The notes beneath the pieces were generated by a model that saw only the letters and a program-made list of their open reading frames with translations, made no database searches and was not told the DNA's origin. Below are positions 1 through 64,000 of a DNA stretch of 64,000 bases, piece by piece. The stretch lies in contig NZ_CP109031.1 in the NCBI RefSeq assembly GCF_036226925.1, positions 8,556,001-8,620,000 on the forward strand, read 5' to 3'. This DNA comes from Streptomyces sp. NBC_00659 (GTDB taxonomy: Bacteria; Actinomycetota; Actinomycetes; Streptomycetales; Streptomycetaceae). Positions within the stretch are counted from its first letter, which is position 1. Every line of letters starts with the position of its first letter. A program made the translations under genes and the position numbers.

Positions 1-51
1 CGGAAAGCTCTGACGAACTCCACCACCCCCACAGGAAGAAGGCATCCGGAC

Positions 52-858
52 ATGACGTCATCAGCACGTCCGCGCGCCAGGCGGCGCGCCCTCACCGGCA
101 CCCTCGCCGCGCTCGGCCTCTCGGCCGCCATGGTGATGGCCGACGGCGCCCTGACACCGGCGAGCGCCGCCACCTGGCCCACCGCGACCGGCAGTCAGGC
201 GGTCTCCTCCACCATCTCGGTCTCCGGTACCAAGGACTACGGGATGAAGCGTCTCTACGGCACCGGTGACCTGGGCTCGGACAGCCAGGACGAGGACCAG
301 GGGCCGATCCTGGAACTGGCGGCGGGCACCGTCCTGAAGAACGTCATCATCGGCGCTCCCGCCGCCGACGGTATCCACTGCCTGGGCAGTTGCACACTCC
401 AGAACGTCTGGTGGGAGGACGTCGGCGAGGACGCGGCGACGTTCCTCGGCTCGTCGTCGTCCAACGTCTACACCGTCAGCGGCGGTGGCGCGAAGGAGGC
501 CAGCGACAAGGTGTTCCAGTTCAACGGCGCCGGAACGCTGAACGTGTCGAACTTCGCGGTGCAGACCTTCGGCACGTTCATCCGGTCCTGCGGCAACTGC
601 AAGACGCAGTACAAGCGGACGATCAATCTCAACACCATCGAGGCGACCTACAAGGGAAGCAGGCTCGTCGGCATCAACACCAACTACGGCGACAGCGCGA
701 CGCTGAAGTCCATCAGGATCGTCGGGGACAGCAGCAAGAAGATCGTCCCCTGCCAGAAGTACATCGGCAACAACACCGGGGCGGAGCCGACCACGAACGG
801 CAGCGGCCCCGACAGCACCTACTGCAAGTACGCGACGTCCGACATCACCTACAGCTGA
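52..858 (+). CDS. Secreted pectate lyase, PL3 family
   Basis: Predicted extracellular calcium-dependent pectate lyase that cleaves polygalacturonate by beta-elimination. Residues 1-39 are a signal peptide with an Arg-rich n-region, a hydrophobic core and an ASA cleavage motif before ATWP. The mature part of about 229 residues is the usual size for a single-domain PL3 enzyme. It carries the family's beta-helix stretch with the motifs LKNVIIG, ADGIHC and WWEDVGEDA near residues 95-130, plus paired cysteines. No carbohydrate-binding module is attached. AGGA precedes the ATG by about 15 bases. A strong hairpin follows at 873-913, so the gene is probably monocistronic. Family assignment is by motif recognition; activity is inferred. 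Confidence 0.9.
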   Translation: MTSSARPRARRRALTGTLAALGLSAAMVMADGALTPASAATWPTATGSQAVSSTISVSGTKDYGMKRLYGTGDLGSDSQDEDQGPILELAAGTVLKNVIIGAPAADGIHCLGSCTLQNVWWEDVGEDAATFLGSSSSNVYTVSGGGAKEASDKVFQFNGAGTLNVSNFAVQTFGTFIRSCGNCKTQYKRTINLNTIEATYKGSRLVGINTNYGDSATLKSIRIVGDSSKKIVPCQKYIGNNTGAEPTTNGSGPDSTYCKYATSDITYS

Positions 859-872
859 CGGCCGTCGCCCGG

Positions 873-913
873 CGGCTGAACGAACCGGCCTCGTACACCG
901 GTTCGTTCAGCCG
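873..913 (+). terminator. Intrinsic terminator of the pectate lyase gene
   Basis: Perfect 16-bp inverted repeat with arms at 873-888 and 898-913 and a 9-base loop, beginning 15 bases after the pectate lyase stop codon. No strong U-tract follows, which is usual for Streptomyces terminators. Confidence 0.8.
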
Positions 914-1125
914 CGTCGACAACCCCGCGGGTCGATGCGCCTAGAACCTGGCGCCGTGGCCGCCGGCCCGGCCCTGCGGGCGTGCAGCACGCTGCCGTCC
1001 AGAGGCAGCGGTGTCCGGCCCACCAGGGTGAGGCCCGGGTCGGAATCACCTGGATGCCGGGCTCGGACGGCAAAGAGATCATGGCTGGGGACCGGTTCCG
1101 GGTCCCGCCGACGCGAGGTGGGTTC

Positions 1126-1566
1126 TCAGCTCCAGGCGCTGTACGGGCCGTCGATGAGCTGGAACACCGGCTGCCGGCGCACCGGGTCCTGGGCGGTGGA
1201 GAGCTGGACCCGGTCGCCGCTGTGGATGGTGGCGGGCGAACCCATGACCCGGCCCCGGACCGTGAAGCCCTCCGCCATCTCGATCAGGGAGACGTTGCGG
1301 GCGGCCGGGGTGTTGCGGTGGATCACCGTGGAGTGGCGCACGACGCCCGTGCCCGCGCTCGCCTCCGTACGCAGGTCGCTGCCCGCGCACACGGGACAGA
1401 GCAGGCGGCTGTACATGGCGGTGGCGCACCAGTGGCACCGCTGGAAGAGCAGCACGTCCCCGGCGCGTTGCGCCGAAGCGGTGTCGAGGCGTTCCACGGA
1501 TCCCGCGTCGAGCACGTCCGTCGAGGCGTTCAGGCCCGGGTGAAGGGCGATTCCTGGGTAATACAC
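1126..1566 (-). CDS. Zn-ribbon OB-fold protein, DUF35 type
   Basis: About 146 residues. A rubredoxin-like zinc ribbon with two CxxC-type pairs (CHWC and CPVC) is followed by an OB-fold segment containing VVRHSTVIHR, GFTVRGRVMG and a C-terminal barrel strand. DUF35 proteins commonly partner thiolases or other acyl-CoA enzymes as accessory or acyl-CoA-binding subunits, but no thiolase lies nearby, so this is an orphan. I chose the GTG at 1566 because AGGGAG lies 8 bases upstream; an ATG at 1626 in frame would add 20 residues with no better ribosome site. Two 14-bp direct repeats sit upstream at 1658-1692. The substrate is unknown. Confidence 0.75.
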   Translation of the reverse strand: MYYPGIALHPGLNASTDVLDAGSVERLDTASAQRAGDVLLFQRCHWCATAMYSRLLCPVCAGSDLRTEASAGTGVVRHSTVIHRNTPAARNVSLIEMAEGFTVRGRVMGSPATIHSGDRVQLSTAQDPVRRQPVFQLIDGPYSAWS

Positions 1567-1657
1567 GATGTCATCTCCCTGCGCTCGGCCGGAATCTGAT
1601 GTGCGCGGATCGCCGTGCACGACCACAGGCTATGGCACTGAGTGTCACCCGTAAAGT

Positions 1658-1692
1658 ACTCCGTACCTTTCAAATGAAACTCCGTACCTTTC
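1658..1692. repeat. Pair of 14-bp direct repeats, likely operator
   Basis: ACTCCGTACCTTTC occurs at 1658-1671 and again at 1679-1692, exactly 21 bp apart (two helical turns). They lie about 95-125 bp upstream of the DUF35 gene start at 1566. On the minus strand the copies read GAAAGGTACGGAGT. The phased spacing suggests a tandem binding site for a dimeric activator or repressor; the protein is unknown. Confidence 0.5.
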
Positions 1693-2077
1693 GCGAAGAA
1701 GGGCGCTGGCGGCCGGTCCGCGCTCAGTCCCGCGCGAAGGCCGACTCGAGCTCCTGGACCACGCCCCAGGGAGCCGGCATCGAAGCCGAGATGGTGGCAC
1801 TCGGTGCCGGTGTTATTGCTCCTCGGAGTGCGGGGTTCCTCATGCGGCTGTTGTGTGCTCACAGGTGAACTCCGCGCGCAGAGAGTGAAGTTGACAGCCC
1901 ATAAGCAGTGATCGACTATGAAGTCGAGCCGTGGCCCACCTGACCGGGGGTTCCGGTGTTCTTCGACCACTCACTCCCGGGACGGCCCCAGGCAGACGTG
2001 CGCCGCCCGCCATCGGCGCGCGACGGGCACCCGTCCCCGACCCGCCGCGTCATCGCCCCCGGACGACGCGGCGAAAA
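1693..2077. other. Intergenic region with no supported gene
   Basis: No reading frame here shows convincing codon bias or family motifs. A plus-strand TTGACA lies at 1891-1896 with a weak GACTAT about 17 bases later, so a short untranslated transcript ending at the 2078-2115 hairpin cannot be excluded. Confidence 0.4.
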
Positions 2078-2115
2078 GAGCCTCGGCACTCGTTCCCGCA
2101 CGAGTGCCGAGGCTC
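2078..2115 (-). terminator. Terminator of the luciferase-like gene
   Basis: Perfect 15-bp inverted repeat (2078-2092 and 2101-2115, 8-base loop). On the minus strand the stem is followed by CTTTT, a genuine U-tract, placing it correctly 25 bases beyond the stop at 2140. Confidence 0.85.
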
Positions 2116-2139
2116 GCTGTCTTCCTCTCGGCGCCGCGG

Positions 2140-2499
2140 TCAGCGGTCGTTGCAGGCCGTCGAGAATATGTCGTCGCCCGCGATGTGCCCGTTCCGATGG
2201 GCCTGCAGGGCGACACTCACCAGGGTCAGCAGGAGGTCGATGTCCGAGTCGACTTCGAGATGGATGGTCACCCAGCGGGAGCCGGGCACCATGCGGATCG
2301 CCGTCGAGGTCTTGAGCTGGTCCTCGAAGCGCCGGATGGCCCGGTCGGTGAGGTGCAGGTCGACATCGTGTTCGGAATGGAAGTGGACGATCTCGCACTG
2401 CGCGGCACACAGTGCGCGTCCCGTGCCGCAGCTCGGCAGGGACTCGGCGAGGTCCGGCCAGTTGGCCAGTCGCGTCATGGCTCTGGAGGCCAAGGTCAT
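2140..2499 (-). CDS. Luciferase-like DUF5519 family protein
   Basis: About 119 residues. The central part (LTDRAIRRFEDQL, then SRWVTIHLEVDSDID and LLLTLVSVALQAH) matches the small DUF5519 domain named luciferase in databases, which is unrelated to bacterial LuxAB and has no established biochemical role. I use the ATG at 2499 (MTLASRAM); an in-frame ATG at 2532 would add 11 residues that do not look conserved. The gene stands alone, oriented away from the DUF6445 gene upstream, and ends in a clear terminator. Confidence 0.7.
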   Translation of the reverse strand: MTLASRAMTRLANWPDLAESLPSCGTGRALCAAQCEIVHFHSEHDVDLHLTDRAIRRFEDQLKTSTAIRMVPGSRWVTIHLEVDSDIDLLLTLVSVALQAHRNGHIAGDDIFSTACNDR

Positions 2500-2613
2500 G
2501 CGCCCATCATGACGAGCACACCTCTCGGCCACCAGAACTTGGCGCAGATGTAATCCCTCTGTTGTCGAAGAATGTCTGGTTTTCGCCTGGTAATTGACGA
2601 GGGGCTGTCCGCG

Positions 2614-3294
2614 TCACGCCATCCAGAAGAAGACGGCGGTCATCCGCTTGTCCTCCATGGTGGTCCCGCAATAGCCGGTGGCGCTGTGCATCAGGTTGGC
2701 GTTGTAGAGGAGCAGCCGGTTGTAGCGGTGTGGGACGCGGATGTCCTCGACGAAGGAGTCCGGCGGGACGAACCGCGTACCGAGGGCCTCGACCAGGTTG
2801 TTGTGCGGTGCGACGACGACGTTGCCGCCGAGCCGGCTCCCGGGCAGGGCCTGCCGGAAGAAGGCCGTTCCGCAGTCCTTGGGGACGTTCGGGTTCAGAT
2901 AGAGCACCGCCGCGTAACGGCACAGGGCGCGGGAATCCGTGTGCGGGCGGGGCTCGCCCTCGTCCTTGCCGACGACCTGGACGCAGTTGTGGTTGAGCGT
3001 GGCGCCCGACGGGGTCGACTGCTGCCACAGCTCCCGGGCGCCGGTGGCCTTCCTCACCAGCCGCTCCACACACGCCAGTTCGTCCTGCTCCAGCCCCGGC
3101 ATCGTCCGCAGGCCCGGCCAGCTCTCCGAGGTGTACGGATGGCCCTTGGCCCAGTCGTCCCTTCCGACGCACCGGGCTCGTACGGCATCAGGGTCGGGCA
3201 GCACGTCGTCGAAGACCCAGTAGTCCCGGTCGCGCGTGGGCTTCCGGTACGGCAGGACCGGCAACGCCGGTGGGATGGGGGGTTGTGGGGGCAT
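2614..3294 (-). CDS. DUF6445 family, 2OG-Fe(II) oxygenase-like protein
   Basis: 226 residues from the ATG at 3294; longer in-frame starts add low-complexity residues without support. The C-terminal half looks like a double-stranded beta-helix oxygenase. H118-T-D120 (in EPRPHTDSR) and H203 (in NLMHSATG) could form the HxD...H iron triad, and an Arg 14 residues after H203 (in DKRMTAVFFW) could bind 2-oxoglutarate. These residues suggest a prolyl-hydroxylase-like fold, but no substrate can be deduced. AAGGTCGG lies just upstream of the ATG. Assignment to DUF6445 is by recognition; catalytic function is inference. Confidence 0.65.
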   Translation of the reverse strand: MPPQPPIPPALPVLPYRKPTRDRDYWVFDDVLPDPDAVRARCVGRDDWAKGHPYTSESWPGLRTMPGLEQDELACVERLVRKATGARELWQQSTPSGATLNHNCVQVVGKDEGEPRPHTDSRALCRYAAVLYLNPNVPKDCGTAFFRQALPGSRLGGNVVVAPHNNLVEALGTRFVPPDSFVEDIRVPHRYNRLLLYNANLMHSATGYCGTTMEDKRMTAVFFWMA

Positions 3295-3579
3295 GCGGCC
3301 GACCTTATGGACGCGTCCGTCAGTGATCTCCAGGGAACTGGTCAACCTTCCGCCAACTCGGTTCATGGATTGGCCAAGGCCGGGAGCCCGGCGTCCACCC
3401 GAGGAACCGTGCGCTACCCGTGACGTCAACGGCGTCCGACAGCAACCGAGTTCACCCGTCCACGGCAGGGGCGGCCTGCCGGTGATCACCGAGGAGCGGG
3501 GGCGGTGAACGTCCCGGCCCGCGCCCGCGTATCACTGCACAGGGACGGCGGGAGACCGCGTGGACGGAAGGAGAGCAGT

Positions 3580-4350
3580 GTGCCGACACGGCCCGAGCGC
3601 GGGAGGTCCACCGGGCGCTCCGTGATCGAACCCACGCACGTCGAGCGCAGCCGCCGCTCCGAGTCCCTCGCGGAGCTGCTCCGGCAGGTGCGCGAGAAGG
3701 AGGGGATGACAGACGAGGACGACGACTTCGGTCCGGTTCCCGCGCCGACACCCCCCGTACGACTCCTGCCTGTCCTGGTGGAGGAGGACGAGACCGAGGA
3801 ACTGCCCCCGGTCCCGGGAGGCGAGGACTACACGGCCGACACTCCGCAGGTGTACGGGGCCGACCTGGCCGAGGGGACACCTCCCGGAGGCGGACGCCCG
3901 CACGAGAAGAGGCCCGGAGGCGCCCACGGCCCGGCACGTGGCGCGGGCCTGCGCCGGGCCGCGATCACGCTGGCCATCACGGCGGCGGGCCTGACCGGTT
4001 TCGCCCTCGCCCTCCTGGTGCCGGGCGGGGCCCCGGGTGACGCGTCCGGGGCGGCAGGAGAACACTCCTCGACCGCACCGGCCGACCGGGCAGCGGACGG
4101 TGCCTCCGATCCGGACGGCGCCGGCACGCTCCGGGAGGGTGACAACGGCCCCGAGGTGACCGCTCTTCAGCAACGCCTGCTCCGTATCCCGAACGTGTAC
4201 GACCACGGCAGCACCAGCGGCACCTACGACGCCGCGCTCACGGCCGCCGTCGCCCGCTTCCAGCTCTGGTACGGCATCCGGGGCGACGAGTCCGGCGTCT
4301 ACGGCAACGACACCCGGGCCGACCTGGAATCCAGGACGGCGGCCCCCTGA
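3580..4350 (+). CDS. Membrane-anchored peptidoglycan-binding domain protein
   Basis: About 256 residues from the GTG at 3580, which has AAGGAG 6 bases upstream; an upstream start at 3505 lacks one. The N-terminal 120 residues are charged, acidic and Pro-rich and should be cytoplasmic. A single membrane helix (RAAITLAITAAGLTGFALAL) lies near residues 127-147. A disordered Ala/Gly/Asp linker follows, then a PG_binding_1 domain in the last 75 residues (REGDNGPEVTALQQRL, YDAALTAAVARFQ). Type II topology would put the domain outside, facing the cell wall. No catalytic domain is present, so it may sense or tether peptidoglycan. Confidence 0.8.
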   Translation: MPTRPERGRSTGRSVIEPTHVERSRRSESLAELLRQVREKEGMTDEDDDFGPVPAPTPPVRLLPVLVEEDETEELPPVPGGEDYTADTPQVYGADLAEGTPPGGGRPHEKRPGGAHGPARGAGLRRAAITLAITAAGLTGFALALLVPGGAPGDASGAAGEHSSTAPADRAADGASDPDGAGTLREGDNGPEVTALQQRLLRIPNVYDHGSTSGTYDAALTAAVARFQLWYGIRGDESGVYGNDTRADLESRTAAP

Positions 4351-4353
4351 GAC

Positions 4354-4399
4354 GGCCGGGGCGGCCGGCGCGGTGACGCTCGCTCCCTCCGCCCCGGCC
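4354..4399. terminator. Bidirectional terminator between convergent genes
   Basis: Perfect 11-bp inverted repeat (4354-4364 and 4389-4399) with a 24-base GC-rich loop, in the 51-bp gap between the convergent stop codons at 4350 and 4402. Confidence 0.6.
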
Positions 4400-4401
4400 C
4401 C

Positions 4402-5091
4402 CTATACCTGCCGCTCCCGCGCACGGCCGACAGCTGTCCCGCCGAAGGCAGTCCCGACGACCGCCGGTCCCACGACGAGGTCGGCGCGGTCCCGGGTCGC
4501 GGCGACCAGCTCGGCGTTGCGCTGATCCGTTCCGAGCACCCACGCCACCGCCGTGTCGTGGTCCTTCCCGAACTCCTCGTGGCGCGCGACCAGCCGCCGG
4601 ACACGGTCGGCCTCGTCGAGCTCGCAGAACCACACCTCGTCCAGCTGCGCACGGGCCCGCGCCCACGCGTCCTCGCGCAGCAGCAGATAGTTCCCCTCGG
4701 TGACGATCAGACGCGCGGTCCGGGGAACCGCGAGGGCTCCCGCCAGGGGCTGTTCGAGGACCCGCTCGAAACCGGGCGCGTAGACGAGCTCCTCCTCGTC
4801 CTCGCGCAGTCTGCGCAGCAGCGCCGCGTACCCCGCCGCGTCGAACGTGTCCGGAGCCCCCTTCCGGTCCCGGCGCCCCAGCCGGTCCAGCTCGGCGTCC
4901 GCGAGATGGAACCCGTCCATCGGCACGTGCGCGACACGGAAGGGCCCGTCCTCGTCGAGCCGCCTGACCAGTCGCTCGGCGAGCGTCGTCTTGCCCGCCC
5001 CGGGACTGCCGGCGATCCCGAGAAGGGCGCGCCGGCCGGGCCGTACGAGCGCGGCGGCCCGTTCCACCAGGTCGTCGAAGGACGGACTCAC
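4402..5091 (-). CDS. P-loop nucleoside/sugar kinase family protein
   Basis: 230 residues from the GTG at 5091. Walker A is GSPGAGKTT near residue 30, followed by a DGFHLAD motif characteristic of the uridine kinase / phosphoribulokinase / type I pantothenate kinase superfamily and a strand ending in TEGNYLLL. Members of this nucleoside/nucleotide kinase-like group phosphorylate small alcohols, often sugars. The gene is divergent from the beta-phosphoglucomutase/GH65 operon, 205 bp away, so a role in sugar metabolism is plausible but unproven. The start is uncertain: no strong ribosome site precedes this GTG, but upstream extensions are not protein-like. Confidence 0.75.
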   Translation of the reverse strand: MSPSFDDLVERAAALVRPGRRALLGIAGSPGAGKTTLAERLVRRLDEDGPFRVAHVPMDGFHLADAELDRLGRRDRKGAPDTFDAAGYAALLRRLREDEEELVYAPGFERVLEQPLAGALAVPRTARLIVTEGNYLLLREDAWARARAQLDEVWFCELDEADRVRRLVARHEEFGKDHDTAVAWVLGTDQRNAELVAATRDRADLVVGPAVVGTAFGGTAVGRARERQV

Positions 5092-5296
5092 CTCGGTCGT
5101 ACGAGTCCGGACAAGGGCGCGGGGGCAGGGGTCTCCATGCCCTCCAGTATCGGCGACGCGGGGCGCGGGGGAAGTCCCGTACCGGACGGGCCGATCGCCG
5201 GGAAGGGCCGGGAACGGCGGGGACGGTTCCTGAGCCAGGGCGGTGATGTGGCGCTCACCACCCGGTGGAGACGGTTCCCGGGGGCAGACTCCTCGT

Positions 5297-6034
5297 ATGA
5301 CTGAGCTCGGCCTGCCGAAACAGATCCTGGCCTGCCTCTTCGACCTCGACGGGGTCATCACCAGAACCGCGGTGGTCCACGCGGCCGCCTGGAAGCGGAC
5401 GTTCGACGACTTCCTGCGAGGACGCGACGGCGACGGATTCCGTCCCTTCGACGACGCCGACTACGCCGCGTACGTGGACGGCCTGCCCCGAGCCGACGGC
5501 GTACGGTCCTTCCTCGCCTCACGCGGCGTCGAACTCCCCGACGGAACCCCCGACGACCCGCCGGACCGGGGCACCGTCCACGGACTCGGCAACCGCAAGA
5601 ACGACCTGCTTCTCGACATGATCCGCAACGACGGGGTCGAGGCCTACGACGGCACGCTGCGCTACATCGAGGCGGTCCGGGCGCACGGCCTGCGGACCGC
5701 GGTCGTCTCCTCCAGCGCCAACTGCCGGGACGTCCTGCGCTCGGTGGGCGCGGAGGCACTCTTCGACGTACGCATCGACGGCGTCGTCGCCGCCGAACGG
5801 CGGCTCCCGGGCAAGCCGCGCCCCGACACCTTCCTCGCCGCGGCCAAGGACCTCGGCGTCGAGCCGTCCGAGGCGGCCGTCTTCGAGGACGCGCTCGCCG
5901 GCATGGACGCGGGCCGCTCGGGCCACTTCGGGTACGTCGTCGGCGTGGACCGCGTGGGCCAGAGCGCCGCCCTGCGCGCCCACGGCGCCGACATCGTCGT
6001 ACAGGATCTCGACGAACTGGGGGAGCGCGCGTGA
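5297..6034 (+). CDS. pgmB: HAD-superfamily beta-phosphoglucomutase
   Basis: 245 residues from the ATG at 5297. HAD motif I is FDLDGVIT (Asp16 nucleophile, Asp18 acid/base). Motif II is in VVSSSANC, a Lys lies in GKPRPDTF, and the acidic motif IV is FEDALAGMDAG. The cap domain has the beta-PGM signature GRKNDLL-like GNRKNDLLLDMI. It should interconvert beta-glucose-1-phosphate and glucose-6-phosphate. It overlaps the next gene by 4 bp (GTGA), a GH65 phosphorylase producing beta-glucose-1-phosphate, so the two form a complete phosphorolytic route. This pairing is classic for maltose, trehalose or kojibiose utilisation. Confidence 0.9.
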   Translation: MTELGLPKQILACLFDLDGVITRTAVVHAAAWKRTFDDFLRGRDGDGFRPFDDADYAAYVDGLPRADGVRSFLASRGVELPDGTPDDPPDRGTVHGLGNRKNDLLLDMIRNDGVEAYDGTLRYIEAVRAHGLRTAVVSSSANCRDVLRSVGAEALFDVRIDGVVAAERRLPGKPRPDTFLAAAKDLGVEPSEAAVFEDALAGMDAGRSGHFGYVVGVDRVGQSAALRAHGADIVVQDLDELGERA

Positions 6035-8376
6035 TCACTCATTCCTCGTACGGGGTCGAACCCTGGAGCCTGCGCGAGAGCGAGCTGCACCTCGGGCTGC
6101 TGCCGCAGAGCGAGTCCGTGTTCGCCCTCGCCAACGGTCACGTCGGCTGGCGCGGCAACCTCGACGAGGGCGAACCCCACGGCCTTCCCGGCACCTACCT
6201 GGGCGGCGTCCACGAAACACACCCGCTGCCCTACGCCGAGGCGGGCTACGGCTATCCGGAGTCCGGGCAGACCGTCATCAACGTCACCAACGGCAAAATC
6301 GTCCGGCTGCTCGTCGACGACGAACCGTTCGACCTGCGCTACGGCCGGCTGCGCTCCCACGAGCGCGTCCTCGACCTGCGCACCGGGCTCCTCACCCGCA
6401 CCTGCGAGTGGACCTCACCGGCGGGCTCCACGGTCCGGGTGCGCTCCACCCGGCTCGTCTCCTTCACCCAGCGGGCGATCGCGGCCGTCGCCTACGAGGT
6501 GGAGGCCGTCGACAGCCGGATCAGAGTGGTCGTCCAGTCGGAGCTGGTCGCCAACGAGCAACTGCCCGGCCGCGACGGCGATCCGCGGGCGGCGATCGCC
6601 CTGGAGTCGCCGCTGGAGCCGGAGGAACACTTCGCGGCGGGAGGCCGGCTGCGGCTCGTGCACCGCACCCGGCACAGCGCCCTGCGGGTCGCGGCGGCCG
6701 CGGACCACGCGGTCAGCGGCCCCGACAGGACCACCCTGAGCGGTGAGAGCAGTGACGACCTCGCCCGCCTCACCGTCACCTCCGTGCTGGAGCCGGGCCA
6801 CACCCTGCGCCTGGAGAAGGTCGTCTCCTACGGCTGGTCCGGCAACCGCTCCCTGCCCGCCCTGCGCGACCAGGTCGACGCGGCCCTCGCCGCCGCCCGG
6901 CACAGCGGCTGGCGCCGGCTCGTCGACGAACAGCGCGCCTACCTCGACGACTTCTGGGCACGCGCCGACGTCGAGGTGGACGGCGACGAGGAGATCCAGC
7001 AGGCCGTCCGCTTCGCCCTCTTCCACGTGCTCCAGGCAGGCGCCCGCGCCGAACAGCGCGCCATCCCCGCCAAGGGCCTGACCGGCTCCGGATACGACGG
7101 CCACGCCTTCTGGGACACCGAGACCTTCGTCCTGCCGCTGCTCACCTACACCGCCCCGGGCGCCGTCGCCGAGGCGCTGCGCTGGCGCCAGAACACCCTC
7201 CCGGCGGCGCGCGAACGGGCCGCCCAACTCGGCCTGCGGGGAGCCGCGTTCCCGTGGCGGACCATAGCGGGATCGGAGGGCTCGGCGTACTGGCCGGCGG
7301 GCACCGCCGCGTTCCATGTGAACGCCGACATCGCCGACGCCGTCGTCCGCTACACCGCCGCCACGGGCGACACGCGCTTCGAACGCGACACCGGCGTCGA
7401 GCTGCTGACCGAGACGGCGCGGCTGTGGCGCTCCCTGGGACACCACGACCACCAGGGGAGGTTCCACATCGACGGGGTGACGGGGCCCGACGAGTACAGC
7501 GCCGTCGCCGACGACAACACGTACACCAACCTGATGGCCCGCGCGAACCTGCTGGCCGCGGCCGACGCCGTCGAGCGGCACGCCCGGCGGGCCGCGGAGC
7601 TCGGCGTCGACGAGGAGGAGAGCGAGGCCTGGCGCGACGCGGCCGACGCGATGCACATCCCCTACAACGACGAGCTCGGGGTCCACGAGCAGCACGCCGG
7701 ATTCACCCGCTACCAGCGCTGGGACTTCACCTCCACCCGCCCCGACCAGTACCCGCTGATGCTGCACTTCCCCTATTTCGACATCTACCGCAAGCAGGTC
7801 GTCAAGCAGGCCGACCTGGTGCTCGCCCTCTACAAGTGCAGCCCGTTCTTCGACGAGGAGCACAAGGCCCGCAACTTCGCCTACTACGAACCCCTCACCG
7901 TCCGCGACTCCTCCCTGTCGGCCTGCTGCCAGGCCGTGATCGCCGCCGAGACCGGTCATCCCGGCCTCGCCTACGACTATCTCGTCGAGGCCGCGCTGAT
8001 GGATCTTCAGGACCTGGAGCACAACACCCGGGACGGCCTGCACATCGCCTCGCTCGCAGGGACCTGGACGGCTCTGGTCGCCGGCTTCGGCGGGCTGCGC
8101 CACCACGGGGACACGCTGGAGTTCGCGCCCCGGCTGCCGGAACGGCTCAGCCGCCTCGCCTTCTCCCTCCAGGTCCTCGGACACCGGCTGCGCGTGGAGA
8201 TCGGGCAGGACGTCGCCACCTACACGCTCGCGTCCGGCGGCCCGCTGGAGATCCGCCACCACCGCGAGACCCTCACCGTCGACGCCGACAAGCCCCGCAG
8301 CCTGCCCATCCCGGCGCAGAGGCTGCGCCCCGCCCCTGACCAGCCGCGGCACCGGAGGCCGAACTCCCGGGGGTGA
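6031..8376 (+). CDS. GH65 family disaccharide phosphorylase
   Basis: 781 residues starting at the GTG that overlaps the pgmB stop. Architecture: N-terminal beta-sandwich (about 1-270), linker helices, (alpha/alpha)6 barrel (about 330-700) and C-terminal beta-sheet. The barrel carries GHAFWDTETFVLP and the general-acid motif VTGPDEYS with Glu488. GH65 enzymes with beta-phosphoglucomutase partners catalyse inverting phosphorolysis of alpha-linked disaccharides (maltose, trehalose, kojibiose, nigerose) to beta-glucose-1-phosphate. The exact substrate cannot be read from motifs. No signal peptide, so the enzyme is cytoplasmic and needs an imported disaccharide; no transporter lies in the operon. 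Confidence 0.9.
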   Translation: MITHSSYGVEPWSLRESELHLGLLPQSESVFALANGHVGWRGNLDEGEPHGLPGTYLGGVHETHPLPYAEAGYGYPESGQTVINVTNGKIVRLLVDDEPFDLRYGRLRSHERVLDLRTGLLTRTCEWTSPAGSTVRVRSTRLVSFTQRAIAAVAYEVEAVDSRIRVVVQSELVANEQLPGRDGDPRAAIALESPLEPEEHFAAGGRLRLVHRTRHSALRVAAAADHAVSGPDRTTLSGESSDDLARLTVTSVLEPGHTLRLEKVVSYGWSGNRSLPALRDQVDAALAAARHSGWRRLVDEQRAYLDDFWARADVEVDGDEEIQQAVRFALFHVLQAGARAEQRAIPAKGLTGSGYDGHAFWDTETFVLPLLTYTAPGAVAEALRWRQNTLPAARERAAQLGLRGAAFPWRTIAGSEGSAYWPAGTAAFHVNADIADAVVRYTAATGDTRFERDTGVELLTETARLWRSLGHHDHQGRFHIDGVTGPDEYSAVADDNTYTNLMARANLLAAADAVERHARRAAELGVDEEESEAWRDAADAMHIPYNDELGVHEQHAGFTRYQRWDFTSTRPDQYPLMLHFPYFDIYRKQVVKQADLVLALYKCSPFFDEEHKARNFAYYEPLTVRDSSLSACCQAVIAAETGHPGLAYDYLVEAALMDLQDLEHNTRDGLHIASLAGTWTALVAGFGGLRHHGDTLEFAPRLPERLSRLAFSLQVLGHRLRVEIGQDVATYTLASGGPLEIRHHRETLTVDADKPRSLPIPAQRLRPAPDQPRHRRPNSRG

Positions 8377-8399
8377 GACGCGGCGCGGGCCCCGGCAGA

Positions 8400-11350
<2,951 letters not shown>

Positions 11351-11437
11351 GCCGCCGCCCGTCGAGGTCGTGATCCGTGCCCCCGCGCCAGGGATGCGGA
11401 GCACGGGCCGTCGACCGCTCAACGGACCGCCTGTGGC

Positions 11438-11782
11438 CTACGGTTCCCGCGACCGGCGCGGGACCTGGCCGGGGTCGCCCTTGACGGGGGCAAGGGGTGG
11501 GCGGAGCGACCCGGAGGGTACCGCCGAGCGCAGCGAGCGCAGGGCGAGCAGCATGACGCCGATGTCGTCCAGGTAGACGGGGTCGGGCAGCAGGTCGGTC
11601 GGCAGCACGAGATAGGCGACGGCGCCCCAGAACACCCAGCGGGATCCGGTCGGCAGTCCGGCCCGCCGCAGGTCACGGCGGGCGCGTACGAGCCGGAGCA
11701 GGAGCACCAGCGCCACCGCGAGCGCGGCGGCCGCGAGTACGGCGACGATGACGAGGACCACGGTCCACGAGGTCGAATCCAT
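11438..11782 (-). CDS. Small membrane protein, DUF1232 (YkvA-like)
   Basis: 114 residues. An N-terminal membrane helix (about 7-30) precedes a basic segment and the DUF1232 core: VAYLVLPTDLLPDPVYLDDIG, with the PxDLxPD...DD signature, at about residues 55-76. DUF1232 proteins are small helical membrane proteins of unknown role. It lies 87 bp downstream of nothing co-directional on its 5' side except the MBL operon 99 bp away, and may be transcribed alone; a TAGCCT -10-like element lies upstream near 11843. Confidence 0.75.
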   Translation of the reverse strand: MDSTSWTVVLVIVAVLAAAALAVALVLLLRLVRARRDLRRAGLPTGSRWVFWGAVAYLVLPTDLLPDPVYLDDIGVMLLALRSLRSAVPSGSLRPPLAPVKGDPGQVPRRSREP

Positions 11783-11881
11783 GTGTCCGTCCAGAGATGT
11801 CGTCGGGTGCGCTTCCTTCCCGTGTGCCCGCTCGTGCCCAGGCTAGTGCCGCCTGGCAGCGCTGTCCGGGCACGCGTTCTC

Positions 11882-12778
11882 TCAGCGCCGGGTGTCGCGG
11901 CGGCAGATGACGAAGTCGTCGAAGACATGCCGGCCGGGACGTGATCCGATGGACTCGACGGCCCTGCGGACGTCCATGAGCTGATCCGTGGTCATCTGGA
12001 GCGGCGGCTCGTCGGGCTGGTAGGTGGTGCGCACGGGGTAGTCCCGTCCCGGTTCCCGGGTCATCTCGATGTGGCAGCCGAGTACGTGGGTGACGGGGCG
12101 GTGCCCGCAGAAGTCGATCAGCCGGTCGACGGTGCGGGTGAAGGCCGGCCAGTCCTCGACGTACAGGCGTCCGGGATAGACCGTGTCGCCGGTGAGCAGG
12201 ATCCCGGTCCAGGGGTCGAAGAACGTCACCGCGGCCTCGTGGTGCCCGGGTGTGGCCAGGCATTCCAGCACCCGGCCGCCGAGGTCGACCCGCGCGACGG
12301 CGTCGGGATCGTCGTGGAACCCGAAGAAGTCCCAGGCACTGTCGAGGGCCGCGTTCACGACCTCGGTGCCGGGACGGCCGGTGAACTGGCCGTCCCCGGC
12401 GATGTGGTCGCCGTGCGGATGGGTGTGCAGCACCAGCAGCCCGTAGTCGTCACGGGGGTGCGCGGCCAGCCAGGAGTCCATCACCCGGTCGACGACCCGG
12501 CGCAGCGGGAAGTGGTCGGCCGAGGCCGTGGCGCCCGTGTCGATCAGGACGGCTCGCGCGGTCCCGAACAGCAGGAACATGAAGGGCGCTTCGTAGTCGA
12601 TCGCCATGTTCTGGCGAAGGATCACCGTGTGCTCGTCGTAGGCGTGGACCTGGATGTCGGGGTCCGTGTTGTGCTTGGCCGAGGGCGAGCCGTGGATCCA
12701 CCGCACGTCGAGCTGTGCGGCCGCCGCGAAATCGTCGCCTCCGGGGGCGCTGTCGGTCTTCTGCCCGGCACTGTCCAC
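11882..12778 (-). CDS. Metallo-beta-lactamase fold hydrolase
   Basis: 298 residues from the GTG at 12778, which has GGAG 5 bases upstream. The zinc motif is intact: HTHPHGDH, a distal His in ATPGHHEA, Asp in LLTGDTVYPG, and a further His in LGCHIEM. This is the glyoxalase II-like arrangement with two metal sites. N-terminal residues 35-90 are a strand-rich extension (MAIDYEAPFMFLLFG). No signal peptide, so it is cytoplasmic. Gene 12828-13205 lies 49 bp upstream on the same strand and is probably its operon partner. The substrate (thioester, lactone or other) is not deducible. Confidence 0.85.
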   Translation of the reverse strand: MDSAGQKTDSAPGGDDFAAAAQLDVRWIHGSPSAKHNTDPDIQVHAYDEHTVILRQNMAIDYEAPFMFLLFGTARAVLIDTGATASADHFPLRRVVDRVMDSWLAAHPRDDYGLLVLHTHPHGDHIAGDGQFTGRPGTEVVNAALDSAWDFFGFHDDPDAVARVDLGGRVLECLATPGHHEAAVTFFDPWTGILLTGDTVYPGRLYVEDWPAFTRTVDRLIDFCGHRPVTHVLGCHIEMTREPGRDYPVRTTYQPDEPPLQMTTDQLMDVRRAVESIGSRPGRHVFDDFVICRRDTRR

Positions 12779-12827
12779 GCTGTCTCCTCGGACTCGGTCC
12801 TGCCGGGCCACGGCAGGGCCCGGGACC

Positions 12828-13205
12828 TCAGTTTCGCGGGTGGGCGTGGTCGATGAGCGCCTGGGACACCGCACGGATGCTCCGGGCGATGTGCTGGAGC
12901 TGCATCACCTCGGCGGCGTACATCTTGATGGAGTGCTCGATCACACCCTCCGCCAGGCCCAGGCCGGGCAGCTCGGAGCGGGCGGTCTGCAGCGCCGTAC
13001 GGGCGACCCGTATCTCCTGCTGCACCTGAAGGTGCGCGTGGCGGGCGAGCAGGACGGGGTGCTTGTGCAGGACGGGGTAGCTCGCGTAGCGGCTCGGTAC
13101 CAGCTCGCGCAGCCATTTCACCGCCGATCGCTCCCAGTCGAAGCTGCCGGGGGTCTTGACCTGGCACGGCCAGTCCGAGGTGATCGGTGAGTACGTCAGG
13201 GCCAT
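12828..13205 (-). CDS. Conserved helical protein of unknown function
   Basis: 125 residues from the ATG at 13205 (GGAAG 8 bases upstream; the ATG two codons earlier is also possible). The protein is mostly alpha-helical with an N-terminal Trp-rich part (SDWPCQVKTPGSFDWER, WLRELVP) and a long amphipathic C-terminal region. I do not recognise a domain. It precedes the metallo-hydrolase gene by 49 bp on the same strand, suggesting a two-gene operon. The promoter must lie in 13206-13583, which is unusually AT-rich and contains a palindrome at 13428-13443. Confidence 0.6.
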   Translation of the reverse strand: MALTYSPITSDWPCQVKTPGSFDWERSAVKWLRELVPSRYASYPVLHKHPVLLARHAHLQVQQEIRVARTALQTARSELPGLGLAEGVIEHSIKMYAAEVMQLQHIARSIRAVSQALIDHAHPRN

Positions 13206-13583
13206 GTTCATCGCTTCCGGATTACGTCGGCGGGGGACTCTGGGGGCGGCCCCGGAATAGGGGGACCGGGGCCGCCACCACGGGTCTCGCAGGCGAGACC
13301 CGCTCGAACACCCGGGACCCGATGCGGGTAGGAGCGGACGGCCCCCGGTGCTCATGGGTCGTGACCTGGAATCCTCCGGGGCACGATCCGAAAGAAGTAT
13401 TTATATATGCCGCCGGAAGCGCAAGGGCATGAAAACATTCATGCGTGCTTTGTTGTGAATGATCCCGTGATGCCGTGGTGAGAGGGGGTACGGGAGAGGT
13501 CGCCGCGTGGGACCGGAGCCCCTCCTCGTGACAGCGGGGGCTTCCTCCGCCGGTACCGGGGGCCGAGGCCCGCCCCGGCCGGG
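13206..13583. promoter_or_regulatory. AT-rich regulatory region with palindrome CATGAAaacaTTCATG
   Basis: 378 bp without a gene between the RpiR stop and the unknown-protein start. It holds an island of low GC content (13396-13412, TATTTATATATG) and, at 13428-13443, a perfect 6-bp-arm palindrome around AACA. Both are on the promoter side of the minus-strand operon 13205-11882. The palindrome is a plausible operator, perhaps for the adjacent RpiR-type regulator; that link is inference. Confidence 0.45.
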
Positions 13584-14510
13584 TCAGTCCCGCAGGAAGA
13601 ACTGGTGCTGCTCGGCGACGTGCTCGTACTCCTCCAGGCGCGCCTGGGTGCGCTCGGGATCGGCGTCGGTCATGGCCTGGAGCAGGGCCGCCGACAGCAC
13701 CACGGGCGCCGCGTAGGAGTCGAAGACGAGCCGGGAACCGGTCCCGGTGGCGAAGGTCACGTCGGCCTCGTCGGCCAGCGGGCCCAGCCCGAGGTCGGTG
13801 ACCAGGGCCACCCGCAGGCCCGCGCTGCGCGCGACCCGCATGGCCGTGAGCGTCTCCTGGGCGTGCCGGGGCATCCCGAAGGCCAGGACCCAGGTGCCGC
13901 CCGCCGCTCGCGACTGGAGCAGCGCGTCGTAGGAGACCGAGCCGCCGCGGGTCACCACCCGCACGTCCGGGTGGATACGGCGGGCCGCGTAGGCGAAGTA
14001 CTCGGCCAGCGAGCCGGAGATCCGCAGCCCGAGGACCGTCAGCGGCGCCGACTCCGACAGGGCCCGGCCGACCCGGATGATCTGGTCGGGATCGGTGAAG
14101 TCCCGCCGCAGGTTCTCCAGGTTCTCGATCTCGGCGTCCACCGCGGCCTGGAGCTCGTTGCTCGTGACCTCGGCGGGGGTTCCCGGTGTGCTGCTGCTCA
14201 GGGTGTTGAGCGCGATGGCCTGGAGGTTCTCGCGCAGGGCGGGATAACCGCTGAAGCCCACGGCCGCCGCGAAACGGGTCACGGAGGGCTGGCTCACCCC
14301 CACCCGCTCGGCGAGGTCGGTGATCGACAGGAACGCTGCCTCGGTGAGGTGCTCGATCAGGTACTGGGCGATGCGCCGCTGACCAGGGGAGAGCCGGGGT
14401 CCGTCGAAGAGCTCCCTGAGCTGGGACGTGGGAGCCACGCCCGCCTCGGGTGCCGTCTTTCCCGAGGTGATCGCGGATGCCTGGGCGCGTGCCTGCTGCG
14501 GCGATGGCAC
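13584..14510 (-). CDS. MurR/RpiR family transcriptional regulator
   Basis: 308 residues from the GTG at 14510, which has a full GAAGGAGG 6 bases upstream; a GTG 24 bases earlier is in frame but less favoured. Residues 30-105 are the RpiR-type HTH (FLSITDLAERVGVSQPSVTRF, GFSGYPALRENL). Residues about 150-285 form a SIS phosphosugar-binding domain (VLGLRISGSLAEYFAY, GTWVLAFGMPRHAQETL, VALVTDLGLGP). Such regulators respond to phosphosugars such as N-acetylmuramate-6-P or ribose-5-P. No sugar operon adjoins it, so the target is unknown; autoregulation and control of the 13205 operon are possibilities. Confidence 0.88.
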   Translation of the reverse strand: MPSPQQARAQASAITSGKTAPEAGVAPTSQLRELFDGPRLSPGQRRIAQYLIEHLTEAAFLSITDLAERVGVSQPSVTRFAAAVGFSGYPALRENLQAIALNTLSSSTPGTPAEVTSNELQAAVDAEIENLENLRRDFTDPDQIIRVGRALSESAPLTVLGLRISGSLAEYFAYAARRIHPDVRVVTRGGSVSYDALLQSRAAGGTWVLAFGMPRHAQETLTAMRVARSAGLRVALVTDLGLGPLADEADVTFATGTGSRLVFDSYAAPVVLSAALLQAMTDADPERTQARLEEYEHVAEQHQFFLRD

Positions 14511-14605
14511 CGGTGCGCCTCCTTCATGTCCCACGAGAACTCAACATAGCTCACGGACCTTTCTGACCTGGGCCGGTATGCGCGCAACCAATGCGTGCGT
14601 TCCCT

Positions 14606-14629
14606 GTTTCGCGTGGGATCGCGGGGTAC
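14606..14629 (+). promoter_or_regulatory. SigB-type stress promoter
   Basis: GTTT at 14606-14609, 14 bases, then GGGTAC at 14624-14629. This fits the Streptomyces SigB-group consensus GNNT-N14-16-GGGTAC/T exactly. It lies about 72 bp upstream of the ATG at 14702, implying a roughly 65-base leader for the unknown-protein/DUF1206 operon. Confidence 0.6.
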
Positions 14630-14701
14630 TCGAACAACTGTCACGACGTGCTCGTCCGCGGGCGCGCGTGTCTGTTCGCCGACGCGAGGGAGAGGGTTTT
14701 C

Positions 14702-15100
14702 ATGAGCGTGCAACAACTGCCCGCGTCAACGGTTCACGTGATGCTCGGGGACTGTTCCGCGGCCGACGCCAAGAGTGTGCTCGGTGTCCTGTGCGGCCGC
14801 TTCGCTGCGGACCGGGAAGGGGCGGACCAGCCCCACGAGTCCGAGAGCGGCAGGCCGACGGTGTGGACCGTGCTGTTCGACACCGCCGGTGATCCCAGCC
14901 GCAGGGCGGGGCCTGTCGTGGAACTTTCGGGGCAGCCGATCGTGGAGGCACAGGGTGGCCCCCAGGCGACACAGCGTCTGCGGGAGGTCCTCGGTGCCGC
15001 CTTCTCCGTGCACGAGCTGGGCACGGAGGCCGGTGACCAGGAGGTTCAGATGAGGCTGCGACTGGATTCGAGTACGGCGCACGAGACGCGGTCCGTGTGA
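14702..15100 (+). CDS. Unknown small protein, first gene of the DUF1206 operon
   Basis: 132 residues from the ATG at 14702, preceded by GGGAGAGGG. Mixed alpha/beta protein with two beta-rich segments (STVHVMLGDCS, VWTVLFDTAG) and a C-terminal VQMRLRLDSS strand; no signal peptide or membrane helix. I do not recognise a family. Its stop overlaps the GTG of the DUF1206 gene by 4 bp, so translation is coupled and the two probably act together. A SigB-like promoter upstream suggests induction by osmotic or general stress. Confidence 0.7.
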   Translation: MSVQQLPASTVHVMLGDCSAADAKSVLGVLCGRFAADREGADQPHESESGRPTVWTVLFDTAGDPSRRAGPVVELSGQPIVEAQGGPQATQRLREVLGAAFSVHELGTEAGDQEVQMRLRLDSSTAHETRSV

Positions 15101-15933
15101 ACGCCGGGTCGGTGGCCCGCGAAGGAGAGATCGGCGCCCGCCGTGCGGCGACCGGTTCCGCGCGTGAGGGCGCGGCCCGCGCGGGGCTGACCGCCCGGGG
15201 GGTGATCTACGTCCTGGTCGGCGTGCTGGCCCTGCGTATCGCCTTCGGCGACAGCGGCGGGCGGCAGGCGGACCGGGGCGGTGCCCTTCAGGAGATCGCC
15301 ACGAAGCCGTTCGGCGCGGCCCTGCTGTGGGCTCTCGGCGCCGGGCTCGTGGGCATGGCGCTGTGGCGGCTGTCCGAGGCGTTGTTCGGCGCCGCCGGAC
15401 AGGACGGCGGCAAGGCGGGCAAGCGCCTGATGGCGGCCGGGCGGTGCGTGTTCTACGGATTCGTCGCCTACTCCGTGCTGGCCTTCGCGGCCGGCTCGCG
15501 CGGCAGCGGTTCGGGCGACCGGCAGTCCCGGGACGTCACGGCCAAGGCGCTGGGCATGCCCGGTGGCCAGTGGATCGTCGGTGCCGCCGGGGCGGGCCTG
15601 GTCGTCGCGGGCGTCTGGATCGCCGTACGGGCCGTGATGCGCAAGTACCACAAGCACCTCAAGCTCGGTGAGATGTCGCGGCGGGTCCGCGGGGCTGTCG
15701 ACACGACGGGAGTCGGCGGCGGGGCCGCGCGCGGTGTGGTGTTCGCGGCGGCGGGTGCCTTCGCCGTCCGGGCCGCCGTGGAGTACCGGCCCGACCAGGC
15801 CAAGGGGATGGACGGCACGCTGCGGTCCTTCGCCGGAACGCCGATGGGCCCGTGGCTGCTGGCCTGCGTCGCCGCCGGCCTCGTCCTGTTCGGGCTGTTC
15901 TCGTTCGCGATGGCACGGTGGCGCAGGGTGTGA
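15097..15933 (+). CDS. DUF1206 integral membrane protein
   Basis: 278 residues from the GTG that overlaps the upstream stop. It contains three repeats of the DUF1206 unit, each two membrane helices: repeats begin at ARAGLTARGVIYVLVG (about 26), GKRLMAAGRCVFYGFVAYS (about 107) and GGAARGVVFAAAGAF (about 203), giving six helices. Function of the family is unknown. Co-expression with the preceding small protein is likely, and the SigB-type promoter at 14606-14629 suggests a role in envelope or osmotic stress. A palindromic terminator follows at 15981-16006. Confidence 0.85.
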   Translation: MNAGSVAREGEIGARRAATGSAREGAARAGLTARGVIYVLVGVLALRIAFGDSGGRQADRGGALQEIATKPFGAALLWALGAGLVGMALWRLSEALFGAAGQDGGKAGKRLMAAGRCVFYGFVAYSVLAFAAGSRGSGSGDRQSRDVTAKALGMPGGQWIVGAAGAGLVVAGVWIAVRAVMRKYHKHLKLGEMSRRVRGAVDTTGVGGGAARGVVFAAAGAFAVRAAVEYRPDQAKGMDGTLRSFAGTPMGPWLLACVAAGLVLFGLFSFAMARWRRV

Positions 15934-15980
15934 GGCACCGGATGGGCCGGATCGCGTGTCCGGCCGGCGCCGCGAGGGTG

Positions 15981-16006
15981 CCTCCGCCGCCGCGCGGCGG
16001 CGGAGG
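15981..16006. terminator. Bidirectional palindromic terminator
   Basis: 26-bp perfect palindrome composed of CCTCCGCCGCC and its complement around GCGC, between the convergent genes ending at 15933 and 16028. Confidence 0.7.
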
Positions 16007-16027
16007 AGGCACCCCGATGTGGACCGG

Positions 16028-17320
16028 TCAGGGCTGCGCGGTGAGTGCGAAGCTCTGGGCGGCCGATCCGTCACAGCCGCGCTGGGTGAGCTGCACGCTG
16101 TTCGCGGCGGATGCCGCCGCGCTCAGGCACTTGCCGCTGTGCCGGGCGACGAAGTGATAGCGCCCGCTGCTCTCCTTCACCGGCTGCCACTGCTGGTTCT
16201 GGCCGTTCGACCAACTCCACAGTTGCAGCGGCGCGTTGTCGGCCGTCGAGCGGTCGGTGACATCGACGACCTGCTGAGGATTCATCCGCAGCGCGATCCG
16301 GGTGTAGCCGCTGTCCGTCGAACGGAACTGGAACTGCTGTGCCTGCGTGCCGTTGCAGGTGTACTGCTGGACCGCGGTCCCGTTCGCCGTGCCGGCCGAA
16401 CGGGCGTCCACACAGGTGCCGTTGCCCGAACCGGCCAGGGAGTACCAGGCGGTCTCCGAGATCGGGTCCGTCGGTGGCACCGGCGTGTCAGCCCCGCCGA
16501 GCCACTTGAGTCCGTCCAGCAGGAACCGGTTCTGGGCCGTACTGGCGAACGTCGACGACAGCGTGGTGTTCGTCGCGTAGTCCATCGCGTTGTGGCCGAA
16601 GTTCGCGTACAGCATCCGGTACTTCGTGTTGGTCCACAGAACCGGGTAATAGCCGCTGTACCAGGTCTGGTTCGGGTCAGTGCCCAGCGGGAAGCTGCTC
16701 GGGTCGACCGAGGCGAGGACGCGGATGTCCGGGTTCTGCCGCAGGTCGTTCGACCAGCTGTACCACTCGCTGACCGACGAGGTGAACGTGGCCGGCAGGT
16801 TCACGGTGGAGGGATGCGCCCGGTCCTCGGCCTTCAGGACGGCGGTCGTCGGCCCCCAGGTGTTGGACGTGAAGTTCCCGCTGCCCAGGAACTGGTTGTG
16901 GTACCAGGACCAGCTCTGCGCGTCGGTGGTGAAGGCGGAGACATGGAAGCCCATCCAGCCGCCGCCGGCGCGCATGTACTGCTCGAAACCGGCGCGTTGG
17001 GCCGAGGTCTGCGGCAGGTCGTCGAGGAACAGGACGACTTGGTACGCGTTCACGCCCCCGTTGCCGAGCAGGTCCCAGTTGTTGCTGGCCGTGTAGGTGA
17101 AGCCGTTCGCCGCGGCCTGCTTCGGGAACCAGTCGTTGGCCTCGTGGACGAAACTGATGTGGGCCGCGTCCCAGGTGCCGTTGTAGAGGGCGAGCACCTT
17201 GAACGGGGCCGCCGTGGCGCTCGCGTGCGCGGCCGGCGGAGCGGCGAGGCCGAGCAGGGTCGCCAGCAGGACGAGGACCCGCAGGACACCGCGCGCCGGT
17301 GGGGACTGGCTGATGCGCAT
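16028..17320 (-). CDS. Secreted ThuA-like protein with ricin-type lectin domain
   Basis: 430 residues from the ATG at 17320 with AAGGAG 8 bases upstream. Signal peptide at about 1-34. Residues 40-270 are a ThuA-like (class I glutamine amidotransferase-like flavodoxin-fold) domain: FKVLALYNGTWDAAHISFVHEA, VVLFLDDLPQT, GGGWMGFHVSAF. Residues 300-430 are a ricin-B lectin / CBM13 beta-trefoil with three repeats carrying QQFQF, QQWQPV and QSFAL. ThuA domains occur in sugar-processing proteins, but none has a settled general activity. It follows the beta-helix gene by 35 bp, so both are probably one operon for polysaccharide attack. Confidence 0.85.
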   Translation of the reverse strand: MRISQSPPARGVLRVLVLLATLLGLAAPPAAHASATAAPFKVLALYNGTWDAAHISFVHEANDWFPKQAAANGFTYTASNNWDLLGNGGVNAYQVVLFLDDLPQTSAQRAGFEQYMRAGGGWMGFHVSAFTTDAQSWSWYHNQFLGSGNFTSNTWGPTTAVLKAEDRAHPSTVNLPATFTSSVSEWYSWSNDLRQNPDIRVLASVDPSSFPLGTDPNQTWYSGYYPVLWTNTKYRMLYANFGHNAMDYATNTTLSSTFASTAQNRFLLDGLKWLGGADTPVPPTDPISETAWYSLAGSGNGTCVDARSAGTANGTAVQQYTCNGTQAQQFQFRSTDSGYTRIALRMNPQQVVDVTDRSTADNAPLQLWSWSNGQNQQWQPVKESSGRYHFVARHSGKCLSAAASAANSVQLTQRGCDGSAAQSFALTAQP

Positions 17321-17355
17321 CCGGTTCTCCTTCCCGTACGTGTCAGGGGTGGTCG

Positions 17356-19602
17356 TCACGGGTAGCTGACCAGGTTGGCGACGTTGGTGGAGGAGTTGGA
17401 AGGACCGCCCCGGTCGTTGACGACGTGCCGGATGGTGCCCGTACCGCCGAGGGAGACGGTCACCATGTCCTTGAAACGCACGTTCGCGTTGACGGGCGCC
17501 TCGATGGCGCGCTCCGCGGCGACGGCGGGGTTGGCGTTGAAGTAGCAGTAGCTGCCGAAGCCGTACACCTCATGGCTGGTCACGGAGGGCGCGACCTTGT
17601 AGGCGGCGTAGCCCTGCGTCGAACCGTTCGTCCACGCCGCCTGGCTGGGCGGGTCGTAGGGCATCTCGTTCTGGTAGAAGTACGTGCGGCCGCCGTTGCC
17701 GTTCCAGACGGTCTGGTACTTCTGGTAGTGCTCGACGAACAGCCCGTACATGGTCACGTCGTCGCCGTTCACGACCAGGCCGGTGTCGGCCGTGTTGCTG
17801 GTCCAGCCGACTCCGCTGCCGTGGTCCGCGCGCCACAGCCACAGGTGGTCGCCGATGACGTCGTCGCTGTTGACGGTCAGGCTGGTGGTGGCCTTGCCGA
17901 CGCCCGCGCCGCCGACGCGGAAGAACACGTCGTGCAGGGAGCTCGGGTTTGCGCTGTGGTCCGCGGAGGAGCCGCTCGGTCCCATCTCCAGCAGTTGCGC
18001 GGAGTTGGTCGTGCCCGCGTCGATCAGCAGCCCGGCGAGCCGGACACCGTTCACGTCGGCGACCGTCATGGCGGTGATGCCGTTGTCGGGGACGAGGGTG
18101 GCCAGACCGAGGCCCAGGACCACGGTGTCGGCCCGGGTGACCCTGAGCGTCTGGTCGAGGTGGTAGACGCCCGGCGTCACCAGCAGGTTCTTGCCCTGGG
18201 CCAGCGCGTCGTTCAGCTGGGCCGCCGTCGCGCCCGGCTTCACCACGAAGAAGTCGGACAGCGGCAGGGACGAGCCCGCAGGAGTGCCCGAACTCCATGT
18301 CGTGCCGCTGGAGTTGGTACGTACGGACGGGACGAACACCTTCCAGGCGCCCGCCGCGTCGACGTACAGGAAGGGCTTCTCGCGGGAGACCGGTGTCTGG
18401 CCCACCGTCGTGTACGGAGGGTTCGGGAAACTGTTCGCGGGGGCGTTCTTCGCGCCGACGAACACCATGTTCCAGTTGGAGCCGGTCCAGTTCGACCATT
18501 CGGTGTTGCGCGACAGCCACTGCTGCTGCGAACCGGAGTTGACCTGGCCGTCGATCTTCGTGTCGGCCATGTAGCCGCCGCTGGACCAGCCGCCGTCGTC
18601 CAGCGCCAGGTTGCCGCGCAGATGCATACGCCGGTAGGGCGCCGCCTGCGACACCGCCCAGCGGTCCGTGCCGGACGGGGGAGTCACCGACAGGTTCTCC
18701 GCCGAACGCCAGAAGTTCTGGGTCGCGTTGCCCTGGAACCAGTCCGCCTCGGCGTGCACCGAGCCCCGGATGTCGACGTCGTCGGGGGAGAGGCCCAGAC
18801 CCGCGACCTGGGTGTAGAAGCCGACGTTCGCGTTGGCGCTGTAGGTGCCGGGCTTGAAGAGGAAGGCCTTCCGGGCGGTGCCGAACTGGTTGGTCTCCTG
18901 CTGGGAGAAGGCCGAGTCGAGGCTGCTCTGGATGGTCGCGGCCGGGGTCGACGGGTCGAAGACGGTGACGTTCGGGCCCAGGTCCGGTGTCCCCGGAGGC
19001 TGTTGCGTGTCCACCGCGTCGACATGGAAGGACTGGGCCGCCGTGCCGTTGCAGGTGTACTGCTGGAGCTGCACGCTGTCGGCGGTGGAGGCACTCGGCA
19101 CATCGAGGCACTTGCCGCTGTTGCGGTTCACGAAGTGGTAGGCGCCGCCGGCCTCCGCCACGGCCTGCCACTGCTGGTTGCTGCCGCCGCCGTACGCCCA
19201 CAGCTGCACCAGCGCGCTGTCCGCAACCGAGACGTCGGTGACGTCCCAGGCCTTGGTGCTGTCGGCCCGGTTGTCGACCTGGGAGTACCCGCCCGACGTG
19301 GCGGCGAACTGCCACTGCTGGGCCTGGCTGCTGTTGCAGGCGTACTGCTGGACGGCGGTTCCGTCGGCCGTTCCGGCGGCGCGGGCGTCGACGCACTTGC
19401 CGCTGCCCGCGTTGACGACGGTGGCCCAGCCCGTCGGCACCGCGGCCGCCTGCGCGAGCGCGTCGTCCCGGGCGGCGGCGCTCTGCGCGGTGGCGGTCAG
19501 GCCCGACACGGTCGTCGCCATGAGCGCGGTCACCGTGAGCAGCCTGGCCGTTCGACGGCGCCCGGATCTTCTTCGGGATCCGGACAGGGGGAATCTGGAC
19601 AT
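17356..19602 (-). CDS. Secreted ricin-lectin protein with GH55-like beta-helix
   Basis: 748 residues from the ATG at 19602 (AGGAG 8 bases upstream; in-frame upstream ATGs have no site). The signal peptide begins with a run of Arg and could be Sec or Tat type. Residues about 55-190 form a ricin-B lectin trefoil (QQWQFA, QQWQAV, QSFHVD). The remaining 540 residues begin GPNVTVFDPS and contain beta-helix motifs (GVYHLDQTLRVTRADTVVLG, DHLWLWRADHGSGVGW, MYGLFVEHYQKYQ, ENEMPYDPPSQ-like). Proteins of this family are often mislabelled adenylyl cyclase; a parallel beta-helix glycan-active enzyme related to GH55 is more plausible. The substrate is unknown. Confidence 0.8.
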   Translation of the reverse strand: MSRFPLSGSRRRSGRRRTARLLTVTALMATTVSGLTATAQSAAARDDALAQAAAVPTGWATVVNAGSGKCVDARAAGTADGTAVQQYACNSSQAQQWQFAATSGGYSQVDNRADSTKAWDVTDVSVADSALVQLWAYGGGSNQQWQAVAEAGGAYHFVNRNSGKCLDVPSASTADSVQLQQYTCNGTAAQSFHVDAVDTQQPPGTPDLGPNVTVFDPSTPAATIQSSLDSAFSQQETNQFGTARKAFLFKPGTYSANANVGFYTQVAGLGLSPDDVDIRGSVHAEADWFQGNATQNFWRSAENLSVTPPSGTDRWAVSQAAPYRRMHLRGNLALDDGGWSSGGYMADTKIDGQVNSGSQQQWLSRNTEWSNWTGSNWNMVFVGAKNAPANSFPNPPYTTVGQTPVSREKPFLYVDAAGAWKVFVPSVRTNSSGTTWSSGTPAGSSLPLSDFFVVKPGATAAQLNDALAQGKNLLVTPGVYHLDQTLRVTRADTVVLGLGLATLVPDNGITAMTVADVNGVRLAGLLIDAGTTNSAQLLEMGPSGSSADHSANPSSLHDVFFRVGGAGVGKATTSLTVNSDDVIGDHLWLWRADHGSGVGWTSNTADTGLVVNGDDVTMYGLFVEHYQKYQTVWNGNGGRTYFYQNEMPYDPPSQAAWTNGSTQGYAAYKVAPSVTSHEVYGFGSYCYFNANPAVAAERAIEAPVNANVRFKDMVTVSLGGTGTIRHVVNDRGGPSNSSTNVANLVSYP

Positions 19603-19980
19603 GCTGGACACTCCTGAACTGGTGGGGGGTTCATGTCCGTGAACATCGAATGCATTCATGGAGGTGTGGTGATCGGTGAACCTAAAGGTCTGCACCAAAG
19701 ACGTCAAGATATGAAACAAAGAACCCTCTCAAATGGCCAGTCCTCAACCGGAGTTGAAGAGACGACGGCTGGAGGGTCCCTGAACTCGGCTCTGTTGCAG
19801 GCCTGTTCACCAGCGAGATGTGGCGCGTTGCCGCTTCGGGAGGCGATTCACTTCTTGAAGCCTCGTCACAACCGCCGCCTGACGCGGGACTACGAAGCCC
19901 TGCCGCAGTGGTTCGCCCACAGCACTGTGAACGTTGATCAGGCCGTCAACTCTCATGGGGCGCACGCTAATCTCGGAGAT
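19603..19980. promoter_or_regulatory. Divergent promoter region, relatively AT-rich
   Basis: 378 bp between the beta-helix gene (minus) and the YbaK gene (plus). The stretch 19660-19765 is clearly lower in GC than its surroundings and should hold the promoter of the lectin operon. Upstream of 19981 a TAATCT lies 8-9 bases before the GTG, compatible with leaderless transcription of the YbaK gene. I see no clear operator. Confidence 0.4.
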
Positions 19981-20478
19981 GTGAACGCTCCCGCACCCAT
20001 CGGTCCGCCGGAAGTTCTCGTGGCGCTCGGCGCGTCGTTCCGGCTGCGCGAGCACCCTGACGTCACCAGCCCCGCAGAAGTGTGCGCCGCGTTGGGCGTT
20101 CCCCTGGAGCGGACGGTCAAGACCCTGGCATTCGTCACTCCCGGGGACCGCCTCCTGCCGGCGGCCGTGCCCGGTCATGCGCGACTGCGGTACGGCGCCC
20201 TCGCCCGCGCCGTCGGCATCCGGCGCGGTGACCTGTCTCCCGCAGGCACCGAGCGGTTGACGAGGGCGGGGATGCGGCCGGGCGGGGTGTGCCCCGTGTC
20301 CGCGGACCGGACCGCGATGGTCGTGTTCGACGAGGCGGTCGGCGGCCTGGGCCTGGTGCACCGCGGCAGAGGTCGGCCCGGCAGCAGCATCGAGATCGAG
20401 GCGGCGGAGTTGACGGCCGCCGTCCCGGCTGCCTCCACGGCGCGGATCGCCGGACTCCCGGCGGACAAACCCGCATGA
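19981..20478 (+). CDS. YbaK/EbsC family aminoacyl-tRNA deacylase-like protein
   Basis: 165 residues from the GTG at 19981; a GTG at about 19927 is also in frame but extends beyond the family length. The YbaK fold is visible as TSPAEVCAALGVPLERTVKTLAFV, PGHARLRYGALARAVG and VFDEAVGGLGLVHRGRG. The usual catalytic Lys is K in VKTL. Stand-alone YbaK proteins hydrolyse mischarged tRNAs (Cys- or Ala-tRNAPro and others). A -10-like TAATCT just before the start suggests a leaderless mRNA. Its stop overlaps the GNAT gene start (ATGA), so the two are coupled. Confidence 0.82.
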   Translation: MNAPAPIGPPEVLVALGASFRLREHPDVTSPAEVCAALGVPLERTVKTLAFVTPGDRLLPAAVPGHARLRYGALARAVGIRRGDLSPAGTERLTRAGMRPGGVCPVSADRTAMVVFDEAVGGLGLVHRGRGRPGSSIEIEAAELTAAVPAASTARIAGLPADKPA

Positions 20479-20906
20479 TCGTCCGCGACGCCGCAGCCGC
20501 GGACGCCGAAGACATCTACCGTCTGCTGAGCGGGTTCGTGACGAGCTACCGGCCCGACCGGACGGTCTTCGACGACGTCACGTTCCCCGGGATCATCGAG
20601 GCCGCCGCAGGGGGCAGAGCCGAGTTCCTGGTCGCCGAGCAGGACGCGCGCGTGGTGGGGTATCTGCTCGCGCTGCGCCTGCCGACCCTTTTCGCCGGGG
20701 GAACGGTCCTCGAACTGCTGGAACTCACCGTGGACGCACCCCTACGCGGCCGCGGTACGGGTTCCGCGCTGATCCGGGCCGCGCAGACAAGGGCCCGAGA
20801 GGCGAATGACGTCGAGGTGACCGTGCCGACCCGCAGGGCGGCCGCCTTCTACCGGGGGCTTGGATTCCACGAGACCGCGGTCCATCTCAAGTGGTCCACC
20901 GCCTGA
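20475..20906 (+). CDS. GNAT family N-acetyltransferase
   Basis: 143 residues from the ATG overlapping the YbaK stop. Acetyl-CoA binding motif A is LLELTVDAPLRGRGTGSALI (R/Q-x-x-G-x-G/A as RGRGTG) at about 86-105. The C-terminal strand-helix with YRGLGFHETAVHLKW is the usual GNAT motif B. N-terminal MIVRDAAAADAEDIYRLL is typical of small-molecule or RimI-like acetyltransferases. Translational coupling to a tRNA-editing YbaK protein suggests a joint house-keeping role, but the substrate is unknown. Confidence 0.87.
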   Translation: MIVRDAAAADAEDIYRLLSGFVTSYRPDRTVFDDVTFPGIIEAAAGGRAEFLVAEQDARVVGYLLALRLPTLFAGGTVLELLELTVDAPLRGRGTGSALIRAAQTRAREANDVEVTVPTRRAAAFYRGLGFHETAVHLKWSTA

Positions 20907-21528
20907 TCGCACCCCTGCGCTGATGGAGGCGCCGGCCGTGTACGGGTGGGCCGTCGACCACGGCGGCATCCCTCTCGCCCGTACGCTGCCGACGTCCTCG
21001 CCGTCCCTGTCGACCGGCTCGTCACCGGGCCAGGCCATCCGGACGACGAAGTCTTCCCAGCCGGTCAGGTTCTCAGCGGCCCACGCGCCGAGCGCGAGTC
21101 TCGACAGACAGCCCGACACCACCACCAGGACTGTTGATGCTCCTATTGCTCGTCAGTGCTTGGGTCTACCGTCTCAAGTGCGCGGTCGGCTTCCGGGGGT
21201 TCCAGCCCTGAACGAATGGTTTCATCCCCGGCCTGTCTGAGGGCGGCTCGGAGACTCGTCCGGGACCTAACCGACGGCCGGGCTTCGTCGATGGCCACGA
21301 GATGACCTGCCGGCGCCGACCGCGTGCCCCCTCTCCCATCGGTGTGGGCGGACACACGCTTTCCCACTGTGCTGGTGGGATGCAGGGGTGTGCTCGGGGG
21401 CGTTCACCTGGGTTCATGGGCGGTTGGGCGCACACTAAGGCTGTCCCGTGATCCAACAGCGGCCTTCGCCCCCGGCTCTTCCCGTGGCGTGTAGTCGGTT
21501 AGGTCGCCGGGCCCGGCCCACGTCGGTG
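20907..21528. other. Gene-free stretch with decayed sequence
   Basis: About 620 bp without a supportable gene. Short minus-strand frames between 20742 and 21456 have no family motif. At 21439-21456 the sequence GGCTGTCCCGTGATCC resembles terminal inverted repeats of IS5-type elements common in Streptomyces, so this may be scar tissue of an old insertion. No matching second end was found. Confidence 0.35.
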
Positions 21529-21562
21529 CTGGGGAGACCGCTTCCGTGGGCGCTCTCCCCGG
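21529..21562 (-). terminator. Probable terminator of the MFS gene
   Basis: Imperfect inverted repeat (arms 21529-21541 and 21550-21562, 11 of 13 pairs) just beyond the MFS stop at 21570 on the minus strand. Confidence 0.5.
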
Positions 21563-21569
21563 CTGTGTT

Positions 21570-23069
21570 TCACACGGTGAGGTGCTGCTTCGCACCGGAG
21601 CCGGTGGCGGGCTCGGTGGCGATGCCGTGCTGCTCGTCGTCGGGGCGGCCCTTCTTGGGCAGCAGGAAGGTGATCGCGAGGAACGCCGTCAGCAGGCACG
21701 CCTGGACGATCAGCGCGCGGTGGAATCCGCCGGTGAAGTCACCGGTCTTGGCCTGGGCGAAGAAGACCGAGCCGAAGACCGCGACGCCGATGGAGCCGCC
21801 GATGGCCTGCACGGCCGACAGGACACCGGAGGCGGATCCGATCTCGTCGTCGTCGACCGCGGCCAGGATGAAGCTGAACAGGGCGGCGATCACCATGCCG
21901 GCGCCGATGCCCGCCACCGTCACGCCGGGAACGATGTCCCAGATCGAGAACGAGGCGGCATCGAGGCCGTCGAGCTCGAACCACAGCACGGCCGCGCCGG
22001 CCAGCTGGACCAGCGGTCCGATCTGGAGCACCTTGCGGCCGATCTTGTCGGCGAGGAACGCGCCGCTGACGGCGCCGCCGATCGCGGTTCCCACTGCGAG
22101 GGGCAGGTTGCCCAGTCCTGCGTCACCGGCGGTGAAGTGCCGGCCGATCTGGAGGAACAGGGTCAGGACGAGCTGGGTGCCGATCAGTCCGCCGAAGAAC
22201 AGGGCGATGCCGCCGAGGCCGACGGTGAAGGCCGGCTTGCGCAGCAGGCCCGGGGTCACCAGCGGCTCGCGGCCCGCGGCGGCTGTACGGCGCTGCTGAA
22301 GGGCGAAGAGAGCGAACCCGATCACCGAGGCGGCCATGGACAGCCACGTCCACAGTGGTCAGCCCTCCTCCTGCCCCTGGTTGAGCGGCAGCACCAGCAG
22401 GGCACAGGACACCACGACCAGGGCGGCGCCGGTCATGTCGACCCGTACCGTGCGATCGCCCGCCTTCTTGGGCACGAACTTCGCGGCGACGATCAATGCC
22501 GCGATCCCGATGGGCAGGTTGATCAGGAACACCGACCGCCAGCCCAGGCCGAAGAAGTCACCCTCGATGAGGAAGCCGCCCAGGACCGGGCCGATGATGC
22601 CGCCCAGGCCCAGGACGGGTCCGAAGATCGCGAAGACCTTGGTGAGCTCGGGGCCGGAGAAGTTCTCCCGCAGCAGGCCCAGGCCCTGGGGCAGCAGCAT
22701 CGCTCCGGCGGTGCCCTGCAGCAGGCGGTAGGCGATCAGTGACTCGATGTTCGGCGCGATCGCGCACAGCAGGGAGCACGCAGTGAAGGCCGCCAGGCCG
22801 ATCAGGAACATTCTGCGTCGGCCGTAGCGGTCGCCGAGCCGGCCGCCGAGCACGAGCCCGGCACCCAGGGTGAGGGCGTAGCCGCCGATCACCCATTGCA
22901 GTCCGACGGAACCGGCACCGAGGGATCTCTCCAGGTCCGGTCCGGCGACGTTGACGATCGAGGCGTCCAGGAGATCCATGATCTCCGCGACGATCATCAC
23001 CACCAGGATCAGCCATCGCCACCGGTAGGGCTCGGTCGTCTTGTCAGGGGTGGGGGACGGGTCACGCAC
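21570..23069 (-). pseudogene. DHA2-type MFS drug exporter interrupted by an in-frame TGA
   Basis: The reading frame covers about 500 codons with the 14-helix EmrB/QacA (DHA2) architecture: helix 1 LILVVMIVAEIMDLLDASIVNVA, motif A GGRLGDRYGRRRMF, motif C GPVLGLGGIIGPVLGG. After GQEEG a TGA occupies 22359-22361, and the same frame continues without shift as PLWTWLS-MAASV through the remaining helices to a normal stop at 21570. The expected codon is TGG (Trp), so this is one nonsense substitution, sequencing error or readthrough. I start at the GTG at 23069 with GGAGG 8 bases upstream; the ATG at 23084 is the alternative. An ATG at 22337 could restart translation of the C-terminal half. Divergent marR gene controls it. 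Confidence 0.85.
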
Positions 23070-23081
23070 GCCAGATACCTC

Positions 23082-23133
23082 CATGGTGAAGTAATTCCAC
23101 CATGAAGGTAAAGTGGTGACGGTAGGTTGTCAA
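23082..23133 (-). promoter_or_regulatory. MFS promoter with overlapping MarR operator
   Basis: On the minus strand, -35 TTGACA (23128-23133), a 17-base spacer and -10 TACCTT (23105-23110) form a near-consensus promoter; start expected near 23098. The inverted repeat CATGGTG (23082-23088) / CACCATG (23098-23104) overlaps the start site, and CACCA/TGGTG half-sites flank the -10. This is the expected position for repression by the divergent MarR protein. Confidence 0.65.
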
Positions 23134-23184
23134 AGTGGAGTGACCGCGCGGACCGTGCGGCAGGAGAGAAGGTGGAGGGTCGGC

Positions 23185-23712
23185 ATGGAGGAAGCTGTGC
23201 GCGACGGCGTCGCGGAGCAGCGTGAGCGGCTGATGGAGTCGCTGAGGATCTACGGCGGCCACTACGCCGAGCTCAGCCGGCGCTTCGCCACCTGGCTGGG
23301 CCTGCACTTCACGGATGCGACCGCGGTCCTGGAGATCGCCGCCGCCGAGGAGCGCGGCACCCCCCTGTCGCCGGCGCGGCTGAGCGAGCGGATCTCCCTG
23401 TCCACGGGCGCCACCACCGCGCTGCTGAACCGCCTCGAAGCGGCAGGGCACATCACGCGGGCCCGCGAGCACTCCGACCGGCGCATCGTCACGCTGCGCA
23501 GCGGCGGGCACATCCAGGAACGGGCGGACGAGTTCTTCGGCCCGCTCGCCGGCCGCCTCGATGCCGCGATGTCCCCCTACCCGCCACAGCTCCTGGAACA
23601 GTTCGAGCAGTTCATGGCCGATCTGAACGCCACCATGGACGCCCACCTCGCCGAGCGGAGCCCGGTGACACCGTGCCCCCCGGCGTCCTCGGGGACCGCC
23701 GGCGCCAGATGA
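23185..23712 (+). CDS. MarR family transcriptional regulator
   Basis: 175 residues from the ATG at 23185 with GGTGGAGGG upstream. The winged HTH spans about 35-120: FTDATAVLEIAAAEER, LSPARLSERISLSTGATTALLNRLEAAGHI, and the wing HSDRRIVTL. The dimerisation helices are at the ends (EEAVRDGVAEQRERLMESL and the C-terminal FFGPLAGRL...LEQFEQFM). MarR proteins bind small phenolics or drugs and derepress a divergent transporter. The target here is the exporter gene now interrupted by a TGA, so regulation may have lost its output. Confidence 0.9.
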   Translation: MEEAVRDGVAEQRERLMESLRIYGGHYAELSRRFATWLGLHFTDATAVLEIAAAEERGTPLSPARLSERISLSTGATTALLNRLEAAGHITRAREHSDRRIVTLRSGGHIQERADEFFGPLAGRLDAAMSPYPPQLLEQFEQFMADLNATMDAHLAERSPVTPCPPASSGTAGAR

Positions 23713-23726
23713 TCGATTCCAAGCCG

Positions 23727-23795
23727 TCAGTGGTCATAGGCAGTCAGCGACCGCATGACGGGCTGGCCGGTGTGCTCGTTGTGCCAGATGGCGGC
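23727..23795 (-). pseudogene. Possible transposase C-terminal remnant
   Basis: A short minus-strand frame ends AIWHNEHTGQPVMRSLTAYDH and stop. The tail resembles the C-termini of some Streptomyces DDE transposases (tails ending RSLxAYDH), but this is from memory and only about 20 residues long. It abuts the SMI1-like fragment on the other strand, consistent with an old insertion scar. Confidence 0.3.
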
Positions 23796-23796
23796 G

Positions 23797-24131
23797 GGGC
23801 CAGTCGAGGGGGTTCTGTTCGACGTTGAGGACAACGGGTTCTGGCACGAGATCCGGGGTGAGCGTCCAGCTGATGGGACGGTGGCACTGGCAACCGCGCG
23901 GCATCAACTGGCGGAGGTGCCGGTACTGGTGCCCGTGTATGCCCACCGCTACTGCCGGCTGGGCGGGGAAGCTTTGGGCACCCGGTGCTCTCCATGTGGC
24001 AGACCGAGGTCATCTATTACGGCCTGGACCTGGTCGACTACATGCACCAGGAGTTCGACGAGGCTAGGGGCGAAGTCGACGAGAGCTGGAACCCGCGAGC
24101 GACGGTCCCCTTTTGGAAGAACTTGCTCTGA
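23797..24131 (+). pseudogene. SMI1/KNR4-like gene fragment, truncated and frameshifted
   Basis: Two adjacent plus frames read as one protein. The first gives VEGVLFDVEDNGFWHEIRGE and on to VPVLVPVYAHRYCRLGGEALG. From the GGG at 23976-23978 the second frame continues HPVLSMWQTEVIYYGLDLVDY and ends PFWKNLL-stop at 24131. One lost base in the TTTGGGC run restores the order. Proteins with HPVLSMxQTDIIxYGxDLADY are common in Streptomyces and belong to the SMI1/KNR4 immunity-like group, some of them antitoxins of contact-dependent polymorphic toxins. The N-terminal part is missing. No toxin gene adjoins it. Confidence 0.6.
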
Positions 24132-24228
24132 CTCTTCGGAGAGCCTGCGCATACGGCGGGCGCCCTCAGCTTGGGAAGCTCAGGGCACGGCGTTCCGGAA
24201 CGGCCGGACAGGTCGTGAGCGCGATGGT

Positions 24229-24342
24229 CGGCAGCGGAGCCGACTCACTCCGCTGCCGGGAAGGGAAGCCTGCGATCAGCCTTTGCCGTCTGCAAGGGCG
24301 CGCCCTGTGGCATGGGCGTGCGTTCACGTGGCACGCCCATGC
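24229..24342 (-). terminator. Two tandem hairpins beyond the 24376 gene
   Basis: Hairpin 1: perfect 12-bp arms at 24310-24321 and 24331-24342, loop 9. Hairpin 2: perfect 11-bp arms at 24229-24239 and 24248-24258, loop 8. Both lie just past the minus-strand stop at 24376, so termination of the serine hydrolase operon is likely. Confidence 0.65.
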
Positions 24343-24375
24343 CGTTCTGGTCGCCCCGCGTGGGCAGCCGTCCGG

Positions 24376-24780
24376 TCAGCCCGCGTCGAGGGCTTCGGTG
24401 ATCTTGCGGGTCATCTCGGCCATGACGGGGCTGGGCTTGCCCTGGTGGGCCTGGGCGGCTTCGACCGCGACGAGGACGGTGCGGCGGAAGTTGTCGGCCT
24501 CGGCGGGGTCCTGCTCGCTCAGCAGGCCCATGGCCGCGGTCAGGGCCGGCAGCACACGATCGGCGATCTCGGCCGTGGACCGGCCCGCCAGGTCCTTGCC
24601 CTCGGGGTACACGGCGAGCACGTGGCCGACGAGGCCGGTAGCCGAGGCCAGGGCCGTGGAGCCGTTCTTGGCGATCTTGTGAGGCTTGTCGACGGCACCG
24701 GCGGCGGCAAGCAGCGTGACGGCGCCGTGGGCGGCGGTCCGCAGGGTGGTCTCGTCCTGCCCGGTCAGGGTGACGGACAT
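24376..24780 (-). CDS. Conserved protein of unknown function
   Basis: 134 residues from the ATG at 24780 with AGGAG 8 bases upstream. Nearly all-helical, soluble, acidic, rich in Ala: MSVTLTGQDETTLRTAAHGAV, KIAKNGSTALASATGLVGHVL, EADNFRRTVLVAVEAAQAH. No known motif recognised; similar proteins occur in other actinomycetes as far as I recall. It follows the serine hydrolase gene by 61 bp on the same strand and ends in tandem hairpins, so it is likely the second gene of a two-gene operon. Confidence 0.7.
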   Translation of the reverse strand: MSVTLTGQDETTLRTAAHGAVTLLAAAGAVDKPHKIAKNGSTALASATGLVGHVLAVYPEGKDLAGRSTAEIADRVLPALTAAMGLLSEQDPAEADNFRRTVLVAVEAAQAHQGKPSPVMAEMTRKITEALDAG

Positions 24781-24841
24781 GGTGGGTCTCCTCGGGGTGA
24801 AGGGCTGAAGCGATGAGGGAGGGGGAGCCGGTTCGGCCCCG

Positions 24842-26089
24842 TCAGTCGTCGATCGCCTGGTAGAGCGTGGTCCAGAAGTCGAGCATGATCCGGATTCCGT
24901 CCGGGACGGTCGCGCCGACCTGGGTGAGCAGGATGCCCGTGATCCCGTTGACAGGGTCGGCGTACGTCGACGTACCGCTTCCGCCGTCCCAGCCGAACTG
25001 GCTGACGGGCGCGTAGTCACCCTGGTAGGTCCGCACAGCCATGCCGAGGCCCCAGCCGCCGTGCTGGCCCTGGCCGAAGGAGATGTGCACGTTGTCGAGG
25101 GCCAACTCCTGCCGGGCGGCCTGCTGTTCGGGGGTGAGGCGGTTGGTGGTCATCAGTCGGACGGCGGGCCGGGACAGGATCCGCTCGCTGCCGTGCACGC
25201 CCTGGCCGAGGAGCATCCGGAAGTAGGCGTGGTAGTCGTCGGCGGTGGAGTTCAGCCCGCCGCCACCTCCCTGGAACGCGGGGGGCGCGCTGTGGCGTCC
25301 CGCGGCGGCCTCGTCCCACACCTGGAACTCGCCGGTCTGCGGGTCGGGGGCGTACAGCGGAGGGAGCCGGTGGATCTGGTCCGCGGGGACGTGGAACCCG
25401 GTGTCCTTCATGCCCAGCGGCTCGAAGATCCGCTCGCGCAGGAACGACTCGAACGACTGGCCGGTGACCCGGGAGACCAGAACGCCGACCAGGTCGCTGC
25501 TGATCTGGTACTGCCAGCGCTCTCCCGGCTGGTACATCAGCGGAAGCGAGCCGAGGCGCCGCATCCACTCGTCCGGCCCGGGCATCGGCACCGGTCCATT
25601 GGGCGTGATCCCCTGCTCGAAGACCGCGTTCATGATCGGCGTACCGATCACCGTCATATCCATGCCGAGCCCGAACGTGGAGGTCAGCACGTCCCGTACG
25701 GTGATCGGCCGACGCGCCGGCACGGTGTCGTCCACCGGGCTGCCGATCGTCCTGAGCACCTGGCGGTCGGCCAGCTCCGGCAGCCACTCCTCCACCGTGT
25801 CGTCCAGGCGCAGTCGGCACTCGTCGAGCAGGACCATCGCCGCCGCGATCGAGACCGGCTTGGACGTCGACGCCATCCGGAAGATCGTGTCCCGCCGCAT
25901 CGGCGCGCCGCCGTCGTGCCGCATCGTCCCGAGGGCCTCCACATGCGTCTCGTCCCCCCTGCTGAACAGGGCGACCGCTCCCGGGATCCTGCCCGAGTCG
26001 ACATGCCGGGCCAGCACGTCGCGCACTCTTTGCAGTCCCGTCTTGGAGAAGCCGTGGTGCTGGTCGGTGTGGCCGATGGACATGGCCAT
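24842..26089 (-). CDS. Cytoplasmic serine hydrolase, class C beta-lactamase fold
   Basis: 415 residues from the ATG at 26089 (GGGAG 9 bases upstream; the ATG at codon 3 is possible). The nucleophile motif is S74-T-S-K77 in FRMASTSKPVS. The Tyr motif appears as YQISSD rather than YxN, and the third motif as WDGGSGTS rather than KTG or HTG. This pattern is that of EstB-like esterases and beta-lactamase homologues such as LovD rather than true beta-lactamases. No signal peptide, so acyl transfer or ester hydrolysis inside the cell is likely. Upstream lies an SRPBCC gene, 46 bp away on the same strand. Confidence 0.85.
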   Translation of the reverse strand: MAMSIGHTDQHHGFSKTGLQRVRDVLARHVDSGRIPGAVALFSRGDETHVEALGTMRHDGGAPMRRDTIFRMASTSKPVSIAAAMVLLDECRLRLDDTVEEWLPELADRQVLRTIGSPVDDTVPARRPITVRDVLTSTFGLGMDMTVIGTPIMNAVFEQGITPNGPVPMPGPDEWMRRLGSLPLMYQPGERWQYQISSDLVGVLVSRVTGQSFESFLRERIFEPLGMKDTGFHVPADQIHRLPPLYAPDPQTGEFQVWDEAAAGRHSAPPAFQGGGGGLNSTADDYHAYFRMLLGQGVHGSERILSRPAVRLMTTNRLTPEQQAARQELALDNVHISFGQGQHGGWGLGMAVRTYQGDYAPVSQFGWDGGSGTSTYADPVNGITGILLTQVGATVPDGIRIMLDFWTTLYQAIDD

Positions 26090-26135
26090 GGCTGTGTACT
26101 CCCTTGTCGATTGAGTGGTGTGTGGGGGCGATGTG

Positions 26136-26618
26136 TCAGCAGCCGAGCCGGTCGGCGATCACGTCCAGGACCTGCTTCAGATCGCGTGACATGCGTGTGC
26201 ACAGGCCGATCTCGGCGATCCCGGGCGCGAACCCCTGATGGTCGGGGAGCACCCGGTGGACGCGATGGGTCACCCGGGCGCCTTCGGGGCAGGCGGTGAC
26301 GGTGTGCACACCGGCGTACCAGCTCTGCACCGCCAGCCTGGACCGGGCCCGGTCCACCTGGATCTCCACCGGCTCCACCGGCCCGGCGTACTGGACGCGG
26401 TAACCGTCGGCGCCGGAGCCGGCCACGACGGTCATCGCCCCCTGCCGAGCGGCCGAAGCCCTGGCCAGCACCAGCAGGTTGTCGTCGCCGACCCGCCCCT
26501 CGGCGACGGTGAGCAGGAGCGCGGCGACCGCGCCGACGGGCGCGGCGAGCGCCCCTCGTACCTCCCACCGGGCGGGCAGCGCGTCCAGCTCGGCGAGCAG
26601 GGAAGGCGTGGTGTGCAT
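26136..26618 (-). CDS. SRPBCC (START-like) domain protein
   Basis: 160 residues from the ATG at 26618; upstream in-frame starts add Pro-rich sequence. A helix-grip fold is suggested by alternating strands: EIQVDRARSRLAVQSWYAGVHTVTACPEGARVTHRVHRV and the long C-terminal helix AEIGLCTRMSRDLKQVLDVIADRL. SRPBCC proteins bind hydrophobic ligands or act as polyketide cyclases. It lies 46 bp upstream of the serine hydrolase and on the same strand, so an operon of ligand-binding protein, acyl hydrolase and unknown helical protein is possible. No strong ribosome site is visible. Confidence 0.65.
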   Translation of the reverse strand: MHTTPSLLAELDALPARWEVRGALAAPVGAVAALLLTVAEGRVGDDNLLVLARASAARQGAMTVVAGSGADGYRVQYAGPVEPVEIQVDRARSRLAVQSWYAGVHTVTACPEGARVTHRVHRVLPDHQGFAPGIAEIGLCTRMSRDLKQVLDVIADRLGC

Positions 26619-26809
26619 GGCGAGAAGCTTGGGCGCGGGCGGCTCGTCCGGGACGGCACGTACCGCGGTCCCGGCACGGGGGCACCCCACCGGCACCCTG
26701 TTGACCTGCGCTGTCACACCACCGTACGACTGCCTTCCGGGTGTCCCGGGACGGGACACCCGGGGCACCACCGGCACGGGCTCAGGCACCCAACCTCTCG
26801 GGACCGGCC

Positions 26810-29098
26810 TCAGGACACCCGCGCCAGCCCCGAACGCGCCGTCGGCACCAGGTAGGTGACGCCGTGCGCGGTGGCGATCTCCAGCGCCTGCCGGAACTGC
26901 CGCGCCGAGGCTTCCCGGTCGCCCGTGGCCAGGCAGGCCTGCGCGTACGACAGGAGGCTGCGCACCATCCGATGCGACTCACCGGCCTCTTCGAGCAGCA
27001 CCATGGCCTCGGCGTGCACGGCCGTCGCCTCCTCGCTGTCACCGAGGTGGCGCAGGGCCACGGCCGCGTCCGTCCGGCTGATGGCCTCCAGGACCGGGTG
27101 GCGGGTCTCCCGGCTGATCGCGACGGCCTGCTCCGCCAGGTCGAGTGCGGTGCGGGCGTCGCCCAGACCGAGTGCCGCCCGGCCGAGCACGTCCAGGCAC
27201 ATGCGCACCTTCTGCCGGTCCAGCCCGCGCGCGGTTTCCAGCAGGTCCGCGACGACCTCGCGGGCCTTGTCGTGCTCGCCCAGCAGCACCAGGGCCCGCC
27301 CGAGCCGTACGCCGATGTACACCCGGACGGCGCCCTCGCCGGGAGGTACCAGCCCGGCTGCTTCTCGCAGGAGTCCGAGTGCGCCGCGGGCGTCGGCGGC
27401 GTACAGCCGGACCTCCGCCAGCTGTTCGACGGCCAGGGCCTCGCCGACGATGTCGCCCTCCGCCGCCATCAGCGTGCGGGCCGCCGCCAGCTCCGGCACC
27501 GCCTCCTCCAGCCGGCCCACCCGCAGCAGCGCGGCGCCCAGCAGGTACCGGTGGGAGGCGAGTGTCCGGCGTCCGCCGAGCGCTTCGGCGGCGGGTCTGC
27601 TGACCTCCAGCCCATGGCACAGCTGCGGCATGCCACCGCGCCGTCCGAGGGAGATCACGAAGGCGTACTGGGCGAGCCCGACAGCGGGTCCGTCGACGCG
27701 CAGTTCCACGGCGAGCGAGAGCGTCGCGGTGATGTCGGCCCACTCGGTGTCCAGCCAGTCGAGGGCTTTGTCATGAGAGAAGTCGGGAAGCGCGGGAGGA
27801 CGCTGCGCCACGACGACCGGTACGGGAACGACGACCAGCTCGATCACCTCCGTCGCTGCCAGCAGGCCGCTCAGGTAGTAGTCGGCCAGCCGGGCGATCG
27901 CCGGTCCGGGGTCCGCCGCGGCGTCCTCGGCGCGGGCGGCCTGCCGCAGCAGGTCGTGCATCCGGTAGCGGCCCACCGTCGGCTCCTGCAGCAGATGGAC
28001 GTCGACCAGCTCCTCCAGCAGGGAACGGGCGTTGGCCGGCGGGATCCCGGCCAGGGCCGCCGCGCCGTACGCGTCGATGTCCTCACCCGGTACGAGCCCC
28101 AGCAGCCCGAACATCCGCCGTTGAGCGGAGTCGAGCTGCCGCAGCGACATCGCGAACACGTCCGACACCGCCAACTCGCCCTCGCGCAGCCGCTCCACCA
28201 AGGTGTCGAGGGTCCACGCGGGCCGGTGCAGCAGCCGCGCGGCGGCCACCCGGATGGCCAGTGGCAGGTTCCCGCAGCGGCGCAGCACCTCCCCGACATC
28301 ACCGGGGCGGGCGCCGCCCGCCGACTCGATGAACAGCTCGGCCGCCTCCTGGGTCGGTAAGACGTCCAGCGATATCGGCTGGACGCCGTCCAGCCCCACC
28401 ATCCGCCGACGGCTGGTGATCACAGCGAAGCTCTGCCCGGCGCCGGGCAGCAGATCACGCACCTGATCGGCGTCGGCGGCGTTGTCCAGCAGCACGATCG
28501 CGCGCCGCGCCGCCAGCTCCGACCGCCACAGCGCGGCCCGTTCGGTGACCCCGTCGGGAATCCTGCCGGGTGGCACCCCGAGCGCGGCCAGCAGCACCCG
28601 CAACGCCTCCGCGGGCTCGACCGGTTCCCGGCCCGGAGTGAACCCGTGCAAGTCCAAATAGAGCTGACCGCCAGGGAATTCGGCGGAGAGCAGATGCGCG
28701 CCGTGCACGGCCAGCGCGGTCTTGCCCACCCCGCCCATACCGTCGATCGCCGCCATCGTCGTGGTCCGCGCGGCGCCGAGGAGCGCGGCCAGCTCCTCCC
28801 CGCGCCCGGTGAACGCGGTGATGTCGTGCGGCAGATCGTTGCGCACAGGCGCAAGTGCGGTGGTGACGCTCGGCTCAGCCGCGCCCTTGGCCCGCTCCCA
28901 CACCTCACGCAGCGGCCTCGGGTCGCGCCCGGCCGCCTTGCACAGTGCGACCACCGTCGGCCAAGGCGGAACGGCCTGCCCGGAGAAATATCGCGACAGC
29001 GAGGAACTGCTCCCGCGCACATCACGGGCCAACCCCCGCAGACTCAGCCCGGTCAGATCGCGCAACTGCCGCAACTGCCCGGCCAACTCCTCACGCAC
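26810..29098 (-). CDS. XRE-NB-ARC-TPR STAND regulator
   Basis: 762 residues from the GTG at 29098, with GGAGGGGG about 11 bases upstream. Residues 1-65 are an XRE-type HTH (LSLRGLARDVRGSSSSLSRYFSG). NB-ARC ATPase: Walker A GMGGVGKT at 120-127, Walker B near AIVLLDNAADAD (about 206), GNLPLAIRVAA (GxP motif) near 290, then winged-helix and arm domains. From about 470 to the end, helical TPR-like repeats. STAND ATPases of this type oligomerise on ligand binding. They resemble AfsR/SARP-type regulators but carry XRE in place of the SARP DNA-binding domain. Target genes are unknown; the downstream SRPBCC gene starts 191 bp beyond it. Confidence 0.88.
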   Translation of the reverse strand: MREELAGQLRQLRDLTGLSLRGLARDVRGSSSSLSRYFSGQAVPPWPTVVALCKAAGRDPRPLREVWERAKGAAEPSVTTALAPVRNDLPHDITAFTGRGEELAALLGAARTTTMAAIDGMGGVGKTALAVHGAHLLSAEFPGGQLYLDLHGFTPGREPVEPAEALRVLLAALGVPPGRIPDGVTERAALWRSELAARRAIVLLDNAADADQVRDLLPGAGQSFAVITSRRRMVGLDGVQPISLDVLPTQEAAELFIESAGGARPGDVGEVLRRCGNLPLAIRVAAARLLHRPAWTLDTLVERLREGELAVSDVFAMSLRQLDSAQRRMFGLLGLVPGEDIDAYGAAALAGIPPANARSLLEELVDVHLLQEPTVGRYRMHDLLRQAARAEDAAADPGPAIARLADYYLSGLLAATEVIELVVVPVPVVVAQRPPALPDFSHDKALDWLDTEWADITATLSLAVELRVDGPAVGLAQYAFVISLGRRGGMPQLCHGLEVSRPAAEALGGRRTLASHRYLLGAALLRVGRLEEAVPELAAARTLMAAEGDIVGEALAVEQLAEVRLYAADARGALGLLREAAGLVPPGEGAVRVYIGVRLGRALVLLGEHDKAREVVADLLETARGLDRQKVRMCLDVLGRAALGLGDARTALDLAEQAVAISRETRHPVLEAISRTDAAVALRHLGDSEEATAVHAEAMVLLEEAGESHRMVRSLLSYAQACLATGDREASARQFRQALEIATAHGVTYLVPTARSGLARVS

Positions 29099-29324
29099 GC
29101 TTGCCAGCCCCCTCCAACATCACGCGAGTTTCACGCGCTGATCTTAGAGGGGCGAAGTCGACTGGAGCGGGTGACGAGAATGGAACTCGCACTCTCAGCT
29201 CGGGAAGGTTGGGTTCTCTTGTGCGAGCTCAACTGACCTGCGGCGGAGCGGTGTCGGCGCGCCTGGCGGGCGGTCGCCTGATTTCCCGCTGTTGCCTTGG
29301 CTCCCCGCACGACTTCACCCACCT

Positions 29325-29567
29325 GCCGAAGGTCATGCGCTTCCCGCTGCCCACCCGACGCAGCTCAATCCCGAGCAGGCAACCGAGCGTGAGGCGAAGA
29401 GCCGATCCGGCCGCATTGCCCCGGTGGTGATACCGCACGCGCTTGCGCAGGTTCCGAGTGCTGGTCCGGTTCGCCATGTACCGCGGGGCTATGCCGACGT
29501 AGAGCAGGCGTCCGGCAGAGAGCTCCGGGCAGGGAGCCTTTTCGAAGTGCCACCCGTAGACCCCGGC
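29325..29567 (-). pseudogene. GIY-YIG nuclease-family gene, internal fragment
   Basis: Frame on the minus strand carrying AGVYGWHFEKAPCPELSAGRLLYVGIAPRY, RTSTRNLRKRVRYHHRGNA, GSALRLTLGCLLGIELRRVGSGKRMTFG. This matches the streptomycete GIY-YIG family (GVYAWYF at the start, LLYVGI, LRxRIRYHYRGN, LRxTLGCLL). The 5' end is lost exactly where a transposase tail on the opposite strand begins (29559), and the 3' end runs out after MTFG into unrelated sequence. Broken at both ends, so not functional. Confidence 0.65.
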
Positions 29568-29720
29568 CACCGCTGGGGCCTGACCGGCGCCGAAGCCGTA
29601 CTCAAGCTTCGCACTCTCATCGACACCGGCGACTTCGGCACCCGTTGGCCCTGCTACCTCGCCCGCGAACACCACCGCATCCCCAGGGACCTGACCTGGC
29701 CGGATACATCCTCGCCGCCT
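29559..29720 (+). pseudogene. ISKra4-type transposase C-terminal remnant
   Basis: About 50 residues in one plus frame: GHRWGLTGAEAVLKLRTLI, TGDFGTRWPCYLAREHHRIPRD. This matches the C-terminal end of ISKra4/UPF0236-like transposases (TGARWGLxGAEAVLKLRAL...NGDFxxYWxxHLxxEHxR). The rest of the transposase and both element ends are absent. It abuts the truncated GIY-YIG gene, so the element probably inserted into that gene and then decayed. Confidence 0.6.
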
Positions 29721-30030
29721 GATCTTCAGGTCCCCGCTCTGCTGATTGGACTCCGCGATGCACACCCTGGAGGGCAGCAGCCCGCCCGCTTCGCGATCAT
29801 CCCTGCAGAGGAGCTACACCCTTCTGAATATGTGTACTCATGCGTGGCATGTGCTGGCTCGGCATGCTGGGCCGCGGGCGATCGGCGGACCGGGGACCGC
29901 GAACCGAGCGGGGTGGATATGAAGCGTGGGAGGGAGCCGTCGACCGGCCGAGCCGGCATCGCGGTCGCCTGGGACGGGTGCCACTCCAGGACTGAGCTGA
30001 TCGGTTCGACGTGCTCGGCCGTGAACAGGG
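29721..30030. other. Intergenic DNA without a supported gene
   Basis: 310 bp between the transposase remnant and the stop of the MAB_1171c-like gene. No frame here has motif or codon support; I see no clear hairpin. Confidence 0.4.
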
Positions 30031-31248
30031 TCAGCGCTGTGGCACCCGGCTCCTGCGTGACTGGACAGCGGCGTCGACGATCGGCGTGCGCACCGCCCGG
30101 GACAGGCTCAAGAGCGACAGCTGCCCGGTGTCCGGCACCCGTGGTCCGGTGGGGGAGCGCGGTACGTACCCGCTCTTCGGTACCACGAGGTCGATGTCCC
30201 CGATCGCGAGGGCAATCGTGCCTGACGTCAGGGCGGGGGAGGGGGCCTCGGCAAGGGCCGCGACGGCGATCATCGCTGCCGTCCCGATGGCCTCGGCTGC
30301 TGCTGAGCCGGAGCCGGCTGCCAGCGCTTCCCGGTACGCGCGTCGGCGGACCTGGTCGTCGAGGCGGCCGGCGAGTCGTTCGAGGCCGTCGCGGATGGCT
30401 GTCTCTCGGGTGGTGAGCCGGAGGCCGACATGGCCGATCGTCCGCCAGGACGGCGGTGCACCTGAGTACCGGGCACTGTGCGGTGTGGCCAGCAGTCGGT
30501 ACAACGGGCGCAGGCGTACGTATGCGAGGGCGGAGTCGATGCGCGGCCCGATCACGGGAAGGACGTAGCCGGCTGACGTGAGGCAGGCACCGAGGGCGAT
30601 CAGCGGGGCCATGCGGGTGCTGAGGCCGTCCCGGTTGAGACCGAGCCAGTGTGCGGACAGTGCCGCGAACTTGACGATGCTGTAGGCGCTGGTGAACAGC
30701 CAGCCCGTCACGAGCAGGGCCATGGAGGCACGGGTCCAGCGCTTGACCTGACGGGTCCAGCGCCAGCACAGCACCGTTGTCGTCAGCGCCGCCACCACGT
30801 GAGCCGCGAGGTAGAGGACGATCATCTCGCGGATGAACGGGGTCGAGGCGTAATAGGTGTCGAAGTCTTCCCGGCGTTCGACCGGGGTGTTGCCCAGGGC
30901 GAACAGGATGCTCTGGGCGAGGATCACCGCCACGTAGCTGAACAACCAGGCCCGGGCGGTACGGAAGTCGCTGCCCCGCCACTGCACGATGAGGATGAGG
31001 GACGCCGCGCTGAAGGCCGTCACCGTCCCGTACGCCAGTGGTGCCGCCATGTTCGCGATACCTGAGGCGCTGTTGACGATCGCCACTGTGGTTGGCGCGC
31101 CGAGCAGGAAGCTGAGCCCGGACAGGAAGATGACTGCGCAGAACGTCCACTTGAGGCGGTCTCTTCGGTGACGGCGGAGATCTGGGATCTGTGCGGCAAG
31201 TCCGGTCCACAGAACAGCGGTTGCGACGTAGTAGATCAGTCCGTTCAC
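30031..31248 (-). CDS. MAB_1171c-type multi-helix membrane protein
   Basis: 405 residues from the GTG at 31248, giving the family's usual start VNGLIYYV. Residues 1-235 contain seven probable membrane helices (for example LIYYVATAVLWTGLAAQI, WTFCAVIFLSGLSFLLG, ILIVQW). The C-terminal 170 residues are soluble, Arg-rich helical sequence (ETAIRDGLERLAGRLDDQV, REALAAGSGSAA). The family is called a putative transporter in databases but a 7TM receptor-like sensor with cytoplasmic effector domain fits as well. It is divergent from the FAD oxidoreductase gene at 31779 across a 530-bp spacer. No HTH/ImmA partner, often seen near such genes, is intact here. Confidence 0.75.
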   Translation of the reverse strand: MNGLIYYVATAVLWTGLAAQIPDLRRHRRDRLKWTFCAVIFLSGLSFLLGAPTTVAIVNSASGIANMAAPLAYGTVTAFSAASLILIVQWRGSDFRTARAWLFSYVAVILAQSILFALGNTPVERREDFDTYYASTPFIREMIVLYLAAHVVAALTTTVLCWRWTRQVKRWTRASMALLVTGWLFTSAYSIVKFAALSAHWLGLNRDGLSTRMAPLIALGACLTSAGYVLPVIGPRIDSALAYVRLRPLYRLLATPHSARYSGAPPSWRTIGHVGLRLTTRETAIRDGLERLAGRLDDQVRRRAYREALAAGSGSAAAEAIGTAAMIAVAALAEAPSPALTSGTIALAIGDIDLVVPKSGYVPRSPTGPRVPDTGQLSLLSLSRAVRTPIVDAAVQSRRSRVPQR

Positions 31249-31778
31249 CTCAGGCTCGCCGGTCGTCACGGGGGGACGGCTGTCCGTGTGCAGGGGAACC
31301 GGCCACGCGCTGCCTGGAGGGTGCCGGTGCCACGAGCACGGCTCGATGCCGGGTCCGTCCGGTAGGAGTCACCTTTACCCCAGCTCCTTGCCTCGACGGG
31401 GCATATGGATGTCTTCCCGGCGACCAGCGCGTCGGGTCCTCCAGATGTGACCTGCCGTGCCCTTTCGGCCTCCTCATCCTTGTTCACACGAGCCACGCTG
31501 TCACCCGCACGGACGCCTTACGTGAAGCGATCGGCTGCCCGCCCGCCCCTTCGGACTCGTTCGTGCCGGAGCGATGCCCCGCGGTGGGCAGCAGGCGCGT
31601 CAACGTGCAGGCCCGGTCGTCGTGGCGGGCCGCTGCTCCTGCTGCGGCGCGATGGCTGCACCGTCCGACAACGGGCGTGTGCAGGGGAGTTCCGGCCTTC
31701 TTCTTGATCTGAAGTCGTCGAAACAAGGCGCGAGCGTACGGTGAAGTCCCGCCCGATCATTGAGCCTTGAGGAGCAGC
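31249..31778. other. Divergent spacer with no intact gene
   Basis: 530 bp between the divergent membrane-protein and FAD-oxidoreductase genes. Several short frames occur on both strands but none has a recognisable domain or consistent codon bias. Its length suggests either two promoters with long leaders or the decayed remains of a third gene. Confidence 0.4.
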
Positions 31779-33176
31779 ATGTCGCGTACTGCAGTCGTCA
31801 TCGGCGGTGGCTTGGCCGGCATGCTGGCGGCCTCGGCCCTGTCTCGGAGGGTCGAGGAAGTGACCGTCCTCGAGCGCTGTCCGCTGCCGGAGGGGCCAGG
31901 GCCGCGCAAGGGCATCCCACAGAGCCGTCACGCCCACATCCTGCTGCCCAGTGGCCGTGACGCGATCGAATCGCTGTTACCGGGCGCGGGCATCGGCAGT
32001 CGTCTCGCTGCTGCCGGCGCCCGTGTTTCGTCTCTCACCTCGCTCCTCACGTTTGGCACCGAGGGATGGTTCCGCCGCTGGGGGCGCGACAGCCACCCAC
32101 TGACCGCCTGCAGTCGGGACCTGCTGGACTGGACGGTCCGCGAGGCCGTTCTCGAGGAGGACAACATCGCGGTTCGCACAACGCAGGCTGTGGGACTGCT
32201 GGGGAGCTCGGCACGGGTCACGGGGGTACGCCTGCGCGACGAGGACGGCCAGGAGAGCGATCTGTCCGCGGATCTGATCGTGGACGTGAGCGGGCGTGGG
32301 TCCCGGGCCGTGCACTGGCTCAAGGATCTCGGCATAACGGATGTCACGGAATCCGTTGTCGACTCCGGGCTCGTGTACGCCAGTCGGCGCTATCGCATCC
32401 CCAAGGGCGCCGAGGACTGGCCCCTGACGCAGGTGAACGCGGATCCCTTCTCCGGAGAACCCGGCCGTTCCGCGAACCTGGTGCCCATCGAGAACGACGA
32501 GTGGCTCGTCAGCCTGGGTGGGACACGGGGCGGCGAGCCCACCTCCAGCGCTGAGGACTTCACGCAGTTCGCTCTCGGCCTGCGACACCCCATCGTGGGC
32601 GAGCTCATTGCCGGAGCCGAGCCTCTCACGGACGTTGTCCTGAGCCGGAGCACGCGAAATGGCCGCCGCTACTTCGAGAAGGCCCGCATCTGGCCGGAGG
32701 CCTTCATCGTCCTGGGCGACGCCGTCGCCACGTACAACCCGGTGTACGGCCAGGGCATGTCCGTGGCGGCGCTGGGAGCGAAGGCGCTTCAAGAGGAAGT
32801 ACAGCGGGACGGCGCAGCCGCCCCCGGGCTCGCGCGCCGTGTCCAGCGGGCCGCGGCGAAGCCGGTCGAGGCCGCCTGGGCGATGAGTACGTCTCAGGAC
32901 AGGCAGTTCCCTGACGTGGAGGGAAATCCGCCCAACGCCGCCGAGCGCGCCCTCACCCGGTACGTGCGCCGCATGAACAGAGTGGCCACCACTTCCTACC
33001 AGGTGTCCTCCGCCATGTGCGACGTGACCACACTGCAGAAGGACGCGATCTGGCTGGTGCACCCCTCACTCCTGCTCGCCACGCTGGCAGGGCCCGTCCT
33101 GCCCCCGCTGGAGGGGCCGCCGCTGACCGACGAGGAACGCGCCTTCTTCGAGTCGCACGTTTCGGCTGCCGGCTGA
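31779..33176 (+). CDS. FAD-dependent oxidoreductase/monooxygenase
   Basis: 465 residues from the ATG at 31779 with GAGGAG 4 bases upstream. The dinucleotide-binding motif is IGGGLAG at 8-14. The GD motif region is VLGDAVATYNPVYGQGMS near 320, as in group A flavin monooxygenases and geranylgeranyl-reductase-like enzymes. LLDWTVREAV, SADLIVDVSGRGS and a C-terminal all-helical part complete the fold. No signal peptide. It is divergent from the 7-helix membrane protein. A terminator follows at 33202-33238. The substrate is unknown; lipid or polyketide hydroxylation is a guess. Confidence 0.85.
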   Translation: MSRTAVVIGGGLAGMLAASALSRRVEEVTVLERCPLPEGPGPRKGIPQSRHAHILLPSGRDAIESLLPGAGIGSRLAAAGARVSSLTSLLTFGTEGWFRRWGRDSHPLTACSRDLLDWTVREAVLEEDNIAVRTTQAVGLLGSSARVTGVRLRDEDGQESDLSADLIVDVSGRGSRAVHWLKDLGITDVTESVVDSGLVYASRRYRIPKGAEDWPLTQVNADPFSGEPGRSANLVPIENDEWLVSLGGTRGGEPTSSAEDFTQFALGLRHPIVGELIAGAEPLTDVVLSRSTRNGRRYFEKARIWPEAFIVLGDAVATYNPVYGQGMSVAALGAKALQEEVQRDGAAAPGLARRVQRAAAKPVEAAWAMSTSQDRQFPDVEGNPPNAAERALTRYVRRMNRVATTSYQVSSAMCDVTTLQKDAIWLVHPSLLLATLAGPVLPPLEGPPLTDEERAFFESHVSAAG

Positions 33177-33201
33177 ACGCCTGCAGCGGAAAGTGCGGAC
33201 G

Positions 33202-33238
33202 CACCGCTCGGCTGGGAATGAGCCCTGGCCGAGCGGTG
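33202..33238 (+). terminator. Terminator of the FAD oxidoreductase gene
   Basis: Perfect 11-bp inverted repeat (33202-33212 and 33228-33238, 15-base loop) starting 26 bases after the stop codon. Confidence 0.7.
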
Positions 33239-33306
33239 TGGAAGAACTGATGAGGGCGGCGACGGAAAGACAGCCTCGTGCGGTGCCGCCCTGCGGCGGC
33301 GGAGCG

Positions 33307-33522
33307 TCAGCTCTGTGCGGTGTCGTCGCCGGCCTGCCCGGCGTTCTCGGCCGCACCCGCCTTCTCGCGCATCTTGCGCACCAGCTCCGCCTTCTGGTCG
33401 GCCGCGGCCTGGCGGTCGAGGTTGCGGTGCGGACCGTTGTTCTGCCGTTCGGCGCGGGACAGCCTCTTGCGTTTGCCGCCGCCCATGCCCACGGGGTTGT
33501 TGATGTTCTTGCTCACGGTCAC
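33307..33522 (-). CDS. Small basic protein, DUF6243 family
   Basis: 71 residues from the GTG at 33522 (GGGAG 5 bases upstream; a second GTG three codons later is possible). The N-terminal signature KNINNPVGMGGGKRKRLSR is characteristic of DUF6243. The rest is helical and charged, likely a small nucleic-acid- or ribosome-associated protein, function unknown. It is isolated: nothing co-directional lies within 700 bp upstream. Confidence 0.8.
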   Translation of the reverse strand: MTVSKNINNPVGMGGGKRKRLSRAERQNNGPHRNLDRQAAADQKAELVRKMREKAGAAENAGQAGDDTAQS

Positions 33523-34310
33523 GGGTTCTCCCGGTAATGAAGTGATCTACGGATTCAGCGGTGGGGACGGGCGGCGCCGTCGAAGGACGTCAGCGGGGGT
33601 CCATCACGCTCTCACTCGTACATCGGGTCTGGAAGAACATGACAAAGACGTTACCCGGTTCCGTCGGCCCCGCACACCAACCTTTCGCCGCCCCGGCGTC
33701 TGCCGGGCGTTCGGCGAGCGCCCGGGGCCGGCCGCTTCCTTTTCACCCGGCTGTCCGCCAGGCCGTCCGATGCGGTTTGCCGTCGTTCCGGTGCTCTCGG
33801 GCGGCGGCTCCGGGCCGGCGTTCCCCGTGTGGGGTTCCTTACAAGGTGATGACATGGTGGCGAATCACACCCGCCTCACCCGCATCTCAAGGCACTCTGG
33901 TTCCGGGTCGGTGGCTCCTGTCCTGGAGGGACACGGAAATCCGCCGGCCACCGCGCCGACCGGCACCGCCGGTTCGTGTCCTGCGGCAAGGGAAGCGGCT
34001 GCCGCGGAACAGCGCCCCGGAGCACCTCCGGGGCGCCGTGCGTGTTCCGCGATGGCCTCAGGGTCCCGGTCGGCGCCGTCCTCGGCGGTGCACCGGACGG
34101 TTGCTCCGCCCGGGGGACCCGGCTACGTCCAACGGCCGAGCGCGGCGAGTCCGCCGTCGCCGGCCTCCGGCGGGAGTGATTGCCTCGGTGGGGGACCGCC
34201 GAGCCCGGAGCCGGCCCGTCCGCGGCCGGAGACACCGGCGCCGTCCCGAGCGGCCACGCCCAGGACGGGACGACACCCTCCGGTCCCCGACGACCGGCAG
34301 GGAGACAGCC
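33523..34310. other. Long gene-free region upstream of the antiporter
   Basis: 788 bp without a supportable gene, between the DUF6243 start and the antiporter GTG. Frames here are long only because of high GC content and have no motif. The antiporter may have a long leader, but I could not identify a riboswitch (I looked for the ydaO/c-di-AMP motif common in potassium-transport genes and did not find a convincing match by eye). Confidence 0.4.
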
Positions 34311-36089
34311 GTGACGGAGAATCAGATCCTCCAGGGCCTCGGCCTGATCGCCGTCCTGGCCGTCGGCTCCCAGATCGTGGCGAGCCGGCTGCGGATCCCC
34401 GCCCTGATCGTCCTGCTGCCGGTCGGCTTCACCGTGGGCGCGCTGACCGACATCGTCAACCCCGACAAACTGCTCGGGGACGCCTTCTCCCCGATGGTCT
34501 CGCTAGCCGTCGCGGTGATCCTCTACGAAGCCGGGCTCGGCCTGGACATCAGCAGGCTGCACGGACACATGCACCGGGTCGTGGCACGACTGATCTGGAT
34601 CGGCGTCCTGATCACCTGGGGGGTCGCCGCCGTTCTCGCGGTGCCGCTGCTGGGCATGTCGAAGAGTTCGGCGGTCATGCTCGGTGTGATCCTCGTCGTC
34701 TCGGGGCCCACCGTCGTCGGCCCGCTGCTCCACTTCGTGAGGCCGACCGAGCGGATCCAGCGCATCCTGATCTGGGAGGGGTCGCTGATCGACCCGGTCG
34801 GCGGCATCCTCGGCGCGCTCGTGTTCCACGCGGTCGTCGCCGACGACAGCAACGGTCTGCCCGGCAAGATCGGTCAGTTCGCGGCGAGTTCGGTCGTCGG
34901 ACTGATCGGAGGCGCGGTGGGCGCCGCCGTCCTGTGGTTCCTCCTCGGCAGGCTGCACCTGGGCGAGGTTCTGGGGACGACGGCGCAGCTCGCCGCCGCT
35001 GTGGGCATGGCGGCCCTCTGCGACGCGGTCCGGGACGACACCGGGCTCATCGCCGCGGTCGTGATGGGGATGGCCCTCGCCAATCTGCCGGGTGTCTCCC
35101 TCCCGGCGCGCCGCCCCTTTCTGGAGACCCTGGTCTCGCTGATCATCGGGCTGCTGTTCATCTCGATCTCGGCCACGGTCACCCCGGCGTCCCTGCGGCA
35201 CGTCGTCCTGCCCGCGCTCGCCCTCGTCGCCGCTCTGGTCCTGGTGGTCAGACCACTGGTCGCGCTGCTGTCGACCGTGCGCACGGACCTGACCCGCGGC
35301 GAGCGAGCGTTCCTCGGCTGGATGGCACCGCGCGGAATCGTCGCCGCGTCCACCGCCTCGACCTTCTCCGCCACTCTCGTCGCCGACCACGTCGGGGGCG
35401 CCCAGAAGATCCTGCCCGCCACCTTCCTGGTGATCGTCGCCACGGTGACGCTGTACGGGCTGAGCGCGCACCCCGTGGCCCGGCGCCTCGGCGTGCTGCG
35501 CCCGGCCCGGGCCCGCCCCCTGCTCGTGGGCGGCGACCCGTGGGCGATCGACCTGGGCCGCGCGCTGCGCTCCGCCGGCCTGGACGTGCTGATGTGGGCC
35601 GGACGGGAGGAGCAGCGCGACCTGATCCGGGGCGCCGGACTGCACCTGGCGCCGGGTGAGCTGCTGGCAGCGGCCACCGGCGAGGGAGCCGAACTCGAAG
35701 GCATCACCGGCGTTCTGCTGCTCACCGAGGAGGACGACTTCAACGCGCTGGCCTCGGAGACCCTGCGCGGCGCGGTGGACGGGTTCGTGCACCGGCTGGG
35801 GCCGCCCGGCCTGAGCCATGGCGTGGTGGCCCCCTACACGACCGGGGACACCCTGTTCGGGGCCGGACTGAGCAGACCGGAACTGGCCCGTCACTACGAG
35901 GACGGCGCCCGGATCGTCTCCCGCCCGGCCGGGAACGGCATCCCGGACGGACACGCGCTGCTGTTCCTCGTGCGTTCCGACGGCCGCCTGGATCCGGTCA
36001 CTGACACCCTCACCCCGCTGCCGGGGGCCCGGGACACCGCGATCCTGCTCGGTCCGGCCCGGACACAGGACCCGGTGCGGGCGGACTGA
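34311..36089 (+). CDS. CPA1-type cation:proton antiporter with cytoplasmic tail
   Basis: 592 residues from the GTG at 34311 with AGGGAG 6 bases upstream. About 12 membrane helices cover 1-395; conserved signatures include VSGPTVVGPLL, LIDPVGGILGA and a conserved MAPRGIVAASTAS. This corresponds to NhaP/KefB-type Na+ or K+/H+ exchangers. Residues about 400-592 are soluble and resemble a degenerate TrkA-N-like regulatory part (LLVGGDPWAIDLGRALRSAGLDVLMW, GVLLLTEEDDFNALA), though no nucleotide-binding GxGxxG is intact. Role in pH or ion homeostasis is inferred. Confidence 0.87.
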   Translation: MTENQILQGLGLIAVLAVGSQIVASRLRIPALIVLLPVGFTVGALTDIVNPDKLLGDAFSPMVSLAVAVILYEAGLGLDISRLHGHMHRVVARLIWIGVLITWGVAAVLAVPLLGMSKSSAVMLGVILVVSGPTVVGPLLHFVRPTERIQRILIWEGSLIDPVGGILGALVFHAVVADDSNGLPGKIGQFAASSVVGLIGGAVGAAVLWFLLGRLHLGEVLGTTAQLAAAVGMAALCDAVRDDTGLIAAVVMGMALANLPGVSLPARRPFLETLVSLIIGLLFISISATVTPASLRHVVLPALALVAALVLVVRPLVALLSTVRTDLTRGERAFLGWMAPRGIVAASTASTFSATLVADHVGGAQKILPATFLVIVATVTLYGLSAHPVARRLGVLRPARARPLLVGGDPWAIDLGRALRSAGLDVLMWAGREEQRDLIRGAGLHLAPGELLAAATGEGAELEGITGVLLLTEEDDFNALASETLRGAVDGFVHRLGPPGLSHGVVAPYTTGDTLFGAGLSRPELARHYEDGARIVSRPAGNGIPDGHALLFLVRSDGRLDPVTDTLTPLPGARDTAILLGPARTQDPVRAD

Positions 36090-36186
36090 CGGCGCCCGGC
36101 CCGGGGCGGCGTCCCGGTGCGGGTCGGGGAGCTGCCCGGCGCCTCCGACACCAACGGTCCAGTGCGGATTGCGGTCCGCCCGCCGG

Positions 36187-36639
36187 ATGGATCTCATGGT
36201 TCCCATGCAGCGACAAGCTTCTGAGCCAGACGACCTCGTACCGCCGATGGAGCGTTCGCACTGGGTGGCCTTCGCCGGAATCCTGCTGATGGTCAGCGCC
36301 CTGTTCAACCTCCTCACCGGCTTCGTGGCGATCTTCAACCACGGCTACTACTCGAAGGTGTACTCCCAGGGCAACCGGTTGCTGATCCTCAACTACACGG
36401 CCTGGGGCTGGATCTTCGTCGCCATCGGCATCGTCATGGCCGTGCTGAGTCTCGGTGTGCTCGTGGGTTCCCGAGGGGCGCGGCTGGGGGCCATCGGCCT
36501 CGCCGCGTTCAGCCTGATCGCGCAGATGATCTTCCTGCCGGTCTACCCGTGGTGGTCGGTGTTCACGATGCTCGTGTCCCTGCTGGTCATCTACGGCCTG
36601 CTGGCCGAGCCGAAGCATGTGCACGGGGTGCGGGTATAG
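36187..36639 (+). CDS. Four-helix membrane protein, DUF7144-like
   Basis: About 150 residues from the ATG at 36187; ATGs at 36196 and 36205 are alternatives and none has a strong ribosome site. Four membrane helices: WVAFAGILLMVSALFNLL, WGWIFVAIGIVMAVLSLG, LGAIGLAAFSLIAQMIFL, SVFTMLVSLLVIYGLL. The pattern matches the DUF7144 family of unknown function. It lies 97 bp after the antiporter on the same strand and may be co-transcribed. It converges on the GH15 gene with 19 bp between stops. Confidence 0.72.
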   Translation: MDLMVPMQRQASEPDDLVPPMERSHWVAFAGILLMVSALFNLLTGFVAIFNHGYYSKVYSQGNRLLILNYTAWGWIFVAIGIVMAVLSLGVLVGSRGARLGAIGLAAFSLIAQMIFLPVYPWWSVFTMLVSLLVIYGLLAEPKHVHGVRV

Positions 36640-36658
36640 CCGGTCCGGCGTTCCTGTT

Positions 36659-38476
36659 TCAGCCGCGTTGCCGGTCGAGTGCCTCGTCGAGCGTGGTGGC
36701 GGCCATGATCAGCGACAGATGGGTGAACGCCTGGGGGAAGTTGCCCAGTTGCTCGCCGCTGGGGCCCACCTCCTCCGCGAAGAGACCGACGTGGTTGGCG
36801 TACGTATGCATCTTCTCGAACGTGTAGCGGGCCTCGGCCAGCCTGCCGGAGCGGGCCAGCGCGTCGACGTACAGGAAGGTGCACAGACTGAAGGTGCCCT
36901 CCGAGCCGCGCAGGCCGTCCGGGGAGGCGGCGGGGTCGTAGCGGTGGACGAGGCTGTCGGAGACCAGCGTCCGGCCCATCGCGTCGAGCGTCGACAGCCA
37001 GGTCGGGTCCTTCGGGCCCAGGAATCCGACCCGGGGGATGAGCAGGAGCGAGGCGTCCAGGACGCCGCCGTCGTAGTGCTGGACGTACGCCTTCTCCTGG
37101 TCGTTCCAGCCGCGGTCCATCACCTGCTCGAGGATCGTGTCCCGCGCCCGGGTCCACAGCGCGGTGTCCGCCGGCCGGCTCCAGTCGCGGGCCAGCCGCA
37201 GACCGCGGTTGAACGCGGCCCAGCACATCACGCGGTTGTACGTGAAGTCCTTGCGTCCGCCGCGGGTCTCCCAGATGCCCTCGTCGGGGCGGTCCCAGTT
37301 GTCGGCGAGCCAGTCCAGGGTGCGGGAGACGGCCTTCCATCCCGCATAGTCGGCCTGGACGACGATCTCACGCCCCTCCGAGATGCCGTAGAGGGCCTCG
37401 CCGTAGATGTCGAGCTGGAGCTGGTCGGCGGCGGCGTTGCCGACCCGTACGGGGAAGGAGCCGCGGTAGCCCTCGAAGTGTTCCAGGATCTCCTCGCCCG
37501 GCAGGGGCGTGCCGTCCACCCGGTACATGATCTGGAGCGCTTCGCCTTCCTGGTCCAGGCGTTCCACCAGGCGTTCGCGCAGCCAGTGGGTGAAAGCCGT
37601 CGCCTCCTCGGCGAACCCGAGGTCGATCAGGGCGCGCAGCGACAGGGATCCGTCCCGTACCCAGGTGTAGCGGTAGTCCCAGTTGCGTTCGCCGCCGATC
37701 TGTTCCGGCAGTCCCATGGTGGCCGCCGCGACCGGGGCGCCGGTGGGCGCGTAGGTGAGGAGCTTGAGGGTGATCGCGGAGCGGTGCACCATGTCGGGCC
37801 AGCGGCCCCGGTACCTGGAGTTCCGTACCCAGTCCTGCCAGAAGTCGAGGGTCCGCGCCAGGTTCTCCTCGGTCTCCGGCACGGTGGGCGGCGGCGGTGC
37901 CGTGGCGTCCGGACCGTCCACGGTGAACACGGCCGCCGCCGTCTCACCGGCCTTCAGGGTGACCGTGCTGCGGACGTCCCGGCCGTCCCGCTCCAGGGGG
38001 AAGGTGCTCTGGAGGAACGCGCTGATCCCCGGGCCGCGGAAGACGGCGCCGCCGGGACCGACGGTGAGTTCGTGACCGGCCCGCCCGTAGTCGAAGCGCG
38101 GACGGCACTCCAGGGCGAACTCCATCGTTCCCCGTACCGTCCGCACGGTACGGACGAGGCGGTGCCGGGCGGAAGCGGTCCCGGAGCGGTCGGGCGGCAT
38201 CCAGTCGAGGACCTCGCCCACCCCGTCGGGTGACATGAACCGGGTCACGAGCACCGCCGTGTCCGGGTAGTAGAGCTGCTTCCAGGTGCCCTTCGGGCCG
38301 GAGGGCGCCAGCCGGAAGAAGCCGCCGCGGTCGTGGTCGAGCAGCGCGGCGAAGATGCTGGGGGAGTCGAAGCGCGGGGCGGCGAACCAGTCCACGACAC
38401 CCTTGGCGGAGACCAGAGCGGAGCACTGGAGATCCCCCACCAGGCCGTGGTCGGCGATGGGCGGATAGCGGTCCAT
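36659..38476 (-). CDS. GH15 family glucoamylase/trehalase-like glycosidase
   Basis: 605 residues from the ATG at 38476. N-terminal beta-sandwich (YPPIADHGLVGDLQCSALV, about 1-220), then an (alpha/alpha)6 barrel with the GH15 signature NWDYRYTWVRDGSLSLRAL near residue 265 and EEILEHFEGYRGS, and a C-terminal acid region (LARSGRLAEARYTFEKMHTYAN, LFAEEVGPSGE). No signal peptide, so it acts inside the cell on maltodextrins, trehalose or glycogen fragments. Actinobacterial cytosolic GH15 enzymes include trehalases, so either specificity is possible. The promoter region 38477-38741 is shared with the divergent aldo/keto reductase. Confidence 0.88.
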   Translation of the reverse strand: MDRYPPIADHGLVGDLQCSALVSAKGVVDWFAAPRFDSPSIFAALLDHDRGGFFRLAPSGPKGTWKQLYYPDTAVLVTRFMSPDGVGEVLDWMPPDRSGTASARHRLVRTVRTVRGTMEFALECRPRFDYGRAGHELTVGPGGAVFRGPGISAFLQSTFPLERDGRDVRSTVTLKAGETAAAVFTVDGPDATAPPPPTVPETEENLARTLDFWQDWVRNSRYRGRWPDMVHRSAITLKLLTYAPTGAPVAAATMGLPEQIGGERNWDYRYTWVRDGSLSLRALIDLGFAEEATAFTHWLRERLVERLDQEGEALQIMYRVDGTPLPGEEILEHFEGYRGSFPVRVGNAAADQLQLDIYGEALYGISEGREIVVQADYAGWKAVSRTLDWLADNWDRPDEGIWETRGGRKDFTYNRVMCWAAFNRGLRLARDWSRPADTALWTRARDTILEQVMDRGWNDQEKAYVQHYDGGVLDASLLLIPRVGFLGPKDPTWLSTLDAMGRTLVSDSLVHRYDPAASPDGLRGSEGTFSLCTFLYVDALARSGRLAEARYTFEKMHTYANHVGLFAEEVGPSGEQLGNFPQAFTHLSLIMAATTLDEALDRQRG

Positions 38477-38741
38477 GGTGATCCAATCTCGAGGATCCGG
38501 GCATCTTCACTATCCGACATGCCGGTCATGTGTGCTTGTCCGCCCTGGACGGGGTCCGCGACACGGCCGTGACGCGCCCTCGTCGCACCTGTCGGCATGG
38601 AGTTCACCGGACGCGTCGCGCGGACAGGTGCCGGCCGCCTCGGCGCGCGATCCGCCGGCCTTTGACGGCCCCCGGCGTCGCGCGAGGACGCGCGGAGCGG
38701 GGACGTCCGGTCCGGTCCGGGGGAGGTGACAGACTGGCGCC

Positions 38742-39725
38742 ATGGACGAGCGCGCATTCGACAGGTCCGGCCAGCATGCTTCCGTCATCGGTCTGGGCAC
38801 CTGGCAACTGGGGGCCGACTGGGGCGAGGTGAGCGAGAAGGACGCCCTGGCCGTGCTGGAGACGGCGGCGGAGACGGGGGTGACCTTCTTCGACACGGCC
38901 GATGTGTACGGCGACGGGCGGAGCGAGGAGACCATCGCCGGCTTCCTGCGCGGCCGGCCGGACATGCACGTCATGGTCGCCACCAAGATGGGCCGCCGTG
39001 TCGACCAGATCCCGGAGAACTACGTCCTCGACAACTTCCGTGCCTGGAACGACCGTTCCCGCCGCAACCTCGGGGTCGACCGGCTCGACCTGGTGCAGCT
39101 CCACTGCCCGCCGACACCCGTGTACTCCTCGGACGCGGTGTACGACGCCCTCGACACCATGGTCGAGGAGGAGCGGATCGCGGCGTACGGGGTGAGCGTC
39201 GAGACGTGCGACGAGGCACTGGCCGCGATCGCCCGCCCGAACGTGGCGAGCGTCCAGATCATCCTCAACGCCTTCCGGATGAAGCCCTTGCGCCAGGTTC
39301 TGCCGGCGGCCCGGGAGGCGGGCGTCGGCATCATCGCGCGGGTCCCGCTGGCCTCCGGGCTGCTCTCCGGCAAGTACACGAAGGACACGGTCTTCGCCGC
39401 CGACGACCACCGGACGTACAACCGCCACGGCGAGGCCTTCGACCAGGGCGAGACCTTCTCCGGGGTCGACTTCGCGACGGGCGTGGAGGCGGCGGCCGAG
39501 TTCTCCGCCCTCGCCCCCGAGGGATACACGCCGGCCCAGCTGGCCCTGCGCTGGATCGTCGCCCAGCCCGGCGTCACCACCGTCATCCCGGGAGCCCGGT
39601 CGCCCGAACAGGCCCGTGCCAACGCCGAGGCCGCGAAGCTGCCGGAGCTGTCCCGGGCGACGCTGGACGCCATCGACGAGCTCTACGAGCGGCGGATCAA
39701 GGAGCAGGTGGAGAGCCGCTGGTGA
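38742..39725 (+). CDS. Aldo/keto reductase
   Basis: 327 residues from the ATG at 38742. The (beta/alpha)8 AKR catalytic tetrad is visible: Asp and Tyr in FFDTADVYG, Lys in VATKMGRR, His in LVQLHCPPT. The cofactor-binding C-terminal motif reads TTVIPGARSPEQARANAEA. NADPH-dependent reduction of aldehydes or ketones is expected; the substrate is unknown. Homologues of this type (AKR_EcYajO-like) are widespread. It is divergent from the GH15 gene and is followed by a 25-bp tandem repeat array. Confidence 0.9.
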   Translation: MDERAFDRSGQHASVIGLGTWQLGADWGEVSEKDALAVLETAAETGVTFFDTADVYGDGRSEETIAGFLRGRPDMHVMVATKMGRRVDQIPENYVLDNFRAWNDRSRRNLGVDRLDLVQLHCPPTPVYSSDAVYDALDTMVEEERIAAYGVSVETCDEALAAIARPNVASVQIILNAFRMKPLRQVLPAAREAGVGIIARVPLASGLLSGKYTKDTVFAADDHRTYNRHGEAFDQGETFSGVDFATGVEAAAEFSALAPEGYTPAQLALRWIVAQPGVTTVIPGARSPEQARANAEAAKLPELSRATLDAIDELYERRIKEQVESRW

Positions 39726-39777
39726 CACCGGCGCGGGACCCGCGGTCGCACCGCACCGGGTTCCCTGGAGCCCCGCG

Positions 39778-39892
39778 CCACCGGGTCCCGCACCGTCCGG
39801 CGCCACCGGGTCCCGCGCTGTCCGGTGCTACCGGGTCCCGCGCTGTCCGGTGCTACCGGGTCCCGCGCTGTCCGGTGCTACCCGGTACCGCA
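39778..39892. repeat. 25-bp tandem repeat array, about 4.6 copies
   Basis: Units start at 39778, 39803, 39828, 39853 and partially 39878, each close to CYACCGGGTCCCGCGCTGTCCGG followed by TG; copies 3 and 4 are identical. The array lies between the convergent stop codons of the aldo/keto reductase (39725) and DUF2238 (39908) genes, so it is not coding and may act in transcription termination or simply be a slippage product. Confidence 0.85.
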
Positions 39893-39907
39893 ATCCGTTC
39901 CCGCGTC

Positions 39908-40591
39908 TCAGCCCCCGGAAGGCCGCGCCGCCGCGAGCGCGTCGAGCTGGCGGTCGTGCACCCGGCTGAGCACCAGCACCGAGACGGTCGCGCCGATCAG
40001 GGCGCAGAACATGTCCCACTGGGTGTCCCACACATCGCCCTGGGTCGCCAGAAAAGCGTCCGCGCCGTGCCCGCCGATCACCGCGGCCGCCCACTCGAAC
40101 ATCTCGAAGAGGGCGCTGAAGGCGAGACACGCGCACACGGTCAGGGGCGCCAGCCACCGGCTGCCGCGCAGCGGTGACGTCCTGCTGAGCAGCTCCCGCA
40201 CCAGGACGGCCGGCACGAAGCCCTGCATGAGGTGTCCGAACCGGTCGTACGGATTGCGGTCGAGCCCGAACGTGTCGCGCGCCCAGTCGCCCAACGGCAC
40301 CTGCGCGTAGGTGTAATGGCCGCCCACCGCGAGCACCAGCGCGTGCGCCGCGAGAAGGCAGTACAGCAGGCTCGTCAGCGGGAACCGCCGCCGGCCGAGC
40401 ACCACCAGCGGCAGTCCCACGAGCACCCACACGGTCTCCAGCAGCCAGGTCATCCGGTCGTGCGCGTGCCACGCGGAGAGCGCCATACCCGTCACGACCA
40501 CCGCCAGGAGCACGGCCGGGAGGGCCTTGCGCCGGGCGTGCTCGGGGATGGCGGGGTGCGGGCCGAGCGGCGCGAGGGCTGATCCGGGCAT
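39908..40591 (-). CDS. DUF2238 (YjdF-like) membrane protein
   Basis: 227 residues from the ATG at 40591 with AAGGAG 6 bases upstream. Six or so membrane helices (PAVLLAVVVTGMALSAW, LLETVWVLVGLPLVVLG, SLLYCLLAAHALVLAVG, LTVCACLAFSALFEMFEW, MFCALIGATVSVLVLS) with conserved polar residues HYTYAQVPLG, DRFGHLMQGFVPA and DTQWDM. This is the DUF2238 family signature; function is unknown. Its upstream region contains a five-copy 35-bp repeat array and, beyond it, the divergent TetR gene. Confidence 0.85.
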   Translation of the reverse strand: MPGSALAPLGPHPAIPEHARRKALPAVLLAVVVTGMALSAWHAHDRMTWLLETVWVLVGLPLVVLGRRRFPLTSLLYCLLAAHALVLAVGGHYTYAQVPLGDWARDTFGLDRNPYDRFGHLMQGFVPAVLVRELLSRTSPLRGSRWLAPLTVCACLAFSALFEMFEWAAAVIGGHGADAFLATQGDVWDTQWDMFCALIGATVSVLVLSRVHDRQLDALAAARPSGG

Positions 40592-40665
40592 GTCGGGCTC
40601 CTTCGTCCAGGTGGCCCCATGGTGATGGAGCGCCGGGGAGGGTGGCATGAGTACGGGTACTCACC

Positions 40666-40840
40666 CGGGCCTGTGGGCCGGGTACGCATCCGTGACGACT
40701 CGGGCTTGTGAGCCGGGTACGCATCCGTGACGACTCGGGCTTGTGAGCCGGGTACGCATCCGTGACGACTCGGGCTTGTGAGCCGGGTACGCATCCGTGA
40801 CGACCCGGGCTTGTGGGCCAGGTACGCACTCACGGTGCGA
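40666..40840. repeat. 35-bp tandem repeat array, five copies
   Basis: Units start at 40666, 40701, 40736, 40771 and 40806 and read CGGGCTTGTGAGCCGGGTAC then GCATCCGTGACGACT; copies 2-4 are identical, the first and last are diverged. The array occupies the divergent promoter region between DUF2238 (start 40591) and TetR (start 40896), ending where the first TetR operator begins. Possible multi-site binding element or recent slippage expansion. Confidence 0.88.
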
Positions 40841-40884
40841 CGAACATGTTCGTCACGTACTTGTTCGCAACGAACATGTTCGTT
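40839..40884. promoter_or_regulatory. Two 16-bp palindromic TetR operators and leaderless promoter
   Basis: GACGAACATGTTCGTC (40839-40854) and AACGAACATGTTCGTT (40869-40884) are perfect palindromes sharing the core ACGAACATGTTCGT, with centres 30 bp apart. TTGTTC at 40861-40866 and TATCGT at 40884-40889, 17 bases apart, form a promoter whose start would fall on the GTG at 40896. The second operator lies across the spacer, so the TetR gene is almost certainly autorepressed. Confidence 0.8.
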
Positions 40885-40895
40885 ATCGTGAAGGA

Positions 40896-41630
40896 GTGAC
40901 AGGACAACCCACCCCCCGCCCCAGCCGCCGCGAGCGCCCGGCCAAGCCGGCCCTGACCAGGGACGGCATCGTCGGCACCGCCGTGGCGCTGATGCGCGCC
41001 GAAGGCCTTCAGCGCGTCACCATGCGCCGCCTGGCACAGGAACTCGACACCGGACCGGCCTCGCTCTACGTCTATGTGCGCAATACCGCCGAACTGCACG
41101 CGGCCGTGCTCGACGACCTGCTCGGTGGAGTCGACCTGGGCCCGGCGCGGGCGGACGGCGACTGGCGCGACCGGCTCGTGCGGATCCTCACCTCGTACAC
41201 GGCCGTGCTGTTCGAGCACCCGGGGCTCGCCCGCTCGGCCCTGGTGGCCCGCCCGTCCGGCGAGCGCTACCTGGACCTGGTCGAGGCGCTGCTGTCCCTG
41301 CTCGACGAGGGCGGTGTCCCCGGCGACCGGGCGGCGTGGGCGATCGACCTGCTGCTCCAGTTCGCCACCGCCACCGCGGCGGAACACGCCGCGGGGGACA
41401 AGGGGGCGACCGAGACCGAGGGCGAGTGGGCGGCGCTGGACTCGGCGGTCCGCGGCGCCTCCCACGAGCGGCACCCGCACATCGCCGAGCGGGCCGCCGA
41501 CCTGCTCTCCGGTCCGGGCGAGGCCCGTCTGGACTGGGGCTTCCATGTCCTGATCAACGGCGTCCTGTGCACCGCTCTCCCCGACCTGCCCGGTGCGCAG
41601 ACCGCGACCGCATCATCCGACACGCCGTGA
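40896..41630 (+). CDS. TetR/AcrR family transcriptional regulator
   Basis: 244 residues from the GTG at 40896, which coincides with the predicted transcription start (leaderless). The HTH is in residues about 20-70: IVGTAVALMRAEGLQRVTMRRLAQELDTGPASLYVYV. The rest is an all-helical ligand-binding domain with a TetR_C-like arrangement (DWRDRLVRILTSYTAVLF, HPHIAERAADLLSG, FHVLINGVL). It is immediately followed (88 bp) by a TetX-like flavin monooxygenase gene, an arrangement typical of drug-inducible inactivation systems. The inducer is unknown. Confidence 0.9.
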   Translation: MTGQPTPRPSRRERPAKPALTRDGIVGTAVALMRAEGLQRVTMRRLAQELDTGPASLYVYVRNTAELHAAVLDDLLGGVDLGPARADGDWRDRLVRILTSYTAVLFEHPGLARSALVARPSGERYLDLVEALLSLLDEGGVPGDRAAWAIDLLLQFATATAAEHAAGDKGATETEGEWAALDSAVRGASHERHPHIAERAADLLSGPGEARLDWGFHVLINGVLCTALPDLPGAQTATASSDTP

Positions 41631-41718
41631 GCGTCCCCCGTCGACGGCCGCCATCCGACGGCGCCGTCACCGGGAGCCGACGGTCACCCCTGTTTCGATG
41701 TACCGAGGAGACTCCGCC

Positions 41719-42870
41719 ATGACGAACACCCACCACCCCATCACCGTGATCGGCGCCGGGCTGGGCGGCCTCACGCTCGCCCGCGTCCTGCATCTGAACG
41801 GCATCGAGGCCGTGGTCCACGACCTGGACGCCTCACCGGCGGCCCGGCCCCAGGGCGGCATGCTCGACATGCACGAGGACGGGGGCCAGGCCGCGCTCCG
41901 CGCCGCGGGTCTCCACGACGGGTTCCGTGCGCTCATCCACGCCGGCGGCGAGGCCATGCGCATCCTCGACCGGCACGCCACCGTCCGGATGGAGGACACC
42001 GGCGAGAACGAGTCGCGTCCGGAGATCTCCCGGGGCGCCCTGCGTGATCTCCTGCTGGGCTCGCTGCCCGAGGGCCGCGTGCGCTGGGGCTCCAAGGTCA
42101 CCGCGGCCCGGCCGGTCGGGGACGGCCGGCACGAGGTGACCCTCGCCGACGGAAGCACCTTCACCACCGACGTGCTGATCGGCGCCGACGGCGCCTGGTC
42201 GCGGGTGCGGCCACTGGTCACGGACGCCACCCCCGTCTACTCCGGCCTCTCCTTCGTCGAGATGCACCTGCTCGACGCCGACACCCGTCATCCGAGGGGT
42301 GCGGAGGTCGTGGGAGGAGGCGTCCTGTTCGCGCTGGGCGAGGAGAAGGGCCTGCTGGGCCACCGTGACCCGGACGGCTCCCTGCACGTGTACGCGGCCC
42401 TGCGCGTGCCCGCCGACTGGGCGGTGTCCGGCGCCGTCGACTTCACCGACGCCGAGACGGCCAGGCGAAGCCTCCTGGAGCACTTCGACGGCTGGGACAA
42501 GAGCCTGCGCTCCCTCATCGCCGATGCGGACGGCGAACTCGTCGCCCGGCCGATCCACGCCCTGCCGCCCGGTCTGCGCTGGGAGCGCGTCCCCGGCGTC
42601 ACCCTGCTCGGTGACGCCGCCCATCTGATGTCCCCCTTCGCCGGTGAGGGCGCCAACCTCGCGATGCTCGACGGCGCCGAACTGGCCGCCGCGCTCGTCG
42701 CCCATCCCGGTGACATCGAGAAGGCCCTCACCGTGTACGAGGAGGCCCTCTTCCCGCGCTCCGAGAACGCGGCGACCGAGTCGGCCGCGAACCTCGCCGT
42801 CTGCTTCGGCCCGGACGCGCCGCAGAGCCTGGTCGACCTGATGAACCAGTACCGGGGCGAGTCCGACTGA
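41719..42870 (+). CDS. TetX-like FAD-dependent monooxygenase
   Basis: 383 residues from the ATG at 41719 with GAGGAG 8 bases upstream. GxGxxG is VIGAGLGGLTLARV at about 10-23. An SRGALRDLLLGSLP segment binds FAD, DVLIGADGAWSRVRP holds the DG motif, and LLGDAAHLMSPFAGEGANLAMLDG is the GD motif with PF[A]GxGxN as in TetX and related antibiotic-inactivating hydroxylases. Co-directional with the TetR gene upstream and probably induced by the same ligand. True tetracycline inactivation cannot be claimed: TetX relatives in Streptomyces often act on other aromatic compounds. Confidence 0.87.
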   Translation: MTNTHHPITVIGAGLGGLTLARVLHLNGIEAVVHDLDASPAARPQGGMLDMHEDGGQAALRAAGLHDGFRALIHAGGEAMRILDRHATVRMEDTGENESRPEISRGALRDLLLGSLPEGRVRWGSKVTAARPVGDGRHEVTLADGSTFTTDVLIGADGAWSRVRPLVTDATPVYSGLSFVEMHLLDADTRHPRGAEVVGGGVLFALGEEKGLLGHRDPDGSLHVYAALRVPADWAVSGAVDFTDAETARRSLLEHFDGWDKSLRSLIADADGELVARPIHALPPGLRWERVPGVTLLGDAAHLMSPFAGEGANLAMLDGAELAAALVAHPGDIEKALTVYEEALFPRSENAATESAANLAVCFGPDAPQSLVDLMNQYRGESD

Positions 42871-42928
42871 CGTACGGAGACGTCGACGTGACCGCCGTCA
42901 GGTCAGGTGCCACTGCCGACTGTCTACC

Positions 42929-42993
42929 GCGGTGACGGCCGGGGCGGCCGGCGGGCTTCCGCGGTGACCGCCGGGAGCGGCCGGCGGGCTTCC
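42929..42993. repeat. Tandem duplication of about 32 bp
   Basis: GCGGTGACGGCCGGGG followed by CGGCCGGCGGGCTTCC at 42929-42960 is repeated with small changes at 42961-42993. It lies downstream of the monooxygenase stop and before the hairpin at 43007-43038; probably a local duplication. Confidence 0.6.
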
Positions 42994-43006
42994 ACGTTGA
43001 CCGCGC

Positions 43007-43038
43007 GGCCGTGCGGGAACGCCCGTTCCCGCACGGCC
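43007..43038. terminator. Bidirectional terminator, 15-bp perfect stem
   Basis: Perfect 15-bp arms (43007-43021 and 43024-43038) separated by CC, between the convergent genes ending at 42870 and 43050. Confidence 0.8.
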
Positions 43039-43049
43039 ACTTGGCCCGC

Positions 43050-44078
43050 TCACTCCCGGCCGGCCGCCCCGCGCAGTGCCGCGATGGCCGTACCGATCGC
43101 CTGCTGGAGCTCCTCCAAGCGCTGCATCATGTCGTCCTCGTAGATGTCGTCGGCGTCGTCGAAGGTCAGCTCCTCGAACACCTTCGTTGCCTTCTGAAGG
43201 CTGCTGTAGAACTTCGTCCGGCGTTCCTGGACGCGCAGTTCGGGGTCCGCCTCCACCGTCTCGACGACGAGGTTCTTCATCGTGTCGTACGCCTCGGTGG
43301 CCCACTCGCCCGCGTCCTCGCCCTCGTCGAGCTCGTCGAGGAGGGACAGATGCCGTTCGGCCTCGGAGCGCAGCTCCGCCGGAGCGTCAAGCGTCTGTCC
43401 GGCCGGCGTCCTGATCTGGCCCTTCTCCGCGATCTGGCGCACGTAGCCGATGCGGTCGGCCGCCCTGTTCTCGGTGGCCACCGCCTTCTTCAGCTCGTCC
43501 GTGCGGGCGATGTCGCGGGCCAACTCGGTCTGGAGCGCCGGGTCCTCCTTCACCCGGTCGAGGAGCGCGGCCCGCGCCGCCTTCGCCGTGGAGGGGTCGG
43601 CGAGGATCGCGGCCCGCAGCGCGGTCGGGTTCTCGGCCACCTCCAGGGCCTTGGTGGGACGGATGCCCTCGGCCTCGGCGGCCTCGGTGATGGCTGCGCC
43701 GCGCTCCGAGGAGGCACTGGAGCGGGCGGCGTAGTAGGCCGACCAGGCGTCCCCGTCCGGCAGTTCGACGTCCGCGCCGGGCAGCAGGGCCTCGAAATGG
43801 GGGACCAGGCCGTCGTCGGCGGCCCTGTCCCAGGCCTTGTAGTAGCGCATGACCCGCTCGGGCGAGCAGCCGGCCAGCTCCGCGAACTCCTTCGCGGACA
43901 CCTTCTGCGTGTCCTCGGCGGACTGCCCGCCCGGACGGACACTGCGCGCCACCTTCAGCGCGAAGGCCCAGCCACCGTTCCGCGCGTAGGCGCCGAAGTC
44001 ATGCGCGTCGCGCTCGATGAGGCCGGGAACCCCGGTCTGCGTGGCGTCGTCTTTTGACGAGGTGATGGCTGCGGTCAC
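43050..44078 (-). CDS. Conserved soluble protein of unknown function, HTH-like segment
   Basis: 342 residues from the GTG at 44078 with AGGAG 9 bases upstream. No signal peptide or membrane helix. Residues about 55-95 (KEFAELAGCSPERVMRYYKAWDRAADDG) look like a helix-turn-helix, and the rest is long charged helices (ALEVAENPTALRAAILADPST, ETVEADPELRVQERRTKFYSS) ending in an acidic coiled region (FDDADDIYEDDMMQRLEEL). I do not recognise a named family. The gene is divergent from the graspetide precursor gene, 252 bp between starts, so it could regulate it or be unrelated. Confidence 0.65.
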   Translation of the reverse strand: MTAAITSSKDDATQTGVPGLIERDAHDFGAYARNGGWAFALKVARSVRPGGQSAEDTQKVSAKEFAELAGCSPERVMRYYKAWDRAADDGLVPHFEALLPGADVELPDGDAWSAYYAARSSASSERGAAITEAAEAEGIRPTKALEVAENPTALRAAILADPSTAKAARAALLDRVKEDPALQTELARDIARTDELKKAVATENRAADRIGYVRQIAEKGQIRTPAGQTLDAPAELRSEAERHLSLLDELDEGEDAGEWATEAYDTMKNLVVETVEADPELRVQERRTKFYSSLQKATKVFEELTFDDADDIYEDDMMQRLEELQQAIGTAIAALRGAAGRE

Positions 44079-44330
44079 CGGGAACTCTCCTGGGGTGGTG
44101 GGGCGTTGATGTCACGGAGGATGAAGCTATGGCCTAAGGTCTGCGTGGAATCAAGGAGACACGCGGAGACCGCGACCACGGCGGACACCCCAGTAAATCC
44201 GAAATGTGCAAGCCAGAAACGACGCGATGTGATGACCTTCACCCCGATGTGGCAGAAAGTGATGAATTCCTTACGGCTGTGTCACGTACGGGTGTGTATT
44301 GGCCATCGCGCGACCGCGGGAGGATCTTTC
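44079..44330. promoter_or_regulatory. Divergent promoter region of the graspetide locus
   Basis: 252 bp, clearly lower in GC than the surroundings. On the plus strand TTACGG and TGTATT about 18 bases apart (near 44270-44299) are a possible promoter for the precursor gene. On the minus strand TTGATT and TAGCTT about 19 bases apart face the 44078 gene. Both are weak matches. Confidence 0.35.
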
Positions 44331-44522
44331 GTGCGACCGTTCACTCTCAACTACGCCCGGCCCTCAGGGCAGTCGGCCGCTGTACCCCCGTACCACTTCG
44401 ACGTGTCCCTGCAACTGAACGTGCTGCCCGACGGCCGTCCGGCCGTCAGTGACCGCGCGCTGCTGATGGCGACCGGCACCACGACCTCGACGGCCGGTTC
44501 TCAGACGCACTTCGACGACTGA
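44331..44522 (+). CDS. tgmA: Graspetide precursor peptide (TgmA-like)
   Basis: 63 residues from the GTG at 44331, with GGGAGGATC upstream; the same frame stays open further 5' but has no ribosome site. The leader begins MRPFTLNYARPS and continues YHFDVSLQLNVLPDGRPAVSDRALL. The C-terminal core is TGTTTSTAGSQTHFDD: several Thr/Ser hydroxyls followed by acidic residues, the donor-acceptor set for side-chain ester (omega-ester) rings. This is the putative ATP-grasp-modified RiPP family seen with SAV_5884-type maturases. The maturase gene follows after 14 bp. No methyltransferase gene adjoins. The product may be polycyclic depsipeptide with Thr-Asp links; ring topology is not predictable by eye. 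Confidence 0.85.
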   Translation: MRPFTLNYARPSGQSAAVPPYHFDVSLQLNVLPDGRPAVSDRALLMATGTTTSTAGSQTHFDD

Positions 44523-44536
44523 CGGATGCCGCGCGC

Positions 44537-45490
44537 ATGACGGTTCTCATACTCACGGCCGAACAGGACGTCACCGCCGACATGGTGGTGGCCAGACTGC
44601 ATGAGCGCGGTGTGCCCATGGTGCGCCTCGATCCTGCCGACGTGCCCGGCAAGGCGGTGCTGTCAGCCGACTACGCTCACGGTGACTTCGACGGCTATCT
44701 GTCGGTCAACGGCCATGTGCTCAGCATGGGAGGCCTGCGTTCCGTGTGGGTGCGCAGACCGGGCGAGCCCGCGGCCCATGCCGCGGAACCCTCCGCATGG
44801 CTCACCGCCGAGACCAGGCAGGCCCTGTTCGGCATGCTCTACTCCGCCTCGACCCACTGGATGAACCACCCGCGCCGTGCCGAACAGGCCCGGCACAAGC
44901 CCTGGCAGCTCAGGGTGGCGCACAGCAGCGGGTTCGCCGTGCCGCCCACCGTCATCACGACCGCTCCCCGGGTGGCACAGCAGTTCGTGGAGGAGCACGG
45001 GGACGTGGTGGTGAAGTCGGCCTCGGGGCCGCCACCGGGTGAGTCTCCGGCGGCCCTGCCCACCACGCTGGTCGGACCCGGCACGGACTTCTCCGGCGTG
45101 GCGGCCGGTCCCGCCCTGCTCCAGCGCTACATTCCCCGACGCGCCGACATCCGGCTCACCGGCATCGGCACCCGGCTGTTCGCCGCCCGCAAGGCCGCCG
45201 AGCCCGGTCAGGTCGACGGCCGGTTCGGCGCGACGGACAACGGCTGGGAACCCACACCGGTGCCCCACCGCATCGCCCGTGCGGTCCACGACTACCTCGC
45301 CTTCACCGGACTCGCCTACGCGGCCTTCGACTTCGCCGAGGACGCGGACGGCATCTGGTGGTTCCTGGAGTGCAACCAGGGAGGCCAGTTCGGCTTCATC
45401 GAGCTGGAGACCGGACAGCCCATCGCCGACGAGGTCGCCGTGTGGCTGGCACAGCGAAGGCCAGGCCTCCGTATTCCGGAAGGACACTGA
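44537..45490 (+). CDS. tgmB: ATP-grasp ribosomal peptide maturase, SAV_5884 family
   Basis: 317 residues from the ATG at 44537, 14 bp after the precursor stop. The N-terminal half has a pre-ATP-grasp fold (VLILTAEQDVTADMVVARLHERG, GGLRSVWVRRPGEPAA) and the C-terminal half an ATP-grasp fold: lysine in DVVVKSASG, ALLQRYIPRRADIRLTGIG, AFDFAEDADGIWWFLECNQGGQF with the Mg2+-binding E and N. Maturases of this type use ATP to form ester or amide bonds between side chains of the precursor peptide, activating Asp/Glu carboxylates as acyl phosphates. Cytosolic. It is followed by the convergent pseudokinase gene after 40 bp, so the locus is only two genes. Confidence 0.9.
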   Translation: MTVLILTAEQDVTADMVVARLHERGVPMVRLDPADVPGKAVLSADYAHGDFDGYLSVNGHVLSMGGLRSVWVRRPGEPAAHAAEPSAWLTAETRQALFGMLYSASTHWMNHPRRAEQARHKPWQLRVAHSSGFAVPPTVITTAPRVAQQFVEEHGDVVVKSASGPPPGESPAALPTTLVGPGTDFSGVAAGPALLQRYIPRRADIRLTGIGTRLFAARKAAEPGQVDGRFGATDNGWEPTPVPHRIARAVHDYLAFTGLAYAAFDFAEDADGIWWFLECNQGGQFGFIELETGQPIADEVAVWLAQRRPGLRIPEGH

Positions 45491-45530
45491 CATGAACGCC
45501 AGATGACGGCCCGTCACTCCTTCTGGTCAG

Positions 45531-47180
45531 TCACTGCGTCCCGGTCCGGAAGGAGTCGAAGAAGACCTTCAGCGCCTGCCGGTTGGCGGCGGTGTCCCAG
45601 TCGTCCGCCGGGGTCGTCCAGCGCAGCGAGAAGCCCCGGTGTCCGCCGAGGAGGAAACCGCGGCCGAGGGTGCGCACTTGTACGCCCTGGGACACGGAGT
45701 ACCACTCCATGTCGGCGCCCTTCATGCCGCGATAGGTCACCGGCCGGATGGCGCCCACCCGTTCGTAGCCTGTGGACACAGCGCGCAGGGACGGCTCCAG
45801 GTCGCTCCAGACGGCGACCGGGTCCGGCCCGAGCTGGGTGCTGTAGGTGACGGCCAGGGTGCGTGGATCGCCGCTCGCCCCGAACGTCACCCGGTAGGCG
45901 AGATCGTCGGAGGACTGTGTCTCCACGGGTTTCCAGCCCGACGGCAGGGCGACGGCGAAGCCCTGGGGTGCCCGGTAGAGGGAGAAGCCGGACGGCAGGG
46001 TCGCGCCGGCGGTGGCCGAGGGAGAGGGGGAGGGGGACGGCTTCGCGGACGCCGTGGGCGTCCCCTGGTCGGCGGGCGCGCCGACGTCGGTGGGGGTCGC
46101 GGACGGCGCGCGCGTGGCAGCCCGTGACGCCGCCGGGCCGGACGCGGAGGTGTCGTCCCCGTCCGGCGGTCCGCCCATCGAGGCGAACACCAGGGCGCCG
46201 GCGACGGTGACGGCGAGGGCCGCGCCCAGCAGAACCGGCCGGCCCACGGGCAGGCCTCCGCGGCTGCGCCCCGGCTGTCCCTTGTCCTCGCCCTCAGCAC
46301 GCCCGTCGCGGTGGTCCCCGGCGGGATCGAGGAGATCGGGCAGCGGCTCCGGGGGCGTGACCTCCTCGAAGTTCTGCCGGAGGATGCGCGTCAGCGACTC
46401 CCGCACGACAGCCTCGGGCACCCGCTCCACGGGGTCCCAGCGCAGCAGGCCCAGGATGGCGGGAGCGAGCGGGCCCGCGCCGCGCGGGGCCCTGACCGGC
46501 AGCCGGTCCACCGCCCGGAGCGTGGCCTCCGCCTCACCCCGGTCCCGTACGGCCGGCCGCCCCTCGACCAGCGCGTACATCATCGCGCCCAGCGCCCAGA
46601 GATCGGCCGCGGGTGCGCCGCCCTCGCCGCGGGCCTGTTCGGGGGAGGCGTACGAGGGAGCGGTGACGCGGAGCGCGTCGGCGGACGCCGTCAGGCCGAA
46701 CCCGGTCACGGTGACCGTGCCGTGCTCGTCGGACCACACCTGGCTCGGGCCGAGTTCGCGGTGCACGACTCCCTCGCGGTGCGCGGCGGTGAGGACATCG
46801 AGGACGCCGAGCCCGATTCCGGCAGCCCGCACATGATCGACGGGACCGTGCAGGAGGAGTTCGGACAGCGGGGCACCCGGAGGCCGCTCCGTGACGGTCC
46901 ACAGGAAGCCCGGCTCCTCGACCACGTCGAGGACCGCGGCCACCCCTCCGTTACAGGCCGGCCCGAGGATCTTGGCCGTACGCAGGATCCGGTCGGCGGC
47001 GGGCTCCGGCGTCTCCTCGCCTCCGTGTCCGGCGGCACGCGACCGGGTCAGGACGACGGGCCGCCCGAAGGCGGTGTCCTCGCCGTGCCACAGGACCCGG
47101 CCCTCCTCGCGCAGGAAGGCATCGAGCAGCCGGTATCTCCCGGCGATCAACTCGCCCGCGGAGTCATGCGCCTTGGCCAT
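45531..47180 (-). CDS. Membrane protein with degenerate Ser/Thr kinase domain (pseudokinase)
   Basis: 549 residues from the ATG at 47180 with GAGGG 6 bases upstream. Residues 10-280 align with the Hanks kinase fold (GRYRLLDAFL at the N-lobe, APSYASPEQARGEGG, DLWALGAMMYALVEGRP) but key residues are gone: VVL-T-R where the ATP lysine belongs, H140-R-E-L-G-P-S-Q in place of HRDLKPxN, and T-G-F-G in place of DFG. One membrane helix lies near 327-347. A long Ser/Thr/Pro/Ala linker leads to an extracytoplasmic domain (LPSGFSLYRAPQGFAVALPSGW, VTYRGMKGADMEWYS) of about 150 residues. It probably signals without phosphotransfer; divergent from the serine hydrolase gene. Confidence 0.85.
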   Translation of the reverse strand: MAKAHDSAGELIAGRYRLLDAFLREEGRVLWHGEDTAFGRPVVLTRSRAAGHGGEETPEPAADRILRTAKILGPACNGGVAAVLDVVEEPGFLWTVTERPPGAPLSELLLHGPVDHVRAAGIGLGVLDVLTAAHREGVVHRELGPSQVWSDEHGTVTVTGFGLTASADALRVTAPSYASPEQARGEGGAPAADLWALGAMMYALVEGRPAVRDRGEAEATLRAVDRLPVRAPRGAGPLAPAILGLLRWDPVERVPEAVVRESLTRILRQNFEEVTPPEPLPDLLDPAGDHRDGRAEGEDKGQPGRSRGGLPVGRPVLLGAALAVTVAGALVFASMGGPPDGDDTSASGPAASRAATRAPSATPTDVGAPADQGTPTASAKPSPSPSPSATAGATLPSGFSLYRAPQGFAVALPSGWKPVETQSSDDLAYRVTFGASGDPRTLAVTYSTQLGPDPVAVWSDLEPSLRAVSTGYERVGAIRPVTYRGMKGADMEWYSVSQGVQVRTLGRGFLLGGHRGFSLRWTTPADDWDTAANRQALKVFFDSFRTGTQ

Positions 47181-47566
47181 CGTCATCCCTCGTCGTGTAC
47201 CGGACATTCGCCTTTCCCAGAAGTACGCGGGATGTGACGAAGAGTGTTCAACGGGAGACGACTGGAGATGAGTGTTTTTACCCGGACGTCCGGCCGTCGC
47301 GCGCCCGTACGAACAGTTCAGGCCCCTGTTTCCCGCCGGTTCACCGACCGGACGTTTGGCCGGGACAGCGCTCCGGAGTGCACAGTGAACGCCAACTCGC
47401 CTTTGGGTAGGAGGAGTTGCAACGTGGCTTGGAACAGAGGAGTGCCGGTGCCGCCGGGACATGGACACCGGCGGGCCGCCCGGGAAAGATGCCGGATGCA
47501 CACAATGCTCCCCGCCCGCCGTGTCCAGTCGCCGCCCGCCGCCCGAGCCATCTGGAGGCCGTCCGT
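47181..47566. other. Divergent promoter spacer
   Basis: 386 bp between the pseudokinase and serine hydrolase starts, with a low-GC patch around 47260-47290 (GTTTTTACCC). No gene is supportable; promoter boxes are not clear by eye. Confidence 0.4.
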
Positions 47567-49060
47567 ATGAGTGTCCGACCGCTGCCCCAGAGCCCGCCCG
47601 CCGAGCAGGGAGTCGATGCCTCGGGCGTCACCGCGTTCCTCGACGCCGTCGAAGCCGACCCGGACATCGAACCGCACAGCCTGATGATCCTGCGCCACGG
47701 GCACCTCGTCGCCTCCGGCTGGTGGGCGCCGTACACGCCGGAGCGTCTCCAGCTCCTCTACTCGCTCAGCAAGAGTTTCACCTCCACGGCCGCCGGATTC
47801 GCCGTGGCCGAGGGCCTGTTGGACCTCGACCGGCCCGTGATCTCGTACTTCCCCGAGTTCGCGGCCGACATCACCGATCCGCGCAGCCGCGCGATGCTCG
47901 TCCGGCACGTCGCGGCCATGGCCAGCGGCCATCTCACCGAGACCTGGGCCGACGCGCTCCGGCTCGACCGGACCGAGACGGTACGCGGCTTCCTGCTGAT
48001 CCCGCCGGACCGCGACCCCGGCACCGTCTTCGCGTACAACCAGTCCGCCACCTACACGCTCGCCACGATCCTCCAGCGCGTGACCGGACTTTCGCTGACC
48101 GACTACCTGCGGCCCCGCCTGTTCGACCCGCTGGGCATCGGTGAGACCGACTGGACCCGCGACCGGGCCGGCCGGGAGATCGGCTTCAGCGGGCTGCACG
48201 CCGCGACCGACGCCGTCGCCCGGCTGGGCCAGCTCTATCTGGACGAGGGCGTCTGGGAGGGGCGGCGGCTCCTGCCGGCCTCCTGGATCGCGGAGGCGAC
48301 CCGCGCGCACGTCGCGACCGCGGACGGTACCCCCGAGGGCGCCCGGTCGGACTGGCAGCAGGGCTACGGGCTCCAGTTCTGGCGGGGGCGGCACGGATAC
48401 CGCGGCGACGGGGCGTTCGGACAGTTCTGCGTCGTACTGCCCGAACACGACGCCGTGATCGCGACGACCGCGGCGACCGACCGGATGCAGGAACTGCTGG
48501 ACCTGATGTGGCGGCATCTGCTGCCCGCGTTCGGTCCGGCACCGCTGCCGGCCGCGGGCGAGCGCGACGAGGCGCTGCGCCGACGGCTCGCCCGGCTCGC
48601 CCTGCCGCCCGTCGAGGCCGCGGCCGGGCCGGCGGAGCCCCGGGGCGTCTGGTCGCAGGCGGGGTTCGTTCCCGCCGGAGGGGTCTGTACGGCCCAGCGG
48701 ACACTGACGGGAGTGACCGTCGCCGAGGACGACCAGGGCACCCGAGTCACCCTGGCCGAGGGGGACCGGCGACTCGAGCTGCGGCTCGGAGGAACCGGCT
48801 GGAGCGTCGATCCCGGCCCGACGCCGATGGCGGTGAGCGGCGGCTGGACCGCCCCGGGCACCCTGCGCGTCGACGTGCTCTTCCTGGAGACCCCGCACCG
48901 GCTGACCGTGGAGTGCGTCCTTGCCGGCCGCACCTTCACCGCCCGCTGGCACACGACCCCGCTCCACATCCGCTCCCTGGAGTCCCTCCGGGCGCCGTCG
49001 CGACAGCCGTCAACCAATCCCCGGAAAACGCCACGGCTCGCCACCCCTTCCGCCACGTAG
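47567..49060 (+). CDS. Serine hydrolase of beta-lactamase fold
   Basis: 497 residues from the ATG at 47567 with GGAGG 8 bases upstream. The active-site motifs are S66-L-S-K69 (LLYSLSKSFTS) and Y157-N-Q (VFAYNQSATYTL), with a GHGYRGDGAFGQF-like third motif. Residues 1-345 are the catalytic domain; residues about 385-497 form a separate C-terminal beta domain (VTVAEDDQGTRVTLAEGDRR, VECVLAGRTFTARWHTTP). No signal peptide, therefore cytosolic. The family includes 6-aminohexanoate-dimer hydrolases and esterases (EstB-like); the substrate is unknown. Start GGAGG excludes the longer frame. Confidence 0.85.
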   Translation: MSVRPLPQSPPAEQGVDASGVTAFLDAVEADPDIEPHSLMILRHGHLVASGWWAPYTPERLQLLYSLSKSFTSTAAGFAVAEGLLDLDRPVISYFPEFAADITDPRSRAMLVRHVAAMASGHLTETWADALRLDRTETVRGFLLIPPDRDPGTVFAYNQSATYTLATILQRVTGLSLTDYLRPRLFDPLGIGETDWTRDRAGREIGFSGLHAATDAVARLGQLYLDEGVWEGRRLLPASWIAEATRAHVATADGTPEGARSDWQQGYGLQFWRGRHGYRGDGAFGQFCVVLPEHDAVIATTAATDRMQELLDLMWRHLLPAFGPAPLPAAGERDEALRRRLARLALPPVEAAAGPAEPRGVWSQAGFVPAGGVCTAQRTLTGVTVAEDDQGTRVTLAEGDRRLELRLGGTGWSVDPGPTPMAVSGGWTAPGTLRVDVLFLETPHRLTVECVLAGRTFTARWHTTPLHIRSLESLRAPSRQPSTNPRKTPRLATPSAT

Positions 49061-49177
49061 AGATATCCACCACCATGCATATGCCGAGGTCCTGACGGGC
49101 GGACGCGGGTTCTTCCGCCCGTGCCTCCCGCGTGCCCTGCCGAGCGGAGGGAACCGGAACCGACTCCGGGGTGATGC

Positions 49178-49645
49178 ATGACGAACCTGATGTGGTCGCG
49201 GAGCGTGGAGTGGCTGGCGGCGGCCGCCACGAATCCGAGGGCGTGCAAACGCCAGTGGGACCAGGGGAGCGGTGGTGTGCTTCTGGAGGCCGGGCGCTAC
49301 TGGGACGTGCTGAGCGTGCCCGAACAGCTCGGCCTGCTCGCCCTCGACATCCTGTGGTCCGACCCGGTCCAGGTGCCGGGCCCCACGCTGGTCGACTGCG
49401 CGGCGCAGCGCGTGGGCTTCTTCCTGCCGCCCGACCCCGCGAGCCGGTGGGAGGGTTCGGGGCTCCGCCACCTCGGCAGGGGATCGTGGGTCGCCGTACC
49501 GCCGCCGTACCGTTCGGCGGGACCGCTGGAGTGGATCGTGCCGCCGGACGGGACGGGTGCGCTGCACCCCGTGGTCTCCCTGGAACTGGCGTTGCGCCAG
49601 GCCAACGGAACACTCGCCGTCCTGGCACCGCCGGCCGGCGAGTAG
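49178..49645 (+). CDS. Conserved protein resembling a lone primase/polymerase N-domain
   Basis: 155 residues from the ATG at 49178. Pattern: short helix with WLAAAATNPRAC, beta strands GGVLLEAGRYWDVLSVPEQLG, RVGFFLPPDPASRW, GRGSWVAVPPPYR, LEWIVPPDGTGALH and C-terminal LELALRQANGTL. This resembles the stand-alone bifunctional primase/polymerase (prim-pol) N-terminal-like proteins common in streptomycetes, but catalytic DxD-type residues are not evident, so it is unlikely to polymerise DNA. Function unknown. 117 bp after the serine hydrolase, maybe co-transcribed. Confidence 0.6.
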   Translation: MTNLMWSRSVEWLAAAATNPRACKRQWDQGSGGVLLEAGRYWDVLSVPEQLGLLALDILWSDPVQVPGPTLVDCAAQRVGFFLPPDPASRWEGSGLRHLGRGSWVAVPPPYRSAGPLEWIVPPDGTGALHPVVSLELALRQANGTLAVLAPPAGE

Positions 49646-49724
49646 ACCCGGCCACCCTCGGAATCGGGGCTCGGGGGCGGACCTGCCCAGTCCCGTAGAG
49701 AGACCTGTCCCGGCTCCTGGAGAC

Positions 49725-49940
49725 CTATCCGGTCCCGTAGAAGTGCGCCTGGCCTCCGCGCCACTTCACCCACGCGGGATCATCCAGCAGATCCTCCGCG
49801 TCCGGCAGTCCCGCCCGGCCGAGGAACTCCATCAGATCCTCGTCCGAGAACGCCACGCCGAGGTTCTCGCCCCGCGCGGTCACCTCACGGCCACTGGTGT
49901 CCAGGGCCGGATGCACAACCAAAGGAGCGCGTCCGGACAT
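49725..49940 (-). CDS. Short conserved hypothetical protein
   Basis: 71 residues from the ATG at 49940 (a further 17 codons upstream are possible). The sequence MSGRAPLVVHPALDTSGREVT leads to an acidic helical part (FSDEDLMEFLGRAGLPDAEDLLDDPAWVKWRGG). No domain recognised; similar short proteins appear next to Streptomyces genes of unrelated type. It converges on the primase-like gene, 79 bp between stops. Confidence 0.55.
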   Translation of the reverse strand: MSGRAPLVVHPALDTSGREVTARGENLGVAFSDEDLMEFLGRAGLPDAEDLLDDPAWVKWRGGQAHFYGTG

Positions 49941-50074
49941 GTATCCAGGATCGTCCTTCCGGCCGCGCCGCGCATCCCGGCGGACGGACACGGGCGAACA
50001 CCGGTCGCCGTACGGTGGGGAAGTGGTTGTATTCGGTACTGAATGCGATACCGGTTCTCGGTGAGGAGCTTTCG

Positions 50075-50566
50075 ATGGGCGCGACGGACCTGGCGGCGAT
50101 CGAGGCGGAGCGTCAGCGGATCAGGGACGCCCATCTGAAGCCGGAGAGGGCGGCGAGCACGGCCCGCGGCGTGCACCATGTCGCGCTGCTCTCCGCGGAC
50201 GTGGAGCGGACCGTACGGTTCTACCAGGGCGTCCTGGGTTTCCCCCTCACCGAGATGATCGAGAACCGGGACTACAAGGGCTCGACCCACTTCTTCTTCG
50301 ATCTCGGCAACGGCAACCTGCTCGCCTTCTTCGACTTCCCCGGCCTCGACCTCGGCCCCTACGCGGAGGTGCTCGGCGGACTGCACCACCTCGCCATCTC
50401 GGTCGATCCGGCCACCTGGCGCGACCTGCGCGACCGGCTCGACGCCGCCGGGGTGGAGTACATCGAGGAGAGCGGTGCCTCGATCTACTTCCGCGACCCC
50501 GACGGCGCCCGGGTCGAACTCCTCGCCGATCCGCTCGGCGAGATGTACGGCAACAAGGTCCTCTGA
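50075..50566 (+). CDS. VOC family (glyoxalase/bleomycin-resistance) protein
   Basis: 163 residues from the ATG at 50075 with GAGGAG 6 bases upstream. An N-terminal helix of about 30 residues precedes two beta-alpha-beta-beta-beta modules: GVHHVALLSADVERTVRFYQ with metal-ligand His, GNLLAFFDFPG with the paired region, GLHHLAISVD and RDPDGARVELLAD with conserved Glu. Metal-dependent dioxygenase, glyoxalase or resistance functions are all possible. Nothing adjacent indicates the substrate. Convergent with the UBP-finger gene, 65 bp away. Confidence 0.85.
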   Translation: MGATDLAAIEAERQRIRDAHLKPERAASTARGVHHVALLSADVERTVRFYQGVLGFPLTEMIENRDYKGSTHFFFDLGNGNLLAFFDFPGLDLGPYAEVLGGLHHLAISVDPATWRDLRDRLDAAGVEYIEESGASIYFRDPDGARVELLADPLGEMYGNKVL

Positions 50567-50631
50567 GCCCCGGGCCGGGGCAGAGTCCGGGCCAGGGGCT
50601 GCGGCCTCGGGCTCAGAGGTTCAGCGGCGGC

Positions 50632-50982
50632 TCAGCGCAGGGTCTCGGCCCAGTTGTCCGGAACACGTCCGGCGGGGCCGGGTGCGGGCTGGTCGAGCGG
50701 GTGGCTCACCGGGGGAGTGAGGTCGGGACCGGACTCGTAGAGCTCCGAGGTGTCGTAGTCCCAGAACCAGTTCTCGCCCGGTTCGAAGCTCTGGATGACC
50801 GGATGCCCGGTGCCGCGCGCGTGCGCGGTGGCGTGCTTGGCCGGGGAGTCGTCGCAGCAGCCGATGTGACCGCACTGTGCGCAGCGCCGCAGATGGAACC
50901 ACCATCCGCCGACGGCGTCGCACTCGGTGCAGCCGGTTCCGCTCGGCGGTACGGAGGGGTCGATTCCGTTCGGCGTGGTCAT
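50632..50982 (-). CDS. UBP-type zinc-finger protein
   Basis: 116 residues from the ATG at 50982, which overlaps the histidine kinase stop (ATGA). The ZnF-UBP pattern is present: C18-TE-C21, C34-AQ-C37, C42, H50, H54, H60 in CAQCGHIGCCDDSPAKHATAH. In eukaryotes this finger binds the C-terminal Gly-Gly of ubiquitin; bacterial stand-alone versions are poorly understood and may bind other C-terminal tails. GAGGAG lies 5 bases upstream of the ATG. Coupled translation with the sensor kinase and flavoprotein genes suggests it is an adaptor in that signalling system. Confidence 0.85.
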   Translation of the reverse strand: MTTPNGIDPSVPPSGTGCTECDAVGGWWFHLRRCAQCGHIGCCDDSPAKHATAHARGTGHPVIQSFEPGENWFWDYDTSELYESGPDLTPPVSHPLDQPAPGPAGRVPDNWAETLR

Positions 50983-52433
50983 GACGGCTCCTCGGAGGAT
51001 TCCGCGGTGGTTTCCGCCGCGGTCAGGGGCAGGCGCACCTGGAAGCGGGTGTCCCCGGGCACGGACTGCACCAGCAGACTGCCGTGATGCTTGTTGACGA
51101 CGATCCGCCAGGAGATGTCCAGGCCGAGACCGGTCCCCTCGCCCACCGGCTTGGTGGTGAAGAACGGGTCGAAGATCCGGTCGCGGATCTCCTCGGGCAC
51201 TCCGGGACCCGTGTCGCGGAACTCGACGAGCACATGGTCGCCGTCGGGCGCGGTCCGCACCGTCAGCGTTCCCTCCCCGGCCATCGCGGAGGCGGCGTTG
51301 TCGATGAGGTTCGTCCACACCTGGTTCAGCTCACCCGGATAGGAGGGGATCCGGGGCAGTCCACGGTCGTACTCCTTGACGACCTTGATGCCGGAGCCCA
51401 TCTTGCCGGCGAGCATCATCAGGGTGCTGTCGAGCAGGTCGTGCACGTCGGCGACCTGGTAGGGCGCGCGGTCCATCTGCGAGTACTGCTTGGCCGCGTC
51501 CACGAGATGCGAGATACGGGTGGTGGAGTCCTCGATCTCGTTCATCAGCAGCTCGGTCTCGACCGTGTAGTTCAGCCACCGGACCGCGCCTTCGAGGGTC
51601 GGCCCGTCCACGGCCGCCGCGACCTGGTCCAGCCAGTCGGTGTCGAGACCCGCCTGCACGAAGGTCGGGGCGAGCTGCCAGCCACCCGCGATGTCGTGGT
51701 CGTCGAGCCAGTCGGCGAGCGCGTCCTCCCGGTCGGAGGCCTCCAGCGGGGTCAGCGGGGTGGCCTTGGCGACCTGTTCGGCGGTCCGCTCCTGGATCTC
51801 GACCAGCGTCTCCAGAGCGTCGCGCGCGTACGGTCCCGAGGCGATCATCCCCAGCTTCTGCCGCATGTGGGCCACCCGGTCACGCAGCGAGGAGGTGGCC
51901 CGTACCGCCGCCGCGGCCGGGTTGTTGAGCTCGTGCGTGAGCCCGGCCGACAGCGAGCCGAGCGCCAGCAGCCGCTCGCGCTGCCCGACGGTGCGCTGGG
52001 CGTTCTGGCTGCCGAAGAACATGCCCTCCAGCAGATGGACGGCCATCGGGAACCAGTCCCGCAGGATGGCGGAGAAGGTCGCCGCGGGCAGGACGAAGAA
52101 CCGTGAGAGCTCGGTGACCCGCATGGAACCCTTGTACCGGGCGTCGTCCGGGCTGCTGAGATACGCCTGCATCGCGCCCGCGTACACCCCGCGCTTCGAG
52201 GTCCGGCTGATCTCCACGTCGTCCGCGCCGACCCGGCGCGACATCACGACCGTGCCCTCCAGGAGCACGTAGAAGCAGGTGGCCGGATCACCCTCGGTGT
52301 ACACCGGCCCGGGGTCGAACTGCTCGGTCCGGCCCTCCCGGCACAGCCGGTCCAACTGGTCGCTGTCGAGCTTCTCGAACAGGAACAGGGTGCTCAGTTC
52401 GGCCGCGTCGCACGGCACCGGCCGCCCGCTCAC
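50979..52433 (-). CDS. Histidine kinase with N-terminal cNMP-binding-like domain
   Basis: 484 residues from the GTG at 52433, overlapping the flavoprotein stop by 4 bp (GTGA). Residues about 12-135 are a Crp-like cyclic-nucleotide-binding fold ([36 protein letters not shown]). The H-box is [18 protein letters not shown] with His167; N-box is [16 protein letters not shown] boxes include DTGPGVPEE and GTGLGLDIS. No membrane helix, so it is soluble. The expected receiver is the domain at the N-terminus of the adjacent flavoprotein. Whether the sensory domain binds a nucleotide is unknown. Confidence 0.9.
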
Positions 52434-54106
52434 GACTGCTCCAGATAACGGTGGACGAGCATGACGGCCATGGCTCCCTCTCCGACCGCGGACGCGACCC
52501 GCTTCGCCGACTCGGCGCGGGCGTCCCCGGCCACGAACACGCCGGGCACATTGGTTTCCAGGTGGTACGGAGGCCGGTCGAGCTCCCAGCCACGGGGCGG
52601 CTGCCCGTCGGGTGTCATGTCCGGGCCCGCCACGATGAATCCGCGGGCGTCCCGCAGGACCGTACCCTCCAGCCAGTCGGTGAGCGGGGCCGCGCCGATG
52701 AACACGAACATCCACTGCGCGTCGACGAGTTCGGTGTGGCCGCTCGCCACATCGCGCAGCGTGAGCTGCTCCAGATGACCGTCGCCGTGCGCGGACTCCA
52801 CGACCGTGCCGGTGCGCACCGAGATGTTCGGCGCGTCGGAGATCTGCTCGATCAGGTAGTGCGACATCGACGCGGACAGCGAGGAACCGCGCACCAGGAT
52901 GGTGACGGACTTGGCGCCCCGGGCCAGATACATCGCCGCCTGGCCGGCCGAGTTCGCGCCGCCCACGATGTACACGTCGTGGCCCTGGCAGGCGGCGGCC
53001 TCGGTCAGCGCCGAGCCGTAGAAGACGCCGCAGCCCGTCAGCTCGGCCAGCCCCGGCGCCTGGAGCTGGCGGTACGACACGCCGGTCGCGAGGATCACCG
53101 CGTGCGCGGAGATCTCGGAGCCGTCGGAGAAGCGGATGGTGCGCGAGGCCCCGGTGACCTCCAGTCCGGTCACCTCCCGCGCGGTGAGGATCTCGGCGCC
53201 GAACTTGGCCGCCTGCCGCCGCGCCCGGTCGGTGAGCTGTCCGCCGGAGACGCCGTCGGGGAAGCCGAGATAGTTCTCGATCCGTGAACTCTGGCCCGCC
53301 TGTCCGCCGGTCGCGGAGCGTTCCACGAGTACGGTGCGCAGGCCCTCGGACGCGCCGTACACGGCCGCCCCGAGCCCGGCCGGACCGCCGCCGATGACGA
53401 CGAGGTCGTAGAACTCCGAGGTGGGGGTCGTGGCGAGCCCCACGTGCGCCGCGATCTCGGGGTCCTCGGGCTCGACGAGCGGGGTGCCGTCCGGGGTGAC
53501 CACCAGCGGCAGCCGCTCACCGTCCTGCCCGGCGGCGCTCAGCAGCCGCTGCCCCTCGGGGGTGTCGGACGAGTACCACCGGTACGGCACCTGGTTGCGG
53601 GCCAGGAACTCCCGGACCCCCGACGAGCGGGCCGACCACCGGTGCCCGACCACCTTGCAGGCACCCACGGGCCGGTAGTCGCTGGCCCGCCACGCGTCCA
53701 GGAGGTCGTCGACCACCGGATAGAGCTTCTCCTCCGGCGGATCCCAGGGCTTGAGCAGATAGTGGTCGAGGTCGATCACGTTGATCGCGTCGATGGCCGC
53801 GTTGGTGTCCGCGTACGCGGTCAGCAGTACCCGGCGCGCTCCCGGGTACACGTCGAGGGCCTGCTCCAGGAACTCGATGCCGTTCATCTGCGGCATGCGG
53901 TAGTCGGCGAGGATCACCGCCACCTGGTCACCGCGCAGCTTCAGCTCGCGCAGGGCCTCCAGCGCGGCGTCCCCGGACTCCGCGCGCACGATCCGGTGCC
54001 CCTCGCCGTAGCGGCGCCGGAGGTCGCGGGCGACGGCCCGCGAGACCCCGGGGTCGTCGTCGACGGTCAGAATGACGGTCCGCGCCGGACTGGCGGCCTG
54101 GGTCAT
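52430..54106 (-). CDS. Receiver domain-flavoprotein fusion (TrxR-like, no CxxC)
   Basis: 558 residues from the ATG at 54106 (GGGAGAGG 5 bases upstream). Residues 1-140 are a response-regulator receiver: acidic pair in TVDDDP, phospho-acceptor D68 in LADYRMP, T in LLTAYAD, K in LLKPWDPP. Residues about 235-558 are a thioredoxin-reductase-like FAD/NAD(P)H fold: VIGGGPAGLGAAVYG, GGQAGQSSRIENYLGFPDG, VIVGGANSAGQAAMYL-like IVGGANSAGQ, and VFVAGDARAE. The redox CxxC of TrxR is absent: the corresponding stretch is GCGVFYGSA with one Cys. It may reduce another partner or be a redox sensor. Heads a three-gene coupled operon. Confidence 0.9.
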   Translation of the reverse strand: MTQAASPARTVILTVDDDPGVSRAVARDLRRRYGEGHRIVRAESGDAALEALRELKLRGDQVAVILADYRMPQMNGIEFLEQALDVYPGARRVLLTAYADTNAAIDAINVIDLDHYLLKPWDPPEEKLYPVVDDLLDAWRASDYRPVGACKVVGHRWSARSSGVREFLARNQVPYRWYSSDTPEGQRLLSAAGQDGERLPLVVTPDGTPLVEPEDPEIAAHVGLATTPTSEFYDLVVIGGGPAGLGAAVYGASEGLRTVLVERSATGGQAGQSSRIENYLGFPDGVSGGQLTDRARRQAAKFGAEILTAREVTGLEVTGASRTIRFSDGSEISAHAVILATGVSYRQLQAPGLAELTGCGVFYGSALTEAAACQGHDVYIVGGANSAGQAAMYLARGAKSVTILVRGSSLSASMSHYLIEQISDAPNISVRTGTVVESAHGDGHLEQLTLRDVASGHTELVDAQWMFVFIGAAPLTDWLEGTVLRDARGFIVAGPDMTPDGQPPRGWELDRPPYHLETNVPGVFVAGDARAESAKRVASAVGEGAMAVMLVHRYLEQS

Positions 54107-54185
54107 ACCTCTCCCACCCCGAGCAGGTCAGTTGCGTTCCGGCCGAGCGGACACCGGAGGGCGCCCCGGGGCCGGTACAGGGCCA

Positions 54186-54199
54186 ATCGTATGTACGAT
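54186..54199. promoter_or_regulatory. 14-bp palindrome upstream of the signalling operon
   Basis: ATCGTA-TG-TACGAT is a perfect inverted repeat about 80 bp upstream of the flavoprotein ATG, between it and the DUF4032 stop. A plausible operator for the three-gene operon; the regulator is unknown. Confidence 0.5.
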
Positions 54200-54202
54200 C
54201 GG

Positions 54203-55507
54203 TCACCTTTGCTCGGGAACGGGATACCCGCCGGGCGCCTCCAGGTCGTCCGCGAGGGCGGGCAGGGGGTCGTGGGCCTTCGGGAGGATGTTCGTGACGT
54301 AGTCCTTCACGGCCGCGTCCAGACCGATGTCGTGCTGGGCGCGCTCGGACAGGAACCAGCGGTGTTCGAGGAGCTCGTGGTACAGCTCGGCCGGCTCCAT
54401 GGAGCCGCGGAGGTCCTGGGGCACCGCCCGGACCGCGGGCCGGAACACGTCCCGCACCCAGCGGTGGGCGAGCACCTCGGGGCGGGCGGGGTGCCGATGC
54501 CCTCCGGGCGGGGTGCCGGGGGCGGCGGAGCCCGGCGCGTAGTCGTCCTGGGTTGCCATCCAGCTCTCCAGGTCGTTCAGGAGTCTGCGGGCCTGGTTCT
54601 CCTCGGTGTCGAGTCCGGTCAGCCGCAGGAGCTGGCGCTGGTGATGGCCCGCGTCGACGACCTTGGGCACGAAGGTGACGGTGTCGCCGTTGGAGGAGCT
54701 CGCGATCTGCATCTCGGCGACGTCGAAACCGAGGTCGTTCAGGCGCCGTACGCGGCGGTCGATGTAGTGGTACTTGCCCGCCGGGTAGACGGAGGTGCGG
54801 GTCAGCTCCTCCCACAGTCCCCGGTAGCGGGCGCAGATCTCCCGGCCGAAATCGATCGGGTCCACCGAGGGGTGCAGGGCGCCGGCCGCCTCCAGGTCGA
54901 GCAGTTCGCCGCTGATGTTCACCCGGGCCAGATCGAGGTCGTAGTCCCGCTGGCCGGTGCTGAGCCGCGGATGGAGTTCACCGGTCTCGGCGTCCACCAG
55001 ATACGCGGCGTAGGCTCCCGCGTCGCGCCGGAACAGCGTGTTGGACAGCGAGCAGTCGCCCCAGGCGAAGCCGGCCAGGTGCAGCCGCACCAGCAGGACG
55101 GCCAGCGCGTCCATCAGCCGGTGCATGGTGGCCGGCCGCATGGTCGTCTCGAACATCGACCGGTACGGCAGCGATCCGCCCAGATGCCGGGTGATCAGCA
55201 CCGACTCCAGCGGCTCTCCGGCCGCGTCCGTGCGGCCGGTGACCACGGCGAGCGGGTCGACCGCGGGTATCCCGAGCCGGTCAAGGCCGAGCAGCAGTTC
55301 GTACTCGCGCACCGCGGGCCGTTCGGCGAGTTCCTTGACGGCCACCACCTCGTCACCGGCGCGCGCGTAGCGCACCACGTGCCGGGAGATGCCGCGCGGC
55401 AGCGGCACCAGATGGTGCTCGGGCCACTCCTCCAGGGGCAGCCGCCACGGCAGTTCGAGCAGGAGCGCGGGATGCTCCGGGTTGGTCGCGCTGATCTGCA
55501 GAGCCAT
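54203..55507 (-). CDS. DUF4032 protein with kinase-like catalytic loop
   Basis: 434 residues from the ATG at 55507. The N-terminal part resembles a lipopolysaccharide-kinase/WaaP-like kinase fold: RARAGDEVVAVKEL with a lysine, HLAGFAWGDCSLSNTLFR with a D-x4-N-type catalytic loop, YLVDAETGEL with the metal-binding Asp. DUF4032 proper follows (about 230-400, with HQRQLLRLTGLDTEENQARRLL). It may be a small-molecule or protein kinase of unknown target. It lies 96 bp upstream of the flavoprotein gene on the same strand but with a palindrome between, so co-transcription is uncertain. Confidence 0.82.
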   Translation of the reverse strand: MALQISATNPEHPALLLELPWRLPLEEWPEHHLVPLPRGISRHVVRYARAGDEVVAVKELAERPAVREYELLLGLDRLGIPAVDPLAVVTGRTDAAGEPLESVLITRHLGGSLPYRSMFETTMRPATMHRLMDALAVLLVRLHLAGFAWGDCSLSNTLFRRDAGAYAAYLVDAETGELHPRLSTGQRDYDLDLARVNISGELLDLEAAGALHPSVDPIDFGREICARYRGLWEELTRTSVYPAGKYHYIDRRVRRLNDLGFDVAEMQIASSSNGDTVTFVPKVVDAGHHQRQLLRLTGLDTEENQARRLLNDLESWMATQDDYAPGSAAPGTPPGGHRHPARPEVLAHRWVRDVFRPAVRAVPQDLRGSMEPAELYHELLEHRWFLSERAQHDIGLDAAVKDYVTNILPKAHDPLPALADDLEAPGGYPVPEQR

Positions 55508-55557
55508 GGCCGGGACGCCCTCACCTCAAGGTCGAACGCTGCTCGGGGCCCCAGCAT

Positions 55558-56382
55558 CTACGAATGATCGCCCAGGCGGAAGACGCGCCTGGCGTTGTCC
55601 GACAGGAACAGCTCGGTGCTCTCCTCGTCCAGGCCCAGTTCGTCGAGGTGTTCCAGGGCCCGACTCGGCTCGATCATGGGGTAGTTGGAGCCGAAGAGGA
55701 CCTTGCGCCGTCCCCGGCCGCGCAGATACGCGACCAGCTCCGGGGGATAGCGGCGGGTGGTGTAGGCGCTGGTGTCGATGTACACGTTCTCGTGCTTGTC
55801 GGCGACCGCGATCATCTCCGTGGTCCACGGGTAGCCGATGTGCCCGCAGACGATGGTGAGTTCGGGGAAGTCGAGCGCGACCTGGTCGATGTACGGGATG
55901 GGCCGGCCGGTCTCGGAGGGGCGCAGCGGTCCGGTGTGCCCGACCTGGGTGCAGAAGGGGACGCCGAGTTCGGCGCAGGCGGTGTACAGCGGGTAGTAGA
56001 GCCGGTCGGTGGGCGGCAGTTGCCACAGCCACGGGATGATCCGCAGGGCCACGAAGTCCAGCTCCTCGACGGCCCGCCGGAGTTCGCGCACCGCGGCGAC
56101 GGGACGGGTGAGGTCGGCGCCCGCCACCCCGCGCAGCCGCCCGTCCGACCGCGCCACGAACGCGGCGACCTCGTCGTTGGTGATCAGGGCGCCCTGAGGT
56201 CCGTACCAGGCCGAGGACAGACCGGTGTCCACGTCGGCCGCCGCCAGCGCGGCCACCGTGACCTCGACCGGCATCTCCTCCTCCAGCACCTTCATGCCGG
56301 TCCAGCGGCGCAGGGACGCGAACATCTCGTGGTTGGAATGGCGGAGAGTGGGGTGCTGCATCCACGCGTCGACGACCGGCAT
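55558..56382 (-). CDS. Amidohydrolase-fold protein lacking the HxH motif
   Basis: 274 residues from the ATG at 56382 (AGGGAGGG upstream). The amidohydrolase-2 TIM-barrel is recognisable by VCGHIGYPW, NVYIDTSAY, VLFGSNYPMI and the C-terminal DNARRVFRL. The N-terminal metal motif HxH is replaced: the protein begins MPVVDAWMQHP, leaving a single His. Some relatives still bind metal through fewer ligands, so activity (decarboxylase or hydrolase) is possible but not certain. It is 50 bp upstream of DUF4032 on the same strand. Confidence 0.83.
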   Translation of the reverse strand: MPVVDAWMQHPTLRHSNHEMFASLRRWTGMKVLEEEMPVEVTVAALAAADVDTGLSSAWYGPQGALITNDEVAAFVARSDGRLRGVAGADLTRPVAAVRELRRAVEELDFVALRIIPWLWQLPPTDRLYYPLYTACAELGVPFCTQVGHTGPLRPSETGRPIPYIDQVALDFPELTIVCGHIGYPWTTEMIAVADKHENVYIDTSAYTTRRYPPELVAYLRGRGRRKVLFGSNYPMIEPSRALEHLDELGLDEESTELFLSDNARRVFRLGDHS

Positions 56383-56455
56383 GGTCCTGTGCCCTCCCTG
56401 AGCCGATGGCTGAGCGCTTGCTTAACGCGACCCTAGGGTGCCCGGCGCTCCGTGG

Positions 56456-57301
56456 CTACCTGCCCAGGGTGTCGACGCTGCGGGTCCACTCGTCCACCGC
56501 GTCCACGAGCGCGGTCAGGGCCCCGGCGAGACGCGCGAATCCCGCACTCACCGGGCCTCCCGGCTCCTTCATGTACGTGTCCCGCCGGATCTCCACCATC
56601 AGCGCCGTGACCCCGGGCTCGCGTTCGTAGTACCGCAGCGGGACGTACGCGCCGGAGAACGGACTGTCGATCCCCACACCGCCGAGCCCGGCGAACGCCT
56701 TCTCCGCGAGCGCGACGAGTTCCGGCGGTGTGTGGAAGGAGTCCGTCCCGAGGCACACCGCCGGCCGGGGCCCGTCACCGTGCAGTTCGTAGGGCAGCCG
56801 GGCCGTCGGATACGAGTGGACGTCGATGATCACGGCCCGCCCGGTGGCGGCCAGCCGGCCGGTCACCGCGGCCGTCATCGCCTGCGCGTAGGAGTGGAAG
56901 TAGCGGTCGATCAGCGGCCGCGGATCGACGTCCGCGGGCCTCAGCGGCGCCCGGTGCGTCGTCCGTGTGTAGACCGCGCCCATGCCGACCGTGAGCATCT
57001 CCTCACGTTCGTCCGGGAAGCGCTCGGGATCCACGACCAGCCGGGACAGCCGGTTGACGAACCGCCACGGCGTCAGCCCGGCCGCCTCGGCCGCGGCCGA
57101 GGCCAGTTCGGCGGTGTGCGCGTCGGTGATGTGGTCCAACTCGCCGTCCAGCGCCGTGTCGTCCAGGAGGATGCCGGCGCGGACCGGCGCGGGGATCTCC
57201 CTGGAGGAGTGCGGCACGTGCAGGATCACGGGCGAGTGGACCGCTCCGGGCAGGAGCGCGAAGGAGTCCGGGGTGTCCGGGGAACCGTGGATGTCGTTCA
57301 T
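56456..57301 (-). CDS. N-formylglutamate amidohydrolase family protein
   Basis: 281 residues from the ATG at 57301. Family motifs: ILHVPHSSREIP, DAHTAELA, FVNRLSRLVVDPERFPDER, IIDVHSYPT, and LMVEIRRDTYM. HutG-type enzymes remove formyl groups from N-formylglutamate in histidine degradation; relatives act on other N-formyl amino acids. No other hut gene lies nearby, so histidine use is unproven. There is no obvious ribosome site before the ATG, consistent with a leaderless transcript (TTGTCA lies 25 bases upstream, which fits loosely). Confidence 0.85.
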   Translation of the reverse strand: MNDIHGSPDTPDSFALLPGAVHSPVILHVPHSSREIPAPVRAGILLDDTALDGELDHITDAHTAELASAAAEAAGLTPWRFVNRLSRLVVDPERFPDEREEMLTVGMGAVYTRTTHRAPLRPADVDPRPLIDRYFHSYAQAMTAAVTGRLAATGRAVIIDVHSYPTARLPYELHGDGPRPAVCLGTDSFHTPPELVALAEKAFAGLGGVGIDSPFSGAYVPLRYYEREPGVTALMVEIRRDTYMKEPGGPVSAGFARLAGALTALVDAVDEWTRSVDTLGR

Positions 57302-57364
57302 AAGAGATCACTGTCGCAGCCGGGTCTGACAATGGGCGGGACCCGACGACCTCGCCGTGTGTGC

Positions 57365-57817
57365 TCAGCCACCGCCGCCGCGGCGCGCGTAGTGCTCGAT
57401 GAGTGCCGTCCGGGTCGTTTCGAGACGGTGGGCCAGGATCGCGCCGATCGTCCGCGTCAGCGACAGCTCCAGCGTCGGATCCTGGTCGCACAGCGTGCGT
57501 ACCTCGGAGGCGTCGAACTCGTAGGCGCGTACCGGGCTGAAGGCCTCGGCGCCGAAGTCCCAGGTGTGCGGGCGGAACAGCCACGACCAGCCGAGCAGGT
57601 CGCCGGGCCCGAGCTGGGCGACGGTGATCCGCCGGTCGGCGATGACCCGCTGGTACAGCGAGACCGTTCCGGAACGGACCACCCAGAAGCGGTCGGCGGT
57701 GCCCCCTTCCTCGAAGATCGGCCCGTCCGCGGGAAAGGACACCTCGCGGGCCACGCTCATCAGCCGATCACGGTGTTCGGGGGAGAGCGCGTGCAGGAGC
57801 CGGAGAGCAGTGGGCAT
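57365..57817 (-). CDS. Stand-alone Crp-type cNMP-binding domain protein
   Basis: 150 residues from the ATG at 57817 with GGAGG 6 bases upstream. The whole protein is one beta-barrel cNMP-binding domain with flanking helices (VSFPADGPIFEEGGTADRFWVVRSGTVSLYQ, LGPGDLLGWSWLF, FDASEVRTLC). There is no C-terminal HTH, so it is not a transcription factor by itself; it may sense and act through a partner. Another cNMP-fold domain occurs in the histidine kinase at 50979-52433, 5 kb away, but no relation is proven. The gene lies 63 bp from the N-formylglutamate amidohydrolase gene, on the same strand. Confidence 0.85.
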   Translation of the reverse strand: MPTALRLLHALSPEHRDRLMSVAREVSFPADGPIFEEGGTADRFWVVRSGTVSLYQRVIADRRITVAQLGPGDLLGWSWLFRPHTWDFGAEAFSPVRAYEFDASEVRTLCDQDPTLELSLTRTIGAILAHRLETTRTALIEHYARRGGGG

Positions 57818-58000
57818 CGCGGACCTCCATCGGGTCGCCGCACGACCGAGGGGGTCGGCGGCGCCTGTCGTACCGGTGGTATCCCGTCATCCTCTATTGG
57901 AGCCCGAACGGCGTAATCCGTCGCGTCGTGGGACGGTCGGGTTCGCCGCGGGAGGGGTCGCGTCCTGCGTGGGGCGGTCGTGCGCGCGCCGTCCGGGGCG

Positions 58001-58804
58001 TCATCCGGCGGTCCGGGAGGTCACCGAGAAGCGGGCCCCGTCGGGGTCGATGATGAGCGCCTCCACCGAGCCGATGCCCTGCTGGTGCGCGGCGCCGCCG
58101 TGGGCGCGCGCCGCGCGGACACAGGCCTCCACGTCGTCGACTGCGAAGTGGATCTGCCAGTGCGGCCGCAGACTCGGGTCGGGGGCGGCACCCAGCGCGC
58201 CGGAGTGGATCCGGGCCACCACGTCGCCGAAGCTGCGCAGGACGACCTCGCTCTCCTCGTAGTCGACCTCGCAGCAGCCCGGGACGGAGGAGGCCCAGCC
58301 CAGCACCTCGCCGTAGAAGATGGCGGCGTCGAAGGCGTCGCGGGTGTGCAGGCGGATGAAGGAGGGGGCCGCGTTGCGCCAGCGTTCCCAGCCGGACACC
58401 AGGTCGCCCTCCCAGATCCCGAAGACCGCGCCGTCCCGGTCGGCCAGCAGCGCGGCCCGGCCCGGGGGCAGCGAGATCGGGCCCACCGCGGTCGTGCCGC
58501 CGCGCTCCTGGCTGCGCGAGACGGTCTCGTCGGCGGAGGCCACGGCGAAGAACGCGGTCCAGGCGACCGCGGTGTTCGCCACGGAGCCGACCTCGGAGAT
58601 CCCCGCGACCGGAACCCCGGCGACACTGGCGACGCGGTACTGCTCGCCCAGCCTGGTGCCCGGGGTCCACCTCCAGCCCAGAACCGCGGTGTAGAACTTC
58701 TGGGCGGCCATCAGGTCGCGGGTGGTGAGACTGACCCAGCACGGCGCGCCGAAGACCGCCTTGCTGGTGACGATACCGGTGTCGAGAGTTCCGTCGCTCT
58801 TCAT
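58001..58804 (-). CDS. VOC family protein, two tandem glyoxalase domains
   Basis: 267 residues from the ATG at 58804. Each half is one glyoxalase fold: residues 15-130 (GAPCWVSLTTRDLMAAQKFYTAVLGWRW) and 145-267 (PSFIRLHTRDAFDAAIFYGEVLGWA, IHFAVDDVEACVRAAR, IIDPDGARFSVTS). Two fused VOC domains form one active-site pair, as in streptomycete bleomycin-resistance-like proteins and hydroxylases. The metal ligands are incomplete by eye (only one clear His-Glu pair), so a binding role without catalysis is possible. Confidence 0.85.
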   Translation of the reverse strand: MKSDGTLDTGIVTSKAVFGAPCWVSLTTRDLMAAQKFYTAVLGWRWTPGTRLGEQYRVASVAGVPVAGISEVGSVANTAVAWTAFFAVASADETVSRSQERGGTTAVGPISLPPGRAALLADRDGAVFGIWEGDLVSGWERWRNAAPSFIRLHTRDAFDAAIFYGEVLGWASSVPGCCEVDYEESEVVLRSFGDVVARIHSGALGAAPDPSLRPHWQIHFAVDDVEACVRAARAHGGAAHQQGIGSVEALIIDPDGARFSVTSRTAG

Positions 58805-59000
58805 CGCCGCCCGTCCTGACGCGATCGGCCGACAGCGGTCTCGCGGGGTGCGGGGCCCTCGTGGGGTTCCCGGACGTCGGTTCAGACCTGAGAGGCCCTC
58901 CGTGCCGGAAGGCCTCCGACGGCGTCAGTGGCACCTGCGGATCCGCTGTCCCATCACTCACAGCATCTCCCGCTTCGGCGCCGCGCGCACCACGCGAGCG

Positions 59001-59216
59001 TCAGGCGCGCGGTCGTTCCAGGGTGAGCAGCAAACCTTCCACGGCGCCGGGGCCTATGCGGCCCTTGACGTCCGCGGCCGTGATCGCCTTGAGCGCCCAC
59101 CCGTCCTCGGCATGCTTGTTCAGGACCTTTTCCAGCTTGTCGCTGTCCAGCGCGTCGCCGATCAGCGACTCACGGAACGTGACGACCTTGTATTCGAAGG
59201 CGTACGGGGTGCTCAT
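59001..59216 (-). CDS. Small DUF4177 protein
   Basis: 71 residues from the ATG at 59216 (AGGAG 12 bases upstream). Signature FEYKVVTFRESLIGD at the start, then KLEKVLNKHAEDGWALKAIT and LLLTLERP: the alpha/beta ferredoxin-like DUF4177 fold. Members occur widely in Streptomyces with unknown role. A CTTCATGAAG palindrome at 59325-59334 lies in its promoter region. Confidence 0.8.
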   Translation of the reverse strand: MSTPYAFEYKVVTFRESLIGDALDSDKLEKVLNKHAEDGWALKAITAADVKGRIGPGAVEGLLLTLERPRA

Positions 59217-59444
59217 GGTTGCGGAGCTCTCCTGCGTGTTGGACGGTATGACCGGGCCCACCCAATCACTCTTCGCGGCCGCGGCACAGGGGCGAACCGG
59301 ACGGTAGGCATACCTTTGTTGAAACTTCATGAAGTGCCGTGCCGGGAAGGCGTCCTGACGGCAGGCCGGAAGAGGAGCCGGGCCCGGGCGTCGTAGCGTG
59401 GACGCGGGTCGACGGGAACGGTGACGGCGGACGCAGGGGGCTCG

Positions 59445-60086
59445 ATGTGCTGGAGTGCGACGGCCGATCTGGCGGCCGGTACCGGGGTGGCCGCGGTCGG
59501 CGTCGCCTGTGTGGTCCGGGCACGGCGCAGGACGGATCTCCCGCTGGCCGCGCTGCCGTTGCTGCTCGGCGCCCACCAGATCGTCGAGGCCCGGGTCTGG
59601 GACACCGGTGGCGGTACGGGTCCCGCCACCGTGGCCTGGGCCGTGATCGCCCTCCCGTTGCTGGCGGTGTGGGTACCGGCGGGCGTCCTGTGCGCGGTGC
59701 CGCGCCGCGCCCGGCGCCGGCTGCTGCTCCCGCTCGCCGCCGGTGTCGCTACCGCGGCCGTGCTCGCGCACTCCATGGCCGTCCGTCCCGTCAGGGCCGA
59801 GATCCGCGGCCACACCATGGGCTATGTCGTCGACCTGCCCCGGCCCGGACTGGTCATCGCGGGCTACCTCGTCGCCACCGTCGGCGCGCTGCTGGTCTCC
59901 GGCGACCGCGGGCTGGTGCTGCTCGGCGCTCTGACCGGGGCGGGCGCGGTGATCTGCTGGTCGCTGTGGGAGCTGGAGTTCGTCTCCACGTGGTGCGCGT
60001 GCGCCGCGGTCGTCTCGGTGACCCTGCTGGGCTGGGTGAACGCGCGGGATGCCGTCGGCCCGCCGGAGCGGGTGGATCACGCCTGA
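59445..60086 (+). CDS. DUF6629 family membrane protein
   Basis: 213 residues from the ATG at 59445 with AGGGGG just upstream, giving the family start MCWSATADL. Seven likely membrane helices (LPLAALPLLLGAHQIVEA, TVAWAVIALPLLAVWVPAG, LLLPLAAGVATAAVLAH, LVIAGYLVATVGALLVSG, VLLGALTGAGAVICWSLW, CACAAVVSVTLLGWV). The opening Cys-Trp-Ser and the HQIVEA segment are typical of this uncharacterised family. It stands alone; its 3' end is duplicated downstream (60063-60120). Confidence 0.82.
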   Translation: MCWSATADLAAGTGVAAVGVACVVRARRRTDLPLAALPLLLGAHQIVEARVWDTGGGTGPATVAWAVIALPLLAVWVPAGVLCAVPRRARRRLLLPLAAGVATAAVLAHSMAVRPVRAEIRGHTMGYVVDLPRPGLVIAGYLVATVGALLVSGDRGLVLLGALTGAGAVICWSLWELEFVSTWCACAAVVSVTLLGWVNARDAVGPPERVDHA

Positions 60087-60120
60087 TCCCGTCTCCCCGT
60101 CCGGAGCGGGTGGATCACGC
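60063..60120. repeat. 20-bp direct repeat at the DUF6629 3' end
   Basis: CCGGAGCGGGTGGATCACGC occurs at 60063-60082 (the last codons and stop region of the membrane-protein gene) and again at 60101-60120. It looks like a small local duplication and leaves the reading frame intact. Confidence 0.75.
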
Positions 60121-60303
60121 GCGACGGCGCGGAGCCCGTCCGGGGACGAGCCCGGTGCCGTCCGGCGTCGAGCCCGGTGCCGTCCTGCGTCGCGTGGACT
60201 GCGGCTGATCCTGCGGAGGACCGGTGATCCGCCGCATCCTGGGTACGCGGCGAACCGTGGATGATCTGACGAGTTCCTCATATGTGTCGGCCAGGGTCGA
60301 TAC

Positions 60304-61062
60304 ATGATCAACTCCGCACACCGTGTCCGGGCGACGGTCGTCGCCGCCTCCCTCCTGCTCGCCGGCTGCGGCGGCGGCCCGGCCGAGAGGCTCGGCCCCG
60401 GGGCCGGCGGCTCACCGTCGCGTCACGGCGAGGCGACACCGGCGCCCGGGCCGGCCGCCTCGCGCGCGGCGGCACCGGGGCGACTGCCGGGACTCGGCCC
60501 CAGGACGCTGGCCGCGATCCCGTCGCGGACCCGTCAGGCCGTCGTGGTGACCGGCCGGGACAGGAACTCCTCGCGGTCCACCGTGGTGCTGTACGAGCGC
60601 ACGGAGGCGGGCTGGCGGGCCGGTCCGAGCCGGCCCGCGCACAATGCCCTCAAGGGCTGGACCGGCCACCATCGCGCCGGTGACCTGCGTTCCCCCATAG
60701 GCGTCTTCACCCTGACGGACGCCGGCGGGCTGCTGGCCGATCCCGGAACCCGGCTCCCGTACGACCGCTCGCGCGCCTTCACCTCACCCGGCACCGGCTT
60801 CGAGGGCGAGCCGCTGGCCGGCTCCTTCGACTACGTCGTCGCCGTCGACTACAACCGCAGGCCCGGCACCACACCCCTGGACTGGACCCGGCCGCTGGGC
60901 GCGGGCCGCGGCGGGGGCATCTGGCTGCACGTGGACCACGGAGGCCCCACCCACGGATGCGTCGGTCTGCGCGAGGACGACCTGGTGGAGCTGATGCGTG
61001 CCCTGGACCCCGCCCGGCACCCCGTGGTCGTCATGGGGGACGCCGCCTCCCTGGGGCGCTGA
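60304..61062 (+). CDS. Lipoprotein L,D-transpeptidase (YkuD family)
   Basis: 252 residues. Lipobox LLAGC with Cys22 makes it a membrane-attached lipoprotein. The Pro/Ala-rich linker (about 25-75) is followed by a YkuD catalytic domain: WTGHHRAGDLRSPIGVFTL, SFDYVVAVDYNR and the active-site sequence HVDHGGPTHGCVGL with the catalytic Cys after HG. L,D-transpeptidases make 3-3 peptidoglycan cross-links or attach proteins to peptidoglycan. No LysM or Ig-like domain is present. The two-component system at 61217 follows after 154 bp and may control envelope functions. Confidence 0.87.
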   Translation: MINSAHRVRATVVAASLLLAGCGGGPAERLGPGAGGSPSRHGEATPAPGPAASRAAAPGRLPGLGPRTLAAIPSRTRQAVVVTGRDRNSSRSTVVLYERTEAGWRAGPSRPAHNALKGWTGHHRAGDLRSPIGVFTLTDAGGLLADPGTRLPYDRSRAFTSPGTGFEGEPLAGSFDYVVAVDYNRRPGTTPLDWTRPLGAGRGGGIWLHVDHGGPTHGCVGLREDDLVELMRALDPARHPVVVMGDAASLGR

Positions 61063-61140
61063 CGCCCGCCGGGAGCCCCCAGGGCTGTCCCGGGATCCCC
61101 CGGGCCCGCGCCGGACCCCGGCCGCAGTGTCCTTCGAGGT

Positions 61141-61158
61141 TGTCAGGAAGGTGTCAGG
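61141..61158 (+). promoter_or_regulatory. TGTCAGG direct repeat with 11-bp period
   Basis: TGTCAGG at 61141-61147 and again at 61152-61158 are spaced one helical turn apart, as in OmpR/PhoB-type response-regulator sites. They lie about 60-75 bp upstream of the response-regulator GTG, so autoregulation is likely. A TAGCAT -10-like box at 61204-61209 places the start on the GTG at 61217. Confidence 0.5.
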
Positions 61159-61216
61159 GTGTGGGAAGCCCCTCTCACCGGCCGCCGCGCGGCCGGCAGG
61201 CCCTAGCATCGGCCGC

Positions 61217-61915
61217 GTGTGCGCATACGTGCTGGTGGCGGAGGACGACGAGAAGCAGGCGGAGCTGATACGCCGTTCGCTGCTGAGCGAGGGGCATACC
61301 GCGGCCGTGGTCCACGACGGCGCGGCCGCCCTCGCCGAGGTCCGGCGGCACCGGCCCGACCTCGTCGTCCTGGACCTGATGCTCCCGGTGGTCGACGGCT
61401 TCGGCGTGTGCCGGGCGCTGCGGGAGAACGACGACATCCCCGTCCTGATGCTGACCGCCCGCTCCACCGAGGACGACGTCCTGCTCGGCCTGGAGCTCGG
61501 CGCGGACGACTACATGACCAAGCCGTACAGTCCGCGCGAGCTCATGGCCCGTATCCGTACGGTGCTCAGACGCGGCGGCCGGCCCGCGGGCGGCCGGGAG
61601 GCCGATCCGGTCGTCAGGGCAGGGGGGATCGCGGTGGACCCGCGGCGGCACACGGTCCTGTGCGACGGCTCGCCGGTGGACTGCACCCCGGGCGAGTACG
61701 AGATCCTGCTCGCGATGGCCGCCGAACCCGAACGGGTCTTCTCCCGGCGGCAGTTGCTGCATCACACCCGGGGCATCGACCGGGCCTCGACCGAGCGGGC
61801 CATCGACGTGCACATCATGAACCTGCGCAAGAAGATCGAGGCGGACCCGCGCAGACCGGCACGTCTGGTCACCGTGTTCGGCGTCGGGTACAAGCTCAGG
61901 GGCGAGAGGGCGTGA
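61217..61915 (+). CDS. OmpR-type response regulator (leaderless start)
   Basis: 232 residues from the GTG at 61217, MCAYVLVAEDD. Receiver: acidic EDDE, phospho-Asp in VVLDLMLPV, Thr in MLTARST, Lys in YMTKPYSP. Winged HTH at the C-terminus: DCTPGEYEILLAMAAEPERVFSRRQLLHHT, DVHIMNLRKKIE, VTVFGVGYKL. The start coincides with the predicted transcription start after TAGCAT (61204-61209), so the mRNA is leaderless. Its stop overlaps the kinase GTG (GTGA). This is a classic RR-HK pair; regulon unknown, envelope stress plausible because of the L,D-transpeptidase neighbour. Confidence 0.9.
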   Translation: MCAYVLVAEDDEKQAELIRRSLLSEGHTAAVVHDGAAALAEVRRHRPDLVVLDLMLPVVDGFGVCRALRENDDIPVLMLTARSTEDDVLLGLELGADDYMTKPYSPRELMARIRTVLRRGGRPAGGREADPVVRAGGIAVDPRRHTVLCDGSPVDCTPGEYEILLAMAAEPERVFSRRQLLHHTRGIDRASTERAIDVHIMNLRKKIEADPRRPARLVTVFGVGYKLRGERA

Positions 61916-63753
61916 GCCGTGCCGTGCCCCTGCGCAAGAGCCTGCTGGTCAGGCTGCTGATCACGTCCGTGCTCATCGCCGTGTGCTCCGTGGCCGCGAC
62001 CGCCTGGCTCGCGGTGCAGACCACCACCCGGGCCATCCAGGAGGAGCAGGGTCAGGTGCTCGCCGAGGACATGGACATCCTCCGGCGGCTCAGCGGATAC
62101 GCGGCCACCCACGACGACTGGTCCCATGTCGCCGGAACGCTGCGTACGATCTCGCAGCGGACGGGCCGGCGCATCGCGCTGACCGCCGGAGACCGCGTCC
62201 CCTTCGCCGACTCCGCGGCCCGCGGGACCTCCCTCCCGCCCCGCGCCGCCGCCACCGTCGATCCGCTGCGCACCGACACCTACACGGAACCCGGCGCACA
62301 GCTCACCGGTGTCGACCCACGTGTCGTCGGGCCGTACCGGCTGACCACGACCGAGCGTCTGTCGGTGGACAAGCTGGCCGTGGTGCGTCAGCTCTGCTTC
62401 TCCCGCAACGGCATACGGACCCGCACGGAGCGGATGCCCAGCGGCCGGACCGTGCTGAAGGGCGTGGACGGGACGGTCGACCCCGGCTATGTGCCGGCCG
62501 AATGCGCCGACGGCAGGCTCAACACCCCCACCCCGACCGAGCGGAAGGCCCTGGACGCCCTGTCGGCACTCACCCGGACCTGTCTGGACCGGCACAAGGT
62601 GCACCTCGACCACTTCGTGGCGCTGCCGCTGGAGGCCGCGAGCGGAGCCACCCCGGTCCCCTACCTGACGGGCAAGCGACTCGGCGACCAGGACGGGCCA
62701 CTGGCCCGGACGGCGAACGCCTGCGTCGCCGAGGCCCGCCTCCGTCAACTCGACCCCTACGTCGCCCCGGCCGCCGAACTCTTCCTCGGCACGGGGGACA
62801 GGCCCGTTCCCCGCTTCGACATGTCGGCCGCCAACAAGGCCAAGGTGTTCGGTGTCGCCGGACTCGTCCTCGCCCTCACTGTGGCCGTGACCGCGCTGGT
62901 CGCCACCCGGCTCGTGCGCCCCCTGCGCGCGCTGACCCAGGCCGCGCGGCAACCCCTGGAGCGGCACGTACGCGTGCCCGTCACCACCCGGGACGAGACC
63001 GGCATCCTCGCCCTCGCCTTCAACGAACTGACCGAGCGCCGCGAGCGGATGGAGGCCCAGCGCAAGGCGATGGTCAGCGACATCGCGCACGAACTGCGCA
63101 CGCCTCTCACCAACATCCGCGGCTGGCTGGAGGTGGCCCGCGACGGCCTCGTGGACCCCGACCCGGAACTGCTGTCCTCCCTGCACGAGGAGGCCGTGGT
63201 GCTCCAGCGTGTCATCGACGACCTCCAGGACCTCGCGGCCGCCGACGCGGGCACGCTGCGACTGCACCGCGAGGAGGTGCGCGCCGACGAACTCCTCGAA
63301 CAGGTCGCCGCGGCACACCGGGTCGGTGCGCGGGCCGCCGGCATCCGGCTGGTGACCGAGGTGGCCGGTGCGCCGTGGCTGGACGCGGACCCCGTACGGA
63401 TGCGGCAGGCGCTCGGCAATCTGGTGTCCAACGCGACCCGCCACACCCCGCCCGGAGGCACGGTCACGCTCTTCGCGCACCGCGAGGAGGACGAGGTCGT
63501 GTTCGAGGTGGCCGACACCGGCGGCGGTATCGCTCCCGGAGATCTGGCCAGCGTCTTCGACAGGTTCTGGCGGGCGGAGAAGTCCCGCAGCCGGCGTACC
63601 GGCGGCAGCGGTCTGGGCCTCGCCATCGTCCGTCAGCTGGTCGCCGCCCACGCCGGAACCGTCTCCGTCACCAGCGAGGTGGGCGCCGGTTCGGTCTTCA
63701 CCCTGCGGCTGCCCGGCCCCCGGCCTCAGGCCTCGGCCACCGGCTCCGACTGA
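61912..63753 (+). CDS. Sensor histidine kinase with Cys-containing external domain
   Basis: 613 residues from the GTG overlapping the regulator stop. Helix 1 at about 10-34 (LLVRLLITSVLIAVCSVAATAWL), extracytoplasmic region about 35-305, helix 2 at about 306-330 (FGVAGLVLALTVAVTALVATRL). HAMP (RPLRALTQAARQP, about 331-380), H-box MVSDIAHELRTPLTNIRG with catalytic His about 395, N-box RQALGNLVSNATRH, G boxes ADTGGGIAP and GGSGLGLAI. The external region has four widely spaced cysteines (in RQLCFSR, PAECADG, TRTCLDR, NACVAEA), likely forming two disulfides. Ligand unknown. Confidence 0.9.
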   Translation: MSRAVPLRKSLLVRLLITSVLIAVCSVAATAWLAVQTTTRAIQEEQGQVLAEDMDILRRLSGYAATHDDWSHVAGTLRTISQRTGRRIALTAGDRVPFADSAARGTSLPPRAAATVDPLRTDTYTEPGAQLTGVDPRVVGPYRLTTTERLSVDKLAVVRQLCFSRNGIRTRTERMPSGRTVLKGVDGTVDPGYVPAECADGRLNTPTPTERKALDALSALTRTCLDRHKVHLDHFVALPLEAASGATPVPYLTGKRLGDQDGPLARTANACVAEARLRQLDPYVAPAAELFLGTGDRPVPRFDMSAANKAKVFGVAGLVLALTVAVTALVATRLVRPLRALTQAARQPLERHVRVPVTTRDETGILALAFNELTERRERMEAQRKAMVSDIAHELRTPLTNIRGWLEVARDGLVDPDPELLSSLHEEAVVLQRVIDDLQDLAAADAGTLRLHREEVRADELLEQVAAAHRVGARAAGIRLVTEVAGAPWLDADPVRMRQALGNLVSNATRHTPPGGTVTLFAHREEDEVVFEVADTGGGIAPGDLASVFDRFWRAEKSRSRRTGGSGLGLAIVRQLVAAHAGTVSVTSEVGAGSVFTLRLPGPRPQASATGSD

Positions 63754-63825
63754 GGAACCGGAGGCGCCTCAGCCGGGCATCCGGGCTGCTTCAGCCGGTC
63801 ACCCGGCTCCGGGTGCCCGGATTTT

Positions 63826-63885
63826 GCGCGCCTGGATTCCGGTCACCTGGATTCCGGTCACCTGGTTTCCGCGCGCCTGGATTCC
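63826..63885. repeat. 15-bp tandem repeat, four copies
   Basis: Units at 63826-63840, 63841-63855, 63856-63870 and 63871-63885 share CCTGGATTCC preceded by GCGCG or GGTCA. The array lies just downstream of the sensor kinase gene and before the convergent gene at 63903. Confidence 0.8.
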
Positions 63886-63902
63886 GAGCGCGGGGAATCC
63901 GG

Positions 63903-64000
63903 TCACCGGAACACGTTGTCGGAGTCGTCCAGGATCGACGGGTCGCCGATCATCGCCTCCCGCGGAACCCGCGACGAGGTCTGGTACATCGCCTCGATCT
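63903..64000 (-). CDS. 3' end of an unidentified gene (partial)
   Basis: The last 31 codons of a minus-strand gene enter from beyond the window edge: IEAMYQTSSRVPREAMIGDP, then SILDDSDNVFR and stop at 63903. Codon use fits neighbours. The fragment is too short to name, and the start lies outside the window. It converges on the sensor kinase gene. Confidence 0.7.
   Translation of the reverse strand, partial: IEAMYQTSSRVPREAMIGDPSILDDSDNVFR

Follow-up and report, generated by a model that had tools for sequence, protein, structure and literature searches.

Within the window, the whole stretch of 64,000 nucleotides analyzed, a short gene for a graspetide precursor is followed on the same strand by a gene for its putative maturase, an ATP-grasp enzyme. 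The features of the locus, in coordinates of the window, are as follows.

44228..44275, + strand: non-coding block (TGTGATGACCTTCACC...ATGTGGCAGAAAGTGATGAATTCCTTACG) conserved 5′ of the precursor among loci of the window's subfamily, a possible promoter or operator
44331..44522, + strand: graspetide precursor (PruA-like, Strep_pep), 63 aa, GTG start
44475..44519, + strand: frozen core G49–D63, GTTTSTAGSQTHFDD, delimited by position counts in 215 distinct precursors and by pN/pS in 47 loci
44537..45490, + strand: ATP-grasp graspetide synthetase (PruB-like), 317 aa, ATG start, TGA stop
45531..47501, − strand: convergent gene for a kinase-like protein that lacks the HRD and DFG aspartates, probably outside the system

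The precursor frame opens with GTG at 44331 and closes with TGA at 44520–44522, and our reading of the frame places a GGGAGGA motif just 5′ of the start. Profile searches revealed that the product matches Pfam PF14404 (Strep_pep) with 119.6 bits over residues 1–63 of 63, and NCBIfam TIGR04186 (GRASP_targ) with 49.7 bits, the cut-off being 25 in both cases. It is a full-length match inside the range of the family, with a family core that carries Gln58. As in graspetide precursors, a conserved leader motif, here the PF-LNY near the N-terminus that is the same in the relatives, is combined with Ser/Thr/Lys donors and Asp/Glu acceptors near the C-terminus. The maturase scores 358.8 bits against TIGR04187 (GRASP_SAV_5884), narrowly above the cut-off of 350, with weaker matches to MvdC (113.6 bits) and MvdD (91.9 bits), and its fold matches those of MdnC, MdnB, PsnB, and PruB. 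Thus, an ATP-grasp enzyme of the MvdC/MvdD/PsnB kind stands beside the precursor, as expected of a graspetide maturase, and its residues D265, E278, and N280 are invariant among 33 aligned relatives. The stop of the precursor and the start of the maturase are 14 bp apart. These data confirm the original prediction of a 63-residue precursor followed at this distance by an ATP-grasp maturase of the SAV_5884 type.

In a profile search of 392 Streptomyces genomes, 215 gave a PF14404 match above cut-off, with a few of the lowest-scoring ones in long unrelated frames, and the family is restricted to Streptomyces. The maturase adjoins the precursor in all of 48 loci and lies within the locus in all of 80 further ones. 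Given this distribution, the pairing of precursor and maturase is not a chance one. We consider it extremely improbable that the maturase is inactive, or is some other RimK-like ligase for which the small frame is not the substrate. At one locus (L087, 7001–7153), a maturase of intact length is accompanied by a shifted precursor frame that has lost the core, through either decay of this copy or faulty assembly.

Among solved structures, the closest to the maturase is PDB 9BOU (phmmer 385.8 bits, E 1.7e-114), which is entitled "ATP-grasp ligase PruB from Streptomyces coelicolor A3(2)" and shares 56%–58% identity with it. The enzyme thus shows the homology to PruB that marks the prunipeptin type. 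On the basis of this match, we assign the two genes to a prunipeptin-type (PruA/PruB) graspetide system with a probability of about 0.9; the locus is real and intact, and within a known family of two-gene graspetide systems it is an ordinary case. Prunipeptin itself is reportedly a bicyclic peptide, as attributed to Unno and Kodani in 2021. The "new ring pattern" that had been suggested for the product is thus probably not new, given a maturase so similar to one named for this peptide.

With the TIGR04188 protein of the same genome as a query, tblastn detected no PIMT in the roughly 7 kb that flank the window locus on either side, in agreement with the methyltransferase-free locus originally predicted. 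Neither was one found beside any of 48 Strep_pep loci, one of them with a frame-shifted precursor, in up to 7 kb on each side, nor beside any of 80 further Strep_pep loci in up to 4 kb on each side, the two sets (128 loci) sharing some genomes and containing some loci shortened by contig ends. The same query revealed a PIMT at 27 of 30 loci that had been chosen by best TIGR04187 score and served as a positive control with flanks of only 1.5 kb. Against this background, the notion that a third gene is missing from the window locus is not supported. In a tree of 48 Strep_pep maturases and these 30 others (27 of them PIMT-linked), built unrooted by a quick method, all Strep_pep maturases fall on one side of a branch with an SH-aLRT support of 100. 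The mean identity is 0.67 within Strep_pep, 0.53 within the 30 others, and 0.34 between the two groups. By this separation of its maturase clade, the window locus is not of the fuscimiditide type. Since no PIMT was detected beside the pair in the relatives examined and their maturases form a separate clade, the absence of PIMT is, as judged from these comparisons, a state of the Strep_pep clade and not an event at the window locus. A local loss was rejected, as none of the relatives examined has a PIMT beside its pair; the tree being unrooted, one ancient loss at the base of the clade may have occurred.

A search for a PIMT elsewhere in the genome, as the original prediction had proposed, did identify two genes. 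A complete three-gene graspimiditide locus lies about 98 kb upstream (G000:C1:8500991–8503328; L088 6992–9329), and comprises a 97-aa precursor, a maturase (8501296–8502213), and a PIMT (8502255–8503328; TIGR04188 443.9 bits). Near G000:C1 position 3636559 (3.64 Mb; L089 6326–7318, − strand), a second gene encodes a PIMT-like methyltransferase of 330 aa, which scores 257 bits against TIGR04188, below the cut-off of 380; such matches are widespread in the Streptomyces set. The presence of these genes favors the alternative that the window locus encodes a fuscimiditide-type graspimiditide that has lost its PIMT gene, or a peptide methylated in trans by a PIMT encoded elsewhere. Action in trans is chemically thinkable, because the PIMTs of known graspimiditides act without the leader, according to PMC13001092. 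This alternative is opposed by the complete lack of PIMT at the Strep_pep loci and by the distribution of the enzyme across the 91 Streptomyces genomes in the set of relatives, in each of which at most 12 candidates were scored: a PIMT above cut-off is present in 21 of 40 Strep_pep carriers and in 21 of 51 non-carriers, with no association (Fisher p = 0.30), and the 19 carriers that have none include the two nearest relatives of the window locus (G024 and G040). Moreover, the methylated Asp of known graspimiditides sits in the loop between the bridged ones (PMC13001092), whereas the window core offers no third Asp for aspartimide formation; the graspimiditide precursor of the same genome has several Asp. 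Having neither a TIGR04188 PIMT in the locus, nor a maturase that groups with the PIMT-linked ones, nor this further loop Asp, the window system has a very low probability of being such a graspimiditide. Trans action by a PIMT is unlikely in general, the possible agent of it being the weaker PIMT-like gene, which is found in 38 of 40 carriers at a laxer threshold (E 1e-60 or better).

We then compared the core across the family, using 247 precursor sequences (215 of them distinct) from 47 profile-search loci, 80 named loci, and 120 database proteins. The named loci are 80 out of 442, a selection that leaves out the S. prunicolor genome. Two of these three sources were retrieved partly via core words, which biases the 215-sequence set toward conserved cores and makes the 47 profile-search loci the cleanest set. 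The core, with the consensus GTTTSTAGSxTHFDD, is nearly frozen across the relatives, and the frozen stretch begins at Gly49, one residue past the putative core start of the original prediction. Among the 215 distinct precursors there is zero variation at Thr51, Ser53, Ala55, Gly56, Thr59, His60, Phe61, Asp62, and Asp63; Thr54 and Ser57 are changed once each, and Thr50 and Thr52 are replaceable. The co-variation of Thr and Asp positions that had been proposed is therefore not seen in this sample, biased as it is to conserved cores: Thr51, Ser53, Thr59, Asp62, and Asp63 are simply constant. Position 58 varies (K 105, Q 82, A 27, R 1 in the distinct precursors), and the 47 profile-search loci give the same invariant residues with K 34, Q 6, and A 7 at this position. 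At the DNA level in the 47 loci, the core has a pN of 0.038 at a pS of 0.470, compared with 0.158 and 0.516 for the first 33 maturase codons; the corresponding values for the leader, calculated without three 64-residue precursors, are 0.253 and 0.538. The last 15 residues of Strep_pep precursors share a mean identity of 0.935. Over the last 25 residues the mean is 0.755, versus 0.303 for PIMT-type precursors of related genomes, a comparison uncorrected for the older age of the latter group (maturase identity 0.53 against 0.67), whose precursors were extracted by a loose motif at 27 of 30 loci and chosen by composition where two frames fitted. A literature search, for which subscription journals were mostly outside reach, returned no paper on the structure or regulation of this core.

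The candidate acceptors in the core are Asp62 and Asp63. As these are the only Asp residues between positions 42 and 63 of the window precursor, no more than two bridges (−36 Da) are to be expected in this part, and a frozen core with two acceptors indeed suggests two bridges. An extra bridge outside the frozen core may form via Asp24, Asp34, or Asp41 of the leader, which are also well conserved in the 215 distinct precursors. Thr51, Ser53, and Thr59 are the invariant donor candidates, together with the almost invariant Ser57, and this abundance of constant Thr/Ser prevents a firm choice of donors. We propose a putative model for the maturation of the peptide. Initially, the PruB-like maturase would bind the N-terminal PF-LNY part of the leader and use ATP to phosphorylate Asp62 and Asp63 at their side chains. 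The hydroxyls of conserved Thr/Ser residues, most likely Thr51 and one of Ser53, Ser57, and Thr59, would then attack, yielding a bicyclic peptide that is 36 Da lighter, in which both the number and the connectivity of the bridges are predicted. Given Gln58 instead of Lys58 in the window's clade, both bridges should be esters. Afterwards, an unlinked protease would take off the leader, and, since a third Asp is absent from the core, neither methylation nor aspartimide formation would follow. The locus most likely yields a bare bridged peptide. In this respect the original prediction of a two-gene graspetide-type locus stands: precursor and maturase are present without a methyltransferase, and the product is a predicted one.

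The variation at position 58 raises the question of whether Lys-type and Gln/Ala-type precursors give different products. Lys58, present in half of the distinct relatives, could form an amide there, since Lys can be used by graspetide synthetases according to PMC13097080; with a Lys58 lactam in one type, the Gln58 clade would have a truly different ring pattern. The residue at position 58 follows the maturase clades with few changes (at least four on the tree), one locus (L054) has Lys at position 54 and Ala at 58, and both types occur in one genome, e.g., G007, G049, and G067, all of which fit such a division. However, both types have Thr51, Ser53, Thr59, Asp62, and Asp63 without exception, so that the same two esters could be made without position 58, and a history in which an obligatory donor was lost four times with no other change of the core is less simple. 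The replacement of Lys58 in whole clades also means that a lactam at this position is not obligatory family-wide. On balance we regard different products of the two types as rather unlikely, and retain two ester bridges as the expected pattern for the window peptide. Two Strep_pep loci per genome were observed in G007, G049, G067, G063, G001, G022, G026, and G061; in those that were read, usually one is Lys-type and the other Gln/Ala-type, the second copy in G026 being Lys-type.

The main subfamilies differ in the conserved block that lies 5′ of the precursor gene. Of the 128 loci, 105 have a match to the Lys-clade block, 10 have one to the window-type block (≤7 mismatches), and 13 have neither. 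The window-type block could be aligned in 12 loci, and a 29-mer from its right part (44247–44275) occurs once per genome in five genomes (≤3 mismatches), always upstream of the precursor. Similarly, a Lys-type 21-mer occurs once each in four of five genomes (≤2 mismatches), again always upstream of the precursor, and is absent from the window's genome, where Lys-type loci are lacking. A putative CRP-like TGTGA-N6-TCAC was spotted by eye inside the window-type block. Codon-like third-base changes made a coding block conceivable, and this was rejected on account of an in-frame stop in L079 and an indel in L076. The single Rfam match, a sub-threshold one to the snoRNA sR7, an archaeal/eukaryotic-type family, overlaps the block (44225–44282; 21.6 bits against a gathering threshold of 37, E 0.035) and was taken as chance. 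The box of the developmental regulator BldD has the form TNAC(N)5GTNA, as given in PMC4151990. Among Lys-clade loci it occurs in 16 of 25 and in 41 of 80, compared with 13 of 1089 control windows of the same loci, and in 5 of 11 loci of other lineages, all counts being non-independent as the loci are related. In the Lys-type loci L045, L052, L066, and L112, the boxes precede the start by about 130 or 72 bases. By contrast, none of 12 loci of the window's subfamily has a box, so the link to BldD does not apply to the window; the boxes hint at developmental control in the sister, Lys-type clade.

Downstream, the kinase-like gene lies 40 bp past the maturase stop, and its product has a C-terminal extension. 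Its match to PF00069 (51.9 bits) is accompanied by degenerate motifs, which we take to be HRE for the expected HRD, GFG for DFG, and VVLTRS with no Lys. As the HRD and DFG aspartates and this Lys are absent, the label of a convergent pseudokinase right after the maturase, given in the original prediction, is a fair one, and the protein is likely a pseudokinase by its motifs. A partner role for this gene, or for the upstream gene at 43050–44078, was rejected: among 48 loci, both stand beside the pair only in L071, the nearest relative of the window locus. No conserved third gene emerged: no other gene cluster exceeds 14 of the 48 loci, or 10 at a constant position, in a search by a crude gene caller that detected the maturase in 45 of these loci and the precursor in 25.

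The window locus is thus ordinary: its family is present in more than half of the Streptomyces species sampled, has a published bicyclic namesake, and includes an enzyme of known crystal structure. It nonetheless raises the question of why a core that usually varies in such peptides is near-constant in thousands of Streptomyces strains, and the point of interest may well be this near-invariance together with possible developmental regulation in the sister clade. From its conservation we infer that the core may address one conserved target or receptor across Streptomyces and is not a diversifying weapon. Rather speculatively, the Strep_pep peptide might serve throughout the genus as a near-invariant signal, internal or between kin, or might inhibit a conserved Streptomyces protease, and be tied to development; in the window's clade, a different conserved element would then have taken the place of the developmental operator. 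The signal reading draws on the frozen core, on the subfamily-specific upstream block that occurs once per checked carrier genome, and on the BldD boxes of the Lys-type loci. If true, the Lys-type peptide would be a bridged peptide under c-di-GMP/BldD control, and a role as a developmental signal or toward a conserved self target would be testable in S. coelicolor, whose PruB has already been solved.

Compared with known systems, the window maturase is only distantly related to the synthetases of microviridin (MdnB/MdnC) and plesiocin (PsnB), with identities of 18%–28% and other leader and core motifs. The graspimiditides of group 13 (fuscimiditide, amycolimiditide, and albusimiditide) share with it the TIGR04187 maturase model, a Thr/Asp-rich C-terminal core, and a Streptomyces host. 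The window locus differs from them in having no PIMT and a maturase of a separate clade, and in a frozen core with two Asp, whereas their cores are variable and contain many. By its maturase, the window locus is nearest to the prunipeptin system, whose core and ring pattern it may share. Identity to PruB reaches 86% among other Strep_pep maturases; the clade nearest to PruB has Lys58, and the window maturase belongs to the other main subclade, with Gln58.
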